DNA of 64,000 nucleotides. It comes from an uncultured Ruminococcus sp. (GTDB lineage Bacteria; Bacillota; Clostridia; Oscillospirales; Ruminococcaceae). The stretch lies in assembly GCA_946413815.1 (NCBI GenBank), contig CAMKMD010000001.1:110460-174459 (forward strand), in the 5' to 3' direction. The notes under the pieces are model-generated. The model did not search any database. It saw only the letters and a program-made list of their open reading frames with translations, and was not told the DNA's origin. Below are positions 1 through 64,000 of the stretch, piece after piece (the stretch's first letter is position 1; each line of letters opens with the position of its first letter). The position numbers were made by a program, and so were the translations under genes.

Positions 1-717
1 GTTTCCTGTGCCGTTGAGAGGTGTGTATACTACCTTCAGTCCGCTTGAAGGACAAAGATCTGTATTTATACCCTCTGCGAGAACGTTCTTGTAGAACTCC
101 TCGATCACATCATCGCTGATGTAGGAAATATTGCCCTTTGCAAGCTCCTCCTCAAAGTCTGAGGCCTTTACGTCTGAGAAGATATCAAGTGAATTGATCT
201 TCTCAAGGATGATCTCAGCGCCTCTCAGAGTGATCTGGCAGCCATCCTCACCGTACACCTTGTAGCCGTTGTACTTTGCAGGGTTGTGGCTGGCTGTCAC
301 CATGATGCCGCCCTGGCATTTCAGCTGACGTACAGCGAAGGAAAGGCAGGGGGTGGGCATGAGCTCTGTATAGATATGTACCTTGATGCCGTTGGCGGCA
401 AGTACCTCTGCAGCTGCTTTGGAGAAGACGTCCGACTTGATGCGGCTGTCATAGGAGATAGCCACGCTGGGTGAATCGTATTCCTGATTGAGATAATCAG
501 CGAAGCCCTGTGTCGCTCGTCTTACTGTATAGATATTCATGCGGTTGGTACCGGCGCCGATAACGCCTCTCAGTCCGCCTGTGCCGAATTCAAGATCTCT
601 GTAGAACCTGTCTAAGATAGCATCGTTATCCCCCGCGATGCCTTTGAGCTCAGTCTGAAGATCCGGGTCCTGGACAGCCTTCTCGCACCAGACATTATAA
701 AGCTCCATCTCTCTCAT
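1..717 (-). CDS. phosphoglucomutase/phosphomannomutase (5' part; gene runs off the window start)
   Basis: Reverse-strand translation from ATG at 717: MREMELYNVWCEKAVQDPDLQTELKGIAG...GTGGLRGVIGAGTNRMNIYTVRRATQG...GGIMVTASHNPAKYNGYKVYG; phosphoserine loop TASHNP. GGAGG RBS upstream. Open to the window edge. Confidence 0.93.
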   Translation of the reverse strand, partial: MREMELYNVWCEKAVQDPDLQTELKGIAGDNDAILDRFYRDLEFGTGGLRGVIGAGTNRMNIYTVRRATQGFADYLNQEYDSPSVAISYDSRIKSDVFSKAAAEVLAANGIKVHIYTELMPTPCLSFAVRQLKCQGGIMVTASHNPAKYNGYKVYGEDGCQITLRGAEIILEKINSLDIFSDVKASDFEEELAKGNISYISDDVIEEFYKNVLAEGINTDLCPSSGLKVVYTPLNGTGN

Positions 718-785
718 TGATAATTCCTCCTGTAAAAGAAATATATATTATTATAGCATATTTCCAGTACTTTGGGAAGTGTTTT

Positions 786-1073
786 TCATAGATTTCTATT
801 TATTTTATTATTTTTACTATTTCTTCTGAGCTTTCCGCCCTTTCTGCTGCGATAAACACTCACTCCCGCAGCAGTAATAACAGCAAATGCACCTCCGGCA
901 ATGATGAACGGCGTCGATCCGTAATCCTTATCGGGCACTATAACTACATCCGTAGGTCTCACCTGAGATGCCCTGACTGCGGACTCCTCTGAAATATCCG
1001 CTGCTCCGGCTGACCCTGCCGGCTGCAGCAATGCGGCGGCCAGATATGCCGTCATAAGTATTGCAATTTTCAT
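786..1073 (-). CDS. small secreted/membrane hypothetical protein (signal peptide plus one C-terminal TM)
   Basis: 95 aa ORF with N-terminal hydrophobic signal-like segment and a second hydrophobic helix (PFIIAGGAFAVITAAGVSVY) followed by basic residues. Confidence 0.6.
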   Translation of the reverse strand: MKIAILMTAYLAAALLQPAGSAGAADISEESAVRASQVRPTDVVIVPDKDYGSTPFIIAGGAFAVITAAGVSVYRSRKGGKLRRNSKNNKINRNL

Positions 1074-1242
1074 TCCTTTTCCCTCCGTTGCCGGAAATGT
1101 ATCCGGCTATTTGTATATCATTATACATAGCAACCTTAAATAATTCTTAAAAAAACCACGGAAACCGCAAATAATGATAATAATTCTCAGTTCAGGGCTC
1201 ACCGATAATTGCGGTCTTGCTAAAACCGAGGCTGCAGGCTGC

Positions 1243-1273
1243 AAAAAAGGACCATCGCCTGAAGCGATGATCC
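1243..1273 (-). terminator. rho-independent terminator downstream of RNase P RNA
   Basis: Minus strand GGATCATCGC-TTCAG-GCGATGGTCC followed by TTTTTT. Confidence 0.75.
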
Positions 1274-1291
1274 TGATTGATCCCTGTATAT

Positions 1292-1645
1292 GGGATAATG
1301 TGACCAGACCGATAAGCCGGGTTCTGTCGTGTACGGCAATTTATCTACTCCTTCCGTCGCCGGAAGGCTCAAGCCGTCATTGCCAGATATCCGCCGAGCA
1401 GACGTTAAGATACCTGACACCAATAGACGTTGCATCGGGTAGGGTTTACATAGCAGTACGGTCTCCCGCACTCTGGTGGGCTCTTACCCCGCCTTTCCAC
1501 CATCACCCCCGCAAGCGGAGGCAGTATATCTCTGTTGCACTTGCCCTAAGGTCGCCCTCGGCTGCCGTTAGCAGCTACCCTGCTCTGTGATGCCCGGACT
1601 TTCCTCGTGACCTGAACGATCCCGCTGCCGTATGGACTGCTCACA
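1292..1645 (-). ncRNA. rnpB: RNase P RNA, bacterial class A
   Basis: Minus strand contains GAGGAAAGTCCGGGC, CAGGGTAGCTGCTAACGGCAGCCGAGGGCGACCTTAGGGCAAGTGCAACAGAGA, TGGTGGAAAGGCGGGGTAAGAGCCCACC, GGGTAGGG region, and terminal AGAACCCGGCTTATCGGTCT, all class A hallmarks. Ends approximate. Confidence 0.95.
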
Positions 1646-1670
1646 TACGTATTCTACCATATTTCCGCCC

Positions 1671-2078
1671 TTATGTCAAGTGCGGGGCTATATCGTAGAT
1701 GCTCTCCACTTTTATCTCCGTACCGTCAGTGAAGTAAAGCACCTTCATCACCTCGTCTATGCGGCGGAGCGCACCCTCGTGGAAGGCATAGCTGCCGCCC
1801 TCCTTGAGCTTGTCCGGAACGAAGTATACCACCCATACCTCAGGCTGTTCGCCTATACGTTCAAGCAACATCCCCAGCACGCTGTCTATGCGGTTCTCGC
1901 GCTCCTCACAGCTTTCCATGGCGGAGTCGGTAAGTCTTCCCGCCTCGCCGACCTTGTCGTCAAGGCCGCTGAGAGCGTCGAAGGAGGCGAACAGTTCCGC
2001 ACGCTTATATGTGCTCAGCTTCCGCCTTATGCCCGGCTCGGGGCGCGGAAGGTCTATTATATCATCATACTTTCCCAT
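1671..2078 (-). CDS. YolD-like family protein
   Basis: MGKYDDIIDLPRPEPGIRRKLSTYKRAELFASFDALSGLDDKVGEAGRLTD resembles the YolD N-terminal pattern; start moved to MGKYDD. Confidence 0.65.
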   Translation of the reverse strand: MGKYDDIIDLPRPEPGIRRKLSTYKRAELFASFDALSGLDDKVGEAGRLTDSAMESCEERENRIDSVLGMLLERIGEQPEVWVVYFVPDKLKEGGSYAFHEGALRRIDEVMKVLYFTDGTEIKVESIYDIAPHLT

Positions 2079-2124
2079 AGTATTCCTCATAAATAAACGG
2101 ACGGCCGAAGCCGTCCGCATATCA

Positions 2125-2628
2125 TTACTTATCCTCGGGAGCCTGAGCGTCTCCGTTTGCTGCCTCGATATCCTCGATGGTCACATCATCAAGATCGAAC
2201 TCAAGGAGCTCGTTGCAGTTAGGACAGTTGATGGAGCCTTCCTCAAGCATATTCTCGTTAATGAGAACTGTATCACCGCAGGTAGGGCAGGTGATCTCGT
2301 AAAGCTCGTCATCATCCTCTTCGTCGAACTCGTCATCGAACTCGTCGTAATCATCGTCATCGAAGTCATCGCAGCCATTGCAGGGGCCGCATTCACCGTC
2401 TTCGTCAAAATCGTAGAAGTCCTCCTCAACTGCGCCGAGATCCTCGTCAAGGATATCGCACAGCTCTGTGAGCTCGTCTACCTGGGACTGAAGGTCGTCA
2501 ACGTAAAGAACCAGCTCGGAAAGCACCTCAGACATCTTTACGAGTGCCTTGCCCTCCTTGGTGTTGGTGTCGATCTCAAGGCCTTCAATGAGTCCCTGTA
2601 AATAGGACATTTTCTCTGTAAGCTTCAT
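2125..2628 (-). CDS. CD1247-type N-terminal domain protein with acidic linker and CxxC zinc-ribbon-like C-terminus
   Basis: MKLTEKMSYLQGLIEGLEIDTNTKEGKALVKMSEVL...; acidic DDFDDDDYDEFDDEFDEEDDD; ITCPTCGDTVLI...INCPNCNELLEFDLDD. Confidence 0.65.
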   Translation of the reverse strand: MKLTEKMSYLQGLIEGLEIDTNTKEGKALVKMSEVLSELVLYVDDLQSQVDELTELCDILDEDLGAVEEDFYDFDEDGECGPCNGCDDFDDDDYDEFDDEFDEEDDDELYEITCPTCGDTVLINENMLEEGSINCPNCNELLEFDLDDVTIEDIEAANGDAQAPEDK

Positions 2629-2680
2629 AACAGCTCCTCCTTTCGGACTGCAAAATGATTCATCCTTTGTGATGTGGGTC

Positions 2681-3238
2681 TTATGCTCTGGACATATACT
2701 CGCCTGTACGAGTATCGATCTGGATCTTCTCTCCCTCGTTAATGAAGAGAGGAACCTTTACCTCAGCACCGGTCTCAACTGTAGCGGGCTTTGTAGCATT
2801 TGTAGCTGTATCGCCCTTGAAGCCGGGATCAGTCTGTGTTACGACCAGCTCTACGAAGTTCGGGGGCTCTACGCCGAATACAGTACCCTTGTAGGAAAGG
2901 ATCTTGCAGACCATCTCCTCCTTGACAAATCTGAAGCTGTCGCCGAGTGTGGATGCGCTGATCGGAACCTGCTCATAGGTCTCCATATCCATGAAGTAAT
3001 AAAGCTCTCCGTCGTTGTAGCTGTACTGCATATCCTTTCTCTCTACGAAAGCTGTGGGGAACTTTGCTGTAGGATTGAAGGAAGTTTCAACTACCGAGCC
3101 GGTAATAACATTCTTGTACTTGGTTCTAACGAAAGCAGCTCCCTTACCGGGCTTAACGTGCTGGAATTCAATTACCTGAACTACCTGTCCGTCGAGCTCG
3201 AAAGTCACGCCGTTTCTGAAATCGCCTGCTGAAATCAT
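2681..3238 (-). CDS. efp: elongation factor P
   Basis: [47 protein letters not shown]...; EF-P signature; start moved to [10 protein letters not shown]. Confidence 0.97.
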
Positions 3239-3323
3239 TATAAATACCTCCGTATTTTTCAAATATTACATACATACATTTTATCACAAGTCCGTGTTTT
3301 TTGCAATACTTCTTGTGATATTA

Positions 3324-4394
3324 TTATAAAGTTATGAGGTTTTTTGCAAATTTCGTAATGTTATCGCAGCCGTTTTCGTGCAAAACGACAAAGTCCTCTA
3401 TACGTACTCCGAATTTGCCTGCGATGTAGATGCCGGGTTCTATGGTAACGACCGCATTTTCGCAGAGTATCTGCGTATTGTTCGGGGCTGCGTTGGGCTT
3501 CTCATGTATCTCAAGGCCCACGCCGTGGCCGAGGGAATGACCGAAGCAGTCGCCGTAGCCTGCATCATCTATGACAGAGCGGGCGATGAGGTCGAGAGAC
3601 TTGCCTGTGATGCCGCTCTTTGCCGCTCTTATGGCGTTGTTCTGAGCCTCGAGCACGATGTTATAGACCTTCTCCATCTCCTCCGTGGGTTTGCCTACGC
3701 AGAGAGTACGGGTCATATCGCTGTGATAGCCGTTCCATACTGCGCCGAAGTCGATAAGGACGAACTCACCCTCCTGTATCAGCTTACCGGAGGGCACTCC
3801 GTGGGGCATGGAGGTATTCGCACCGGAGAGTACTATGGTATCGAAGGAAAGGTCCTCCGCCCCGTGCAGGAACATGATATGGTTGAGCTGGAGCGCTATC
3901 TCACGCTCGCTGACACCCGGCTTTATGGAGGGGAGCAGCTCCTCGAGAGCATTCTCCGCGATCTCCTGCGCCTTGCTGATATATCCTATCTCAGCCTCGT
4001 CCTTGCAGCTGCGGAGGGCGTTGATGGCGTTGCTGAGGGCATCGGTGGAGATTATCTCCGTATCCGGCAGACTGGTCTTCAGCTGCGAAAGCTCGCTTAC
4101 TGTCATTATCTGCGATTCTATGGCGCAGTTTGCGGCGCCGTGCTCGTGTATGAGCTGTGATATCTGGGAATAGAGCTTCTTCTGCTCGATGACTTCGGCA
4201 GTCTTTACAGTTGCTCTCGCCTTTTCGATATACCTGAAATCTATCAGCAGGTAGGCCTTGTCCCTGAAGGCAAGTACTGTACCGGCCGATGAACGCATAC
4301 CGGTGAAGTATCTGCGGTTAACATCGGAGGTTATCAGGGCACAGTCTATGCCTGTGGGGAGCTGCCGGAACAGCTTTTCAAATCTTTCTGTCAT
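3324..4394 (-). CDS. Xaa-Pro aminopeptidase family (M24) protein
   Basis: M24 motifs VLIDFGAVWNGYHSDMTRT, GHSLGHGVGLEIHEKP, VVTIEPGIYI. Confidence 0.93.
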   Translation of the reverse strand: MTERFEKLFRQLPTGIDCALITSDVNRRYFTGMRSSAGTVLAFRDKAYLLIDFRYIEKARATVKTAEVIEQKKLYSQISQLIHEHGAANCAIESQIMTVSELSQLKTSLPDTEIISTDALSNAINALRSCKDEAEIGYISKAQEIAENALEELLPSIKPGVSEREIALQLNHIMFLHGAEDLSFDTIVLSGANTSMPHGVPSGKLIQEGEFVLIDFGAVWNGYHSDMTRTLCVGKPTEEMEKVYNIVLEAQNNAIRAAKSGITGKSLDLIARSVIDDAGYGDCFGHSLGHGVGLEIHEKPNAAPNNTQILCENAVVTIEPGIYIAGKFGVRIEDFVVLHENGCDNITKFAKNLITL

Positions 4395-4403
4395 TCCGGC
4401 ACC

Positions 4404-4832
4404 TCACATTTCAGCGAGTGCCTGCACTGCAAGGTAGTAGCTCATAAATCCGAAACCGGCGATGCTGCCGCTGCATACGGGGGCGATGACCGAGTTGGAG
4501 CGGAACTCCTCACGGGCATCAACATTGCTGATATGCACCTCGATAACGGGTATCTTTACAGCTGAGATGGCATCACGGATGGCATAGCTGTAGTGTGTAT
4601 AGGCTCCGGCATTGAGTATCACTCCGGAGTATATCTTTCTCGCCTCATGCAGCTTGTCGATGATAGCACCCTCATGGTTTGACTGGAAGAAGTCGCACTC
4701 CATGCCGGCTTTCTCTGCACGCTCCCTTATATTTGCGCAGAGCTCATCAATGCCTGCGCTGCCGTATACTCCCGGCTCACGCTCACCGAGAAGGTTGAGG
4801 TTCGGGCCGTTTATTACCAGTATCTTTTTCAT
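4404..4832 (-). CDS. aroQ: 3-dehydroquinate dehydratase type II
   Basis: INGPNLNLLGEREPGVYG, NHEGAIIDKLHEA, ILNAGAYTHYSYAIRDAI, VIEVHISN. Confidence 0.96.
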   Translation of the reverse strand: MKKILVINGPNLNLLGEREPGVYGSAGIDELCANIRERAEKAGMECDFFQSNHEGAIIDKLHEARKIYSGVILNAGAYTHYSYAIRDAISAVKIPVIEVHISNVDAREEFRSNSVIAPVCSGSIAGFGFMSYYLAVQALAEM

Positions 4833-5362
4833 ATATATCTCTCCTTTTCAGGATCCCTGCGGAAGACCTTCTTCGGAAGGAAGGGCTTTTCCAGTACACG
4901 CTTGAACCTTATGAATCTCTGCTTCTTCGGCTCCTTTGCTATAGGCTCGACGTAGAGCATTTTTATGCCATAAAGATTTGCTCCTGCTACATCAGTGAAT
5001 ATCTGGTCACCTACTGCAGCTATCTGTTCCTTCGGCAGTCCGAGCACAGAGGCCGCCTCCGAATAGCCCTTTGTGAGGGGCTTTGCGCCCTCGCATACGT
5101 ACTCAAGCCCGAGCAGATCGGCAAAGGGCTTTACTCTCGGCGCCTTGTTGTTTGATACAATGACAGCAGCAATGCCGCTGTTCCTCATATCCGCAAGCCA
5201 TTCCATAACACCCTGCGACGGAACGGGATTATCGTGTGTCGTGAGGGTATTGTCAATATCGAGTATCAGCCCTTTAACGCCCATACGTTCAAGCACACCC
5301 GGCGTTATGTCTGTTACTCTGTGAAATGCAGCTGTTATACTGAAGATCATCTTTCCTCCCAT
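4829..5362 (-). CDS. YqeG-family HAD IIIA phosphatase
   Basis: GLILDIDNTLTTHD, VSNNKAPRVKPFADLLG, VGDQIFTDVAGANLYGIKML. Confidence 0.9.
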   Translation of the reverse strand: MGGKMIFSITAAFHRVTDITPGVLERMGVKGLILDIDNTLTTHDNPVPSQGVMEWLADMRNSGIAAVIVSNNKAPRVKPFADLLGLEYVCEGAKPLTKGYSEAASVLGLPKEQIAAVGDQIFTDVAGANLYGIKMLYVEPIAKEPKKQRFIRFKRVLEKPFLPKKVFRRDPEKERYI

Positions 5363-5376
5363 GTATAAGGCAAATG

Positions 5377-5403
5377 AAAAAGCGGACCAAGGTCCGCTTT
5401 TAT
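5377..5403. terminator. bidirectional hairpin terminator (downstream of rpsU on the minus strand)
   Basis: aaaaGCGGACCaaGGTCCGCtttt; perfect stem flanked by A- and T-runs. Confidence 0.75.
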
Positions 5404-5425
5404 CAACGTTTTTAATGCTGTAAGA

Positions 5426-5599
5426 TCAATACTTGCGCTTACGAGCTGCCTCAGACTTCTTCTTACGCTTAACTGAAGGCTTTTCGTAATGCTCTCTCTT
5501 ACGAACCTCAGCAATTACTCCGTCCTTTGCGCAGCTTCTCTTGAATCTCTTCAGTGCTGTATCTAAGGACTCGTTCTTGCCAACACGTACTTCTGCCAT
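5426..5599 (-). CDS. rpsU: 30S ribosomal protein S21
   Basis: Below the ORF track cutoff. Reverse translation: [57 protein letters not shown]. Confidence 0.96.
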
Positions 5600-5816
5600 T
5601 ATCTTTCCCTCCTTTATAACAGAGGCTTCCCGGAGCGAAACTCCGGTGCATATATGCCAACCGCCAGGAGCATTCGGAATGCTCAGACGCCAGTCACCTT
5701 TACCCCATTTGTATAATTTACGAATAATATTACATATCAGTGCAACACTAATATATTAATATTTTATCACACTCTCCGGTGTATGTCAAGTGGTTTTTCA
5801 AATAATTAAAAATTCG

Positions 5817-8222
5817 TTATTTTGCAACAATATTAACAAGTTTATTTGGTACATATATCTGCTTGACTATTGTCTTGCCCTCAACGGTCTCCTTTACCTT
5901 CTCATCGTCCATTGCCATAGCAAGAACAGTGTCCTTGTCTGCATCAACGGCGATGTTGAGCTTTGACTTGACCTTGCCGTTGATCTGTACAACGATCTCG
6001 ATGGTATCGTCCTTGCAGAGAGCCTCGTCATATGTAACCCAGCTCTGCTCGCTGAGCACCTTGCCGTTTGCGGCAAAATACATCTCCTCAGAGATATGCG
6101 GAGCAAAGGGATAGAGCATTGTGCAGAATGCGCTGAGCTCTGCCTTATTCACAGTGCCGGCTGTATAGATATCATTGATAAGGCTCATCATGGCTGCGAT
6201 AGCTGTGTTGAACTTCATAGCCTCGATATCCTCTGATACCTTCTTGATGGTCTTGTGGAATCCGCTGCGGAGGGCATCGCTGTAGTCATCGCCGTCAGTC
6301 AGCATATCCTGGAGTCCCCATACTCTGTCAACAAAGCGCTTGCAGCCCTTGATGCTCGATTCGCTCCAGGGAGCTGCCTTCTCATAGTCGCCCATGAAGA
6401 GGACATAGAGCCTGAGTACATCTGCGCCGTATTCCTCAACCACGTCGTTGGGATCGATAACGTTTCCTCTTGACTTGGACATCTTCTCGCCGTCCGGTCC
6501 GAGGATAAGTCCCTGGGCTGTACGCTTTGCATAAGGCTCTGATGTGGGAACGAGCCCGAGATCATAGAGGAACTTATGCCAGAAGCGGCTGTAGATCATA
6601 TGACGTGTAACGTGCTCCATACCGCCGTTGTACCAGTCAACAGGGAGCCAGTACTTCAGATTCTCCTGTGCTGCGAATTCGCTGTCATTGTGGGGATCAC
6701 AGTAGCGGAGGAAGTACCATGAGGAACCTGCCCACTGGGGCATCGTATCGGTCTCACGCTTTGCGTCCTTTCCGCACTTCGGGCACTTGCAGTTCACGAA
6801 GCTGTCTATCTTGGCCAGCGGGCTCTCGCCGTCTGTACCGGGTTCGAAATTCTCAACATCGGGCAGTCTCAGAGGAAGCTCCTCATAGGGAACAGCCACC
6901 ATGCCGCAGTCCGGACAGTGTACGATCGGGATAGGCTCGCCCCAGTACCTCTGACGGTTGAACGCCCAGTCCTTCATCTTGTACTGTACGCCCTTCTCGC
7001 CTACGCCCTTCTCCTCGAGGACTGCAAGTATCTTCTCGATAGCGTCCTTCTTGTTGGAGATGCCGTTGAGCACATCGGAGTTGACGAGCTCGCCCTCGCC
7101 GGTGTAGGCCTCCTTGGAGATGTCGCCGCCCTTGATTACCTCGATGATATCGATGCCGAACTTCTTTGCGAAGTCGTAGTCACGGGTATCATGCGCAGGT
7201 ACTGCCATGATAGCGCCTGTGCCGTAGCCCATCATTACGTAGTCTGATATGTATATCGGGATCTCCTTGCCTGTGATTGGATTGATGGCTGTGAGTCCCT
7301 CGATCTTTACGCCTGTCTTGTCCTTGACGAGCTGAGTTCTCTCAAACTCCGTCTTCTTTGCGCACTCCTCCTTATAGGCATCCAGCTCTGCGATATTTGC
7401 AATGGAGCCGCGGTACTTCTGGATTATCGGATGCTCGGGAGCGATTACCATGAAGGTAACGCCGTAGAGAGTATCCGGACGTGTTGTATAGATACGGAGC
7501 TTGTCATCCTGCTCCTTGAGGCTGAAGTTCACGAATGCACCTGTGGACTTGCCTATCCAGTTTACCTGCTGGAGCTTTACGTTAGGGAGGTAGTCTACCT
7601 CCTCGAGGCCCTGAAGGAGCTTATCGGCATACTCTGTGATGCGGAGGTACCATACCTCCTTGGTCTTCTGTACGATGTCGCTGTGACATACATCACACTT
7701 ACCGCCCTGTGAATCCTCGTTGGAGAGGACAACCTTACAGCTCGGGCAGTAGTTTACAGAGGTCTTGTCACGGAATACAAGTCCGTTCTCGAACATCTTG
7801 AGGAATATCCACTGTGTCCACTTGTAGTAGTTAACATCTGTGGTATCGATAACTCTTGACCAGTCAAAGGAGAAGCCGACTGTGCGGAGCTGTCCTGTGA
7901 ACTTCTCGATATTGCGGTCTGTAACGATACGGGGATGGATATTCTCCTTGATAGCGGTATTCTCAGTCGGGAGGCCGTAAGCGTCATATCCCATGGGGAA
8001 CATAACGTTGTAGCCCTCCATGCGGCGCTTTCTTGATACTACCTCAAGTCCGGAGTAAGCCTTGATATGGCCTACGTGCATACCGTGACCTGAGGGATAG
8101 GGGAACTCTACCAGAGCGTAGAACTTCTTCTTGGAGTGATCCTCGGAAGCCTCGAAGCTGTGGTGTTCATCCCAGTATTTCTGCCACTTGGGCTCTATTG
8201 CTTTAAAATCATATCTGCTCAT
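5817..8222 (-). CDS. leuS: leucyl-tRNA synthetase
   Basis: HIGH-type PSGHGMHVGH, KMSKS motif EKMSKSRGNV, WYNGGMEHVTRHMIYSRFWHKFLYDLG. Confidence 0.97.
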   Translation of the reverse strand: MSRYDFKAIEPKWQKYWDEHHSFEASEDHSKKKFYALVEFPYPSGHGMHVGHIKAYSGLEVVSRKRRMEGYNVMFPMGYDAYGLPTENTAIKENIHPRIVTDRNIEKFTGQLRTVGFSFDWSRVIDTTDVNYYKWTQWIFLKMFENGLVFRDKTSVNYCPSCKVVLSNEDSQGGKCDVCHSDIVQKTKEVWYLRITEYADKLLQGLEEVDYLPNVKLQQVNWIGKSTGAFVNFSLKEQDDKLRIYTTRPDTLYGVTFMVIAPEHPIIQKYRGSIANIAELDAYKEECAKKTEFERTQLVKDKTGVKIEGLTAINPITGKEIPIYISDYVMMGYGTGAIMAVPAHDTRDYDFAKKFGIDIIEVIKGGDISKEAYTGEGELVNSDVLNGISNKKDAIEKILAVLEEKGVGEKGVQYKMKDWAFNRQRYWGEPIPIVHCPDCGMVAVPYEELPLRLPDVENFEPGTDGESPLAKIDSFVNCKCPKCGKDAKRETDTMPQWAGSSWYFLRYCDPHNDSEFAAQENLKYWLPVDWYNGGMEHVTRHMIYSRFWHKFLYDLGLVPTSEPYAKRTAQGLILGPDGEKMSKSRGNVIDPNDVVEEYGADVLRLYVLFMGDYEKAAPWSESSIKGCKRFVDRVWGLQDMLTDGDDYSDALRSGFHKTIKKVSEDIEAMKFNTAIAAMMSLINDIYTAGTVNKAELSAFCTMLYPFAPHISEEMYFAANGKVLSEQSWVTYDEALCKDDTIEIVVQINGKVKSKLNIAVDADKDTVLAMAMDDEKVKETVEGKTIVKQIYVPNKLVNIVAK

Positions 8223-8252
8223 TTCTGCTCATTCCTTTTACTTTATTTCCGC

Positions 8253-8621
8253 TCAGTCCTTTGCCATGATCGAGCTTATATCCATTGTTTCTCCGTCAGC
8301 CCAGAGTCCTTCCAGCTTGTAGAACTCTCTTGTCTCCTTGTAGAAGATGTGTACGATGATATCACCGTAGTCAAGTACTATCCAGGTATTGCCTGTGTCA
8401 GATTCCCTGCGCTCGGGCTCGATGCCCTTCTGTGAGAGCTGATACTCCACCTCGTCTGCAAGTGCTCTTACGTGGGTATTGCTCGTTCCGTTCACTATAA
8501 CGAAGTAGTCGGCAAGTATCGTAAGATCCGCCACCTTGATAGCCTGTATATTCTCGCCCTTCTTGCTGTCAAGCGCTCTGATGATTATTTCAAGCTTTTC
8601 CTGCTCTGTGATCTGTGCCAT
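8253..8621 (-). CDS. rsfS: ribosome silencing factor RsfS
   Basis: DLTILADYFVIVNGTSNTHVRALADEVE...TWIVLDYGDIIVHIFYKETREFYKLEGLWAD. Confidence 0.95.
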   Translation of the reverse strand: MAQITEQEKLEIIIRALDSKKGENIQAIKVADLTILADYFVIVNGTSNTHVRALADEVEYQLSQKGIEPERRESDTGNTWIVLDYGDIIVHIFYKETREFYKLEGLWADGETMDISSIMAKD

Positions 8622-8638
8622 TTTTTCATTCCTTTCCT

Positions 8639-10057
8639 TTATCTCGGAGCCTTTGCGGGATTACGCTCTGGCTCTGTGCCTTCCTCTATCTCGTCAAGAG
8701 TTGCTCCTGTATCGTCGTATGCTTCGTATACATAGTCCGTTATGAGTTCCTGTATCGTGGAGTCTGTATTCTTCATATTGTTCTGATAGGGTCTGTAATA
8801 CTGGTTGAGCATATCAAGCGTTGCCTGCTTGTGTACGGAGTATACATCGTACTCCTGACCGTCCGGTGCCGGATACCTTGCGCCCTCGCCGGGTACCATA
8901 TTCACCAGTACATCATCCATGCTCAGAGTGGAGGCAAAGTCTGCAACCATACCGATATCCTGAAGACTGAGGTTGGTATAGAGCAGCTCTCTGTCGTATA
9001 TCTGCTTGAGATAGCCGTATAGCTTTATTCTTCCCTCGTCCTGCACGATGCTCTGGAGCTTGTTCATAGCTGCTACCATGAAGCGGCGCTGGTTCTGCAT
9101 ACGTCCGATATCTCCCTCCATCCATTCACGGCGGAAGCGGATGAACCATTCGGCCTGCTCGCCTGTGAGAGTGATATCTCCCTCAGGGATTATCTTGTCT
9201 GCCTCGTACATGATCTCGTTATCTATCGTTATCGGGATGCCTCCGATGAGATCCACGATATCAACGATATCAAAGCAGGCTGTTGTGATATAGGCATCTA
9301 TCGGGATTCCGAAGTTCTCCTCAACAGCGTTTACAACCTTCTGTATGGGGGTGAGGTTGTAGTTCTTGCCGCTGGAATAGATGCTGTTGAACTTTCCGGT
9401 GGGGCTGTTGGTGTAGTCCGGGAGGCAGCAGTCACGGGGTATCTGGAGTATATTCAGCTTTCCGTGGCCGATATCGAATTCGAGCACCCACATAACGTCG
9501 GTGTTGTATTCCTCCTCGTCGAAGCCGAGGAGCAGTATGCTGTACTGTCCTTCGATAAGCTGCGGAAGATCGAGTCCGTCGGTGTAGTCCTTGATGACAA
9601 TGTCTGAGTTGATATGGAAATCCGTATTGGAATCGTGCTTGATGTCACCCTCCTTGTTGAGAGGCTGCCATTCCTTGACCATACGCATGATGGATATATT
9701 GCTGTCAGCGTCCGCATAGCGCAGTATCGGCATATTCAGCGTCATACCGGTCACTATGATGAGCGTTGCTATTATCGAAGTGAATTTTACGAGAAAATCC
9801 GCACCCTTAGGTGCTGACGGCTGCTGTACGGCTCTCTGTCTCTTGCCTGAACCCTTGCTTTTCTTAGGCTCCGGCGCAGGTCTGCGCTCAGGCTGAACGG
9901 GCTGTCTGCCCTCAGGGATCTGCGGCTCAAGCTTTCTCAGCGGCTTCGGCTTCACTTCACCGCCCTGAGGCTGCTGCGGGCTGATCCTGGTCAGTTTCCT
10001 CAGCGGCTTAGGAGCGCTTCCGCCTGTGCTGCCGTCCCTGGTCTCGTTCTCTGCCAT
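8639..10057 (-). CDS. LytR-CpsA-Psr (LCP) family cell wall protein
   Basis: Proline/lysine-rich cytoplasmic N-terminus, one TM, then LCP domain (NILQIPRDCCLPDY..., YITTACFDIVDIVDLIGGIPITIDNE, LTGEQAEWFIRFRREWMEGDIGRMQNQRRFM). Confidence 0.9.
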   Translation of the reverse strand: MAENETRDGSTGGSAPKPLRKLTRISPQQPQGGEVKPKPLRKLEPQIPEGRQPVQPERRPAPEPKKSKGSGKRQRAVQQPSAPKGADFLVKFTSIIATLIIVTGMTLNMPILRYADADSNISIMRMVKEWQPLNKEGDIKHDSNTDFHINSDIVIKDYTDGLDLPQLIEGQYSILLLGFDEEEYNTDVMWVLEFDIGHGKLNILQIPRDCCLPDYTNSPTGKFNSIYSSGKNYNLTPIQKVVNAVEENFGIPIDAYITTACFDIVDIVDLIGGIPITIDNEIMYEADKIIPEGDITLTGEQAEWFIRFRREWMEGDIGRMQNQRRFMVAAMNKLQSIVQDEGRIKLYGYLKQIYDRELLYTNLSLQDIGMVADFASTLSMDDVLVNMVPGEGARYPAPDGQEYDVYSVHKQATLDMLNQYYRPYQNNMKNTDSTIQELITDYVYEAYDDTGATLDEIEEGTEPERNPAKAPR

Positions 10058-10089
10058 ATATTATCCTCTTTTCGCACTTGTTATTGTTG

Positions 10090-10701
10090 TCAGTTATTGT
10101 CTTTCTTCTTTCCCCTGTCAGGCTTCTCGTCCTGCTTCAGGAGCGCCGTGTAGAAATTGTATCCGTCAATGGTGCACGGCGGTATCAGTCCCTTCTTTTT
10201 CAGGACTGCCTTTATTGAAAAGGTGAGCGCATAGAGCATCGCCTCGTTAAGATCAGTGTAGACGAGCCTGCGCATTTTTTCAACATCCTTGTAGTCGCGC
10301 TCGGCTGATACAAGATCGCCGAGGTAGACTATCTCCTCGAGCAGGGACATCCCCGCCCTGCCGACTGTATGGAAACGTATGGCGTTGAGGATATCTATAT
10401 CCCCCACTCCGTACTTAGTCTTGACAAAATATGCTCCGGCGATACCATGAAGGAGCGAACGTGTTTCAAGCTCCTCCCTGAATACGGAAAACCCGCTCTC
10501 GAGCACGAGAGCCTTCTGCTCCTCTGCCGGCATCTCCTTGCATATATCATGGAGCAGCCCGGCATAGTATGCCTTGTCGGGATCCTCGCCGTATTTCTCC
10601 GCAAGCTTACGGCATTCCGCAGCTACGTTGAGCGAATGCTGATATCGCTTCTGTGACAGATTTTCCTTGAGATACTTCTTTTTATCATCTATGCTGTACA
10701 T
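10090..10701 (-). CDS. yqeK: HD-domain hydrolase YqeK (symmetrical Ap4A hydrolase family)
   Basis: RYQHSLNVAAECRKLAEKYGEDPDKAYYAGLLHDICKE; adjacent to nadD as in Firmicutes. Confidence 0.9.
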   Translation of the reverse strand: MYSIDDKKKYLKENLSQKRYQHSLNVAAECRKLAEKYGEDPDKAYYAGLLHDICKEMPAEEQKALVLESGFSVFREELETRSLLHGIAGAYFVKTKYGVGDIDILNAIRFHTVGRAGMSLLEEIVYLGDLVSAERDYKDVEKMRRLVYTDLNEAMLYALTFSIKAVLKKKGLIPPCTIDGYNFYTALLKQDEKPDRGKKKDNN

Positions 10702-11333
10702 CAGCTCTCCGCCTCCTTGTCCGCTTTTTCATCGGCGTAAAGATTCCCCGATCTTATATATTGTACTACATTTTTGTCAAGATAGCAAGAGTAATTCTCA
10801 TTTTTAGCAATTTTTTTCCTTATCTCCGTAGACGATACGACCACGGGATCCGCCTTGCTGAGTATGACTCTGCCGAAGCGGCGGAGCTCATCGGCCTTTT
10901 TTTCGAGTTCCTCAAGATCGCCTTCCTCGCGGGAGAATGCCGCAAGAGTGACCTCCCTGAGGATATCCTCATAGCGGTGCCACTTGTCGAAGCTGAGCAG
11001 CATATCACTGCCGATGAGGAGTACGAGTTCCTCCTTCGGGAAGCGTCTGCGGAACTCCTCTACCGTATATATGGTATAGCTGATGCGGTCAGTCTTCAGC
11101 TCAAAATCAGACACCCTGAGTATATCCCTGTATCTGCTGCCCTTGCAGGCAAGCCGGAGCATAGTGAGCCTGTCCTCCGGAGCCACGTATTCAGAGCTTG
11201 ACTTGTGGGGCGAGATGCGCGACGGGACCAGATACAGCCTGTAAAGACCAAGCTCCTCTATCGCTGTTCCGGCAAGATGTATATGTCCGTTGTGAACGGG
11301 ATTGAAGCTCCCGCCGTAAATTCCTATACGCAT
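10701..11333 (-). CDS. nadD: nicotinate-nucleotide adenylyltransferase
   Basis: MRIGIYGGSFNPVHNGHIHLAGTA, VPSRISPHKSS, VVSSTEIRKKI; start moved to MRIGIYGG. Confidence 0.95.
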   Translation of the reverse strand: MRIGIYGGSFNPVHNGHIHLAGTAIEELGLYRLYLVPSRISPHKSSSEYVAPEDRLTMLRLACKGSRYRDILRVSDFELKTDRISYTIYTVEEFRRRFPKEELVLLIGSDMLLSFDKWHRYEDILREVTLAAFSREEGDLEELEKKADELRRFGRVILSKADPVVVSSTEIRKKIAKNENYSCYLDKNVVQYIRSGNLYADEKADKEAES

Positions 11334-11346
11334 ATTCTCACTCCGT

Positions 11347-12042
11347 TCATTTCCACGGGCGCCTTTTCCCTGTCCAGCCCTTTTCCTTCCAGTACTCCTC
11401 ATCAGCCTTGTTCCAGCCGTTGCGCTGCATAAGGCTCATTATCATGAAGAAGGCCCTTGTCTTCAAGGTGACGGGCACCTTCCCCTGCCTTTTCAGTATC
11501 TTCCTTGCGATGCTGTCAGCCTTTTTCTCTATGCTTTCCTTTATCTCCGGCTTTACGCTCTGCCAGTCAACTGCCGCTATCGCTCTGCCGAGCCTGTAGG
11601 TCTGTGGTATCCCCCAGAAGAAGCAGCTGTCTGCCATATCCTTCATAGCAGACTTCACTCCGGCACCGGCTGCTGTAGATACAACTACCGCCTGCTTGCG
11701 GAACATCCTCTCATCAGGGCGGTGCGACATCCAGCGCCATGCGTAATGATCGAGCAGAGCCTTCATCTGTCCCGTACAGTGGTAAACATAGACGGGAGAG
11801 GTAAGTATAAGCACATCGGCGGCATCTATAAGCTCTGTTACCGGTGCAAGCTTCGCATAGTGGGGGCATTTCTCCGCGCTCTTCACGATACAGCTGGTGC
11901 AGCCGCAGCAGAACTCACCGAAATCACGGGGCAGGAAAACCTCGCTGATATTCTCGGCCGAAGTCAGCTTCTCTGCCGCGATACGGCCGATAGTATATGT
12001 CGAGCCCTTGTGGTTCGTGCCGCTTATTATAAGGACCTTCAT
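11347..12042 (-). CDS. flavodoxin-like NAD(P)H-dependent oxidoreductase
   Basis: MKVLIISGTNHKGSTYTIGRIAAEKL...CCGCTSCIVK...DVLILTSPVYVYHCTGQMKALLDHYAWRW. Confidence 0.85.
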   Translation of the reverse strand: MKVLIISGTNHKGSTYTIGRIAAEKLTSAENISEVFLPRDFGEFCCGCTSCIVKSAEKCPHYAKLAPVTELIDAADVLILTSPVYVYHCTGQMKALLDHYAWRWMSHRPDERMFRKQAVVVSTAAGAGVKSAMKDMADSCFFWGIPQTYRLGRAIAAVDWQSVKPEIKESIEKKADSIARKILKRQGKVPVTLKTRAFFMIMSLMQRNGWNKADEEYWKEKGWTGKRRPWK

Positions 12043-12046
12043 ATCC

Positions 12047-12358
12047 TCATTTGCCCTTGGGAAGATTCTCTATCACGGGCTCCTTCTCGTTGCGCTTGAA
12101 GAGCACGAACTTGCTGCCGATGACCTGTACCACATCAGCTCCTGTAAAGCCGGCAATGGCCTCGGCTGCCTGACGGGCAGTCCAGCCGGAATTCTCCAGC
12201 ACTCTCAGCTTGATGAGTTCCCTCTTGCGGAGAGCCTCGGCGATATCCTTGCACATGGCCTCAGTAACGCCGCCCTTGCCCACCTGGAATATGGTCTCGT
12301 ATGTTGAAGCGATACCTCTGAGGTACGCTCTCTGTTTGCTTGTAAGCATATCATTCAC
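12047..12358 (-). CDS. yhbY: YhbY-family ribosome assembly RNA-binding protein
   Basis: LTSKQRAYLRGIASTYETIFQVGKGGVTEAMCKDIAEALRKRELIKLRVL. Confidence 0.92.
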   Translation of the reverse strand: MNDMLTSKQRAYLRGIASTYETIFQVGKGGVTEAMCKDIAEALRKRELIKLRVLENSGWTARQAAEAIAGFTGADVVQVIGSKFVLFKRNEKEPVIENLPKGK

Positions 12359-12932
12359 CGTATCTTTCTTTCAGGAAACGGTACAGCTCCCTGAGAGCCG
12401 CACCTCTGTGACTGATCTCGTTCTTTTCCTCTGCGGAGAGCTCCGCCATTGTCCTGTCGCCCACCATGAACACAGGGTCGTAGCCGAAGCCGTTTTCTCC
12501 GGCCTCCCGGAAGCCTATGGCTCCCCTGCAGGAGCCTTCCATAAAGGCCTCGCCCTTTTCGTCAATATAGCATACCGTGCAGCGGAATGCGGCTGTACGC
12601 TCCTCTGCCGGTACATCCTTCATCTCACTGAGGAGCTTTGCACACTCCTCCCCCTTCGGTGCATATCTTGCGGAGTGTACTCCCGGTCTGCCGTCCATGG
12701 CGTCCACACAGAGACCGCTGTCGTCTGCTATGACGGGGAGGTGTACAATATCATATACAGCCTTCGCCTTTATCCTTGCGTTATCTGCAAAGGTCGCACC
12801 GTTCTCATCGGGGTCGCAGTCAGCACCCGCCTCACGCTGGGACAGCACCTCTATGCCGAGGGGGGAGAGTATCTCCCTTGCCTCACGCAGCTTGTTGGCG
12901 TTATTGGTAGCCATAACGAGCTTACTTATCAT
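12351..12932 (-). CDS. rdgB: XTP/dITP diphosphatase
   Basis: LVMATNNANKLREAREIL, VIADDSGLCVDAMDGRPGVHSARY, GFGYDPVFMV, SHRGAALREL. Confidence 0.95.
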   Translation of the reverse strand: MISKLVMATNNANKLREAREILSPLGIEVLSQREAGADCDPDENGATFADNARIKAKAVYDIVHLPVIADDSGLCVDAMDGRPGVHSARYAPKGEECAKLLSEMKDVPAEERTAAFRCTVCYIDEKGEAFMEGSCRGAIGFREAGENGFGYDPVFMVGDRTMAELSAEEKNEISHRGAALRELYRFLKERYGE

Positions 12933-14241
12933 TGTTCTTGTCCTTTCTTCCGAACAGACGGCTGAAGAAGCCCTTCTTCTTTACAGGCTCCTCCGGTGCT
13001 TCCTCTTCGCTCTCCTCATCGGACTCTTCATCCTCGCCGGGCTCCTCTTCCTCGCCCTCTTCGTCCTCAGACTCTTCGTCAGAGTCCTCCTCCGTCAGGT
13101 CTTCCCAGACAGGAGCAGCAGCGGGAACGGGATCCTCTTCAGGCTCTTCGTCCTCTTCCTCAGCGGGAGCAGTATAAGCAGGCTCTTCCTCTGCCTCCTC
13201 TTCTGCATCCTCCTCTTCAGGCTCCTCATCATAGGCAGCCTCTTCAGCTTCGGTCTCTTCGTACTCGTCTTCCTCGTACTCAGTATCCTCTGCCTCGCTG
13301 AGCTCTGTCTCTTCCTTCTCGTCCTCCTCGTAGGGAGTATCGAAGAGAGCGTCCACGAACATACGGCTGTCGAAGGGCTGGAGATCGTCTATCTTCTCGC
13401 CCACGCCGATGAGCTTTACGGGGATGCCGAGCTCGTTCTTTATGGAGATAACGATACCGCCCTTGGCTGTACCGTCAAGCTTTGTGAGGACGATACCCGT
13501 GATAGGCGCGGTCTCACTGAACAGCTTCGCCTGGCTTACGGCGTTCTGTCCTGTTGTGGCATCGAGGACGAGCAGTACCTCGCGGGAGCAGTCCCCTGCC
13601 TTGTTGTCGATGATGCGGTTTATCTTGGCAAGCTCATCCATGAGGTTCTTCTTGTTGTGAAGTCTTCCGGCTGTGTCGATGATGACTACATCACACTTTC
13701 TTGCCTTTGCAGCTTCAAGTGCATCGTATACTACAGCACCGGGGTCGCTGCCCTCGGTATGCTTTACTATCTCAACTCCGGCACGGTCGGTCCATACCTG
13801 TAACTGGTCTATGGCTGCGGCACGGAAGGTATCGGCAGCAGCAACAAGGACCTTCTTGCCCTCATTCTTGAACTGGTGGCAGAGCTTTCCGATGGTAGTG
13901 GTCTTGCCGGCGCCGTTTACGCCGATGACCATGATGACTGCCGGTGATACGGAGAGATCAAGTCCGGTATCATCGCCCATGATCTCGGCGATGACCTCCT
14001 GTATCAGCTCCATTACGTCCTTGGGGTCGGTAGTGCCCTTCTCCTTGACCTTCTTGCGGAGCTGCTCACAGATGTATACCGAAGTATCAACTCCGATATC
14101 GCTCATTATCATCTGTTCCTCCAATTCCTCAAACAGCTCCTCGTCTATCTTGGTGAAGGAGTTGAAGATCCTCTGGAGCCCGCCCAGAAACGAATCCTTG
14201 GTCTTTCGCAGTCCGGCTGCGATCTTTGAAAAAATACCCAT
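12922..14241 (-). CDS. ftsY: signal recognition particle receptor FtsY with a C-terminal acidic extension
   Basis: NG GTPase motifs GVNGAGKTTTIGKL, DTFRAAAIDQL, DTAGRLHNKKNLMDEL, LTKLDGTAKGG; ~135 aa Glu/Asp-rich tail after the GTPase domain ending in PVKKKGFFSRLFGRKDKNNDK. Confidence 0.95.
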   Translation of the reverse strand: MGIFSKIAAGLRKTKDSFLGGLQRIFNSFTKIDEELFEELEEQMIMSDIGVDTSVYICEQLRKKVKEKGTTDPKDVMELIQEVIAEIMGDDTGLDLSVSPAVIMVIGVNGAGKTTTIGKLCHQFKNEGKKVLVAAADTFRAAAIDQLQVWTDRAGVEIVKHTEGSDPGAVVYDALEAAKARKCDVVIIDTAGRLHNKKNLMDELAKINRIIDNKAGDCSREVLLVLDATTGQNAVSQAKLFSETAPITGIVLTKLDGTAKGGIVISIKNELGIPVKLIGVGEKIDDLQPFDSRMFVDALFDTPYEEDEKEETELSEAEDTEYEEDEYEETEAEEAAYDEEPEEEDAEEEAEEEPAYTAPAEEEDEEPEEDPVPAAAPVWEDLTEEDSDEESEDEEGEEEEPGEDEESDEESEEEAPEEPVKKKGFFSRLFGRKDKNNDK

Positions 14242-14262
14242 ATTTCCTCCGTTGGTAGTTGA

Positions 14263-17200
14263 TTATTCGGCGTCCTGTATGTCTGCGATATCCTCCTGGA
14301 AATCCACCTGTTCCATTTTGAGGAGCTTGGAGATTCCGTCCTCCTGCATGGTGACACCGTAGAGGACGTTTGCCTCCTCCATGGCGCTGCGGCGGTGGGT
14401 TACCAGAACGAACTGGGTAGTATCCGTGAATTTCTTCAGATACTGTGCGTATTTCCTTACGTTGACCTCATCAAGTGCGGCGTCGATCTCGTCAAGTATA
14501 CAGAAGGGTGCAGGCCTGAGTTTGAGGATAGCGAAGTATATCGCTATGGCCACAAAGGACTGCTCTCCTCCCGAGAGTGAGATCAGATTCTTGATCACCT
14601 TTCCGGGAGGCGCTACGCTTATCTCTATTCCGGATCCGAGAACATCCTCCGGATCGGTGAGTATGAGCTCCGCCTTTCCTCCTCCGAAAAGCTCTGTGAA
14701 TATCTCCTTGAAGTTGGAGTTTATGATACGGAAGCTCTCCGAGAATATGCGGCACATCTCTTCCGTGAGTTCGCCGATTATCTTTTCAAGCTCCGCCTTC
14801 GACTTCTGTACGTCCGCAAGCTGCTCTGACAGGAAGCGGTATCTCTCCGATACCTCACGGTATTCCTCGATGGCGTCCACGTTGACGCTGCCGAGTGAGG
14901 ATATCTTCCTCTTTACGTCTGCAAGCTCCTTCTGTGCAGCAGGAAGGTCATCCAGCTGCTCGGCTGCCTCCTCGGCCTCTGAACGTGTCAGCTGGTATAC
15001 CTCAAGGAGCTGACTTATGATGGTATCGGAATCCTTGGCGGCTGCCTCGGAGCGCTCCTCAAGTCTTGTGAGCTCGCCGGAGAGCTTCTCCTTGGCCTCG
15101 TTGTAGGCCTTCAGTCCCTTCTGTATCTCATTGACGAGACGGCTCTGCTCATTATGCTGTGCCTGACAGCGCTCTATCTCCTCGCGGTACTTTCCGGCAT
15201 TGTCCTTCACTGATTCGAGCTCAGCTCTCAGCCGCTCTATATCTGCCTGCTTTTCAGCAATGATGCGGTTCTGACGCTCTATCTCCTGCTCGTACTGTCC
15301 GCTGCCGTTCTTCAGCTCCTCGAGTGCTTCGTCAGCGCGTGCGCACTCTGCCATCTGTGCCTGTATGTCCTTATCGAGCTCGATATCACGCATTTTCAGC
15401 ATCGAGAGCTTCTCTGTGAGCTCTGCTCGCTCAAGTCTCAGCTTCTCACGGCTGCCCTGCTCGGATGCGAGCCTGTTCTCGGCATCCTCTATCTTCGCGG
15501 CAAGCTCTGCAAGCAGCTTCTCTGCTTCCGCTATCTGGCTGCGGGCGCTGATTATCTTCTTCTCTGCCTCTGTAACCTGTCTGCCGGAGCTTTCCGACTG
15601 TCCGGTGAGTTGCTCCATCAGGGATGCAAGGCTTGACAACTCTGCCGATATGCGGATCTTTTCCTTCTCGGCATCGTTCATCTCGGACTGCGCCGCCTCG
15701 GTATCGAATCTCAGCTTGCCTGATTCGGCACGCAGCTTCTCGGCACGCTCGGTCAGTCTCTCGCGGTCAGCTTCAAGCTTTGCTATCTCGGCTTCGAGAG
15801 TCTCTATCTCATGCTTTCTTGTGATGATGCCGCCGGACTTCTGAGCCGAGCCTCCGGTGAAGGAGCCTCCCGCATTGATGACCTGACCGTCAAGGGTGAC
15901 GATACGGAACTTATAGCCGTACCTCTTTGCTATGACTGTGGCGGTATCTATATCCTCGGCAACTACTATGCGGCCGAGGAGGGATGCGATTATCCCGCTG
16001 TATTTCCGGTCGTATGAAACGAGCTCGCTTGCTAAGGCCACATAGCCCTCGCAGTCCTCCATGCCTGTCTCACGAAGACCGCTGCCCTTTACAGAGGTTA
16101 TGGGCAGGAAGGTGGCTCTTCCGCCCTTGTTCTCCTTCAGGAAGCGGATACAGCGCTTGGCTATGTCCTCGTTCTCTACGATGATGTTCTGCATACTGCC
16201 GCCGAGTGCTGTCTCGATGGCTGTTGCATACTGCGGCTCAACGCTTATGGTCTGTGCCACGGTTCCGCAGACTCCGCCGAGTCTGCCCTGCTTTGCGGCC
16301 TTAAGTACGTTCTTTACGCTGCCTGCAAAGCCGTCCATATTGTTTTCAAGATCGGTGAGGATCCTGAGTCTCTGCTTTCTGCCGTTGAGCTCATAGAGCT
16401 GTTTCTCAACGTCTGCCTTGGCCTGCTCGAAGCCCTCCCTGCGGGAGCTGAGGAGCTTTTCAAGTCCGGTGAGCCTGTTACGGAGGGAGGCTATGGTCTC
16501 CTCGTTTGCGCGCTCCTCGTTCCTGAGACTTACTTCCTTTGCCCTGTATGCTTCAAGAGCCTTCTCGGCATCGCTGCTCGACTCACGGAGAGAATCAAGA
16601 CGTTCCTCCTCCTCGGCTATGGCACGCCTTGCGGATTCTGCCGTGAAGCCTGCCTCGCTCTGCTTCAGAGTAAGGGCGCTGAGCTCTGAGCTTATCTGAT
16701 CTGCGTTGCCGCTGAGGACGGAAGCCCTGCCCTCGGCATCCTCGAATTCCTTCTGTGCGGCTGTTATTTCATCTGCGAGGGCTTCACGCTGTTTTCTGAG
16801 TTCCTCCGCCTTTGCAGCCGCCTCCTTCTTCTGTGAAAGGAGGTCGATGCGGCGCTCGCCGGAATCCTCTATGCTGCGCTTTGCAGAGCGTATGGCCTCG
16901 TCGCAGTGCTTGATGTCGTTTTCAAATACGGCGATATCTGCCTTCTTGCCGGAGGAATCCTGTTCCTCCTCCAGCATCTTCCGGTTGAGTTCGTCGGAAC
17001 GCATGGTGCATTCCTGCATCCTGCGGTAGCCCTCCTGGAGCTTTTCCTCTTCGGCTGCGATATCGTTTTCAAGGCTCTCGTACTCGCTCTTTGCGGAGAG
17101 AGTCTTGTTCTCAAGGTCGGTGAGCTTTGCTTTCAGTTCGTCAAGTCTTGCTACCCATACGGATATCTCAAGTCTTCTGCGCTCCTCTGCCAGCTTTATG

Positions 17201-17844
17201 TACTTCTCCGCCTTCTGGGACTGTATGCGCAGGGGCTCGACTCTGCCCTCGAGTTCTGACAGGATATCCGTCAGACGAAGGAGGTTCTCCTGTGCGGCGG
17301 AGAGCTTCCTCTCGGCCTCCACCTTCTTGTAGCGGAACTTGGATATGCCCGCTGCCTCTTCGAATATATCGCGGCGCTCGGAGCTCTTGGCTCCTACTAT
17401 CTCCGCGATGCGTCCCTGTCCGATGATGGAATAGCCGTCACGTCCGAGACCGGTATCCATGAACAGCTCATTGATATCCTTCAGACGGCAGCTCCGCCCG
17501 TTTATCATATATTCGCTCTCACCGCTGCGGTAGAGCTTTCTTGTTATGGCGACCTCGTCCTCCATATCCGGAAGAGTGCGGTCGGAATTGTCGATATTGA
17601 GAGTTACTGCGGCAAAGCCCATAGGCTTCCTCGCAACAGTACCGGAAAAAATAACGTCCTCCATCTTGTTGCCTCTGAGAGTCTTGGTGGACTGCTCTCC
17701 CAGCACCCAGCGCACTGAGTCGCCGATATTACTTTTTCCGCTGCCGTTGGGTCCTACGACTGCCGTAAGTCCCTTGTCAAAGGTAAGGCTTATCTTGTCC
17801 GGAAAGGACTTGAAGCCCTGTATCTCAAGTGATCTAAGGTACAT
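14263..17844 (-). CDS. smc: chromosome segregation protein SMC
   Basis: Walker A VVGPNGSGKSNIGDSVRWVLGEQS; hinge; long coiled coils; LSGGEQSFVAIAIYFAILKLRPAPFCILDEIDAALD. Confidence 0.97.
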   Translation of the reverse strand: MYLRSLEIQGFKSFPDKISLTFDKGLTAVVGPNGSGKSNIGDSVRWVLGEQSTKTLRGNKMEDVIFSGTVARKPMGFAAVTLNIDNSDRTLPDMEDEVAITRKLYRSGESEYMINGRSCRLKDINELFMDTGLGRDGYSIIGQGRIAEIVGAKSSERRDIFEEAAGISKFRYKKVEAERKLSAAQENLLRLTDILSELEGRVEPLRIQSQKAEKYIKLAEERRRLEISVWVARLDELKAKLTDLENKTLSAKSEYESLENDIAAEEEKLQEGYRRMQECTMRSDELNRKMLEEEQDSSGKKADIAVFENDIKHCDEAIRSAKRSIEDSGERRIDLLSQKKEAAAKAEELRKQREALADEITAAQKEFEDAEGRASVLSGNADQISSELSALTLKQSEAGFTAESARRAIAEEEERLDSLRESSSDAEKALEAYRAKEVSLRNEERANEETIASLRNRLTGLEKLLSSRREGFEQAKADVEKQLYELNGRKQRLRILTDLENNMDGFAGSVKNVLKAAKQGRLGGVCGTVAQTISVEPQYATAIETALGGSMQNIIVENEDIAKRCIRFLKENKGGRATFLPITSVKGSGLRETGMEDCEGYVALASELVSYDRKYSGIIASLLGRIVVAEDIDTATVIAKRYGYKFRIVTLDGQVINAGGSFTGGSAQKSGGIITRKHEIETLEAEIAKLEADRERLTERAEKLRAESGKLRFDTEAAQSEMNDAEKEKIRISAELSSLASLMEQLTGQSESSGRQVTEAEKKIISARSQIAEAEKLLAELAAKIEDAENRLASEQGSREKLRLERAELTEKLSMLKMRDIELDKDIQAQMAECARADEALEELKNGSGQYEQEIERQNRIIAEKQADIERLRAELESVKDNAGKYREEIERCQAQHNEQSRLVNEIQKGLKAYNEAKEKLSGELTRLEERSEAAAKDSDTIISQLLEVYQLTRSEAEEAAEQLDDLPAAQKELADVKRKISSLGSVNVDAIEEYREVSERYRFLSEQLADVQKSKAELEKIIGELTEEMCRIFSESFRIINSNFKEIFTELFGGGKAELILTDPEDVLGSGIEISVAPPGKVIKNLISLSGGEQSFVAIAIYFAILKLRPAPFCILDEIDAALDEVNVRKYAQYLKKFTDTTQFVLVTHRRSAMEEANVLYGVTMQEDGISKLLKMEQVDFQEDIADIQDAE

Positions 17845-17848
17845 TCAT

Positions 17849-18847
17849 TCACCCCTTTATAGTGCATCCGTATACCGGGATACTGCTGTCTCCCGTTATC
17901 CTGATGCTTATGCCCTGCTCTCCGAAATAAACTGTATTGCTCCGGTTCTGTCCTGCTGCCTTGCTTATGCACCTGTCGTTCACGGCAACTGTGACGCTGC
18001 CTGACGTGATGCCCTTCTCTCTCAGCTGCTCTCCTATCACCCTGCGGTAGATAAGACTCTCGCATATCTCACGGTATGCCGGATGATAGTAGCCGGCCAC
18101 CATATCCCGCTCCACGAATTCGCTGGCATGGAGACCGCATTTTATGACTCTTATGCCGGCTTCTGTGAAACGGAGCATCATATCAGCACAGAGCTGCGTC
18201 ATATCTTCAAAAGGCGTCATGCGGTATTCCCCGCTTTTATACAGCTCTGCAAGGACAGTATTCTCCAGCACGACTACCGGATATATCCTCACGGTCTCCG
18301 GCCGGAGAGCGATTATCTCCTCTGCCGTTTTCATATCCTTCTCAGGAGTGCTCAGCCAGAGACCTGTCATCATCTGAAGCCCCAGCTCTATGCCATGCTC
18401 CTTTATAAGAGCTGCCGCATCCCTGATATCCTGCGCCGAATGGCCGCGCTCATTGGCTCTGAGCACCTCATCATCCATGGACTGCGCACCCAGCTCTATG
18501 GCTGTGACTCCATAGCTTTTCAGCAGCTCAAGTATCTCATGACTGATGCAGTCAGGCCTTGTGGAGCAGCGTATGCCGCGGAACCTGCCTTCGCCCACGA
18601 ACTCAGAAGCCGCACTCAGCAGCTCCAGCATATAGTCCCGCGGGATGGCCGTGAAGCTGCCGCCGAAGAAGGCAATCTCCGTATCTGCCGGAGACCTTGC
18701 CTCCCTGAGTGCCTTTTCGCATATCGTCCGCACCTCTTCACCGTCCGGGAGATGCTGTGCACCGCTGATGGTGTTCTGGTCGCAGAAGCTGCATCTGTGG
18801 GGACAGCCGATATGCGGCACGAATATGGAGATATTACTGTGTTTCAT
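17849..18847 (-). CDS. Elp3-like radical SAM protein (no GNAT domain)
   Basis: CPHRCSFCDQNTISG radical SAM CxxxCxxC; EIAFFGGSFTAIPRDYM; IELGAQSMDDEVLRANERGH. Confidence 0.88.
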   Translation of the reverse strand: MKHSNISIFVPHIGCPHRCSFCDQNTISGAQHLPDGEEVRTICEKALREARSPADTEIAFFGGSFTAIPRDYMLELLSAASEFVGEGRFRGIRCSTRPDCISHEILELLKSYGVTAIELGAQSMDDEVLRANERGHSAQDIRDAAALIKEHGIELGLQMMTGLWLSTPEKDMKTAEEIIALRPETVRIYPVVVLENTVLAELYKSGEYRMTPFEDMTQLCADMMLRFTEAGIRVIKCGLHASEFVERDMVAGYYHPAYREICESLIYRRVIGEQLREKGITSGSVTVAVNDRCISKAAGQNRSNTVYFGEQGISIRITGDSSIPVYGCTIKG

Positions 18848-19529
18848 AGCCCATGAGCTCTAAGGCTTCCTTGGCTGCGAGCTGCTCTGCATCCTTCTTG
18901 CTCCTGCCCTTGCCGCGTCCGATCACCTGATCGTTGAGGCATACCTCCACAACAAAGCGCTTGTTGTGGTCGGGGCCCTCTGCACCGATGAGGACATACT
19001 CCACCTTCTCCTCCGGATTCATCTGCACGACCTCCTGGAGGACGGTCTTGAAATCGCGGAACACTGGTGTCTTGCGTGTCTCGATATCCTTCGGCATGAA
19101 GCGGAGGATATGCTTCTTTGCGGCCTCCATGCCTCCGTCGAGGTATACCGCCGCTATGACTGCCTCAAAGGCGTCGGCGAGTATGGAGGGGCGCTCCCTG
19201 CCGCCTGTGTTCTCCTCTCCCTTGCCGAGAAGGAGATAGTCCCCGAGGTTTATCTGCTGTGCAAAGATATGCAGTGACTTCTCGCATACCAGCGATGCTC
19301 TCATCTTTGTGAGGTCGCCCTCGGCCACGCTTGTAAGGTGGGTGTAGAGGTATTCCGATACCACGATGGACAGTACGCTGTCGCCAAGGAACTCAAGGCG
19401 CTCGTTGCTGCCGCCGGGACGTTTCTTCTCGTTTGCATAGGATGAGTGGGAGAGAGCCTGCATTATAAGCTTTCTGTCATTGAATCTGTAGCCGATTGCT
19501 TCTTCCAGTTTCTCTATATTATTACACAT
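18834..19529 (-). CDS. rnc: ribonuclease III
   Basis: NERLEFLGDSVLSIVVSEYLY, ILADAFEAVIAAVYLDGG, C-terminal dsRBD. Confidence 0.97.
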   Translation of the reverse strand: MCNNIEKLEEAIGYRFNDRKLIMQALSHSSYANEKKRPGGSNERLEFLGDSVLSIVVSEYLYTHLTSVAEGDLTKMRASLVCEKSLHIFAQQINLGDYLLLGKGEENTGGRERPSILADAFEAVIAAVYLDGGMEAAKKHILRFMPKDIETRKTPVFRDFKTVLQEVVQMNPEEKVEYVLIGAEGPDHNKRFVVEVCLNDQVIGRGKGRSKKDAEQLAAKEALELMGYETQ

Positions 19530-19532
19530 TGT

Positions 19533-20546
19533 TTACTCCTTTTGACTGCCTGACAGTTCAGAGACGAATCCTTCAATTGCCTTTGTCACTCCGCCCTCGG
19601 CAAACTGCTTTGCCTGGCGGACAGCATTGAAGAACGCGATATAGTCGGAGCTGCCGTGTGCCTTGATGACCGGATATCTTACTCCGAGGAGGGCAGAACC
19701 GCCCACCTCCCTGTAATCCATCTGTTTCTTGAATGTCTTTATCTTATTCAGAGCGAAGAGCGCTCCGAGCTTTCCTGTGCCGGAGAATATCCAGCGCAGC
19801 TTTCCGGCAAAGAAGCTGCCCATGCCCTCATAGAGCTTCAGGGCTATATTACCGGTGAAGCCGTCCGTCACAACGACCTGACACTCGCCCTTAGGGAGAT
19901 CCCTTGCCTCTATATTGCCTGCGAAATTGAGCCCCGAGTCTTTGAGCAGCCTGTAAGCCTCCAGCTCCAGTTCCCTGCCCTTGGTCTCCTCCGCGCCGAT
20001 GTTAAGAAGGCCTACCTTAGGCGACTTGTAGCCGAGGACGTGCTCTGCATAGGCGCTGCCCATAACGGCGAACTGGAGAAGCATCTCCGGGCGGCACTCG
20101 GTATTCGCTCCCGCATCGAGCAGCAGAAAGCTGCCCTTGTCCGCCGGGAGCACCGGTGACGGCGCAACACGCTTAATGCCTTTGATACGCTTGACGATGA
20201 AGGTAGCTCCCATGACGAGCGCTCCGGTGCTGCCCGCAGATACAAAGGCATCGCCCCTGCCCTCTGAGAGAAGTCTCAGACCGAGCCCCATGGAAGTATT
20301 CTTCCCGGACTTGATTATCTCGCCCGGTTCTTCATGTATATCAAAAACATCATCGGTATGCTCTATCTCCATACCCTCAAGGCTTATGCCGTTCTCTTCG
20401 GCACATTTCTTTATCTTCTCGCTGCTGCCTGTCAGTACGATGCCCGTACCGAGCTCCCTGACAGCCTTTTCGCAGCCTCTGAGTACCTCCAGAGGGGCAT
20501 TGTCCCCTCCGAAGGCGTCAACTATAACTACAGTCTTATCTGCCAA
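19533..20546 (-). CDS. plsX: phosphate acyltransferase PlsX
   Basis: VIVDAFGGDNAPLEVLRGCEKAV...FVSAGSTGALVMGATFIVKRIKGIKR...VVTDGFTGNIALKLYEG. Confidence 0.96.
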   Translation of the reverse strand: MADKTVVIVDAFGGDNAPLEVLRGCEKAVRELGTGIVLTGSSEKIKKCAEENGISLEGMEIEHTDDVFDIHEEPGEIIKSGKNTSMGLGLRLLSEGRGDAFVSAGSTGALVMGATFIVKRIKGIKRVAPSPVLPADKGSFLLLDAGANTECRPEMLLQFAVMGSAYAEHVLGYKSPKVGLLNIGAEETKGRELELEAYRLLKDSGLNFAGNIEARDLPKGECQVVVTDGFTGNIALKLYEGMGSFFAGKLRWIFSGTGKLGALFALNKIKTFKKQMDYREVGGSALLGVRYPVIKAHGSSDYIAFFNAVRQAKQFAEGGVTKAIEGFVSELSGSQKE

Positions 20547-21852
20547 CTCTTTCCAGCTCCCTCTTGAGAGATTCTATGCCACGGGCAGCATAGGCGCCGT
20601 AGCGTTCCTTCTTGTCCTTTATCCTTACGCCGATATCCGGCAGTATACCCATATTCGCCCCCATGGGCTGGAACTTTCCGTCGTTGAACGGATCACTGAT
20701 GTACGCTGAGAGCGCTCCCGTCATGCAGTCGGCGGGGAGATTTATCCTCTCCAGTCCGAGTATGCGCCTTGCGGCTGCCGTGCCTGCGATTATACCGCTT
20801 GCCGCCGATTCCATATAGCCCTCGACTCCGGTTATCTGTCCGGCGAAGAATATCTCCGGCCGCTCGCGCATGGAGAAATCCGCATCGAGGAGCACAGGGC
20901 TGTTGATGAAGGTATTCCTGTGCATAACTCCGTAGCGCATGAACTCTGCATTCTCAAGGCCCGGTATCATGGAGAATACCCTCTTCTGCTCGCCGAATTT
21001 CAGATTGGTCTGGAAGCCCACAAGGTTAAAAAGCGTAGCGTCACGGTTCTCACGCCTGAGCTGTACCACTGCATACGGTCTTCTTCCCGTCTTCGGGTCG
21101 TCTATACCCACGGGCTTCATGGGGCCGAAGCGCATGGCATCCTCTCCTCTGGTGGCGAGCACCTCGATAGGCATACAGCCCTCGTATACGCTGAAGGGAT
21201 GAGTCTCGAAGTCATGCAGCTGCACCCGCTCCGCCGTAAGGAGCTCACGCTGGAAGGCCTGATACTCCTCCTTGTTCATGGGGCAGTTGATATAATCATC
21301 GCCGCCTCTGCCGTAGCGTGAGGCGAAGAACACCTTATCCTTGTCAAGGCTCTCATAGGTGACGATAGGAGCGGCTGCATCGTAGAAGCTGAGCCCCTCG
21401 CCGCAGAGTCCCTTTATCACATCAGCCATAGCACCTGAGGTAAGGGGGCCTGTAGCGATTATGGTGATGCCATCCGGCAGTTCTGTTACCTCTCCGGGGA
21501 TGACCTCGATGAGAGGCTCTGACTTTATCTTCTCAGTCACTGCATCGGAGAAGCGTTCACGGTCAACTGCCAGCGCTCCGCCGGCCTCGACTGCATTCTC
21601 CTTTGCACAGGGCACTGTCAGGGAACCGAGCATCTCCATCTCGGCCTTGAGCATGCCTGCCGCTGACTCCACTCTTGCCGCCTTGAGGGAATTGGAGCAT
21701 ACCAGCTCCGCAAAGCCGCTGTACTTATGCGCCGGGGAATACTTCTCCGGCTTCATTTCAAAGAGACGGACTCCTATACCGTAACGGGCAAGGCTCCAGG
21801 CTGCCTCGCAGCCCGCAAGTCCCGCACCGATGACATTTACCGGCGCCGTCAT
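20536..21852 (-). CDS. trmFO: FADH2-dependent tRNA (uracil-54-C5) methyltransferase TrmFO
   Basis: VNVIGAGLAGCEAAWSLARYGIGVRLFEM, CSNSLKA, IFFAGQITGVEGYMESAASGIIAG; start moved to MTAPVNVIGAG. Confidence 0.95.
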   Translation of the reverse strand: MTAPVNVIGAGLAGCEAAWSLARYGIGVRLFEMKPEKYSPAHKYSGFAELVCSNSLKAARVESAAGMLKAEMEMLGSLTVPCAKENAVEAGGALAVDRERFSDAVTEKIKSEPLIEVIPGEVTELPDGITIIATGPLTSGAMADVIKGLCGEGLSFYDAAAPIVTYESLDKDKVFFASRYGRGGDDYINCPMNKEEYQAFQRELLTAERVQLHDFETHPFSVYEGCMPIEVLATRGEDAMRFGPMKPVGIDDPKTGRRPYAVVQLRRENRDATLFNLVGFQTNLKFGEQKRVFSMIPGLENAEFMRYGVMHRNTFINSPVLLDADFSMRERPEIFFAGQITGVEGYMESAASGIIAGTAAARRILGLERINLPADCMTGALSAYISDPFNDGKFQPMGANMGILPDIGVRIKDKKERYGAYAARGIESLKRELERVGR

Positions 21853-23930
21853 TTCTTCAGCTCTCTTTCGTAGCCGCATCCGTCATTCTCGCAGACGAGA
21901 CGGCCTGACTTTCCGCCCTTCATGAAGAGGGATTTTCCGCACTGCGGACATACCTCCGCCGTGGGCACGTTCCATGTCATGAAGTTGCACTCCGGGTATC
22001 CCTCGCAGCCGTAAAAGCTCCTGCCCTTCTTGGATTTCTTGAGCAGCATCTTCCTGCCGCAGCGGGGACAGCTTCCCTCGGTCTCCGTAACTATCTTCTT
22101 GGTGTTGGAGCACTCGGGGAATCCGGGACAGGCAAGGAACTTTCCGAACCTGCCGTACTTTATGACCATGTTCCTGCCGCAGAGCTCGCAGACTACGTCT
22201 GTCTCCTCATCCGGGACCTTTACTCTCTTGCCCTCCATGGCTGTCTCAGCCTTTTCAAGGGTAGCGGCAAAGTCATCGTAGAACTCGTGGAGAGTCTTCA
22301 CCCAGTCCTTTGTGCCGTGCTCGACTTCATCGAGCTCGCTTTCCATATCGGCTGTGAACTTGGCGTCAACTATCTTCTCAAAGTGGTCGATCATAAGATC
22401 GGTTATGGTCTCGCCCAGGTTGGTCGGCTTGAGCTGCTTGCCCTCATGCTCGACGTACTGGCGTGCTGTTATGGTGGTTATGGTGGGAGCATAGGTACTC
22501 GGTCTGCCGATGCCGTTCTCCTCGAGAGCCTTGATGAGTGAGGCTTCTGTGTATCTCGGAGGCGGCTGGGTGAAGTGCTGGTTTCCGGTGATGGATTTCA
22601 GCTTCAGCTTGTCGTCCTTTTTCAGCTCCGGCAGCATCTTCTTGCCGGATTCCTCGTTATCGGTGGACTCAACGTAGAGAGCCATGAAGCCGTCGAACTT
22701 GACTGAGTAGCCTGTAGCCCTGAATGTGCAGCCGTTGGCCTCGATGTCTGCCGATACGGTATCGAGCAGTGCATTTGCCATCTGGCTGGCGATGAAGCGC
22801 TCCCAGATAAGCTTGTAGAGCTTGTACTGGTCGCTTGTAAGGCTGCTCTTTACTCTCTCAGGAGTGAGCTCGGGGGTTGAAGGACGGATGGCCTCGTGGG
22901 CATCCTGTGCGTTGTTCTTGGTCTTGAATACTCTCGGCTTGTCGGGCAGGTAGTCCTTGCCGTATACCGTTCCGATGTACTCAGCAGCTGCTGCCTTTGC
23001 CTCGTCGGAGATACGGAGACTGTCCGTTCTCATATAGGTGATAAGACCTACAGCGCCTACGCCCTCAACGTCAACGCCTTCGTACAGCTCCTGTGCAGCC
23101 TTCATGGTACGCTTTGCACTGAATCCCATCTTGCGGGACGCCTCCTGCTGCATGGTGGAGGTTATGAAGGGCGGTGCGGGCTGCTTCTTCGTAACGCGCT
23201 TCTTTACTGCGGTGACTGTATACTCCGCACCCTCAAGGCGTTTCAGCAGATCGTCCGCCTCAGCCTGACCGGGGATCTCCAGCTTCTTGCCGTCAACTGC
23301 AACGAGGGCGGCATCGAATATCTTTCTTGAACCGGGTGCGGTGAATTTTGCATCTATGGACCAGTACTCCTTGGGTACGAAGGAGCGTATCTCCTTCTCC
23401 CTGTCAACTACGAGACGTACTGCAACGGACTGTACTCTTCCGGCAGAGAGGCCTCTCTTTACCTTCTTCCAGAGGAAGGGGCTGAGCTTGTAGCCCACAA
23501 GGCGGTCAAGGATACGTCTTGCCTGCTGGGCGTTTACAAGATCAACGTCGATCTTGTGGGGGTTGCTCATACCGGACTGTACTCCGGTCTTGGTGATCTC
23601 GTTGAAGGCAACGCGGTTGTTGTCGTTCATATCGAGCTTCAGCATCTGTGCGATATGCCATGATATGGCTTCTCCCTCACGGTCAGGGTCGGTTGCGAGA
23701 AATACTTTTCCGCACTTCTTGGCACGCTTCTTCAGATCCTTGATAACGTCCTCCTTGCCCTTCATATCTGTGTACTGGGGCTGGAAATCGTTCTCGGTAT
23801 CCACGCCGAGACGCGACTTGGGAAGATCCCTGACGTGTCCCATGGAGGCTATGACCTCAAAGCCGGGACCGAGGTACTTCTGTATTGTTTTAGCCTTTGC
23901 AGGCGACTCTACTATAACTAAATCTGACAT
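21849..23930 (-). CDS. topA: DNA topoisomerase I
   Basis: LVIVESPAKAKTIQKYLG, ATDPDREGEAISWH, ITYMRTDSLRIS; three C-terminal zinc-ribbon repeats. Confidence 0.97.
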   Translation of the reverse strand: MSDLVIVESPAKAKTIQKYLGPGFEVIASMGHVRDLPKSRLGVDTENDFQPQYTDMKGKEDVIKDLKKRAKKCGKVFLATDPDREGEAISWHIAQMLKLDMNDNNRVAFNEITKTGVQSGMSNPHKIDVDLVNAQQARRILDRLVGYKLSPFLWKKVKRGLSAGRVQSVAVRLVVDREKEIRSFVPKEYWSIDAKFTAPGSRKIFDAALVAVDGKKLEIPGQAEADDLLKRLEGAEYTVTAVKKRVTKKQPAPPFITSTMQQEASRKMGFSAKRTMKAAQELYEGVDVEGVGAVGLITYMRTDSLRISDEAKAAAAEYIGTVYGKDYLPDKPRVFKTKNNAQDAHEAIRPSTPELTPERVKSSLTSDQYKLYKLIWERFIASQMANALLDTVSADIEANGCTFRATGYSVKFDGFMALYVESTDNEESGKKMLPELKKDDKLKLKSITGNQHFTQPPPRYTEASLIKALEENGIGRPSTYAPTITTITARQYVEHEGKQLKPTNLGETITDLMIDHFEKIVDAKFTADMESELDEVEHGTKDWVKTLHEFYDDFAATLEKAETAMEGKRVKVPDEETDVVCELCGRNMVIKYGRFGKFLACPGFPECSNTKKIVTETEGSCPRCGRKMLLKKSKKGRSFYGCEGYPECNFMTWNVPTAEVCPQCGKSLFMKGGKSGRLVCENDGCGYERELKK

Positions 23931-23932
23931 TT

Positions 23933-25222
23933 CTATCTCCTCTCAGTCAGCAGTTCATATCTGTTGCCGGGCAGTGAGCGTATCACTCCGGCAAGTTCAA
24001 GCTCCGTCAACTCACAGAACAGCTCTCCGGAACCTATACCTGTCTGCTGCGCTATCTCGTCAGCGTGCAGAGGTCCTCCGCCGAGCAGTCCGGCGATCTT
24101 CTTCTGTATATCGGTGAGTGACGATGTATCAGGTGCCTTTTCCCCTTTCTCGGCAGGGACCTTCTCCTCCGGGGCAGTTCCGGCAGCGGCCTCCCCGGCC
24201 TTTCTGCGCTCACGGCGCTTCTGACGTGCAACACGTTCCGCAAGCTCCTCGGCTACCTTTTCCTCATTGATATCTTCGTTGTATACAGAGGTAAAAGGAC
24301 TTATCCTTCTGAGCTCGCCCTCCTCGTACATCAGCTTGTCAACGAAGGCTCCGTCCCTGAACAGGCCGGATACGTCCTCCGCACAGTAAAGTGGCTCCGC
24401 ACCCTCCCGCAGGAGAGCCAGATTGCCCGACCACGAGGGTGAGAATATATCGGCTGGCGGCAGCACAAAAACATCCCTGCCCTGCTCTACAGCAAGGCGG
24501 GCGGTTATAAGCGAACCGCTCTTCTCAGGTGCTTCAAAGACTATGGTCGCACGGCTGAGAGCCGCGAGTATACGGTTGCGCATGGGGAAGTTCATAGGTG
24601 AAGGCGAGGTACCGGGCGGGAATTCGGAGACGAATACTCCTCCCGCAGCGATGACCTGATCACGGAAGCGGAAATTATCCCTCGGGTAGTCAACATCGAC
24701 TCCGCAGCCCATAACGCAGGCTGTTGGGCGGTTGCGTCCCACAGCAGCCATCGATGCTGTGATATCGATGCCCACTGCAAAACCGCTGACTATGGTAAAG
24801 CCGTTGCCGGAAAGCTCTCCGCATATCTCGGCGCAGGCTTTCATACCGTACTCCGATGCTCTTCGCGTTCCGACTGCGGTAACTGCTCTTGTACCGCTGA
24901 GGCAGCCTATATTTCCCTTATAGAACAGCACTGCCGGCGGATTCATGATATGCCTCAGTCTCGGGGGATAGTCCTCCGAGCTGTAGCCTATGACACCGAT
25001 GCCGTGCTTTTCGCACTCCTGCATCAGCGCATCCGCCTGTGCTATGCCGATCAGCTGTGTATTCTTCAGCTCCGCATCGCTGAGCCGAAGGAAACACTCC
25101 GGGTCTGTAAGAGCGGCATAGGCTTCTTCAGCCGTCTCGTAGATACACATAGCTTCCCATATTCTCCGGCTTCCTACGCCGAATACCATCGAGAGCCATA
25201 ACCAGTATTTTGTCTGCTCCAT
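23933..25222 (-). CDS. dprA: DNA-processing protein DprA
   Basis: AVTAVGTRRASEYG, VSGFAVGIDITASMAAV, SGSLITARLAVEQGRDVFVLP; C-terminal winged-helix-like domain. Confidence 0.94.
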   Translation of the reverse strand: MEQTKYWLWLSMVFGVGSRRIWEAMCIYETAEEAYAALTDPECFLRLSDAELKNTQLIGIAQADALMQECEKHGIGVIGYSSEDYPPRLRHIMNPPAVLFYKGNIGCLSGTRAVTAVGTRRASEYGMKACAEICGELSGNGFTIVSGFAVGIDITASMAAVGRNRPTACVMGCGVDVDYPRDNFRFRDQVIAAGGVFVSEFPPGTSPSPMNFPMRNRILAALSRATIVFEAPEKSGSLITARLAVEQGRDVFVLPPADIFSPSWSGNLALLREGAEPLYCAEDVSGLFRDGAFVDKLMYEEGELRRISPFTSVYNEDINEEKVAEELAERVARQKRRERRKAGEAAAGTAPEEKVPAEKGEKAPDTSSLTDIQKKIAGLLGGGPLHADEIAQQTGIGSGELFCELTELELAGVIRSLPGNRYELLTERR

Positions 25223-25253
25223 ATCAACACCCGCCTTTCAGAAATCTCATCCT

Positions 25254-26063
25254 TTATTTTTTCATTTCCCACATTATCACTCCGGCAGCCATTGCCGCAT
25301 TGAGTGAATTTATACTTCCCTGCATAGGGATAGTTATCCTCATATCGCATCTCTGAGCCGTCTCAGGCGGAAGGCCTCTGCCCTCGTTGCCGATGAATAC
25401 GGCCTGAGTGCCGCTGTGCGGCATCTCTGTCACTTTGACAGCATCCGCATCTATGACAGCTGCCATCGTCTGCACGTTCTGCTCCTTCAGCAGCCCGAAA
25501 AGCTGATCCGGATCATTTACTATGGATATCCTCTCCCGGAACAGGGAGCCCATTGTGGAGCGTACAGTCTTCGGGTTATAAAGATCGCATGACCCGCAGA
25601 GTATAATGCCGTCTATGCCGAAGGCGTCTGCGGTGCGTATCACCGTACCCATATTCCCGGGATCCTGAAGGCCGTACAGCACCACGTACTTTCCGCCATC
25701 CTTCAGCAGCGGGACGGACTGCGGTATCCTGCATACGGCAAAGCAGCCCTGCGGGGTCTCGGTCTGCGATATCCTCTCGGCGAGGTCATCGGATATGATG
25801 TACCATTCGCCGGCAGCATCGGGGTCTGAGCCGGTTTCCGCGAACTCCTCCAATGCCTTCTGAGTGAAAAGTATGAAGTGAACAGCATCGGCCTCAATGG
25901 CGTCTCTGACGATACGCTGTCCCTCCAACACGAATAAGCCGTATCTCTGCCTCTCTTTTTTAAGAGAGGACAGTTTCTGATACAGCTTGATCTTCGGATT
26001 ATCCTTTGAGGCAAGATACCTGTCCGCCGGGACAGTGTATCCGCCGACAGATATTATTTCCAT
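25254..26063 (-). CDS. TrmH-family RNA methyltransferase (SpoU-like)
   Basis: YVVLYGLQDPGNMGTVIRTADAFGIDGIIL, AVFIGNEGRGLPPETAQRCDMRITIPMQGSINSLNAAMAAGVIMWE. Confidence 0.93.
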   Translation of the reverse strand: MEIISVGGYTVPADRYLASKDNPKIKLYQKLSSLKKERQRYGLFVLEGQRIVRDAIEADAVHFILFTQKALEEFAETGSDPDAAGEWYIISDDLAERISQTETPQGCFAVCRIPQSVPLLKDGGKYVVLYGLQDPGNMGTVIRTADAFGIDGIILCGSCDLYNPKTVRSTMGSLFRERISIVNDPDQLFGLLKEQNVQTMAAVIDADAVKVTEMPHSGTQAVFIGNEGRGLPPETAQRCDMRITIPMQGSINSLNAAMAAGVIMWEMKK

Positions 26064-26140
26064 CTGCGACCTCCTGTTACGGCAGTCATTTACAAGAAAA
26101 CACGCTCTCTTTAATTATAGAGCGTGTTTCTGTTTACAAA

Positions 26141-26494
26141 TTAAAGAGCAGCCTTAGCCTTGTCAGCAATAGCTGTGAAACCTGCTGCATCGTTGATAGC
26201 GATCTCGGAGAGCATCTTTCTGTTGAGTGAGATGCCAGCCTTCTTGCAGCCGTTCATGAATGTAGAGTAGTTCATGCCGTTGAGCTTTGCAGCTGCTGAG
26301 ATTCTTGTGATCCAGAGCTGTCTGAACTGTCTCTTCTTCTGCTTTCTTCCGATGTAAGCGTAGTTGCCGGACTTCATTACGGCCTGCTTAGCCATCTTGA
26401 AGTGCTTGCTCTTTGCGCCCCAGTAGCCCTTAGCGAGCTTTAATGTCTTATTTCTTCTCTTACGAGTCATCATTGCACCCTTGATACGTGCCAT
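26141..26494 (-). CDS. rplT: 50S ribosomal protein L20
   Basis: [43 protein letters not shown]. Confidence 0.97.
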
Positions 26495-26550
26495 AGTCTT
26501 TTACCTCCAGTATAGAATTACGATTAACGGTTGATTACTTGTACCTGCTA

Positions 26551-26754
26551 TCAGAGATACGGAACGAGCTTCTTTACAGTAGGAGCGTTTGCGCTTCCTG
26601 CAACACCTGCGTTACGAGCGATTCTCTTGCGCTTTGTGTCCTTCTGTGTAAGTCTGTGTCTCTTGTTGGTGTGCTGGTACTTTACCTTACCGCTTCCTGT
26701 AATCTTAAAACGCTTCTTTGCGCCAGAGTGAGTTTTTACCTTAACCTTTGCCAT
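26551..26754 (-). CDS. rpmI: 50S ribosomal protein L35
   Basis: MAKVKVKTHSGAKKRFKITGSGKVKYQHTNKRHRLTQK; start moved to MAKVK. Confidence 0.96.
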   Translation of the reverse strand: MAKVKVKTHSGAKKRFKITGSGKVKYQHTNKRHRLTQKDTKRKRIARNAGVAGSANAPTVKKLVPYL

Positions 26755-26789
26755 TTTATATTCCTCCTTAGTCAAGAACAGGCTGGTTC

Positions 26790-27314
26790 TTACTTGTTTG
26801 CTTTCGGGTTCACGAACATTACTATGCTGCGACCCTCCATTTTAGCCGGCTTGTCAACAGTACCTGCCTCGGAGATAGCCTCCTTGAAACGGTCAAGCAG
26901 CTCGCTGCCGAGTTCGGGGTGTGCAATCGCTCTTTTGCGGAATCTTACTGAAACCTTGAGCTTGTCGCCGCCCTTCAGGAATTTTACAGCCTGATTCACC
27001 TTAGTCTCAAAGTCATGAGTATCGATCGTGGAGAACATTCTGATCTCCTTGATAGAAACTACCTTCTGATTCTTCTTTGCTTCCTTTTCACGCTTCTGCT
27101 GCTCGAAGCAGTATTTTCCGTAGTCCATGATACGGCATACGGGCGGCGTTGCCTGGGGAGCGATCTTAACTAAGTCGAGATCTTTGTCGTAGGCTATTTT
27201 CTGAGCCTCCTTGGCTGACAATACACCGAGCTTTGTTCCGTCAGCGTCGATTACGAGAATTTCCTTATCTCTTATCTCTTCGTTGATCTGCAGTTCCTGT
27301 TTGCTAATTTTCAA
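26790..27314 (-). CDS. infC: translation initiation factor IF-3
   Basis: INEEIRDKEILVIDADGTKLGVLSAKEAQ, VCRIMDYGKYCFEQQKREKEAKKNQKVVSIKEIRMFSTIDTHDF. Confidence 0.97.
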   Translation of the reverse strand: MKISKQELQINEEIRDKEILVIDADGTKLGVLSAKEAQKIAYDKDLDLVKIAPQATPPVCRIMDYGKYCFEQQKREKEAKKNQKVVSIKEIRMFSTIDTHDFETKVNQAVKFLKGGDKLKVSVRFRKRAIAHPELGSELLDRFKEAISEAGTVDKPAKMEGRSIVMFVNPKANK

Positions 27315-27344
27315 GCACCTCCAGCTATAAATTTTGGATAAACA

Positions 27345-27475
27345 AAAATGAGTGCAGACTCATCCGCACTCACACAATACGTACAGCGCTCCGGTATACC
27401 CCTTGCGCATAACTTACATATTGACCGTTTCAGCATAGCCCGACGGTGAGAACGCATAGTCCTGCTTTGTTTACT
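27345..27475 (-). promoter_or_regulatory. putative infC-rpmI-rplT leader with terminator-like hairpin (L20-type autoregulatory leader candidate)
   Basis: Minus strand upstream of infC: GAGTGCGGATGAGTCTGCACTC followed by ATTTTTG (27343-27371), preceded by ~100 nt of GC-rich potential structure; position matches known Firmicute L20 leaders. Confidence 0.5.
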
Positions 27476-27505
27476 AATAGATTATACACCGTGAGCCGTT
27501 ATTTG

Positions 27506-28150
27506 TCAAGCAGCTTCACGATTTTCGTCATTTTTACCAGTCAGCTTCTTTCTGAAAGCTCTGGTTTTATCCCATACTGCCAATCGGATCCGGTACTTCT
27601 TCGGCTTTTTCAGTATATCAATCTGCTCCGGAGTGAACACATCCTCAATGCTGCCACTCTTTTCGCAGGCAGCAGGTATGCAGAGCTCCGGATACATCAC
27701 GCACCACCAGTTGTGCCCTCCGCCGCTGCCTATGAGCAGCCGCAGGGCGCGGTAATCACCGGCAGGCATGGTCAGGTCACCGTATGTCCTTTCATCGAAG
27801 TGCACAGTCTCCAGCTCCGCCCTCACCGGCGCAGTGCAGCCGAGCTCTCTCAGGACTCTTTCCGCCGCATTTTCAAGGCGTCTCAGGTTATTTCTCACCT
27901 TTTCCTCGGCCTCCTCACGGGAGGAAGCGCCGCCGAAGATGCTGTCAGATATCCTCAGCACCTCGTCCCGCACTCTCAGTTTCAGCCACTGGTCTCTCAC
28001 GCTGTCGCTGTCCGCGAGTATATGCAGCCTGAGAACATCTCTTTTGAGCCGGTCATACTCCATGCCCGTCTTCAGGAGCGAACAGGAGTTGGATATGACC
28101 ACTGTCAGTATCAATGCTGTAAGAAGTATCTTCCCTTTAAAATGCTTCAT
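27506..28150 (-). CDS. spoIIR: stage II sporulation protein R
   Basis: LHILADSDSVRDQWLKLRVRDEVL...LETVHFDERTYGDLTMPAGDYRALRLLIGSGGGHNWWCVMYPELCIP; SpoIIR core. Start moved to MKHFKG. Confidence 0.92.
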   Translation of the reverse strand: MKHFKGKILLTALILTVVISNSCSLLKTGMEYDRLKRDVLRLHILADSDSVRDQWLKLRVRDEVLRISDSIFGGASSREEAEEKVRNNLRRLENAAERVLRELGCTAPVRAELETVHFDERTYGDLTMPAGDYRALRLLIGSGGGHNWWCVMYPELCIPAACEKSGSIEDVFTPEQIDILKKPKKYRIRLAVWDKTRAFRKKLTGKNDENREAA

Positions 28151-28191
28151 GCCAATCACCTCGTAAGAAATGATTGGCATTTTTCTGCATA

Positions 28192-28758
28192 TTATTCAGC
28201 CTGATCCTCAGAACCCTCTCCCTCAGCAGGAGCCTCGCCCTCTGCAGGAGCTTCCTCCGCCTCGGTGGGTGCCTCTGTAGGAGCCTCGGTAGGTGCCTCG
28301 GTGGGAGCCTCCGTTGCCTCCTCAGGTGTATCTGCCGCAACAGGAACGTCTATGTCAGCGCCTGTGCCGGTGGTGATGTAGTGTATCATCTTTCCGCCGG
28401 GGCTGTATGTAACGGAAACTATCTTTGAAGTGTTGCCGGAAGGTGTCAGCCACTGATTCCTTTGATTCCTTCCTGCCTCAGTGAAGCCGAGTTTCGTAAG
28501 AGCCTCTTCCATTGTCACATCGCCGTTTTTATAGTAAATATATCCCTCGTTGTCCTTGAAGCCCTCAGGCAGCTTGTTTGTCCAGTCATCACTGTAGCCG
28601 GCCTCTTTAATGAGCTGTTCGCTCTTGCTCGATGAAGCAGCGATTATAGAATCAGCCGCTATCCTGGGATTCCACGAATTGCCCACCAGGCAGCATATCA
28701 GGTACAGTGCGAGAGCCGCAGACACTAATGTCAGAAATATTGCACGGATAATCTTCAT
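28192..28758 (-). CDS. secreted/membrane-anchored hypothetical with C-terminal (EAPT)n repeats
   Basis: N-terminal TM (IFLTLVSAALALYLICCLVG), folded middle, then ATEAPTEAPTEAPTEAPTEAEEAPAEGEAPAEGEG. Confidence 0.6.
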   Translation of the reverse strand: MKIIRAIFLTLVSAALALYLICCLVGNSWNPRIAADSIIAASSSKSEQLIKEAGYSDDWTNKLPEGFKDNEGYIYYKNGDVTMEEALTKLGFTEAGRNQRNQWLTPSGNTSKIVSVTYSPGGKMIHYITTGTGADIDVPVAADTPEEATEAPTEAPTEAPTEAPTEAEEAPAEGEAPAEGEGSEDQAE

Positions 28759-28901
28759 TGATAATCCCTCCGATCCTTAATATATTTATATTATATCACG
28801 AAGCGACAGGATTGTCAACGTAAAATATGACAATTTCTGCATAAAAATCAAAGTATAATTGATACGGTGAATTATAAGAAAGACACGAAAGGGGTGCTGA
28901 T

Positions 28902-29780
28902 ATGTCATTTCTCCCACTTCCCGCAGCAGCGGCTGCTGTCTCCGTACCGCCAGAGGAAAGCAGCATAAGCTGCGGCGGGCTGCTGTACACCGTCAGAAAC
29001 GGCAGCGCCGCTGTCACAGGCTTTACCGGCGAGCCCTCCTACCTTGAAGTACCGCAGTTCATCGGCGGATATCAGGTCACGCTCATAGCAGAGGAGGCCT
29101 TTTCGGGATGTTCCTCCCTGAGGCAGATAAGCCTGCCGGAAGGCCTGTGCGCCATAGGTGACAAGAGCTTCTATGCCTGCTCGGCCCTCGCAAGCGTAGT
29201 CATCCCCGATTCCGTCATAACCCTCGGGGAAGGCTGTTTCTGCGGCTGCGGCGAACTGAAAGCCCTGAGCATACCTGAGGGGATCAGGGAGATACCCGAT
29301 TCCTGCTTCAGAGCCTGTGTATCCCTGAGCGAGGTCACTCTGCCTGACAGCGTCATCACTCTCGGCAGCTGCGCCTTCTCAGGCTGTGCCGGGCTCGGAA
29401 GTGTCCGGCTCGGCAGCGGCCTTGCGGAGATAGGCAGCTACGCCTTCTATATGTGCCCGGAGCTTAAAGCACTGTGGGTGCCGGAGGGTGTGACGTACAT
29501 CGGGGAATATGCCTTCGGCTATTCCTCACATACGCCGGATGCAAAGGCCATGCTCCTCTCGGACGGAAATCCTGCCGCAGAAAGATACGCCGGTGAGAAC
29601 TGTATTTCCTTCACCGATACCGGAGACACGGTGCCCGCCCTCGCAGTCTCCGGCATCAGCGGCAGAAGGCTCAGATACACCATCCCGCTGCCACTTCTGA
29701 TAGTAATATCTATCATTATCACTGTTCTTATAATCCGTCTCTCCGTACAGAACAGAAGGCTCCGGAAACGCAAATATTGA
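28902..29780 (+). CDS. BspA-type leucine-rich repeat protein with C-terminal TM anchor
   Basis: Tandem LRR_5-like units (EEAFSGCSSLRQISLPEGLCAIGDKSFYACSALASVVIPDSVITLGEGCFCGCGELKALSIPEGI...) and terminal TM LPLLIVISIIITVLIIRL. Confidence 0.85.
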   Translation: MSFLPLPAAAAAVSVPPEESSISCGGLLYTVRNGSAAVTGFTGEPSYLEVPQFIGGYQVTLIAEEAFSGCSSLRQISLPEGLCAIGDKSFYACSALASVVIPDSVITLGEGCFCGCGELKALSIPEGIREIPDSCFRACVSLSEVTLPDSVITLGSCAFSGCAGLGSVRLGSGLAEIGSYAFYMCPELKALWVPEGVTYIGEYAFGYSSHTPDAKAMLLSDGNPAAERYAGENCISFTDTGDTVPALAVSGISGRRLRYTIPLPLLIVISIIITVLIIRLSVQNRRLRKRKY

Positions 29781-29831
29781 CCATTTATACAAATATGAGC
29801 AATAAATGATAAGAAATCTGTGTGGTTGGTC

Positions 29832-29860
29832 TTGATTTTGCAGAGAAAATATGCTATAGT
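29832..29860 (+). promoter_or_regulatory. sigma-70-type promoter for the GH9 cellulase
   Basis: TTGATT-17 bp-TATAGT, followed by a ~85 nt 5' UTR. Confidence 0.6.
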
Positions 29861-29943
29861 AAATATGTATAGATAATATAAAGTGTGATGCCGGGAGCAT
29901 CACCCGTTCTGCGGAACGGAGAAGAAGAAAACCTATTTATTAA

Positions 29944-32538
29944 ATGGAGGGATCAACCATGAACAAATTCAGAAAGCTGACTGCGGCACTGACGTCAGCT
30001 GTCTGCGCTGCCTCGGTCCTGCCTACGGCAATCGCACCGATGAATGCAGCTGCAGCAAACGAACTCGAGATCGCTATTGAGAACTCTTCCGGTCTGGACA
30101 TTGACTACGCAAGAGGACTCCAGTACTCGATCTATTTCTATGACGCAAACATGTGCGGACTCGGCGTTGAGGATGAATCCAGATTTGAATGGAGAGGCGA
30201 CTGCCATACCTACGACGCAAAGGTACCGCTGATGCCCATGGAAGACAACATCGGAACCAACCTTTCCGCTGAATTCATCGCTAAGTACAAGGATATCCTC
30301 GATCCTGACGGCGACGGCTACGTTGACGTCAACGGCGGCTACCACGATGCCGGCGACCACGTTGAGTTCGGTATGCCCGAGAACTACTCAGCTTCCACCC
30401 TTGGCTGGGGCTACTACGAGTTCCGCAATTCATACATAAAGATCGGCGAGCAGGATCATATCGAGACTATCCTCCGCCACTTCAATGACTATCTGATGAG
30501 ATGTACCTTCCGTGACAAGAACGGAGACGTTATAGCTCATTGCTATCAGGTCGGCGACGGCGATATCGACCACGCTTTCTGGAATTCTCCGGAAATGGAC
30601 GAAATGGCAAGACCCGCCTTCTTCTGCACAGTTGACAAGCCCCAGACAGACTATCCTGCATCCGCAGCAGCTGCTCTGGCTATCAACTACCTCAACTTCA
30701 AGGACACAGATCCCGACTATGCCGAGAAGTCTCTCGACTACGCAAAGGCTCTGTTCAAGTTCGCTCAGGATCATCCCAAGGAGCTCTCCGAGAACGGTGA
30801 CGGCCCCAAGGGCTACTACCAGTCAAGCAAGTGGGAAGATGACTACTGCTGGGCTGCTGCATGGCTCTACAAGATCACCGGCGAGCATGAGTACCTGGAA
30901 GAGATCTACCCCTGCTATGATTACTATGCTGCTCCCTGCTATGTTCACTGCTGGAACGACGTATGGGGCGGTGTTCAGTGTATCCTCGGCGAGATCAGTG
31001 AAGAGACTCCCATGAACGAGGGCGAGCACGTTTATCCCGGCTTCATCGACGAGTTCAAGGTGGCTGCTGAGAAGAGCCCCTACGAGGAGATGGACTGCTG
31101 GGCTTCAGTTGAAAAGGCTATAAACACCTATATGTCAGGCGGAGTCGGAACTATCACTCCTCAGGGCTACTGGTGGCTCAATACATGGGGAAGCTGCCGC
31201 TACAACACAGCAGCTCAGCTCATGGCTCTGGTATACACAAAGTACAACGGCAATACCACCAATAAGTACAGTGACTGGGCAAAGAAGCAGATGGACTACA
31301 TCATGGGCGACAATGATATCAAGTACCTCGAGGGTGCTGATGAGAACGGTGATACTCACGGTTCACGTTCCTTCATCGTCGGCTACAACGATCACTCTGC
31401 CAAGTACCCCCACCACCGTGCAGCATCCGGTCTTACAAAGTGTGAGGATCCCGATCCGCAGCGCTACGTTCTCTTCGGAGCACTCGCAGGCGGTCCTGAC
31501 GAGTCCGATAACCACAACGACGTTACCAAGGACTGGATCTACAACGAGGTAACCATCGACTACAATGCTGCTCTTCCCGGTGCCTGCGCAGGTCTCTATC
31601 AGTACTACGGCACACCGGATATGGCTCCCACAAAGAACTTCCCGCCCGCTCCTACATTCTCCGGCGGAGACGAGTCAGGCAACGGCGGCGGTTACTGGGT
31701 AACAGCCTGCGGTATCGATGATATCAAGGCAGACGGCTCAGGCGGTGTTACAAAGGTATCTCTCTTCGCAATGTCCGGCGGCACAAAGAAGCCTGAGGAT
31801 CTTACTATCCGTTACTACTTCTCAACAAAGGGCATGACAACTGATCCGCTCAGCATGATCAAGGTGACTGAGCTCTACGATCAGGCTGCAACAGAGGCTG
31901 CTCCTGCTGACCTCACCATCTCAGGCCCCTACAAGTGGGACAAGATGAGCGATATGTACTATGCCGAGATCAAGTGCGGCGATTACAACTTCGCTAACTC
32001 CGGCAAGAAGTATCAGTTCACAGTTGGTCTCTACTACGGCGACAGCTGGGATCCGACAGATGATCCGAGCTACAAGGATCTGAAGATCTACGAGGTCGAT
32101 GATGCATTCTTCGGCACAGGCAACGAGATAAGGACCGATAATATCTGTCTCTACGACAACGGCGTTCTCGTAGGCGGTATAGAGCCCGACGGAACAGTTC
32201 CCGAGGTACCCGAGGCTGCAGAGCCTTCCACAAAGGCTTCATCATCACCTAACTCACCTGCTCCTGCTACAACTGTTCCCGCAACAACAGCAGCAGCACC
32301 CGACGCACTTCCCGGCGGCACTTCTGACAAGCCCGGCGATGCAAACGTAGATACAAAGATCAACGTTGCAGACGCAGTTGCTATCCTTCAGTACGTTGCC
32401 AATCAGTCCAAGTACAAGCTCACAGATCAGGGTTCAAAGAACGCTGATGTTGACGGCGCATCCGGTATCACCGGCGGCGACGCTATCGCTGTACAGAAGT
32501 ACGATGCAGGCATCGCAAAGTCTCTTCCTTTAAAGTAA
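29944..32538 (+). CDS. secreted GH9 cellulase with CBM3-like module and C-terminal type I dockerin
   Basis: Signal peptide MNKFRKLTAALTSAVCAASVLPTAIAPMNAAAA; GH9 motifs VNGGYHDAGDHVEFGMP, SFIVGYNDHSAKYPHHRAASG, DYNAALPGACAGLYQYYG; Pro/Thr linker; dockerin PGDANVDTKINVADAVAILQYVANQS...NADVDGASGITGGDAIAVQKYDAG. Confidence 0.95.
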   Translation: MEGSTMNKFRKLTAALTSAVCAASVLPTAIAPMNAAAANELEIAIENSSGLDIDYARGLQYSIYFYDANMCGLGVEDESRFEWRGDCHTYDAKVPLMPMEDNIGTNLSAEFIAKYKDILDPDGDGYVDVNGGYHDAGDHVEFGMPENYSASTLGWGYYEFRNSYIKIGEQDHIETILRHFNDYLMRCTFRDKNGDVIAHCYQVGDGDIDHAFWNSPEMDEMARPAFFCTVDKPQTDYPASAAAALAINYLNFKDTDPDYAEKSLDYAKALFKFAQDHPKELSENGDGPKGYYQSSKWEDDYCWAAAWLYKITGEHEYLEEIYPCYDYYAAPCYVHCWNDVWGGVQCILGEISEETPMNEGEHVYPGFIDEFKVAAEKSPYEEMDCWASVEKAINTYMSGGVGTITPQGYWWLNTWGSCRYNTAAQLMALVYTKYNGNTTNKYSDWAKKQMDYIMGDNDIKYLEGADENGDTHGSRSFIVGYNDHSAKYPHHRAASGLTKCEDPDPQRYVLFGALAGGPDESDNHNDVTKDWIYNEVTIDYNAALPGACAGLYQYYGTPDMAPTKNFPPAPTFSGGDESGNGGGYWVTACGIDDIKADGSGGVTKVSLFAMSGGTKKPEDLTIRYYFSTKGMTTDPLSMIKVTELYDQAATEAAPADLTISGPYKWDKMSDMYYAEIKCGDYNFANSGKKYQFTVGLYYGDSWDPTDDPSYKDLKIYEVDDAFFGTGNEIRTDNICLYDNGVLVGGIEPDGTVPEVPEAAEPSTKASSSPNSPAPATTVPATTAAAPDALPGGTSDKPGDANVDTKINVADAVAILQYVANQSKYKLTDQGSKNADVDGASGITGGDAIAVQKYDAGIAKSLPLK

Positions 32539-32557
32539 GAGCAATACATTAAACCAC

Positions 32558-32588
32558 AAGACCCGGAGGGATGACCTCCGGGTCTTTC
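32558..32588 (+). terminator. rho-independent terminator after GH9 cellulase
   Basis: AAGACCCGGAGG-GATGA-CCTCCGGGTCTTTC. Confidence 0.7.
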
Positions 32589-32615
32589 AGCTTGTCATAA
32601 ATCCTATATCTATTA

Positions 32616-32798
32616 AGAGGACGCCCTCTCTTGCGGGGCGTCCCCTCTTCAAAAACAGTCCACCGGACTGTTTTTGAATTCACCTCTTGCGGGGCGCTTT
32701 GCGGCTATATGTGGGGCTTTGCCCCACACCCCACAAGGGCTTTCAGCCCTTGACCTGACCAAAGGGGCGTGCCCCTTTGGAATCCCAAGCGTTTGGTT
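32616..32798. repeat. modular hairpin-array intergenic repeat, copy 1
   Basis: GGACGCCC..GGGCGTCC; AAAAACAGTCCaccGGACTGTTTTT; GTGGGGCtttGCCCCAC; CAAGGGCTttcAGCCCTTG; CCAAAGGGGCgtGCCCCTTTGG-AATCCCAAGCGTTTGG. Confidence 0.85.
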
Positions 32799-32876
32799 TT
32801 AACGATGAAACTGCCTTTTTGACAGACTGCCAAACCAGGATGGATAACCTCCGGGTCTTTCTTTTATATGATACAG

Positions 32877-32910
32877 AAAAGCACCTCCGGATATAGCCGG
32901 AGGTGCTTAT
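32877..32910 (-). terminator. terminator downstream of upp
   Basis: AAAAGCACCTCCGGatataGCCGGAGGTGCTT. Confidence 0.7.
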
Positions 32911-32920
32911 TCATTATACT

Positions 32921-33544
32921 TTACTTTGTGCCGAAGATACGGTCGCCTGCGTCGCCTACGCCGGGAACGATGTACTTATCCTCGTTGAGGCCCTGATCCT
33001 GAACGCCTGCATATATCTCAACGTCAGGATGTGCCTTTGTGACAGCTGCAACGCCCTCAGGTGAGCAGATGATGCACATGAACTTGATCTGCTTTACGCC
33101 CAGCTTCTTCAGCTCATCGATGGCTGCAATGGCGGAGTTTCCTGTAGCGAGCATAGGATCAACGATGATGGTATCACGCTCTGCGATATCCTCAGGCAGC
33201 TTGAAGTAGTACTTTACAGACTCCTTTGTCTCAGGATCGCGGAAGAGGCCGATATGGCCGATCTTTGCAGCAGGAACGAGCTTTGTGACGCCGTCTACCA
33301 TGCCAAGTCCTGCACGGAGTATCGGCACGAATGCAAGCTTTCTGCCGGAGATGATCTTTGTCCTCGCAACTGCAACCGGAGTCTCGATCTCGATCTCCTT
33401 GAGGGGCAGATCACGGGTAGCCTCATAACAGATGAACATGGCAATCTCTGATACCAGCTCACGGAATTCCTTGGTGCCTGTGGTCTTGTCTCTCAGCAGG
33501 GAGATCTTATGCTGTACAAGCGGATGATCTATGATATGTAACAT
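32921..33544 (-). CDS. upp: uracil phosphoribosyltransferase
   Basis: [29 protein letters not shown]...[11 protein letters not shown]...[15 protein letters not shown]...[16 protein letters not shown]. Confidence 0.97.
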
Positions 33545-33559
33545 GGTTATTTCCTCCTT

Positions 33560-33997
33560 TTAGTTTTCCTTTTCTATGGCAGTTATTTTGTCAACTCTGC
33601 GCTGGTGGCGACCGCCCTCGAAGCCTGTTGTCAGGAATATCTCGGCAAGCTCAATGGCAAGTCCGGGACCGATGGTGCGTGCGCCCATGCACATGATGTT
33701 CGTATCATTATGCAGACGTGTGAAGCGTGTGGAGAAGGAATCAGAGCAGAGCGCTGCACGTATGCCGTTTATCTTGTTTGCGGCGATGGACATACCGATG
33801 CCTGTACCGCAGATAAGGATGCCCTTCTCGTACTCGCCGGATACTACAGCGGTGCAGACCTCCTTCGCCTTGTCCGGATAATCACAGGGATCGCCGTTAG
33901 TTCCGAAATCCTTGAACTCGAAGCCCTTTTCAGTGAGCGCTTCGATTATCGCATTCTTCATTTCTACTCCTGCATGATCGCAGCCGATAGCTATCAT
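33560..33997 (-). CDS. rpiB: ribose 5-phosphate isomerase B
   Basis: IAIGCDHAGVEMKNAIIEAL, DYPDKAKEVCTAVVSGEYEKGILICGTGIGMSIAANKINGIRAALC. Confidence 0.96.
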   Translation of the reverse strand: MIAIGCDHAGVEMKNAIIEALTEKGFEFKDFGTNGDPCDYPDKAKEVCTAVVSGEYEKGILICGTGIGMSIAANKINGIRAALCSDSFSTRFTRLHNDTNIMCMGARTIGPGLAIELAEIFLTTGFEGGRHQRRVDKITAIEKEN

Positions 33998-34012
33998 AAC
34001 CGACAGCTCCTT

Positions 34013-34726
34013 TCATATATGATCGCTTATTTGTTGTTTTCTCTCCTCAAGATCCTTTTCCGCCTTCACCTTCTGGAGATAGTTTACCTCAAGCTCCTCC
34101 GGGGAGACAAGCTCCTTTGAGAGAGATGCAAGGCATACTCCGCAGGCGTTCTGAAGCCTGCCCTGGGGAGGTGCTATGAGAAGCATTGGTGAACGGTATG
34201 CGGAGAAGAAATCCGCGGCGCCGTCTCCGCAGAGCATTACCTCATTGCCGTTGAAGGCAAGTATCTCAGCAAGCTCATCACGGCTCATCAGTCCCTCCTC
34301 GTGCACAGTCTCAAGGCAGTAGCAGTCGCTCCTGTAAAGCGCCGCATAGACTATATCGCCTCTTGCCTTCATGACCGGGCATATCAGTCCCTTGTAGGCT
34401 ATGTTGTTGCAGGCCAGCGCTTCAAGCGTCGAAACTGCACAGCACTGTATATCCAGCGCAAAGCCCATGGCCTTTACCGCTGCGACTCCTATACGGAGCC
34501 CGGTATAGCTGCCGGGGCCTGCCGCTACAGCAACTGCGCCTATATCCGTCATCGCCTTTCCGCTCTGCTCGAGAAGTCCCTTCACCATAGGCATTATCAC
34601 CTGTGAATGGGTCTTCTGGGTATACAGTGCGGATTCCGCAAGTACGGTCTCCGTGTCAGTATCAAGGAGAGCTGCGGACGCTGTCTTTCCTGAGGTGTCA
34701 ATCCCAAGCGTCAGCAAACCTTTCAC
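34013..34726 (-). CDS. tsaB: tRNA threonylcarbamoyladenosine biosynthesis protein TsaB
   Basis: LGIDTSGKTASAALLD, HSQVIMPMVKGLL, VAAGPGSYTGLRIGVAAVKAMG. Confidence 0.95.
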   Translation of the reverse strand: MKGLLTLGIDTSGKTASAALLDTDTETVLAESALYTQKTHSQVIMPMVKGLLEQSGKAMTDIGAVAVAAGPGSYTGLRIGVAAVKAMGFALDIQCCAVSTLEALACNNIAYKGLICPVMKARGDIVYAALYRSDCYCLETVHEEGLMSRDELAEILAFNGNEVMLCGDGAADFFSAYRSPMLLIAPPQGRLQNACGVCLASLSKELVSPEELEVNYLQKVKAEKDLEERKQQISDHI

Positions 34727-35162
34727 CGCCCTTTATCGTTATTTTTCTTGCCGGAGCATCGCTGTCATCAGCAGCTCCTATAGTTATATAAATAGTATCC
34801 TCCGGGAGGAAATCCTCTATATTCTCAGACCATTCTATCACGGCGATATTGTTATCGAAATCATAATCGAAGAAGCCTGTGGATTCGAGACCTTCCTCTG
34901 TGGTGATGCGGTACATATCGAAGTGGTAGAGAGTAAGTGCGCCGCCGCCCTTAACGTCACGGTATTCATTGACGAGGGCAAATGTCGGAGAGGAAACGCA
35001 GTCCCCCAGCCCGAGGCCTACTGCAAGCCCGCGGGTGAAGGTGGTCTTTCCGGCGCCGAGGCCGCCGCGGAAGGCTATCATATCGCCGGGACGCAGAAGC
35101 TTTGCCAGCTTCTCCGCCGCAGCTATGGTCTCCTCCGGAGAATGTGTTATTATCTCAGCCAT
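34698..35162 (-). CDS. tsaE: tRNA threonylcarbamoyladenosine biosynthesis ATPase TsaE
   Basis: GDMIAFRGGLGAGKTTFTRGLAVGLG, VSSPTFALVNEY, LYHFDMYRI. Confidence 0.95.
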   Translation of the reverse strand: MAEIITHSPEETIAAAEKLAKLLRPGDMIAFRGGLGAGKTTFTRGLAVGLGLGDCVSSPTFALVNEYRDVKGGGALTLYHFDMYRITTEEGLESTGFFDYDFDNNIAVIEWSENIEDFLPEDTIYITIGAADDSDAPARKITIKGGERFADAWD

Positions 35163-35163
35163 A

Positions 35164-36843
35164 TCAGAACAGGCCTGTGATGCAGCCGTTGACGTCGCAG
35201 TCGATGTTGAGAGCTGAAGGAGCCTTGGGAAGTCCTGGCATCGTCAGTATCTCGCCGGTGTAGATGACTACGAAGCCGGCGCCGGAGGAGAGACGCGCAT
35301 CGCGGACTGTGATGGTGAAGTTCTTCGGCTTGCCCAGCTTCTTCGGATCGTCAGAGAGTGAGTACTGTGTCTTTGCAACACAGACAGGCAGATCGCCGAA
35401 GCCGATGGACTCTATCTCCTTGATAGCCTTCTCAGCCTGTGCGGTGTAGCTTACGCCGTCTGCACGGTATATCTCACGGGCAATGGTCTCTATCTTCTCC
35501 TTTATCGGAAGAGATGTGGAATACAGCGGGCGGAATCTCTCGTCGCCGCCCTCTGTGAGCTCTATGGTCTGGCATACCTTCTCAGCAAGGTCGATTCCGC
35601 CCTCGCCGCCCTTTGCGAAGACCTCGCACATGGAAACCTCAACGCCCATCTCCGCACAGAGATCCTTCACGAACTTTATCTCTTCGTCTGTATCGGAGGC
35701 AAAGCGGTTTATGGCAACGACTACCGGAACGTGGTACTTGTGCATATTCTCTATATGTGTACGGAGGTTCACGCTGCCCTTTTCAAGAGCCCAGAGGTTC
35801 TCCTTGCCGAGATCCTCCTTCGGTACCTTGCCGTTATACTTCAGAGCCCTGATGGTAGCTACAAGAACTACGCATGAAGGTACAAGTCCGGCATAGCGGC
35901 ACTTGATATCAAAGAACTTCTCTGCACCGAGGTCTGAACCGAAGCCGGCCTCTGTCACAACGTAGTCGCCCAGCTTCAGAGCGAGCTTTGTGGCACGTAC
36001 GGAGTTGCAGCCGTGTGCGATATTGGCAAAGGGGCCGCCGTGTATGAATGCGGGGTTGTTCTCGAGTGTCTGTACAAGGTTCGGCTTGAGGGCATCCTTG
36101 AGGAGCGCTGTCATAGCGCCTGTGCAGCCGAGATCGCGTGCGAACACCGGCTTGCCGTCAAGGTCATAGGCAACGAGTATATTGCCGAGCCTCTCCTTGA
36201 GGTCTGCAAGATCGGAAGCGAGACAGAGTATAGCCATTACCTCCGAGGCAACGGTGATATTGAAGCCGTCCTCACGTGGAACGCCGTTTGCCTTTCCGCC
36301 GAGACCTACGATTATGTTTCTCAGCGCACGGTCATTCATATCAAGGCATCTCTTGAAGAGGATGCGGCGCTGGTCTATCCTGAGGGTATTGCCCTGCTGG
36401 AGATGGTTGTCTATCATGGCGCAGAGCAGATTGTTTGCAGCTGTGATGGCGTGCATATCGCCTGTGAAGTGGAGATTGATATCCTCCATAGGAACAACCT
36501 GAGCATAGCCGCCGCCGGCTGCGCCGCCCTTGATGCCGAATACCGGTCCGAGAGAGGGTTCGCGGAGAGCGAGGACCGTCTTCTTGCCGATGCGTCCCAT
36601 AGCCTCGGTAAGGCCTACGCTGACGGTAGTCTTTCCCTCACCGGCAGGAGTGGGATTGATGGCTGTAACGAGAATCAGCTTTCCGTCATTGCGGAATGCA
36701 AGGCTTGAGTAAAGGCTCTCGGATACCTTGGCCTTGTAGTGGCCGTAGGGCTCGAGGCAGTCATCCGAAATACCGAGGTCTGCGGCGATCTCGGTTATCT
36801 TCTTCATTTTCGCATTCTGTGCGATCTCTATATCTGATAGCAT
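35164..36843 (-). CDS. fhs: formate--tetrahydrofolate ligase
   Basis: [61 protein letters not shown]; start moved to MLSDIEIAQ. Confidence 0.96.
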
Positions 36844-37194
36844 TGTGGTTTCCTCCGATCGTGATATATAATTCATTATAACATTTTTTTCCTCTCAATG
36901 CAAGTATCAGAGAAAAAAACTGCGGCTGTCACGGATCCTTATTTCAGATCCGCCCGGCAAAGCCAAAAATGATACGTCATCTATCATAAGTGTGATTTGT
37001 CACAAAGATTTTGTCACACATCCGGCCTGTTTTACCAAAAATACAGATTTTAGCCTGACCCCCTGTTATTCATTGAAAAAATGTGATATAATATATAACA
37101 GATATATGGGTCAAGCTGAAACAATGTCACATGATGACAGTATTTCAGCGGTTTTGCGGCCGGTCAGCCGCTTATTGGAGGGTTTAATTGAATA

Positions 37195-38550
37195 ATGGAC
37201 AGAACTATCATGAAGCGCAGCTTTATGAAGTATACTCTGCTGAATATAGTCAGCTCTATCGGGCTGTCCATCTATATTCTTGCGGATACGTACTTCATCG
37301 CTAAGGGTATGGGCGCAAACGGACTTGCGGCTCTGAATCTCGCTTTACCGGTGTTCAATTTCCTGAACGGCTTCGGTCTCATGCTCGGCATGGGAGGAGG
37401 CAGCCGGTTCTCCATGCTCTACTGTCATACCGACAGGCGCGAGACAGACGGAATTTTCACCAACACCATCATCGCAGCTCTTTCCATCGCTGCGGTATTT
37501 GAGCTTATCGGGCTCTTCTTTTCTGCACCCTTCACAACTCTGCTCGGTGCAGACGAGAATGTATTTGAGATGTCGCACGGCTACCTGAAGATGATCCTCA
37601 GGTTCTCCCCTGCATTCATCCTCAACAATGTCATGATATGCTTCATGCGTAATGACAGCGCACCTAAGCTTGCAATGGCCGGTATGCTGGCCGGCAGTCT
37701 ATCAAACATTGTCCTCGACTATGTATTTATATTCACTATGGATATGGGTATGTTCGGCGCAGCCCTTGCAACCTGTATCGCACCTTTCATCAGTATGGCT
37801 GTCATGAGTATACATATCATCACAGGCTGGAACGCTTTCCGGTTCAGGTTCATAACGCCTTCCTGGACTACGATAAAGAACATCCTCTCACTCGGCTCCC
37901 ATGCCTTTGTGTCTGAGGTATCCGGCGGCGTGGTGATAATCGTTTTCAACTTCGTGATCTACAGGGTGCTCGGCAACACAGGCATAGCCGCCTACGGTGT
38001 CGTCGCCAATACTGCCATCGTCGCAACTGCCGTATTCACCGGCATATCCTGCGGTGTTCAGCCGCTGATGTGCAAGTACCACGGCCAGGACAACGACGAA
38101 GCAGCAAGGTATATACTTCATCTCGGACTTATAATGACAGGCATCATCGCAGCAGCAGCTTATTCAATCGTATTCTTCACAGACCACAGCATCGTCAGCA
38201 TATTCAATGACAGCGGAGACGCAAAACTGCAGGAAATCGCAGAAAGGGGGATGCGGCTCTACTTCACGTGTATGCCTTTCATGGGATTCAATATCGTGCT
38301 CTCGGTATACTTCACTTCACATGAATGTCCCGGACCGGCACAGATGATCTCACTTCTCAGAGGTACGCTCCTGCTCATACCGCTCGCATTCATACTCGCC
38401 GCAATGTTCGGTATTACCGGAGTATGGCTCACAGTGCCGGCAGCAGAGCTCCTCACATCGCTTGCAGCATTTGTACTGTTCCAGCGTTTCGCTGACAGAC
38501 AGTGGATGACCAGCAGAGGATATCTCCTTCAGGGACGGAAACTGACCTGA
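37195..38550 (+). CDS. MATE family efflux transporter
   Basis: 12-TM MATE-like protein: LADTYFIAKGMGANGLAALNLALPVFNFLNGFGLMLGMGGGSRFSM. Confidence 0.92.
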   Translation: MDRTIMKRSFMKYTLLNIVSSIGLSIYILADTYFIAKGMGANGLAALNLALPVFNFLNGFGLMLGMGGGSRFSMLYCHTDRRETDGIFTNTIIAALSIAAVFELIGLFFSAPFTTLLGADENVFEMSHGYLKMILRFSPAFILNNVMICFMRNDSAPKLAMAGMLAGSLSNIVLDYVFIFTMDMGMFGAALATCIAPFISMAVMSIHIITGWNAFRFRFITPSWTTIKNILSLGSHAFVSEVSGGVVIIVFNFVIYRVLGNTGIAAYGVVANTAIVATAVFTGISCGVQPLMCKYHGQDNDEAARYILHLGLIMTGIIAAAAYSIVFFTDHSIVSIFNDSGDAKLQEIAERGMRLYFTCMPFMGFNIVLSVYFTSHECPGPAQMISLLRGTLLLIPLAFILAAMFGITGVWLTVPAAELLTSLAAFVLFQRFADRQWMTSRGYLLQGRKLT

Positions 38551-38588
38551 CAGGATATCGTTAAAACAATAAAATTAATCCTCTGTAC

Positions 38589-38617
38589 TTGCAAAGCCCT
38601 GATAATTATGTTATAAT
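38589..38617 (+). promoter_or_regulatory. promoter for tRNA-Arg
   Basis: TTGCAA-17 bp-TATAAT. Confidence 0.65.
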
Positions 38618-38658
38618 ATCTATTGTGTCCGGTACAGTTGATGTACCGGACATGATAT

Positions 38659-38732
38659 GTCCCAATAGCTCAGTAGGATAGAGCGACTGCCTCCTAAGCA
38701 GTAGGCCGGAGGTTCGACTCCTCTTTGGGACG
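38659..38732 (+). tRNA. tRNA-Arg (anticodon CCT)
   Basis: Acceptor GTCCCAA/TTGGGAC; anticodon arm ACTGC-CTCCTAA-GCAGT; T-arm GGAGG-TTCGACT-CCTCT; full cloverleaf read by eye. Confidence 0.95.
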
Positions 38733-38738
38733 CTATGA

Positions 38739-38776
38739 AAGCCTTTGTCACTAACGTGGCAGAGGCTTGTCTTTTT
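38739..38776 (+). terminator. terminator after tRNA-Arg
   Basis: AAGCCTTTGTCAC-TAAC-GTGGCAGAGGCTT-GTCTTTTT. Confidence 0.7.
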
Positions 38777-38883
38777 ATGCTGTGATATCATCAATATATG
38801 AAAAAAGTGTGCTTTCTGATATATTTTACGTCATGCAAAAGCTATAATAATGATAAAGGCAAGGTTTTCCCTTTACAGGAGGA

Positions 38884-40356
38884 ATGTATATGAAGAATAA
38901 AAGAATGCTTGCTGCTCTGGCAGCAGTTATGATGCTCACAGGCTGCGGAACTAATCCGGCTCCGTCAGAGGAAACTGCTCCTGCTACAGAGGCAGTTACT
39001 GAGGAAGTGACCGAGGCCGAGACCGAGGACCCCACAGAAGCAGAGACTGAAGCCCACACCGAGAAGAAGCCTGCCGCTGATGCAGCAGACGTTCCCGAGA
39101 TCAAGGGCTACGATCTGCTCTGGCATGATGAATTCGACGGCGACGAGATGAACACCGATATATGGGACTATGAGCCCCACGAGCCCGGCTGGACCAACGA
39201 GGAGCTCCAGGAATACACCACCTCCACGGATAACGTTTTCCTCCGCGACGGCAAAATGGTCATCAAGGCTATCAAGACCGACAAGAACGGCAAGGACTAC
39301 TACACCTCCGGCAAGGTCAAGACACAGAACAAGCAGGACTTCACCTACGGCAAGGTGGTAGCAAGCGCCAAGGTCCCCGAGGGACAGGGACTCTGGCCTG
39401 CTATCTGGATGATGCCCAAGGACGAGAGCTTCTACGGTCAGTGGCCCAAGTGCGGAGAGATAGATATCATGGAGGTGCTCGGCAGTGATGTCAAGACCGC
39501 CTACGGTACCCTCCACTACGGCGAACCCCACGGCGAGCAGCAGGGTACTGTTGTTCTCGATAACGGCTCCTTCGCATCGGATTTCCATGAGTATTCAGTA
39601 GAGTGGGAGCCCGGCGAGATGCGCTGGTATATCGACGGCGAGCTCTACCTCACTGTAAATGACTGGTTCACAGCAGTACAGGGTGAGGACGAGAAGCCAT
39701 ACCCCGCCCCCTTCAACCAGCCCTTCTTCGTACAGATGAACCTTGCAGTCGGCGGTACATGGCCGGGGGATCCCGACGAGTCCACTGACTTCGACAATGC
39801 CGAGTTTGAGATAGACTACGTGCGTGTATACCAGAAGCCTGAGTACGATACCAATGTCAAGAAGCCGGAGAAGAAATTCCGTGATGCTCTTGAGGACGGC
39901 AACTTCATCTACAACGGCGATTTCTCCGAGCAGGAGGATCTCACGGATGACGAGAACTGGAAGTTCCTCCTCTTCGAGGGCGGAAAGGGTGCTGCCGAGA
40001 TCAAGGACAACACCATGATCATCACTACCGAAGACGAAGGCACTGTTGACTACTCCGTACAGCTGGTACAGCCTGAAATGCCTATGATCAAGGGCAGGAA
40101 GTACCGTGCTTCATTCGACGCATGGGCAGACGAGGAACGCGACATCGTGGTATGCGTATCCGCTCCGAATGCCGGCTGGATCCGCTACTTAGAGGATACG
40201 ACCCTCACCATCTCCACCGAGCAGAAGAACTACTCCTACGAATTCGAGATGAAGGAGAAGGATGATCCCTATGGACGCCTTGAGTTCAACCTCGGCCACA
40301 GAGGATCAGACGCTACCGTATATATCACAAATGTACGTGTAGAAGAGATAGAATAA
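38884..40356 (+). CDS. GH16 family lipoprotein (beta-glucanase/laminarinase-like) with C-terminal CBM4/9-like domain
   Basis: Lipobox LTGCG; LLWHDEFDGDEMNTDIWDYEPH; catalytic GEIDIMEVLG; FHEYSVEWEPGEMRWYIDG; C-terminal YNGDFSEQEDLTDDENWKFLLFEGGKGAAEI. Confidence 0.93.
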   Translation: MYMKNKRMLAALAAVMMLTGCGTNPAPSEETAPATEAVTEEVTEAETEDPTEAETEAHTEKKPAADAADVPEIKGYDLLWHDEFDGDEMNTDIWDYEPHEPGWTNEELQEYTTSTDNVFLRDGKMVIKAIKTDKNGKDYYTSGKVKTQNKQDFTYGKVVASAKVPEGQGLWPAIWMMPKDESFYGQWPKCGEIDIMEVLGSDVKTAYGTLHYGEPHGEQQGTVVLDNGSFASDFHEYSVEWEPGEMRWYIDGELYLTVNDWFTAVQGEDEKPYPAPFNQPFFVQMNLAVGGTWPGDPDESTDFDNAEFEIDYVRVYQKPEYDTNVKKPEKKFRDALEDGNFIYNGDFSEQEDLTDDENWKFLLFEGGKGAAEIKDNTMIITTEDEGTVDYSVQLVQPEMPMIKGRKYRASFDAWADEERDIVVCVSAPNAGWIRYLEDTTLTISTEQKNYSYEFEMKEKDDPYGRLEFNLGHRGSDATVYITNVRVEEIE

Positions 40357-40390
40357 CGCTTTTCACGTCCATCAGACCTCTCTTAACCAG

Positions 40391-40419
40391 ACTCTCCCGG
40401 AAACGGGAGAGTTATTTTT
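40391..40419 (+). terminator. terminator after GH16 gene
   Basis: ACTCTCCCGGAAACGGGAGAGTTATTTTT. Confidence 0.7.
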
Positions 40420-40478
40420 ATCTGCAAAAGGTGTTTCAGAAGAAAAGTTTCAATCTTTCAAACAACCATAGTTATATA

Positions 40479-40653
40479 AGGGGACGCCTTCACTTGCAAG
40501 GCGTCCCCTCTTCCAAAACAGTCCCCCGGACTGTTTTGGAATTCACCCCTTGCGAAGCGCCCTGCGGATAAATGCGGGACTCTGTCCCGCACCCTGCCAG
40601 AGGCGCTGCCTCTGGACTCCGCTAAAGGGGCAAAGCCCCTTTAGAATCCCAAA
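40479..40653. repeat. modular hairpin-array intergenic repeat, copy 2
   Basis: GGGGACGCCTT..AAGGCGTCCCC; CAAAACAGTCCcccGGACTGTTTTG; TGCGGGACtctGTCCCGCA; CCAGAGGCgctGCCTCTGG; AAAGGGGCaaaGCCCCTTT-AGAATCCCAAACTG. Confidence 0.85.
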
Positions 40654-40676
40654 CTGATTACAAGCATACTTTTCAT

Positions 40677-40708
40677 ATAAAAAGGCGCCTCCGAAGAAGC
40701 GCCTTTGA
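40677..40708 (-). terminator. terminator downstream of pta
   Basis: AAAAAGGCGC-CTCCGAAGAA-GCGCCTTTG; T-run on the minus strand. Confidence 0.6.
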
Positions 40709-40726
40709 TCATTTGTGATGATTTAA

Positions 40727-41743
40727 TCAGGCCATGCCTGCTGTGATGATAGCCATCTTGTAGACCTCGTCAGCGTTGCAGCCTCTTGAAAGGTCGTTGA
40801 TGGGAGCGTTGAGTCCCTGGAGGATCGGGCCGTAAGCCTCATAGCCGCCGAGTCTCTGTGCGATCTTGTAGCCGATGTTTCCTGCCTCGATGAGGGGGAA
40901 GATAAAGGTATTAGCCTGTCCGGCAACCTTGGAATCAGGGCACTTTGTCTTGGCAACCTCAGCAGATACTGCTGCGTCGAACTGGAACTCGCCGTCAACA
41001 ACGAGATCGGGATCGATGTTTCTTGCCTCGATAACTGCATCGTGGCTGAGCTGAACTGTGCCGCCCTTGCCTGAGCCGTATGTGGAGAAGCTGAGAACAG
41101 CTACCTTAGGATCAATGCCGAAGAAATCAGCTGTCTTTGCAGTCTCAACAGCAACCTCTGCGAGCTTTCTTGCGCCTGTGAGAACAACATTGCCCTCCTT
41201 GTCAACTGTATCCTCATAGCTGAGGTTGATAGCGCAGTCGCCCATAGCTATCTTCTCCTCAACGCCGTCCTTCTCTCTGAAGAGGATGAAGGATGAGCTT
41301 ACGAGGTTGGAGCCCTTCTTTGTCTTGATGATCTGGAGAGCAGGTCTTACTGTATCAGCTGTTGAGTATGTAGCACCGCCGAGAAGAGCATCAGCCTTGC
41401 CGGCCTTAACGAGCATTGTGCCGAAGTAATTGGACTTCTTCAGAGCAGCTCTTACTTCGTCCTCAGTCATCTTGCCCTTTCTGAGCTCTACCATCTGAGC
41501 TACGAGAGCATCCATCTCAGGATATGTCTCGGGGTCAACGATCTCAGCTGCGCTGATGTCGAAACCGCCTGCCGCAGCAGCAGCCTTCACATCGTCAACG
41601 TTTCCGCAGAGAACAACTCCCATAAGACCCTCCTTGAGGAGTCTGTCAGCAGCTGAAAGGATACGGCTGTCTGTACCCTCAGTGAAAACAATAGTCTTCT
41701 TTGAGGACTTTAAATTTGCAATGAGCTTGTCAAACATTCCCAT
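40727..41743 (-). CDS. pta: phosphate acetyltransferase
   Basis: TVQLSHDAVIEARNIDPDLVVDGEFQFDAAVSAEVAKTKCPDSKVAGQANTFIFPLIEAGNIGYKIAQRLGGYEAYGPILQGLNAPINDLSRGC. Confidence 0.96.
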   Translation of the reverse strand: MGMFDKLIANLKSSKKTIVFTEGTDSRILSAADRLLKEGLMGVVLCGNVDDVKAAAAAGGFDISAAEIVDPETYPEMDALVAQMVELRKGKMTEDEVRAALKKSNYFGTMLVKAGKADALLGGATYSTADTVRPALQIIKTKKGSNLVSSSFILFREKDGVEEKIAMGDCAINLSYEDTVDKEGNVVLTGARKLAEVAVETAKTADFFGIDPKVAVLSFSTYGSGKGGTVQLSHDAVIEARNIDPDLVVDGEFQFDAAVSAEVAKTKCPDSKVAGQANTFIFPLIEAGNIGYKIAQRLGGYEAYGPILQGLNAPINDLSRGCNADEVYKMAIITAGMA

Positions 41744-41871
41744 GTTAACGTACCTCCAAATAAAAAATTTACGGTATAATTATATCACATCCTGCATTAT
41801 TTTTCAATACCCGTAGCAATAATTTTTCCCACCCTCTGTATTTGCTCTTATGGTACCTCTGACAGATCCGT

Positions 41872-42040
41872 ATTGAGGGCTCTGCCCTCAAACTCCCGCC
41901 AAAGGGACTCGTCCCTTTGGAATCCCGCTGCAAAATCCCATCTCCCCATGAATGGGGAGATGGGATTTTGAAATGAGAGTCCAGAGAGGCGGAGCCTCTT
42001 TGGCAGGGGCGTGGGGGCAGCGCCCCCACTATTGATCCAC
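41872..42040. repeat. modular hairpin-array intergenic repeat, copy 3 (two opposed half-arrays around a 40-bp palindrome)
   Basis: TTGAGGGCtctGCCCTCAA; AAAGGGACtcGTCCCTTTGGAATCCC; CAAAATCCCATCTCCCCAT-GA-ATGGGGAGATGGGATTTTG; GAGAGGCggaGCCTCT; GTGGGGGCagcGCCCCCAC. Confidence 0.85.
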
Positions 42041-42173
42041 CGGAGATACCACATAAAAGTATATGCTGAGGCGGAAAAAGTGTTGTAACCTATTGACCTT
42101 TTTTAGATAATAGTGTAAAATAAACAGTAAAGAGATATACAATCCAACTATACTTATTTTATAGGGGAGCAAA

Positions 42174-42947
42174 ATGAAAAGAACAGCAGTCATCCTCCTT
42201 TCGGCCGTCATGCTATCGGCTCTGACAGGCTGTGAGGACTTTATAAACGCAAATGTGAAGCAGGTAGGCGACTACCTCGGGCAGTACTACAACAAGACCT
42301 TTGAGTATGTCCGCACCATCACTATTTCCGGTCAGGATGCACGGCCCACGGACAAGTGCTATGTCTTCCGTGATGAGGAGGGCGTGACCTGCAGGGCTTA
42401 TATCAACTATTCCGGTGAGAACTCCGGCAGCAATGTCACGGAGGACTATCAGGTCGCCTATATCCGCTCGCATCCGGAGCTGCTCTACGGCTTCGAGGGC
42501 ATAGGCACAGGACATGATATAGTGCAGACCGTCAGCGATGTTGACCTGAATACCTTTACCTACCGTATCTACTTTGATACCTACGACAGCATCGACCCTG
42601 TTGTACGCACGGCCTCTGAGGTCCTGAGGAACATACCTCCCATAAATCCGCTTGACACCGTATTCGTACAGAGCCCGCTGACCGTCAGCAGTATCACGCC
42701 TGATGTCTGCTTCGTACAGAGCGGCACGGATACGGCCTGCGGACGTCCTGTCGAATTCCGCATAGGAAGGCAGACGGATTACTCTCCGGACGGATATATC
42801 ACCGATGTACAGAACCACTACAACTACAATATCGCCTACGCCGAGCCTGTGCAGGACTATCAGCCTGAATATCAGGAAGAGGAGCCGCAGGAATGGCAGG
42901 AGCCGGAATACGGCTACGATGAATACGCAGAAGACTATCAGCAGTAA
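42174..42947 (+). CDS. lipoprotein of unknown function
   Basis: Signal/lipobox MKRTAVILLSAVMLSALTGCEDF; Gln/Glu/Tyr-rich C-terminus. Confidence 0.65.
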   Translation: MKRTAVILLSAVMLSALTGCEDFINANVKQVGDYLGQYYNKTFEYVRTITISGQDARPTDKCYVFRDEEGVTCRAYINYSGENSGSNVTEDYQVAYIRSHPELLYGFEGIGTGHDIVQTVSDVDLNTFTYRIYFDTYDSIDPVVRTASEVLRNIPPINPLDTVFVQSPLTVSSITPDVCFVQSGTDTACGRPVEFRIGRQTDYSPDGYITDVQNHYNYNIAYAEPVQDYQPEYQEEEPQEWQEPEYGYDEYAEDYQQ

Positions 42948-43083
42948 ACACAAATCGGAGTTTCCGGGGTCATACCCGGCGGCTCCGCTTTGCTTTATTC
43001 GGAACTTTTTACATACTATCAGCCATCCTGTGCCTGCGTGATGGCATTTCCGATAAATTTTTCCGTAAATTCATTTTCAGCTA

Positions 43084-43112
43084 TTGCAATTCAAACCGGA
43101 ATATGTTACAAT
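43084..43112 (+). promoter_or_regulatory. promoter for fba
   Basis: TTGCAA-17 bp-TACAAT. Confidence 0.55.
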
Positions 43113-43163
43113 ATTATCAAGAGCGATTTTCGCTTCAAATGAATTTTCAGGAGGAATCCCAAA

Positions 43164-44027
43164 ATGTTAGTTTCAGCTACAGAAATGCTTCAGAAGGCAA
43201 GAGCCGGCAAGTACGCAGTAGGTCAGTTCAACATCAACAACCTTGAGTGGACAAAGGCTATCCTGCTCACAGCTCAGGAGCTCAACTCCCCCGTTATCCT
43301 CGGCGTATCTGAGGGTGCCGGCAAGTATATGTGCGGCTTTGAGACAGTTGCAGCTATGGTTGCAGCTATGGACAAGTCTCTCGGAATCACAGTTCCTGTT
43401 GCTCTCCACCTTGATCACGGCTCATACGAGGGCTGCTACAAGTGCATCAAGGCAGGCTTCACTTCTATCATGTTCGACGGTTCACACTTCCCCATCGACG
43501 AGAACGTTGCTAAGACAACTGAGCTCGTAAACGTTGCTCACGGTCTTGGTCTCTCCATCGAGGCTGAGGTAGGCGCAATCGGCGGCGAAGAGGACGGCGT
43601 TATCGGCAAGGGCGAGTGTGCTGATCCCCAGGAGTGCAAGATGATCGCTGATCTCGGCGTTGATTTCCTTGCTGCAGGTATCGGCAACATCCACGGCGTA
43701 TATCCCGCTAACTGGGAGGGTCTCAGCTTCGATACTCTCGAGGCTATCAACAAGACTGTTGGTGAGATGCCCCTCGTTCTCCACGGCGGCACAGGTATCC
43801 CGGACGATATGATCACAAAGGCTATCTCTCTCGGCGTTGCTAAGATCAACGTTAACACAGAGTGCCAGCTCGTATTTGCTGAGGCTACACGCGGCTACGT
43901 AGAGGCAGGCAAGGACAAGCAGGGCAAGGGCTTCGATCCCAGAAAGCTCCTCGCACCCGGCGTTGAGGCTATCAAGGCTAAGGTCAAGGAGAAGATGGAG
44001 CTCTTCGGAAGCGTTAACAAGGCTTGA
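43164..44027 (+). CDS. fba: class II fructose-bisphosphate aldolase
   Basis: YAVGQFNINNLEWTKAIL, VALHLDHGSYEGC, SIMFDGSHFPIDEN, LHGGTGIPDDMITKAISLGVAKINVNTECQ. Confidence 0.96.
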   Translation: MLVSATEMLQKARAGKYAVGQFNINNLEWTKAILLTAQELNSPVILGVSEGAGKYMCGFETVAAMVAAMDKSLGITVPVALHLDHGSYEGCYKCIKAGFTSIMFDGSHFPIDENVAKTTELVNVAHGLGLSIEAEVGAIGGEEDGVIGKGECADPQECKMIADLGVDFLAAGIGNIHGVYPANWEGLSFDTLEAINKTVGEMPLVLHGGTGIPDDMITKAISLGVAKINVNTECQLVFAEATRGYVEAGKDKQGKGFDPRKLLAPGVEAIKAKVKEKMELFGSVNKA

Positions 44028-44045
44028 TTTTTCCTATAAACAAAC

Positions 44046-44079
44046 GATGCGGACTTCATGCGAAGTCCGCATTTTTTTA
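44046..44079 (+). terminator. terminator after fba
   Basis: ATGCGGACTTC-ATGC-GAAGTCCGCAT-TTTTTT. Confidence 0.8.
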
Positions 44080-44415
44080 TTATAGATCATTTATATTCTT
44101 TATGATAAGACGCGCAAACTTTATAAATGTCTCTTTCTGTTTCGCGCTAAGCTGGATGAGTTCAGTTTCCAAAGCAGACATTACTCTCTCATACTCGGTT
44201 AATTCATCAAGTAACAGATAATCAATGCTTACACCAAGTATCTGAGATATCTTAAAGGCGGTCTCCAGCGACAGGCTCTTTGTTCCTCTTTCTATATGTG
44301 CAAGATAGCTTACCGAAATGGAGCATTCCTCGGCAAGCTTTTCTCTTGTATACCCTTTTTCAAGCCGCTTCCTCTTTATCTTCTCGCCTACAAGTTCATA
44401 ATCAATATTCTGCAT
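44080..44415 (-). CDS. XRE-family HTH transcriptional regulator
   Basis: VGEKIKRKRLEKGYTREKLAEECSISVSYLAHIERGTKSLSLETAFKISQILGVSIDYLL. Confidence 0.92.
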   Translation of the reverse strand: MQNIDYELVGEKIKRKRLEKGYTREKLAEECSISVSYLAHIERGTKSLSLETAFKISQILGVSIDYLLLDELTEYERVMSALETELIQLSAKQKETFIKFARLIIKNINDL

Positions 44416-44466
44416 AATGTCACCGCCTTAACTTCTTTATTATACATTATGCACAAAAATATTTAA

Positions 44467-44515
44467 ATATTCTGTAGGTTCTAATATTGACTTTTAGAAT
44501 ATGCTGTGTTATTAT
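44467..44515 (+). promoter_or_regulatory. promoter with overlapping inverted-repeat operator candidate for the XRE-linked genes
   Basis: TTGACT (44487)-17 bp-TATTAT (44510); inverted arms ATATTCT (44467) and AGAATAT (44496, inside the spacer). Confidence 0.5.
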
Positions 44516-44560
44516 ATTGATAGAGTTAAAAGCTCAAATTTTTATAAAGGAGAGATCATT

Positions 44561-44896
44561 ATGGGATCAAAAAAAAAATTAGTTGAGGATATTGAGAATA
44601 AATACCTTGCAATAATTGAAGAAATGTATGATAAAAAAAGGCTCAATCCTGACAAATACAATTATATCGATATAAGTCAATTTTATCGTCGAGGTATTGA
44701 ATTAAAGCATATTATTCAAAACAGACTGCCGCTAATACAAATAGTTGAAGACTGGATAGTTAATGGTAATTCCTTTATTTATGAGATACTCTGCTATAAA
44801 AAGAGCAATGAAGCAAGCTTGGAAAAAATAATCTTAAATTACCAAGAATTGTTCTCAGATGATACGATCATTTTTGCAAAAGGACGTATCGACTAA
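44561..44896 (+). CDS. hypothetical protein
   Basis: MGSKKKLVEDIENKYLAIIEEMYDKKRLNPDKYNYIDISQFYRRGIEL...; GGAGAG RBS; no family recognised. Confidence 0.55.
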   Translation: MGSKKKLVEDIENKYLAIIEEMYDKKRLNPDKYNYIDISQFYRRGIELKHIIQNRLPLIQIVEDWIVNGNSFIYEILCYKKSNEASLEKIILNYQELFSDDTIIFAKGRID

Positions 44897-44932
44897 AAAG
44901 CCTAATGAAATGAAACCGAGGAGGATGATACT

Positions 44933-45859
44933 ATGAAAAAAAAAGCAGCTATTGCCCTTTCATTGCTATTAACATTATCGGTTTGTGGTTGTTCAAATCA
45001 TGAATCAGATAATACTGTTACCAATACTAATGAAGAACAAGCGGAAGATTCAAATGAATCTGTCCTTGTAGAAAGCAATCAATATAAGCTCGCAAATCAG
45101 CTCTTAGAGTTGCTAATCCAAAACAAAGATCAACTCGACTTTGGAAAATACTCAGATCTTGCAACAAACGTTCCAGAATACGCAGATAATAACTGTAAGA
45201 TCAACAAACTGATTGAAGAGAAATTTGGTAACAATATCGGTGATTGGCTCGTTATGGATATGATTAAGCATTACGGTTTCAGCGAAAAGGAAGTTGAAAC
45301 TAAAGTTCAAGAGAACAAATCATATATTGATGAGCATTATAACGGAGAAATCCCTCCTTATATAGCTGTATATGTTCCATCTGAAAAAAATACAGTTTTT
45401 TATGCATCATCATTTTCAGGGACAACAGAATATGAAGTTGGTACTCGTTCTGGCGACGAATGGGTTTACCATAAAGAAAACTTTGACGAGATACTAAATC
45501 GGTATAAAAATAGTTTTGTCCCTAAGGCTCAAAAAGATGCTATTACAGCTTCTCAACTGTTCTCCGCTTTTGATGATAATGCTGTAAGTTTCGATCAGCA
45601 ATATCTTAGCAAAACAATTACAGTCTCCGGAAGCGTAAAATCCGTAGAATCTTCATCTGCTCAGTTTGAACTTCAGTATGGTCCGTATTACGTTAAACTT
45701 GATGCTGGATCATTGAACTACATCAGGTGTTATTTCACTGATCCTGATCAGATCTCAAAACTAAAAAAGGGTGATAATATTTATGTTAATGGAACATATA
45801 TAGGCGATAACTCTTTTTCCTACGTTGGTCTCGTTGGCTGTGAACTCATTGACGGATAA
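44933..45859 (+). CDS. lipoprotein with C-terminal OB-fold (tRNA_anti-like) domain
   Basis: Lipobox LSVCGCSN; C-terminal LFSAFDDNAVSFDQQYLSKTITVSGSVKSVES...DQISKLKKGDNIYVNGTYIG. Confidence 0.75.
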   Translation: MKKKAAIALSLLLTLSVCGCSNHESDNTVTNTNEEQAEDSNESVLVESNQYKLANQLLELLIQNKDQLDFGKYSDLATNVPEYADNNCKINKLIEEKFGNNIGDWLVMDMIKHYGFSEKEVETKVQENKSYIDEHYNGEIPPYIAVYVPSEKNTVFYASSFSGTTEYEVGTRSGDEWVYHKENFDEILNRYKNSFVPKAQKDAITASQLFSAFDDNAVSFDQQYLSKTITVSGSVKSVESSSAQFELQYGPYYVKLDAGSLNYIRCYFTDPDQISKLKKGDNIYVNGTYIGDNSFSYVGLVGCELIDG

Positions 45860-45871
45860 CACTATAATATC

Positions 45872-45906
45872 AAAGGCTCCGTACCACAAAGTACGGAGCC
45901 TTGTTT
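45872..45906. terminator. bidirectional terminator-like hairpin between OB-fold lipoprotein and lysS
   Basis: AAGGCTCCGTAC-CACAAA-GTACGGAGCCTT-GTTTT. Confidence 0.7.
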
Positions 45907-45909
45907 TCA

Positions 45910-47910
45910 TTACGCCAGCATCGTTCCCTCCGGAACAGAATCATCAACCATGATGACCTTGCAGCCGCAGGCATTGTTGGTGGCAGCAAGGAGCATTCCC
46001 TCGCTGGTAACGCCTGTGATACGTGTGGGCTTGAGGTTGGCAAGCACGATTATCTTCCTGCCGATGAGATCCTCGGGCTTGTAGTAGTGCTTGATGCTGG
46101 ATACGATAACTCTCTCCTTGAGTCCGTCAAAGAGTGTCAGCTTGTAGCAGCTGTGTGACTTTCTTATCTCAGCGCACTTGAGCACCTTGCATACTCTCAG
46201 GTCGAGCTTTGCAAAGTCATCCATCTCGATCTCATCCTTTACAGGCTGTACAGGATCGGGATCGCCGTATACAACGGTCTCCTCTTCGACAGTCTCCTCG
46301 ACCTTGGGTGCCTTCTCCTCCTCCGTCATGGGATAGGAGAAGTCAAGAAGCCTTACGTAGCTGTCTCTGTCGATAGCATAGAGGAAGAGGTAGAGTCTCG
46401 GTCCCTTCTCCTTGCCCAGCAGAAGCTGATATACGCTCTTGAAGAACGCACCCTGAAGTGTCTTGATATCGGGATTGTCCTCGCCGTAGATCTTCTTAGG
46501 GATAGCGTAAAGCTCTGTATTCAGCTCATCGAGTGTGTACTCGCTGTTCTTGAGGTAGTCGTGGAGCATAGATATCATAGTCTTTCCGTCCTCGGAAAGC
46601 TCGTTGTAGATATCCCAGTTGCGGTAAGGCAGGAGCTTGTTTGCATTCTCGGGTGAACAGTTCTCGAGCCAGTTCTTTGCGAGGTCGAGACGCTGTGCGA
46701 ATTCCTCATGCTTGAAGGGCTGTCCGATCTTCTCGAATACTGTCTCGAGCATGGGCACGTTAAAGTCAACGATGGAGCCGAGCTGAACGAGAAGTCCCAT
46801 AGGAACGGTCTTTATCTTCTTGTCAGTCAAGAGGCAGTACTCAACGATGGACTTTGTTCTCTCGTCAGCCTCGCCGCTGATGTACTGGTTGTACTGCTTG
46901 TCGAATTCGAAATACTGACGGAGGATGCCGTCATCGAAGCAGAAGTCGAAAGCCTTGTTGGGCTCGACCTTGGAATAGAGCCAGAGTATTACCTCGGGCT
47001 GGTATATCTTCAGAAGTGCATCAGGTGTGAGGTTGAGGCCGGAGGAACCGGACATCTTGCCTGTTGTGCCCTTGATGCCGATGAACTCATAGCCCTTGAA
47101 CATGGGAGCCTTGATGCCGAATATCTTCTCTGCGATAACGCGGCTGGTATCATATGAACCGCCGGGAGCAGCATGATCCTTTCCGCCGGGCTCGAAGTCA
47201 ACGCCCTCGAACATCCAGCGCATAGGCCAGTCTATCTTCCATGCGAGCTTGCAGTTGGTATCCTTTGTGAAATCGAAATCTCCGCAGTGTCCGCACTTGC
47301 ACTCGAACTTTGCGGTATGTGTATCATCGCTGTAGGATACTATCTTTGTTGTATCCCTGCCGCACTCTGAGCAGTAGATGGATACGGGGTAGTAGGCCTC
47401 TCTCTCGCCCTCCTGAGCGTCCTGTGTACGGAAGCTGTCGAGGATATCGAAGATTTCTCCCCTCTTGTCCAGGGCAGTAAGTACGTGCTCGCGGTAAGCG
47501 CCGCTGCGGTACATCTCGGCCTGATGGCGGTATTCCATCTTTATGCCGAACTTCTCTATTGCAGCCTCGAACTCCTTCTCGAAATACTGGGCATAGGTCT
47601 TCTCCTCTGTGCCGAAGGGATTCGGTACATCAACGTAGGGGCGGCCGATATGCTCCTCGAAGCCTGTGGTTATCTTCTCAACGTTCTTGGGCACCTTGCG
47701 GAGACGGTCGAACTCGTCCCATGAGAACAGCAGCTTAGCCTTTTTTCCTGCCTTCTGAAGTGCCTCTGTAACGAACAGGGATGTTGCTATATCTCTGAAG
47801 TTTCCGATATGTATGGAACCGGAAGGACTGATTCCGGCGGCGCAGACATACTCCTCCTTGTCAGGATTGCTGCGAATAAGCTCTTCTGCTATCTTTTCTG
47901 CCCAATGCAT
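45910..47910 (-). CDS. lysS: class I lysyl-tRNA synthetase with C-terminal Trbp111/MetG-C-like tRNA-binding domain
   Basis: Class I motifs GISPSGSIHIGNFRD and GTTGKMSGSSGLNLTP; LYSKVEPNKAFDFCFDDGILRQYFEFD; C-terminal FAKLDLRVCKVLKCAEIRKSHSCYKLTLFDG...VLANLKPTRITGVTSEGMLLAA. Confidence 0.9.
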   Translation of the reverse strand: MHWAEKIAEELIRSNPDKEEYVCAAGISPSGSIHIGNFRDIATSLFVTEALQKAGKKAKLLFSWDEFDRLRKVPKNVEKITTGFEEHIGRPYVDVPNPFGTEEKTYAQYFEKEFEAAIEKFGIKMEYRHQAEMYRSGAYREHVLTALDKRGEIFDILDSFRTQDAQEGEREAYYPVSIYCSECGRDTTKIVSYSDDTHTAKFECKCGHCGDFDFTKDTNCKLAWKIDWPMRWMFEGVDFEPGGKDHAAPGGSYDTSRVIAEKIFGIKAPMFKGYEFIGIKGTTGKMSGSSGLNLTPDALLKIYQPEVILWLYSKVEPNKAFDFCFDDGILRQYFEFDKQYNQYISGEADERTKSIVEYCLLTDKKIKTVPMGLLVQLGSIVDFNVPMLETVFEKIGQPFKHEEFAQRLDLAKNWLENCSPENANKLLPYRNWDIYNELSEDGKTMISMLHDYLKNSEYTLDELNTELYAIPKKIYGEDNPDIKTLQGAFFKSVYQLLLGKEKGPRLYLFLYAIDRDSYVRLLDFSYPMTEEEKAPKVEETVEEETVVYGDPDPVQPVKDEIEMDDFAKLDLRVCKVLKCAEIRKSHSCYKLTLFDGLKERVIVSSIKHYYKPEDLIGRKIIVLANLKPTRITGVTSEGMLLAATNNACGCKVIMVDDSVPEGTMLA

Positions 47911-48153
47911 TATATCTTCTCCTTAATACTTGATCATCTGACCTCCGACATATGCCGTAATGGTCGCTATTTGCCATTATACCATAAAATAGAGATACTG
48001 TCAAGGTCTCGGACGGGCTGCAGAAAAAAATTGATCGCAGTCTGTCGGAGAATTCCTCTGCCGTTCAGCCGGAGACAGCACAGCTTTCTATTGACACGAA
48101 AAATATACTGTGATATAATTACTGCTAAGATAAGGATGAGCGGAGGACAGAAT

Positions 48154-48771
48154 ATGCAATACCTTTTATGTGCGCTGCTGGGTTACTGCTTAGGCAACAT
48201 CAATCCGGCATACATCATCTCTAAGGCAAAGGGCTTTGATATACGTGAGTTTGGCACGGGCAACGCCGGTGCATCGAATATGGCGATAATAGTCGGAAAA
48301 AAAGCGGGAGCATTCACTGCCCTGTTCGACATCGCAAAGGCAGCGCTTGCAGCCGTTTTAGCCGGGGTACTCTTCCCGCAGATAGCTGCGGCAAAGATAA
48401 TAGGAGGATGCGCCTGTATCCTCGGCCATATCTATCCGGTACTGATGAAATTCCACGGAGGAAAGGGACTTGCCTGTCTTGCGGGTGCGCTTCTCGGCTA
48501 CAGCCCGAAGCTCTTCCTGATACTCCTTGTCATCGAGGTGACAGCAGCACTGCTGCTCGACTATATATGTGTAATATCAATAACCGGCCCGGTAGTATTC
48601 ACTCTGATATACGCACTCACTGCCAGAGAACCTGTCGGCACGGTATGTCTTGCGATAGTCGCCGTTATCATTGTGTCGAAGCATATCGTCAATCTGAAAA
48701 GAATCAAAGAAGGTACGGAAACACATATCAGCTTCCTGTGGAAGAAGAAGGATAAGAAAGAGGAAGAATGA
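48154..48771 (+). CDS. plsY: glycerol-3-phosphate acyltransferase PlsY
   Basis: LLGYCLGNINPAYIISKAKGFDIREFGTGNAGASNM...GHIYPVLMKFHGGKGLACLAG; GGAGG RBS before ATG at 48154. Confidence 0.92.
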   Translation: MQYLLCALLGYCLGNINPAYIISKAKGFDIREFGTGNAGASNMAIIVGKKAGAFTALFDIAKAALAAVLAGVLFPQIAAAKIIGGCACILGHIYPVLMKFHGGKGLACLAGALLGYSPKLFLILLVIEVTAALLLDYICVISITGPVVFTLIYALTAREPVGTVCLAIVAVIIVSKHIVNLKRIKEGTETHISFLWKKKDKKEEE

Positions 48772-48873
48772 CATAATCCCCGGAACGTCATATCACCGAC
48801 GCTCCGGGGATTTTTCTGTCAGTAAGCAATATGACCGCTCCAGATGGAACGGTCATCCTATATCGTATCTATA

Positions 48874-50094
48874 TCATGCCATGCGAACAACAAGAGTTAC
48901 GCTGAAGCAGCCGTCCTCTATGTCCGCGTATATATCTCCGTTCATCATCGACATCAGTCTCCGGCAGATGAACAATCCGAGGCCGCTGCCCTTTACGCCG
49001 TCTGAATTGCTGCCGCGCCTGAAACTGCCGAATATCTCCGTAAGCTCCTCCCTTCCGAGGGTGCAGCCCGTATTCGTGACGGTTATAAGCGTGCAGCCGT
49101 CCTGCTGATCGAAGCTCAGGGATATGCTCTTTCCGTCGCCGTACTTTATAGCATTCTCCACAAGGTTCTGGAGACATTCCGCAAGTCTGTCAGGATCGCA
49201 GGAGAGTATGGCATCCATGTATTCACCGATGCTGAGCACGGTACCGGATATGGCAAGCTGTGCGGCATACCTTTCGTATATCTTGGTGACTATGCGGCTG
49301 AGGAACTCCTCCCCCATATTCACCTCAAAGGTCATGAAGTCCTCTCCCGCCGCTCTGGTTATCTGGCTGACGTAGCTCTCTATCTCATCTGCGTGACGGT
49401 TTATGCTCTCTGCTGCTTCACGGCGTTTTTCCTCATCCTTATAGAGACCTCTTGCGAGAGCTCTTGAATTGAGCTTTATCGCAGAGAGCGGAGTCTTTAT
49501 ATCGTGTGACAGCGAGAGCAGCAGCATCTTCTTGTCACGCTGCATCTCGAGCTCGTGCTCCCTGTCCTTTTCTATACTCTCACGCAGAAGATTCACACCC
49601 CAGGTGAATTTCCCGAAGAAACGGCCTTTTTCCTCAGGTATCGATACAGCAAGATTGCCCCTTGCCAGCTCCTTCGGTACATCGTTTATCTTTCCGAAGG
49701 GAATGATGAGATGCCGGTAGAAATAGCCAAGGAGCAGCATAACTATCAGTATCACGATGACGAAGAAAACATTGATCACTGCCAACTGTCCGTTTATCGG
49801 GTTATGTCTGTATTCGATGCGGTAATGCCTGCCGTTCACCTCTGCCATGATATACGGTTCATCGGATTTGTACAAGCTTGCTGCGTCATCGCTGCTGTAT
49901 ACACCCGTCAGGTGCGGATACTTTCCGATGTCAAAGCTGCCTGTCTCACGTATATCATCCACAAGGCGCTTGGCCTCCACGCGGTATATCCCGGCAGGTT
50001 CCCTGTTCCCTCTGATGATCAGGATATCGGCGATAACCGCAGCTGTGATGAGCAGGATAATGAATACAGCGCTCAGTCTTCTGTAGTATCTCAT
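48874..50094 (-). CDS. sensor histidine kinase (HAMP-HisKA-HATPase), system 1
   Basis: H-box SLSHDIKTPLSAIKLNSRAL; N-box LVENAIKYG; GSGLGLFICRRLM. Confidence 0.94.
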   Translation of the reverse strand: MRYYRRLSAVFIILLITAAVIADILIIRGNREPAGIYRVEAKRLVDDIRETGSFDIGKYPHLTGVYSSDDAASLYKSDEPYIMAEVNGRHYRIEYRHNPINGQLAVINVFFVIVILIVMLLLGYFYRHLIIPFGKINDVPKELARGNLAVSIPEEKGRFFGKFTWGVNLLRESIEKDREHELEMQRDKKMLLLSLSHDIKTPLSAIKLNSRALARGLYKDEEKRREAAESINRHADEIESYVSQITRAAGEDFMTFEVNMGEEFLSRIVTKIYERYAAQLAISGTVLSIGEYMDAILSCDPDRLAECLQNLVENAIKYGDGKSISLSFDQQDGCTLITVTNTGCTLGREELTEIFGSFRRGSNSDGVKGSGLGLFICRRLMSMMNGDIYADIEDGCFSVTLVVRMA

Positions 50095-50753
50095 ACGTAC
50101 TTGAACCCCACGCCCCAGACCGTAAGGAGCCTTTTTGCATCCTTCGGATCATCTCCGAGCTTAGCCCTGAGACGGTTGATGTGTACATGGAGGGTCTGCA
50201 TTTCCGACTCACTGTCGCTGCCCCATATCGTACTGAAAAGGTACTGCTTCTTCATTACCTTTCCTCTGTTGCTTATCAGGAGCGCAAGGAGATCGAACTC
50301 CTTCGTGGTCAGCTCCACATTCTTTCCGTCGATGACCGCAGTCCTGTCTGCAAGGTTCAGCTCAACGCCGTCCGCAGAGAGTATCTCCCGCTGATAGCGC
50401 CGTCTGAATATACCCTTTATCTTGGCGATAAGGATATCTATATCGTATGGCTTCTCGATGTAGTCATCCGCGCCGAGGTCAAGACCGTTGATCTTGTCAT
50501 CCTTGTCTGTGCGGCAGCTGACTATGAGTATCGGAGTATCAGTATCCTCCCTGAGCTTCGAGCAGACAGCAAAGCCATCCATGCCCGGAAGATTGATATC
50601 GAGCACCACCAGTTTTGCACCGTATTTCTCAAAAAGCTCAAGCGCACGCTCACCGCTCCCGACTGCCGTGACCGTATACCCCTCGTCACGCAGGAAATCA
50701 GAAAGGAGCGAAGCAAGCTCTGTATTGTCTTCAACTATAAGTATATCTGCCAT
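50091..50753 (-). CDS. OmpR-family response regulator, system 1
   Basis: ILIVEDNTELASLLSDFLRDEGY, VLDINLPGMDGF, DDYIEKPYD; winged-helix C-terminus. Confidence 0.95.
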   Translation of the reverse strand: MADILIVEDNTELASLLSDFLRDEGYTVTAVGSGERALELFEKYGAKLVVLDINLPGMDGFAVCSKLREDTDTPILIVSCRTDKDDKINGLDLGADDYIEKPYDIDILIAKIKGIFRRRYQREILSADGVELNLADRTAVIDGKNVELTTKEFDLLALLISNRGKVMKKQYLFSTIWGSDSESEMQTLHVHINRLRAKLGDDPKDAKRLLTVWGVGFKYV

Positions 50754-50772
50754 AATATCACCGCCTGATACT

Positions 50773-50801
50773 ATTCTATCATATTCACTGCCTCAGTGCA
50801 A
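50773..50801 (-). promoter_or_regulatory. promoter for system 1 response regulator/kinase
   Basis: Minus strand TTGCAC-17 bp-TAGAAT. Confidence 0.5.
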
Positions 50802-50822
50802 TACCCGTGTTGCGGAATGTCA

Positions 50823-51593
50823 TTACCAGCCCTGCTCCATGAGCCAGTTGTTCAGCTCTCTTTCACGGTCACGGAGAGTCCTGCCCCCTTCTTCATAATG
50901 TCCCATATCCTTTTCGCCCACGATACCGCCGTCCACGAGGTAGAGCACACGGCTGCACTTTGCGGCCACCTTAGGGTCATGAGTCACACACATGACGGTA
51001 GTGCCGTCACGGTTGAGGGAGAGAAGCTCATTCATCACTTCATCAGAGCTGGCACGGTTGAGGGCGCCGGTGGGCTCGTCCGCGAATATCATCTTCGGGG
51101 AGTTTATCATGCTGCGGCAGATACAGGCTCTCTGGAGCTGTCCGCCGGAGACCTCGTTTATGTCATTGCCGCCGACGTCCGCTATGCCGAGCCTGTGCAT
51201 AAGGGCTCTGCCTCTTTCCTCGGTCTGTCTGCGGCTCTCCTTGTTCTTCTTTGACTTTACGGCGGGGAGTATGATATTGTCAAGGACGGAGAGGTTCTTC
51301 ATCATGTACATCTGCTGGAAGATGAAGCCCATCTCTTCAAGACGGAGCCTTGCAAGTTCCCTTTCCCTGAGCTTTGTGGTGTCCCTGCCGTTGAACACCA
51401 CATTGCCGGAGGTCGCCCTGTCCATGCCGGATACGCAGTAGAGCAGAGTGCTCTTGCCGGAACCCGAAGGTCCCATTATCGCAAGCATCTCACCCTCGTC
51501 AACTGTAAGGTCAACATTCTTCAGAACATTGTTCTGTCTCTTGTTCACTATGTAGGTCTTGCAGAGACCTTTCGCCTGTAATACTGCATTCAT
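50823..51593 (-). CDS. ABC transporter ATP-binding protein (MacB/BceA-like), system 1, intact
   Basis: Walker A MGPSGSGKSTLLY; EEMGFIFQQMYMMKNLSVLDNIILP; signature EVSGGQLQRA; Walker B KMIFADEPTGALN. Confidence 0.95.
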   Translation of the reverse strand: MNAVLQAKGLCKTYIVNKRQNNVLKNVDLTVDEGEMLAIMGPSGSGKSTLLYCVSGMDRATSGNVVFNGRDTTKLRERELARLRLEEMGFIFQQMYMMKNLSVLDNIILPAVKSKKNKESRRQTEERGRALMHRLGIADVGGNDINEVSGGQLQRACICRSMINSPKMIFADEPTGALNRASSDEVMNELLSLNRDGTTVMCVTHDPKVAAKCSRVLYLVDGGIVGEKDMGHYEEGGRTLRDRERELNNWLMEQGW

Positions 51594-51606
51594 TGCATTT
51601 TCCTCC

Positions 51607-53952
51607 TTATTCTATGCTTGCTGCATCAGCAGCACTGATCGTTCTGGTATAGAGAGCCGTGAGAAATGCTCCTATGGCCGTTACTCCGATGAGTATCAGC
51701 GGACATACCACGAACACTTCAAAGATATCAACATCACATACGATGCCTTCCACATCACCTATGAACCTGCATACCATATTCATCAGCAGGTTTCCTACCG
51801 GCATCTGCAGCGCAAAGCCGGCTGCACAGGCTGCCAGAGCAACTATCACGAAGCGCAGGGTATGCTGGCCTATGATGCTGCCGCTGCTTATGCCCATGGC
51901 CTTCATAAGAGCGATCTCGCTCTTCTCCTTTGATATGAAGCTGCGCTCCATGAGTATGACTATCATGCCAGTTACTATCACTGTGAGTATCATCATCATA
52001 TGCTTGATGGCTGTCAGCACATCCGACATATCTGTCATGGTCTTTACATACTCGCTTGTGGTATATATCTTCGTTGTGTCAAGGATATCCTTCAGCTTCT
52101 CAATATTCTTTCCGATCGTCTCCTTGTCCGGAGAGCCGTCAAAGTGGACCTGGATACCCATACATCCGCCGAAGCTTTCATTTTCGGGCCGGTAGTTTTT
52201 GTTCAGGTATATACCTGATGTTATAAAGGCGGAGAATCTGCCGGTGATGATGAATTCCTGCTCCCTGCCGCCGTATTCAAACGATATCCTGTCACCTATG
52301 CCGACGCCGAGCTCCTTCATGGTGCTTTCGGTCACAGCGATCTCGTCATCTCTCCGGGGAGCGCTGCCCTCATCCACACGCAGTATCTCGTCAGTATGTC
52401 CCGATGTCACAGCACATAAGCACTTCAGCTTCTTATCGCCGTGGTTCACATCAAAATTCTTAGTCAGTGTTATGGTACATTTTCCCGGCATTCCGTTATC
52501 TGAAAGAGTTTTTTCAAGCTCGGTGAGCTTTTCTTCAGTATCATTGTCTCCCAGATAGTCCATCATCATATCGGCATCCATTATGTGCGCCTCCGAGGCC
52601 GGTATCAGGAACAGCCGGCGTAAGTTTTCACTCTGGAGAGTCAGCGCAAACATGGACATCAGCGTCATCATAAGAAGGCAGAGAGTAAAGACAACAGTGA
52701 TTATGCTGAAACGCTTCGGAGCGCTCGTCACGTCATTGACAGACAGGAAACCTGTAGCCGGCAGCTTTGAACGTCCGAGGTGAAGGAGGCTCTTTTTGCG
52801 GAAGCGCTCGCCTGTCTGTCCGTTCCTTACCGCATCTATGGGCGAGAGCTTATTCACGCTCCGTGTGCAGAGGAAGCAGAACAGCATAATGGCGATCACA
52901 ACTCCGGCTGTAGAGAGCAGCCCTGTCATAGTTCCGCTGCTGCCTGAGAGAACGATATTCTTCGATACGGTATCCAGCATCATACTGCTCAGGGGTATGG
53001 AAGCAAAGAAGCCTGCTGCCGCTCCGATAACAGCTATCGCAAGGTATTTGACGATGTAGAGACTGCGTATGCTGATATTGCTCACGCCCACAGCCTTCAT
53101 AACGCCTATCTCACGGAATTCCTCGCTTATGGTGAAGCCTATGGTGAATCTGAGTACAACGAAAGCCGTTATCATAAGTATGATGCTTACTGCCATCATT
53201 ATATATGCAGCGAACATATCGTACAGGTATATCTGCTTGAACTCACTTCTTTCAGTTATGTATACATTGTCATGACCGGCCGCAAGTTCACGTACACTGT
53301 CCGGATCATCAGTTTTCAGATATAGTTTAGTTGTATCTAAGTCATGGGTTTCCTGCTCCTTGCTGAGTCTTTCATAATCGGAGCGGTCAATAAGAAGCCA
53401 CGGGAGTGATGCGTTGTCCGTGTAGAGCACAGCATCCTTGAAAATACCCATATATTTCAGCTTTACAGAGGTATCGCCGACATTGACATCAACATAATCT
53501 CCTTCGCTGATATCTATGTTCTGCACGAAAGGCCTTGTGGAATAAAAGCAGCCACCCGGAACGTCCTCTATCAGGATATTGTCCTTGTCAAAGCAGCGTA
53601 CAGCAACTTCGTCATCAGCCAGCAGAGCAGCAGGATTGATGAAGTTTTCAAGCTTTTTTCCCTTATAGGTGAAATTCTTCGAGCTCGGCAGGGATAACAG
53701 GTTTTCCTTCTTTATCTCCTTTACAGAAGGCATTTCCCTCAGTTTCTCCTCTGTGTCGCTCTCTCCGTTTATGGTTATCATGATATCCGGTACGCCGGCA
53801 AGATCAAAGTACCTGTCAAGTCCGCCCGTAACCGCGGCGATATTGTTCAGGCTCGAAGAAGCGAACATCGAGCAGAGTATGATGAACAGCAGAAGAATGA
53901 TGTTCATCGTTCTTTTTCGTTTAAGATCCTTTTTCAGTATCCTCCAGAACAT
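51607..53952 (-). CDS. FtsX-family ABC transporter permease, system 1
   Basis: MFWRILKKDLKRKRTMNIILLLFIILCSMF...; two FtsX-like TM regions; start moved to MFWRIL with GAGGGA RBS. Confidence 0.92.
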   Translation of the reverse strand: MFWRILKKDLKRKRTMNIILLLFIILCSMFASSSLNNIAAVTGGLDRYFDLAGVPDIMITINGESDTEEKLREMPSVKEIKKENLLSLPSSKNFTYKGKKLENFINPAALLADDEVAVRCFDKDNILIEDVPGGCFYSTRPFVQNIDISEGDYVDVNVGDTSVKLKYMGIFKDAVLYTDNASLPWLLIDRSDYERLSKEQETHDLDTTKLYLKTDDPDSVRELAAGHDNVYITERSEFKQIYLYDMFAAYIMMAVSIILMITAFVVLRFTIGFTISEEFREIGVMKAVGVSNISIRSLYIVKYLAIAVIGAAAGFFASIPLSSMMLDTVSKNIVLSGSSGTMTGLLSTAGVVIAIMLFCFLCTRSVNKLSPIDAVRNGQTGERFRKKSLLHLGRSKLPATGFLSVNDVTSAPKRFSIITVVFTLCLLMMTLMSMFALTLQSENLRRLFLIPASEAHIMDADMMMDYLGDNDTEEKLTELEKTLSDNGMPGKCTITLTKNFDVNHGDKKLKCLCAVTSGHTDEILRVDEGSAPRRDDEIAVTESTMKELGVGIGDRISFEYGGREQEFIITGRFSAFITSGIYLNKNYRPENESFGGCMGIQVHFDGSPDKETIGKNIEKLKDILDTTKIYTTSEYVKTMTDMSDVLTAIKHMMMILTVIVTGMIVILMERSFISKEKSEIALMKAMGISSGSIIGQHTLRFVIVALAACAAGFALQMPVGNLLMNMVCRFIGDVEGIVCDVDIFEVFVVCPLILIGVTAIGAFLTALYTRTISAADAASIE

Positions 53953-54017
53953 TTCTGATCCCTCTTTCATGTTGTTTTAAGATCAGGGAGGACGTCTTCT
54001 CCCGTTTCTATGATCTG

Positions 54018-54050
54018 ATTATAACACGGAAATTATTAAATAGTCTTTAA
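54018..54050 (-). promoter_or_regulatory. system 1 promoter/operator
   Basis: Minus strand TTAAAGACTATTTAA-N11-TTATAAT. Confidence 0.65.
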
Positions 54051-54164
54051 CTTTTTTCACAGCTTCAATTTTTTTATTTTTTCCGGAGGCAGCATCCTCG
54101 CAGATGCCGGTATATGGCCTTTTCCGGCTGATACAAAAAACTTTGTCCGGAAAATTCGGGTTTT

Positions 54165-54197
54165 TTAAAGACTTTTTAACCCCGGATGAGTTATAAT
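54165..54197 (+). promoter_or_regulatory. system 2 promoter/operator
   Basis: TTAAAGACTTTTTAA-N11-TTATAAT, same motif and spacing as system 1. Confidence 0.65.
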
Positions 54198-54259
54198 AGA
54201 AACAACAGGAGAGGTGCGCCTGTATGCACCGCCTCTAACCATGCCACAAGGAGACATCT

Positions 54260-56689
54260 ATGTTTTTTAAAATGCTGAAAAATGATCTCCGGATCAGAAG
54301 AGGTCTGAATATCATTCTTTTCATATTCATAGCTGCGGCCTCCGTGCTGATGTATGTCAGCGCGGCACAGCTTTACCTGCAGGTCACCGGTCCCGCACAG
54401 ACCAGGGAGAACTGCCGCTCCTCGGATATTGCCATGCTCTTTTCCCTCCCGGAGGAAAGCCGGGATGACGACAGGGCAGCCATCGAAAGCTGTATTGACG
54501 ATCATCCCGGATTCACCTCATGGTACCGCGATGAGGGACTTCTGCTTGATAACTGTCAGGTGGACTTCAACAATATTGACGAGAACGAGTATGAGAACTT
54601 TTTCCGTATGGAGAACTTTGTCACGACTCTCCCGGCGGAACACGATCTCGTTTTCGACCTGAAGGACAGACCGTTCACCGTCAGGAACGGCACTGTCACC
54701 ATATCCCACAAGCTGAGGGATACAACAGGCGCGGAGCCCGGTGACACAGTCAGGTTCATATCCCCGTCCGGCAGGGCATACGAATTCGTGATCGGCGGCT
54801 TTTACAAGGAGTCCTCAAGCTCCTACTTCTGCCGGTATTTCATATCAGATGATGACTATGCGGCGATGACGGCCGGCTTTCCCGTAAAGACCTACCTGTA
54901 TTCAATAACTGCTGAGGGCGATGCCAGTGATGAATATGACGCTTTCAAGAATAAATACACAGCCGCTGAAAGCACCTCCGCTGAAGGCAAAGGCTGCATC
55001 AGGCCCGCATCCGCCTTTATTCTCAGATCTGATCTGACAGACGATTATATCACCTCTTATATAATAACTGTCTTCATGATCGTGATAAGCATATTCATGC
55101 TCCTCATCATCCTTATGACCATACGCTTCACCATGATATCAGCAATGAATCAGGAGGAAAAGGAGATCGGTATGCTGCGTGCTTCCGGAGTTGATTCCTT
55201 CGGCTTCCGCTGGATATTTGCGGCAAAGTACATAGCCTTTGCAGTCATCGGCGGCATCATAGGCCTTACAGCCGGATATCCGGTGTCTGTCTGTGTCATG
55301 CACCTCTTCGCAGGAGGTATGAGCTTCCCTGACTTCGCAGAGCAGACGGCCATCGGCGCAGTATCCCTGCTTCTGACGGCCGGCATTATCATATTTTTCT
55401 GTATGTTCACCATGCGCAGGTTCAGGAAGATATCCGTCATCAATGCCATACACGGCGAGAATGCCGGCGAACGTTACGGAAAGGCCTCCGCACTCCTGCT
55501 TCACAGACGCAGTTCAATGCCTGTATGCCTCTACCATGCGCTCTCCGACATTCTCACCCGCTTCAGGCGCTATACCATGCTCATCATAGCCTATACCCTC
55601 GGCGGCGTGATAATCCTTATCGCCTGCGGCCTCTACAACTCCGTCATCAATCCGGATTTCCTGAAATATCAGGCGGTCTATCAGATGGATTTCTTTCCGG
55701 ACTTCAACGACGAGATGATGGAGGAATACGCAGAAGCGGAATCCGCTGAGAACGAGAGCTTCTATAGTGTGTACAACAAAGAGCTTGCTGAGAACGGCAT
55801 AGCCGCTCATGTGGATACCGTAAGCTACAGCGAAGGAAAGCTGCTGACCGGGAGCACAAGAAACTGCATCTTCTATTTCGGCAAAAAAGACCTCTCCTTC
55901 ATCGGATTCAGCGAAGGCGTTGCTCCGGTCCTTGCAAATGAGGCCGCAATGAGCCGCTATACTGCCAAAAAGCTCGGCATACAGCCCGGAGATGAAATTG
56001 AGATAAGCATAAAGGAATACCAGGAAGACGGGCTTTCTGCCGTAATGGTCAGCAGAAATATCATTATTACAGGTCTCTTCGATATGCTTGAATGGGAATA
56101 CCCTCTCATTATCATGGGCGGAGAGTATGACAAGGGCTTTGCTGATGATGAATCGTGCTACAGATTCTGCATCGACAGCGAGGACAAGGAGGCAGAGTAT
56201 CAGAAGATATGCGAGCATTTCAGCGGCCATACCATGAATGCACAGGAATACATAGACAGATACCTTGCCCCTTACAAGTTCCAGTTCGGCATCCTGAGGA
56301 ATTTTGCTCCGTCGGCTGTGATACTTGTCAATATCCTGCTCACCATGCTTTACATGGGCATATTTATATCGGAGGACAGGGCGGAGATAGCCCTGCAAAG
56401 GTGTATCGGCGTTCCCGACAGGAGCATCCGCCTTGCTCAGTTTCTCCGTATGCTGCTTCTTTCAGCGGCTTCGGTGCTGCTGTCCATACTTTTCACAGCG
56501 ACCCTCGGTAATCTGCTTGTGGATACGGTATTCGGCAAGCTCGGGCTTTCCGGCTTCCGCTTCCTGCCCGCGCCTGTGCTCACATGGGTGATAATGCCGG
56601 CAATAGTATTCCTGTCGGTTCTCCTGCCTGTGCTGATAAGCCTGCGCAGGACTGACTCCATCGATATCAGAAGCATCTCAGAGGAATGA
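54260..56689 (+). CDS. FtsX-family ABC transporter permease, system 2
   Basis: MFFKMLKNDLRIRRGLNIILFIFIAAASVLM...; two FtsX-like regions; N-terminus aligns with system 1 permease. Confidence 0.92.
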   Translation: MFFKMLKNDLRIRRGLNIILFIFIAAASVLMYVSAAQLYLQVTGPAQTRENCRSSDIAMLFSLPEESRDDDRAAIESCIDDHPGFTSWYRDEGLLLDNCQVDFNNIDENEYENFFRMENFVTTLPAEHDLVFDLKDRPFTVRNGTVTISHKLRDTTGAEPGDTVRFISPSGRAYEFVIGGFYKESSSSYFCRYFISDDDYAAMTAGFPVKTYLYSITAEGDASDEYDAFKNKYTAAESTSAEGKGCIRPASAFILRSDLTDDYITSYIITVFMIVISIFMLLIILMTIRFTMISAMNQEEKEIGMLRASGVDSFGFRWIFAAKYIAFAVIGGIIGLTAGYPVSVCVMHLFAGGMSFPDFAEQTAIGAVSLLLTAGIIIFFCMFTMRRFRKISVINAIHGENAGERYGKASALLLHRRSSMPVCLYHALSDILTRFRRYTMLIIAYTLGGVIILIACGLYNSVINPDFLKYQAVYQMDFFPDFNDEMMEEYAEAESAENESFYSVYNKELAENGIAAHVDTVSYSEGKLLTGSTRNCIFYFGKKDLSFIGFSEGVAPVLANEAAMSRYTAKKLGIQPGDEIEISIKEYQEDGLSAVMVSRNIIITGLFDMLEWEYPLIIMGGEYDKGFADDESCYRFCIDSEDKEAEYQKICEHFSGHTMNAQEYIDRYLAPYKFQFGILRNFAPSAVILVNILLTMLYMGIFISEDRAEIALQRCIGVPDRSIRLAQFLRMLLLSAASVLLSILFTATLGNLLVDTVFGKLGLSGFRFLPAPVLTWVIMPAIVFLSVLLPVLISLRRTDSIDIRSISEE

Positions 56690-56699
56690 GGTAAGAACT

Positions 56700-56990
56700 A
56701 TGAATATATTGACTGTAAACAATCTGTGCAAGACCTATATCATAAAGTCACGCAGCAACAACGTGCTTCAGAATATCAACTTCGAGATGAAGGAAGGTGA
56801 ATTCGTGAGCATCATGGGGCCGAGCGGAAGCGGCAAATCCACCCTGCTCTATACCGTGAGCGGCATGGATGAACCCACCTCCGGAGAGGTCACCTTCAAC
56901 GGAAAGAAGCTCTCCTCCCTCAGCCGGAAGCAGCTCATGGACCTGCGTCTCCGGGAAATGGGCTTCATCTTCCAGCAGATGTATATCTGA
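56700..56990 (+). pseudogene. ABC transporter ATP-binding protein, system 2, N-terminal half (interrupted by recombinase-trio element)
   Basis: Walker A MGPSGSGKSTLLYT; stops just after GFIFQQMYI*, where the intact paralog continues QQMYMMKNLSVLDNI. Confidence 0.93.
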
Positions 56991-57014
56991 AAATCAAGAA
57001 TTCAGGATTATCAG

Positions 57015-57038
57015 ATTTATCCCCAACATTTCATTATC
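57015..57038 (+). repeat. left terminal inverted repeat of recombinase-trio element
   Basis: ATTTATCCCCAACATTTCATTATC; 22/24 match to reverse complement of 61072-61095. Confidence 0.88.
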
Positions 57039-57130
57039 CTTAACTTTCTTTAATATTTCGTCAAATAGACATATCCTCCTCACTAAAGTTAAGGATAATA
57101 TTTCCTACAAAACAAACGAGGAGGATGCTA

Positions 57131-59002
57131 ATGACTCTTACCTTTGATGAGGGGATGTCGATTTGGAAAAAGTGGCTGATTACAGACGGACGTGCGGTTA
57201 ACCCTGGGAAAAGAGCTGCACTGAATGCTCTAAAACGATACTTACAGGAGAATTCAATTCCGTATAGTTTTGAAAACGCTCTTGAGTGGCTATCCATAAA
57301 ACAGCCATTATTGAGTAATAAAGAATTCTTTAGGTACAGGAGAGCAGTTTTTGAGTTAAATGACATTATGTCAAATGGGAGGATAACAGGTAATTACAAG
57401 TACTACAATGACCCTTTTGATGAGTTATCAATTTATTGGCAGAAAAAAGTAACAGAATATATTAGTCATTTAAAGACGTTTCGTTTAGAAAGTGCCGTTC
57501 GCTCTCAACGTGTAAATTGCATAAAATTCGCAAGTTTTCTTAGCAAATCCGAAATTCAGCAGTCCACGAGTATCACAGGTGATGTTATTTTTAAATATTT
57601 TGAATATGCTGACTCAATTGGTGAGACATATTCCATTATTTATTCTATCCGTTTCTTTTTGCAGTTTCTTTCAGATCAGGGACATATTTCTCCTCATCTG
57701 CCGTATATCTTGACTGCACCGATTCAATCGAAAGCCATAGGCTACGCTATTGCCGAGTTTTCTAAAACCAAGAAGTGTGTCATCTCAAGCGGAATTGAGC
57801 CTGAAACTTTTTGGAAGCAAGCTGTGCAGTTGCCTAAATATCTTTCGTACACATATGGCTATGACAAGGATTCGTTGAGAAGTAATTTTACTGCTTACTT
57901 TCAGATGTATTATGTTTTCTGTGCTGAGAAGAATATTTTATGCTCAGTTGATTCTGAAAACTTTTGGTTTTCGATTATGAAAAATTTCTGGAAAGGCAAA
58001 CAGCAGAGCAGTGTAATACGTGCATTCCATCTTCTTCACATATTTGAGTCGAAAGGATACTTAACAAACATTGATCTTAAACAGTCCGGAACTGAAAGAG
58101 GAGCTATCAATAGATTAAGTGGGTACTACCAGATCCTTATAAAAGAATATCTTTCCCATCAGCAACTTAAGCAGGTGACAGAAGGAACACTAAATACTCT
58201 TAGATCAGGCGCACTGTCATTTTTTCTTTACTTACAGGAGAAAGGATTTGATAATGTTGCCATGATTGACTACATTAATGTGAAGCAATACTGCATTTGG
58301 ATTTCTGAAAATGCATCAAACCATATTAACAACTATGCCTATGCATTATATAAATTGTTGGAATATCTTTTTGAAATGCACCACACACCTGATAATCTTT
58401 CTTGTGCCTTACCGCCGCAATCTTCACACACAAGAAAAATTGTTGATATACTCTCAGAAGAAGAAGTGAATCGTCTGTATAATTATAGGGATAGCGCTAA
58501 AACGCCCTTACAATACCGAGACAGCGCGATTCTTATGCTTGGTCTTCTTATGGGACTAAGACGGATTGACATTGTAAATTTGAAAGAATCAGATATTGAT
58601 TGGGATGAAAGGACTATCTCCATTACACAACAAAAAACGTATCGACCACTGGTTTTGCCAATGCCCGTTCCGGTAGGTAACAGCATCTATCTTTACCAAA
58701 AATATGGTCGCCCGCAATCCAATTCAGAGTATATTTTTTTATCGTTTAGTGTTCCGTATAACAGAGTGAATCCTATCATATGCGCACAAGCACTTTCGAG
58801 AGTTCTTCCGGAAAGAGGAACCAGATTTCATATTCTCCGCAGGACATTTGCCTCCAGATTATTGCTGGCGGGTACAGATACCATGAAAATCAAAGATTCT
58901 CTGGGGCATTCATCAATGAATACCGTTCATAGCTATCTTTCGATAGATGAAAAATCCTTAAAATCTTGTTGTCTGCCATTAGAAGGGACGATGACAATAT
59001 GA
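57131..59002 (+). CDS. tyrosine recombinase 1 (TnpB-sized, ~623 aa)
   Basis: GLLMGLRRIDIVNLKESDID, RFHILRRTFASRLLLAGTDTMKIKDSLGHSSMNTVHSYLSID; GAGGAGG RBS. Confidence 0.93.
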   Translation: MTLTFDEGMSIWKKWLITDGRAVNPGKRAALNALKRYLQENSIPYSFENALEWLSIKQPLLSNKEFFRYRRAVFELNDIMSNGRITGNYKYYNDPFDELSIYWQKKVTEYISHLKTFRLESAVRSQRVNCIKFASFLSKSEIQQSTSITGDVIFKYFEYADSIGETYSIIYSIRFFLQFLSDQGHISPHLPYILTAPIQSKAIGYAIAEFSKTKKCVISSGIEPETFWKQAVQLPKYLSYTYGYDKDSLRSNFTAYFQMYYVFCAEKNILCSVDSENFWFSIMKNFWKGKQQSSVIRAFHLLHIFESKGYLTNIDLKQSGTERGAINRLSGYYQILIKEYLSHQQLKQVTEGTLNTLRSGALSFFLYLQEKGFDNVAMIDYINVKQYCIWISENASNHINNYAYALYKLLEYLFEMHHTPDNLSCALPPQSSHTRKIVDILSEEEVNRLYNYRDSAKTPLQYRDSAILMLGLLMGLRRIDIVNLKESDIDWDERTISITQQKTYRPLVLPMPVPVGNSIYLYQKYGRPQSNSEYIFLSFSVPYNRVNPIICAQALSRVLPERGTRFHILRRTFASRLLLAGTDTMKIKDSLGHSSMNTVHSYLSIDEKSLKSCCLPLEGTMTI

Positions 59003-59979
59003 ATGAGCATCGCAATTATACATTTAAGAGCAGCTTAGCTCCTATGATAAAGGGGCATATTGCAGAGAGACGCGCTTCAGGTTTTATTTACGATTCTGCT
59101 GCAGATATTCTGATAGAGTTGGATGCATTTTGCATTGATCACGATTACAAATGCCTGACAGTTACAAAAGACTTGTCAGATGCATGGTCAATCCAACGGA
59201 GTACTGAAGGAATCAGTTCGAGAAACAATCGAGTTTCCGCTCTTCGCCAACTCTCAAAATACATTTTATCATTGGGTGAAGAAGCGTATATGCCACCTAA
59301 AACACAGTCCGGAGAAGTTAAGATCGCCCATGTTTTTACAGAACAAGAACGCAAGGAATTTTTCCTTGCTTTAGATTCACTGACTCCAAGGAGAGGAAAA
59401 TACGGAATGATGCTTTTGGAGGAGTGTAAGGTGATTTTTAGATTGTATTATTGCTGTGGGCTAAGGCGTTCTGAACCGCTTGAAATGACATGGGAGCACG
59501 TCAACTTAGATAGTGGTTGTATCAAGATTGTTCAATCTAAAGGATACAAAGATCGCATTTTATGGCTTACTGACGATATACTGAAAATGCTGAAGACATA
59601 CAAGGAAACTATTGCGTCTTTTTCGCCAAAATCAGATTATGTTTTTCCGGGCATTAAAAACGGAAAACATATCAATAAATTGACTGTAAGAGAATACTTT
59701 CTACGGACATTATCTCAAACTTCTTGCGCAAATATCAGCAATCCACCTACCATTAAATCATTTCGGCATACTTATGTTGTGGATAGATTAAACAGTTGGA
59801 TGTCATCAGGTGAAAACATTCAAGAAAAACTACCGTATTTGTGTAGTTTTCTTGGCCATAGCACTATTCACGAGTCATTATATTATTATCATCAGGTCGA
59901 GGAGGGGCGCAGAATTGTTCGTGAGAAAGACAAAACATCAAAAATAGTCATTCCGGAGGTTATCCCTTATGAGGACTAA
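58999..59979 (+). CDS. tyrosine recombinase 2
   Basis: CCGLRRSEPLEMTWEHVNLDSGCIKIVQSKGYKDR, IKSFRHTYVVDRL, LGHSTIHESLYYYH; ATGA overlap with upstream ORF. Confidence 0.92.
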   Translation: MNEHRNYTFKSSLAPMIKGHIAERRASGFIYDSAADILIELDAFCIDHDYKCLTVTKDLSDAWSIQRSTEGISSRNNRVSALRQLSKYILSLGEEAYMPPKTQSGEVKIAHVFTEQERKEFFLALDSLTPRRGKYGMMLLEECKVIFRLYYCCGLRRSEPLEMTWEHVNLDSGCIKIVQSKGYKDRILWLTDDILKMLKTYKETIASFSPKSDYVFPGIKNGKHINKLTVREYFLRTLSQTSCANISNPPTIKSFRHTYVVDRLNSWMSSGENIQEKLPYLCSFLGHSTIHESLYYYHQVEEGRRIVREKDKTSKIVIPEVIPYED

Positions 59980-61000
59980 AAAACAAGAACCGCAGTTGCT
60001 CTTCTTTTCTCAAACACTGAATTATCTCAAAACTTATCTTCTGCATCAAATGGGTAGAAGTCCTGAAACAATTCGTTCATATACAGATTCGCTATCTTCA
60101 TTTAGAAAGTACATTCTCAATGAAAAAGGAATATCTATCGCTAAATTTACGTTTGAAGACTGTACAAAAGAACTAATACTGGAATATCTGGCTTATTTGA
60201 AGGAGCACGGAATATCACCGGCAACCTGCAATGTTCGTTTGTCCGCTTTGAAAAATTATGTAAACTATGCAGCGGATAACGATATTGCATTACAATCTGT
60301 TGCACTGAGAGTATCCAAAGTCACAGCCTTAAAAATACCGAAAAGAGAAAAGAAGTTGCTTTCAATTGAAGCACTAAAAGCACTTTTGGCACAGCCAAAC
60401 AATTCAAAAATCGGGATGAGGAACAAAACGATTATGATACTTTTATATGACACTGCCATTAGGCTCCATGAACTTATCGATCTAAACATCAACGATGTTG
60501 ATTTGAATGGGCTGACCGTTCACATAGCTTCCGGAAAAGGAAACAAGGAACGCACGGTTGCTATTACTGATATAACGGCAGAGCATCTAAAAAACTATAT
60601 GTCTGCATATCATAAAGATACTACAGACATGAATGATTTCTTATTTTACACTATTATTAAAGGAAGAAAAGGCAGGATTTCTTCAAGTACCATCGAACGC
60701 TTTATCCAGAAATATGCAGATGAAGCAAGAATAAGCAGTCCTGATATGCCGGAGCGTGTTTATCCACATCTTTTACGAGCCGAAAGAACTACCATGTTAT
60801 ATCGTGATGGAGTTGACCCTATTATTCTCGCGCAGATTCTTGGACATTCGGATATTGAAACTACGAAGATTTATGCAATTCCCTCCATAGAGCAACTTAG
60901 GGAGGCTATGGAAAAAGTATCAATGCCCATAGATGCAAGTGAAAAACCTCTGTGGGAAGGCGATGAAGATGAAATGGCGAGAAGCTGCGGATTAAGGTAA
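59969..61000 (+). CDS. tyrosine recombinase 3 (XerC/D-like)
   Basis: AIRLHELIDLNINDVDLNGLTVHIASGKGNKERTV, HLLRAERTTMLYRDGVDPIILAQILGHSDIETTKIYA; overlaps upstream ORF by 11 nt. Confidence 0.93.
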   Translation: MRTKKQEPQLLFFSQTLNYLKTYLLHQMGRSPETIRSYTDSLSSFRKYILNEKGISIAKFTFEDCTKELILEYLAYLKEHGISPATCNVRLSALKNYVNYAADNDIALQSVALRVSKVTALKIPKREKKLLSIEALKALLAQPNNSKIGMRNKTIMILLYDTAIRLHELIDLNINDVDLNGLTVHIASGKGNKERTVAITDITAEHLKNYMSAYHKDTTDMNDFLFYTIIKGRKGRISSSTIERFIQKYADEARISSPDMPERVYPHLLRAERTTMLYRDGVDPIILAQILGHSDIETTKIYAIPSIEQLREAMEKVSMPIDASEKPLWEGDEDEMARSCGLR

Positions 61001-61071
61001 TAATACAAACCATTATCCCTAACTTTTCACTAAAATGTACGTAATTAATAGGCTTTTAGTAGAAAACTGGT

Positions 61072-61095
61072 GATAATAAAATCTTGGGGATAAAT
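61072..61095 (-). repeat. right terminal inverted repeat of recombinase-trio element
   Basis: GATAATAAAATCTTGGGGATAAAT, inverted relative to 57015-57038. Confidence 0.88.
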
Positions 61096-61564
61096 GATGA
61101 AGAAGCTGTGTATCATGGATAATATCGTCCTCCCCGGCTATCAGGCGGGTGGTGACAGGAAGAAGGTGAACGAGAGAGCAGAGCAGCTCATGCGCAGCCT
61201 CGGCATAATCGGGACTGCCGAGAACGAGATAACAGAGGTCTCCGGCGGAGAGCTTCAGCGTGCCTGCCTCTGCCGTGCGCTCATCAACTCACCGAAGATA
61301 GTATTCGCCGACGAGCCCACCGGCGCGCTCAACTCAAAGGCGGCAGGAGATGTGATGGAGCAGCTCATCGCCGCCAACCGCAGCGGCACAGGCATCCTCA
61401 TGGTCACTCACAGCGTAAAGGTCGCCGCCCGTAGCGAGAGAGTCATCTACCTTATGGACGGCGGCATCCGCGGAGAACTGGTCCTCGGTAAGGCAGAGGC
61501 GGAATATGATATCTCCGCCCGGGAGCGCAGGCTCAATTCATGGCTCATCGAACAGGGCTGGTAA
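61094..61564 (+). pseudogene. ABC transporter ATP-binding protein, system 2, C-terminal half
   Basis: MMKKLCIMDNIVLPG...EVSGGELQRACLCRALINSPKIVFADEPTGALN...WLIEQGW aligns with the C-terminal half of the 50823-51593 paralog. Confidence 0.93.
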
Positions 61565-61625
61565 GGAGGAAATATCATGTGTCTGCGGCAGCACCGGCAT
61601 TACGGAGCAAACTGTCCTCCTGCCC

Positions 61626-61654
61626 TTGATTTCAGGTCAGCACTATGCTATAAT
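61626..61654 (+). promoter_or_regulatory. promoter for system 2 response regulator/kinase
   Basis: TTGATT-17 bp-TATAAT, ~45 bp before the TTG start. Confidence 0.6.
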
Positions 61655-61699
61655 CATTATAATGATGGTGTTGATACTGATACAAGGGAGGTATCTGAT

Positions 61700-62377
61700 T
61701 TGACTGATATACTTATTATAGAGGACGACCCGGAGCTCGGCGCACTCGTCAGGGATTTCCTTATAAATGCAGGCTTTACCGTAAAGCTATGCCCCGATGC
61801 TGAAAAAGGCCTCGAAAGGCTTGAAAGAGAGAGCTTCCGTATCGTGCTGCTCGATGTCATACTCCCCGGGAAGAACGGCTTCGAGACCTGTGCCGCCATA
61901 CGCTCGGCGGGAAAAACTCCGGTGCTCATGATGAGTGCGTGCAGCGACGAGCAGAGCGTACTCACGGGATATGATAACGGGGCTGACGACTACATCGAAA
62001 AGCCCTTCTCCATACCCGTACTTATCGCAAAGGTCAGGGCTCTCATCAAACGCGGCGGCGAGCTGCCTGAAAGCTCAAGGCTCTCGGCCTGCGGCATCAC
62101 TCTCGACCCTGTGCTGCGCCGTGTGACACGGGATAATAATGAGATACACCTGAACGTCAAGGAATTCGCCCTGCTGAAATGCCTTATGGAGCACAGCGGA
62201 GAAGCCATGTCAAAGGAGCAGCTGTTCAACGAGGTATGGGGAAGCGACTGCTTCACCGAGCCCTCCACCGTCAGCGTACACATCCGCTGGCTGCGGGAGA
62301 AACTGGAAAAAGACCCGAACCATCCGGAGCTGATACGCACGGTCTACAAGCACGGCTACCGTTTCGGAGGCGACTGA
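61700..62377 (+). CDS. OmpR-family response regulator, system 2 (TTG start)
   Basis: LTDILIIEDDPELGALVRDFLINAGF, LLDVILPGKNGF, DDYIEKPFS; GGGAGG RBS 8 nt before TTG. Confidence 0.92.
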   Translation: MTDILIIEDDPELGALVRDFLINAGFTVKLCPDAEKGLERLERESFRIVLLDVILPGKNGFETCAAIRSAGKTPVLMMSACSDEQSVLTGYDNGADDYIEKPFSIPVLIAKVRALIKRGGELPESSRLSACGITLDPVLRRVTRDNNEIHLNVKEFALLKCLMEHSGEAMSKEQLFNEVWGSDCFTEPSTVSVHIRWLREKLEKDPNHPELIRTVYKHGYRFGGD

Positions 62378-63666
62378 TGAAGCGGCTGATAATATCCGCT
62401 GCTGCTGTCACGGCTGTATTCCTTGCGCTTGCTGTCCTGTGGCTGACGGCAGTTCCCCGGTTCATCGACAAACGCATCAACGCCCGCTCAGTCACCGTGA
62501 ACCGTCTTAACGCAGAACTGACCGCTATGATAGAAGACGGCACACCTCCCGCAGAGGCCGTCAGCTCCCTCAGCGGGCACAAAAAAGAAATGATGCCGGA
62601 CGATATATCATTCATACCGGCAGAAGGCAGCAACAGTCTGCTTACCGCCAAGGGCAGCAGCGGCTCACTGATATGCCCCGTATACAAGGGCAGCAGTCTT
62701 GCAGGGCTCGCGGTCTATTCCTACAGCGACCCCTTCAGGCATCTCTCAGACGCTATGGTGCTGACCGTGCTGGGTATATGCTGGCTGCTGGCCATGGCGC
62801 TGCTGCTGTACACCTATCTGCGCATCATCAGGCCTTTCCGCAGACTCGCGGATTATCCGGAGCGCCTTGCAAGGATACCCGACGCTGACAAGCTGCCCGA
62901 AACAAATGACAAACAGTTCGGCAGGTTCATATGGGGCCTGAATATGCTGGGGGATGTTCTTCAGAGTGAACGCCGGCGCAGCGAAAGGCTCGACTGTCAG
63001 CAGCATACCCTTCTGGCTTCAATAGCTCACGGAGTCAAGACACCCGTCATGAATATCCGCCTTTATTCCGAAGCCATACGCACTGGTCTCTATTCGGGGA
63101 GCGAGGATAAAAATGCTGAGCTTGCAGCAAGGATAGACAGCAATGCCGAAAAGATACAGACTCTTGTAAAGGAACTGATTGCGGCCTCCTCCTCGGCAGA
63201 GAGCAGCTATGAGCCTCAGGTGTCACAGTTCTACCTCTCAGAGCTGAAAACGCTGATAAGCCGCGAATACACCGAGCGGCTGCGGCTCCTCCGCATCCCC
63301 TTCAGTGTGGAATGCACCTCCGACAGGCTGGTAAACAGCGACATTTACGGTCTCCTGAGAGTGGTCTCACAGCTTATCGAGAACGCTGTAAAATACGGAA
63401 ACGGCGAGGGCATCAGCATACTCCTCGAATCCGATACGGACGGAGTCTGCATAAGGGTGAAGAACAAGGGAGAGCTGCTCCCCGAGGAAGAGCTTTCCTT
63501 CATCTTCGACAGCTTCCGCCGCGGCTCAAATTCACACGGCATCGAAGGAAGCGGTATCGGTCTCTTCACTGCAAGGAGCATCACCTCGGCACTGGGCGGC
63601 AGCATATACGCAAGACGCCTTGAAGAGAGCTCCGAGATGGAATTCTCCATATATCTCGGAGACTGA
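62377..63666 (+). CDS. sensor histidine kinase, system 2
   Basis: H-box-like SIAHGVKTPVMNIRLYSEA; N-box LIENAVKYG; GSGIGLFTARSI; TGATG overlap with the regulator. Confidence 0.92.
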   Translation: MKRLIISAAAVTAVFLALAVLWLTAVPRFIDKRINARSVTVNRLNAELTAMIEDGTPPAEAVSSLSGHKKEMMPDDISFIPAEGSNSLLTAKGSSGSLICPVYKGSSLAGLAVYSYSDPFRHLSDAMVLTVLGICWLLAMALLLYTYLRIIRPFRRLADYPERLARIPDADKLPETNDKQFGRFIWGLNMLGDVLQSERRRSERLDCQQHTLLASIAHGVKTPVMNIRLYSEAIRTGLYSGSEDKNAELAARIDSNAEKIQTLVKELIAASSSAESSYEPQVSQFYLSELKTLISREYTERLRLLRIPFSVECTSDRLVNSDIYGLLRVVSQLIENAVKYGNGEGISILLESDTDGVCIRVKNKGELLPEEELSFIFDSFRRGSNSHGIEGSGIGLFTARSITSALGGSIYARRLEESSEMEFSIYLGD

Positions 63667-63763
63667 TGCATCTGCGGATACCACGGATGACATCTCCTGC
63701 ACACTGTTCAGCGCGGCTATAAGCTGCGCTCAGCTTGTCAAAAAAGGTGGTTTCAGCGATAAT

Positions 63764-64000
63764 ACCAAACGTTTGGGATTCCAAAGGGGCACGCCCCTTT
63801 GGTAAGGTCAAGGGCTGAAAGCCCTTGTGGGGTAACTCCCCACAGTGTGGGGAGATGTCAGCGAAGCTGACAGAGGGGACGGGCCGGTTAGGCTGGGGCA
63901 AAGCCCCACATATAGCCGCCAGGCGCCCCGCAAGGGGTGAATTCAAAAAACAGTCCGGGGGACTGTTTTTGAAGAGGGGACGCCCTGCAAGAGAGGGCGT
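63764..64000. repeat. modular hairpin-array intergenic repeat, copy 4 (opposite orientation to copy 1; runs off the window)
   Basis: CCAAACGTTTGG-GATT-CCAAAGGGGCacGCCCCTTTGG; CAAGGGCTgaaAGCCCTTG; CTCCCCACAgTGTGGGGAG; TGTCAGCgaaGCTGACA; TGGGGCaaaGCCCCA; AAAAACAGTCCgggGGACTGTTTTT. Confidence 0.85.

Follow-up and report, generated by a model that had tools for sequence, protein, structure and literature searches.

The hairpin array that we analysed in a 64,000-nucleotide stretch of DNA from an uncultured Ruminococcus (the window) very probably forms the body of a MITE, a non-autonomous transposable element that has been moved to terminator hairpins. We conclude that it represents a new family of MITEs that target terminators; their ends are of the IS1182 type, and the hairpin array that makes up their body is old and conserved in structure. 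We hold this firmly as far as the mobile-element reading goes. Copy 1 of the array is one of more than 40 in the 4.2-Mb draft genome, a lower bound with many copies lying at contig ends; the genome was placed in the R. flavefaciens group by way of relatives found through the neighbouring pta gene. Hairpin-targeting mobilisation had been among the explanations offered in a first-pass annotation of the window. For the element as a whole it is strongly supported by the IS1182-type ends, the insertion at the base of a terminator hairpin and the duplication of the whole hairpin; the hairpin that is targeted, however, is the host terminator, and an inner hairpin of an array was the target in a single observed case.

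The mobile unit of copy 1 is 242 bp long and MITE-like (window positions 32588-32829, plus strand), with inverted CAG...CTG terminal ends, a hairpin duplication on both sides and no transposase gene. The earlier limits of 32616-32798 were thus too tight. The left terminal repeat, CAGCTTGTCATAAA (32588-32601, plus strand), differs by one mismatch from CAGYYTGTCAAAAA and aligns with those of other copies, and the right terminal repeat (32816-32829, minus strand) reads CAGTCTGTCAAAAA on the minus strand, an exact match. At the target site the left copy of the duplicated terminator stem-loop (32561-32587) forms a 27-bp direct repeat, identical at 24 of 27 positions to the right copy (32834-32860), which runs into a T-tract. 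Between the ends lies the 178-bp core (32613-32790, plus strand; covariance model match of 200.8 bits), in which five strong hairpins and a small one follow each other in a fixed order. These are H1 (32616-32646), with a conserved loop around CTCTTGC; H2 (32648-32678), with a 14-bp stem in which one pair takes all four Watson-Crick types across copies; the small H2b (32689-32697; GCG NNN CGC), which lies within a conserved linker and has 93% of its cells paired and no two-sided changes; H3 (32710-32728); H4 (32734-32752), which occurs in two alternative sequence types; and H5 (32759-32780), followed by a conserved GGAATCCC. The element folds far more strongly than its shuffled versions (z = -7.35). 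Hairpins H1-H5 sit where they had been placed before (32616-32780), the linkers are conserved as had been described, and the element contains no gene, as had also been noted; mechanically called open reading frames overlap copy 4 only.

Four copies had been claimed in the window. When scored with a covariance model built from 38 copies, copies 1, 2 and 4 proved strong (200.8, 206.5 and 125 bits), and copy 3 was reduced to a degenerate remnant (31.8 bits). Copy 2 (40476-40654, plus strand) has a complete core; no terminal repeat was recognised, and CAGYYTGTCAAAAA-type ends were not seen in its flanks. Copy 3 (41872-41930, plus strand; model match 41789-41930) consists of an H3-like and an H5-like hairpin and is adjoined by an inverted degenerate fragment (41971-42094, minus strand; 25.6 bits). 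A terminator-like hairpin (AAAATCCCATCTCCCCAT...ATGGGGAGATGGGATTTT; 41910-41991) lies between these two inverted array remnants. Copy 4 is a MITE cut by the contig end (63731-64000, minus strand; model match 63778-64000), and a terminator-like hairpin adjoins it at 63710-63730 (locus L023 in our analysis of hairpins at element ends). Between its H3 and H4 lies an extra module of about 60 bp with CTGTCAGCTTCGCTGACAT and CTCCCCACACTGTGGGGAG (about 63834-63893), which was also observed at loci L010, L017, L025, L026 and L030. The module stands at H3 in some arrays and, in L013, lies inverted inside the H2b linker; it is a smaller mobile module nested inside the array.

The ends of the MITE, CAGYYTGTCAAAAA…TTTTTGACARRCTG, agree with the ends of insertion sequences (ISs) of the IS1182 family in other Ruminococcus species. 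The first-pass annotation had named a match between the array and an IS end as something that would refute it, and such a match does in effect exist, by way of the flanks outside its limits. When the copies were aligned together with their flanks, they displayed near-identical inverted ends (CAGTCTGTCAAAAAACC... / ...TTTTTTGACAAGCTG), and directly outside these a GC-rich stem-loop is duplicated in direct orientation, with a different sequence at each locus. The genome contains 87 exact CAGYYTGTCAAAAA sites as against none for a reversed-pattern control, and 79+74 end sites when at most one mismatch is allowed as against 7+3 in the control. The same ends enclose other bodies as well, namely MITE types of 151 bp and 187 bp in this genome and of about 140 and 200 bp in genome G045. 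The family of about 151 bp (L054, L068, L258, L259 and L284; for example L258:299-449) carries a different body (GGGGCGATGTAGGCATCGCCCC ... GGGCGGATGCCCACATCCGCCC) and likewise displays whole-hairpin duplications. In G045 we also observed three head-to-tail units of about 211 bp (L184:1171-1620), each of which starts at a terminator-like hairpin followed by CAGCTTGTCAAAAAAGC. At four further loci (L158, L162, L165 and L170) the core stands directly 3' of the hairpin of another repeat, of the GTAGGGGCGGAT...ATCCGCCCG type, and its own ends are absent.

Target choice was assessed at 111 distinct ends in this genome. A strong hairpin finishes at the CAG in 88% of them, mostly with zero gap, as compared with 1.2% of random window positions that score equally high; a palindrome or stem-loop target has been reported for some members of the IS1182 family. 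In 18 two-ended elements with a readable duplication, among them three complete IS1182 ISs of about 1.5 kb and MITE types with other bodies, the target-site duplication of 18-38 bp tracks the length of the hairpin (r = 0.91). The two lengths are equal or nearly so in most of these elements, and the hairpin differs from locus to locus. Similar hairpin duplications were found in other species (20-28 bp at L152, L153, L169, L172 and L173) and in another genus (23 bp at L343). At the 3' end of uvrA (L009) the site is occupied in this genome by an array between two hairpins; the relatives shown lack the array, and several of them have only one terminator, just after the stop codon, a comparison made between species with different terminator sequences and not between strains. 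The pta loci of relatives yielded no terminal-repeat pairs with duplications. Among 50 copies with clear open reading frames on both sides, the flanking genes are codirectional in 30 cases, convergent in 17 and only rarely (three) divergent, and the codirectional cases divide into 13 arrays that run along the genes and 17 that run against them. The hairpins of the array can themselves serve as landing sites, and one such case was seen: at L038 (1784-1868 and flank) a terminal repeat of the copy-1 MITE family adjoins H1 of another array.

Other Ruminococcus species possess elements that combine these ends with a transposase. Their transposases score above the NCBIfam IS1182 cut-off of 270 bits, and their ends (CAGnCTGTC[G/A]AAAAA) lie mostly at hairpins. 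In three complete ISs the CAGnCTGTC ends lie at hairpins and the transposase scores 357-400 bits: L222 is 1538 bp long with a hairpin duplication of 28 bp, L223 is 1512 bp long with one of 38 bp, and L226 is 1537 bp long with one of 23 bp. Together with L219, these are the proposed autonomous partners, with an IS1182-type transposase composed of Pfam DUF772 and DDE_Tnp_1_6. The ISs of genome G010 have exact CAGCCTGTCAAAAA ends and stand after terminator hairpins. A second IS1182 subgroup, with CAGTTTGTCAACAG near the end, was observed in G088, G107 and G112 (L227, L228 and L229), and its transposase match falls into two pieces in one frame. The IS1202 family makes duplications of 24-29 bp; it was the first family that we considered, and it was dropped once the ends led to IS1182 transposases.

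Several points weigh against this explanation. The MITE and the IS1182 ISs have their ends in common and not their internal sequence, and in some copies, copy 2 of the window among them, the core has no recognisable ends. No such IS was found in the MITE's own draft genome, where four tests, one of them a protein query that lacked a positive control genome, detected neither an IS1182 transposase nor a PF13751 domain. The mobiliser is thus either missing from the draft or not assembled in it; a MITE does not strictly need an autonomous partner in its own genome. The probable link between the MITE and the IS1182 family therefore rests on common ends and a common, unusual target behaviour, and not on a transposase of the same genome.

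What the sequences show is the ends of the MITE, its insertion point and the hairpin-sized duplications, and that genuine IS1182 elements of the genus have the same ends and make the same target choice. We propose that an IS1182 transposase moved the copies. An IS1182-family DDE transposase most likely recognises the MITE ends (CAGYYTGTCAAAAA), and the same enzyme probably recognises the target stem-loop, which is usually an intrinsic terminator. On each strand, a 3' end of the element would then be joined to the hairpin's 5' foot, and the whole stem-loop would be duplicated by repair. This strand-transfer geometry is a proposal; its product is visible in the sequences. Along the plus strand, the left hairpin leads into CAGTCTGTCAAAA and lacks a T-run, and the right hairpin keeps the original T-run. 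Termination would shift to the right terminator copy, and the array would join the 3' end of the transcript. Since the T-tract is lost from the upstream terminator copy and kept in the downstream one, insertion probably extends the transcript at its 3' end and does not abolish termination, which would make the site a safe one.

The element belongs to gut and rumen Ruminococcus and its relatives, and its core is widespread. Of 120 Ruminococcus genomes, 69 carry the core, and with the covariance model it was detected in 24 of the 149 genomes, from 21 of the 124 genera, that were sampled across the family. The best matches across genera are alike in hairpin order, loops and linkers. Standard pairs make up 97.5% of the stem cells in the 38 copies, and 23 of 55 pairs, in 197 cells, exhibit two-sided change, as compared with 0-22 cells when the partner column was slid by one to three positions. 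Across genera, H1 and H2 alone have 14 of 29 pairs with two-sided change (47 cells). The pairing-preserving change reported in the first-pass annotation is therefore real and strong, and the core has the covarying base pairs expected of a structured RNA. Of its examples of compensation, those drawn from H4 (CAAGGGCT...AGCCCTTG / CCAGAGGC...GCCTCTGG) were overstated; H4 swaps between two alternative whole hairpins, which should be discounted to one event. The array had no Rfam match, either at the gathering threshold or at E <= 1, and to that extent it indeed belongs to no named family. Phage records gave no matches to the array, and plasmid records gave only short, partial Bacillus matches to H3-H4.

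The same annotation held that such change implies either selection on structure, as RNA or as cruciform DNA, or a hairpin-targeting mobilisation mechanism. The covariation of the inner stems is confirmed, yet it does not imply that an RNA is under selection, since G-U intermediates are nearly absent, the arrays have no preferred orientation to genes (13 versus 17) and the same pattern can arise from template switching in DNA replication. We think it quite unlikely that the core works as a structured RNA, be it a small RNA or a 3'-UTR module, that was spread by chance on a MITE. The strong covariation, the loops and linkers conserved across genera and the hairpin order fixed across the family would fit such an RNA. 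However, G-T pairs make up only 13 of 2088 stem cells (0.6%), as against 8 G-U in 100 pairs (8%) counted from the alignment of the RNase P RNA of the same window; no orientation bias relative to codirectional genes was found (13 versus 17); and Rfam has no match. On the plus strand, moreover, A-C mismatches outnumber G-T pairs (33 versus 13, or 25 versus 6 with one copy per genome), so an RNA would need to be read from the minus strand, a comparison with few independent events. The asymmetry had been considered as a strand indicator and was dropped because the independent events were too few. Together, the rarity of wobble pairs and the lack of strand preference relative to genes make a cause at the level of DNA, either a hairpin in the DNA or repair by template switching, more likely than an RNA of the host.

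What this cause might be can be stated only tentatively. Template switching at palindromes, in which one arm is copied from the other, could by itself account for most of the covariation with little structural selection, a reading that is possible and that we would not call probable. Two-sided changes (197 cells) far exceed wobble or mismatched cells (66), and template switching has been reported to create and maintain hairpins and has been proposed to act in RNA genes by copying one arm onto the other (PMC8794818). It leaves unexplained, however, the conserved loops and linkers (CTCTTGC, TTCACCCCTTGCGGAGCGC) and the hairpin order across genera, and inversion of the loop, a possible by-product, was clearly seen only once (H2 of L164, GGT for ACC). 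The conservation of loops and linkers across genera argues against mutation as the sole cause. The reading to which we lean, at about the same odds and as the weakest part of our account, is that perfect pairing with drifting sequence reflects a DNA hairpin or cruciform that the element needs in order to move, with template switching helping to correct the arms against each other. In a similarly tentative vein, the array may be a working part of the transposon, with the DNA hairpins, or RNA read from them, required by a structure-reading IS1182-type transposase. If so, the element family would recognise structure at both donor and target, and the shape of the array, but not its stem sequences, would have been kept across some twenty genera.

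Two further readings concern the origin of the array. It is rather unlikely to have grown as one separate hairpin module after another inserted, each on the previous hairpin. The terminal repeat that adjoins H1 of another array at L038, the module of about 60 bp that several copies have between H3 and H4 and that lies inverted within the H2b linker of L013, and the cores that directly follow the hairpin of another repeat in some species (L158, L162, L165 and L170) all point that way. Against it, the order of the six hairpins is the same across genera, which indicates that the core was inherited as a unit. Membership in the REP/BIME class, moved by a RAYT (Y1 HUH) transposase, is highly improbable. 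Like REP, REPIN and BIME sequences, the array is palindromic, intergenic and present in many copies, and the repeats are short and lie at the 3' ends of genes, but the long inverted ends, hairpin-sized target duplications and IS1182-type ends are features of a DDE element. To our knowledge, REP, REPIN and BIME sequences have neither terminal inverted repeats nor target duplications of the MITE kind.

The closest known systems are IS1272 and TnSha1 of staphylococci (PMC5678879, PMC4923244), which are alike in having the IS1182-family DDE transposase found here in the proposed autonomous partners and in targeting stem-loops, often intrinsic terminators, with no sequence consensus. IS1272 inserts into terminator hairpins, deletes the hairpin and makes no duplication (PMC4923244, PMC5678879). 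Such stem-loop replacement was considered for our elements and was not found; here the whole stem-loop is duplicated instead. In further contrast to IS1272, the MITE studied here lacks a transposase and has a hairpin array as its body. As an untested alternative, a pathway has been drawn for IS1272 in which the strands are joined at the 5' feet of the stem-loop, so that the hairpin would be duplicated in full (PMC5678879); its product is the one seen in these Ruminococcus elements. The pneumococcal BOX, RUP and SPRITE repeats are similarly small, intergenic, non-autonomous and strongly folded, and BOX is modular, but they differ in ends, target and host, and the part of the source consulted does not describe for BOX the family-wide conservation with pair-by-pair covariation that we found here (PMC3049150). 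Palindromes also serve as landing sites for the ISs that insert into REP sequences (PMC1525189) and for IS1111 in QMITE2 (PMC10969869); these recognise a particular repeat, whereas the elements described here insert at terminator stem-loops of unrelated sequence.

With their many natural copies, the elements provide data on a mode of DDE transposition whose duplication takes its size from the target hairpin and not from the transposase. Duplication of a whole stem-loop had previously only been drawn, hypothetically, for IS1272. The array also serves as a warning case, since textbook covariation is found here with no sign of a host RNA; covariation alone is not proof of a functional RNA. Finally, the results illustrate how mobile DNA can settle at the ends of genes with a terminator retained.
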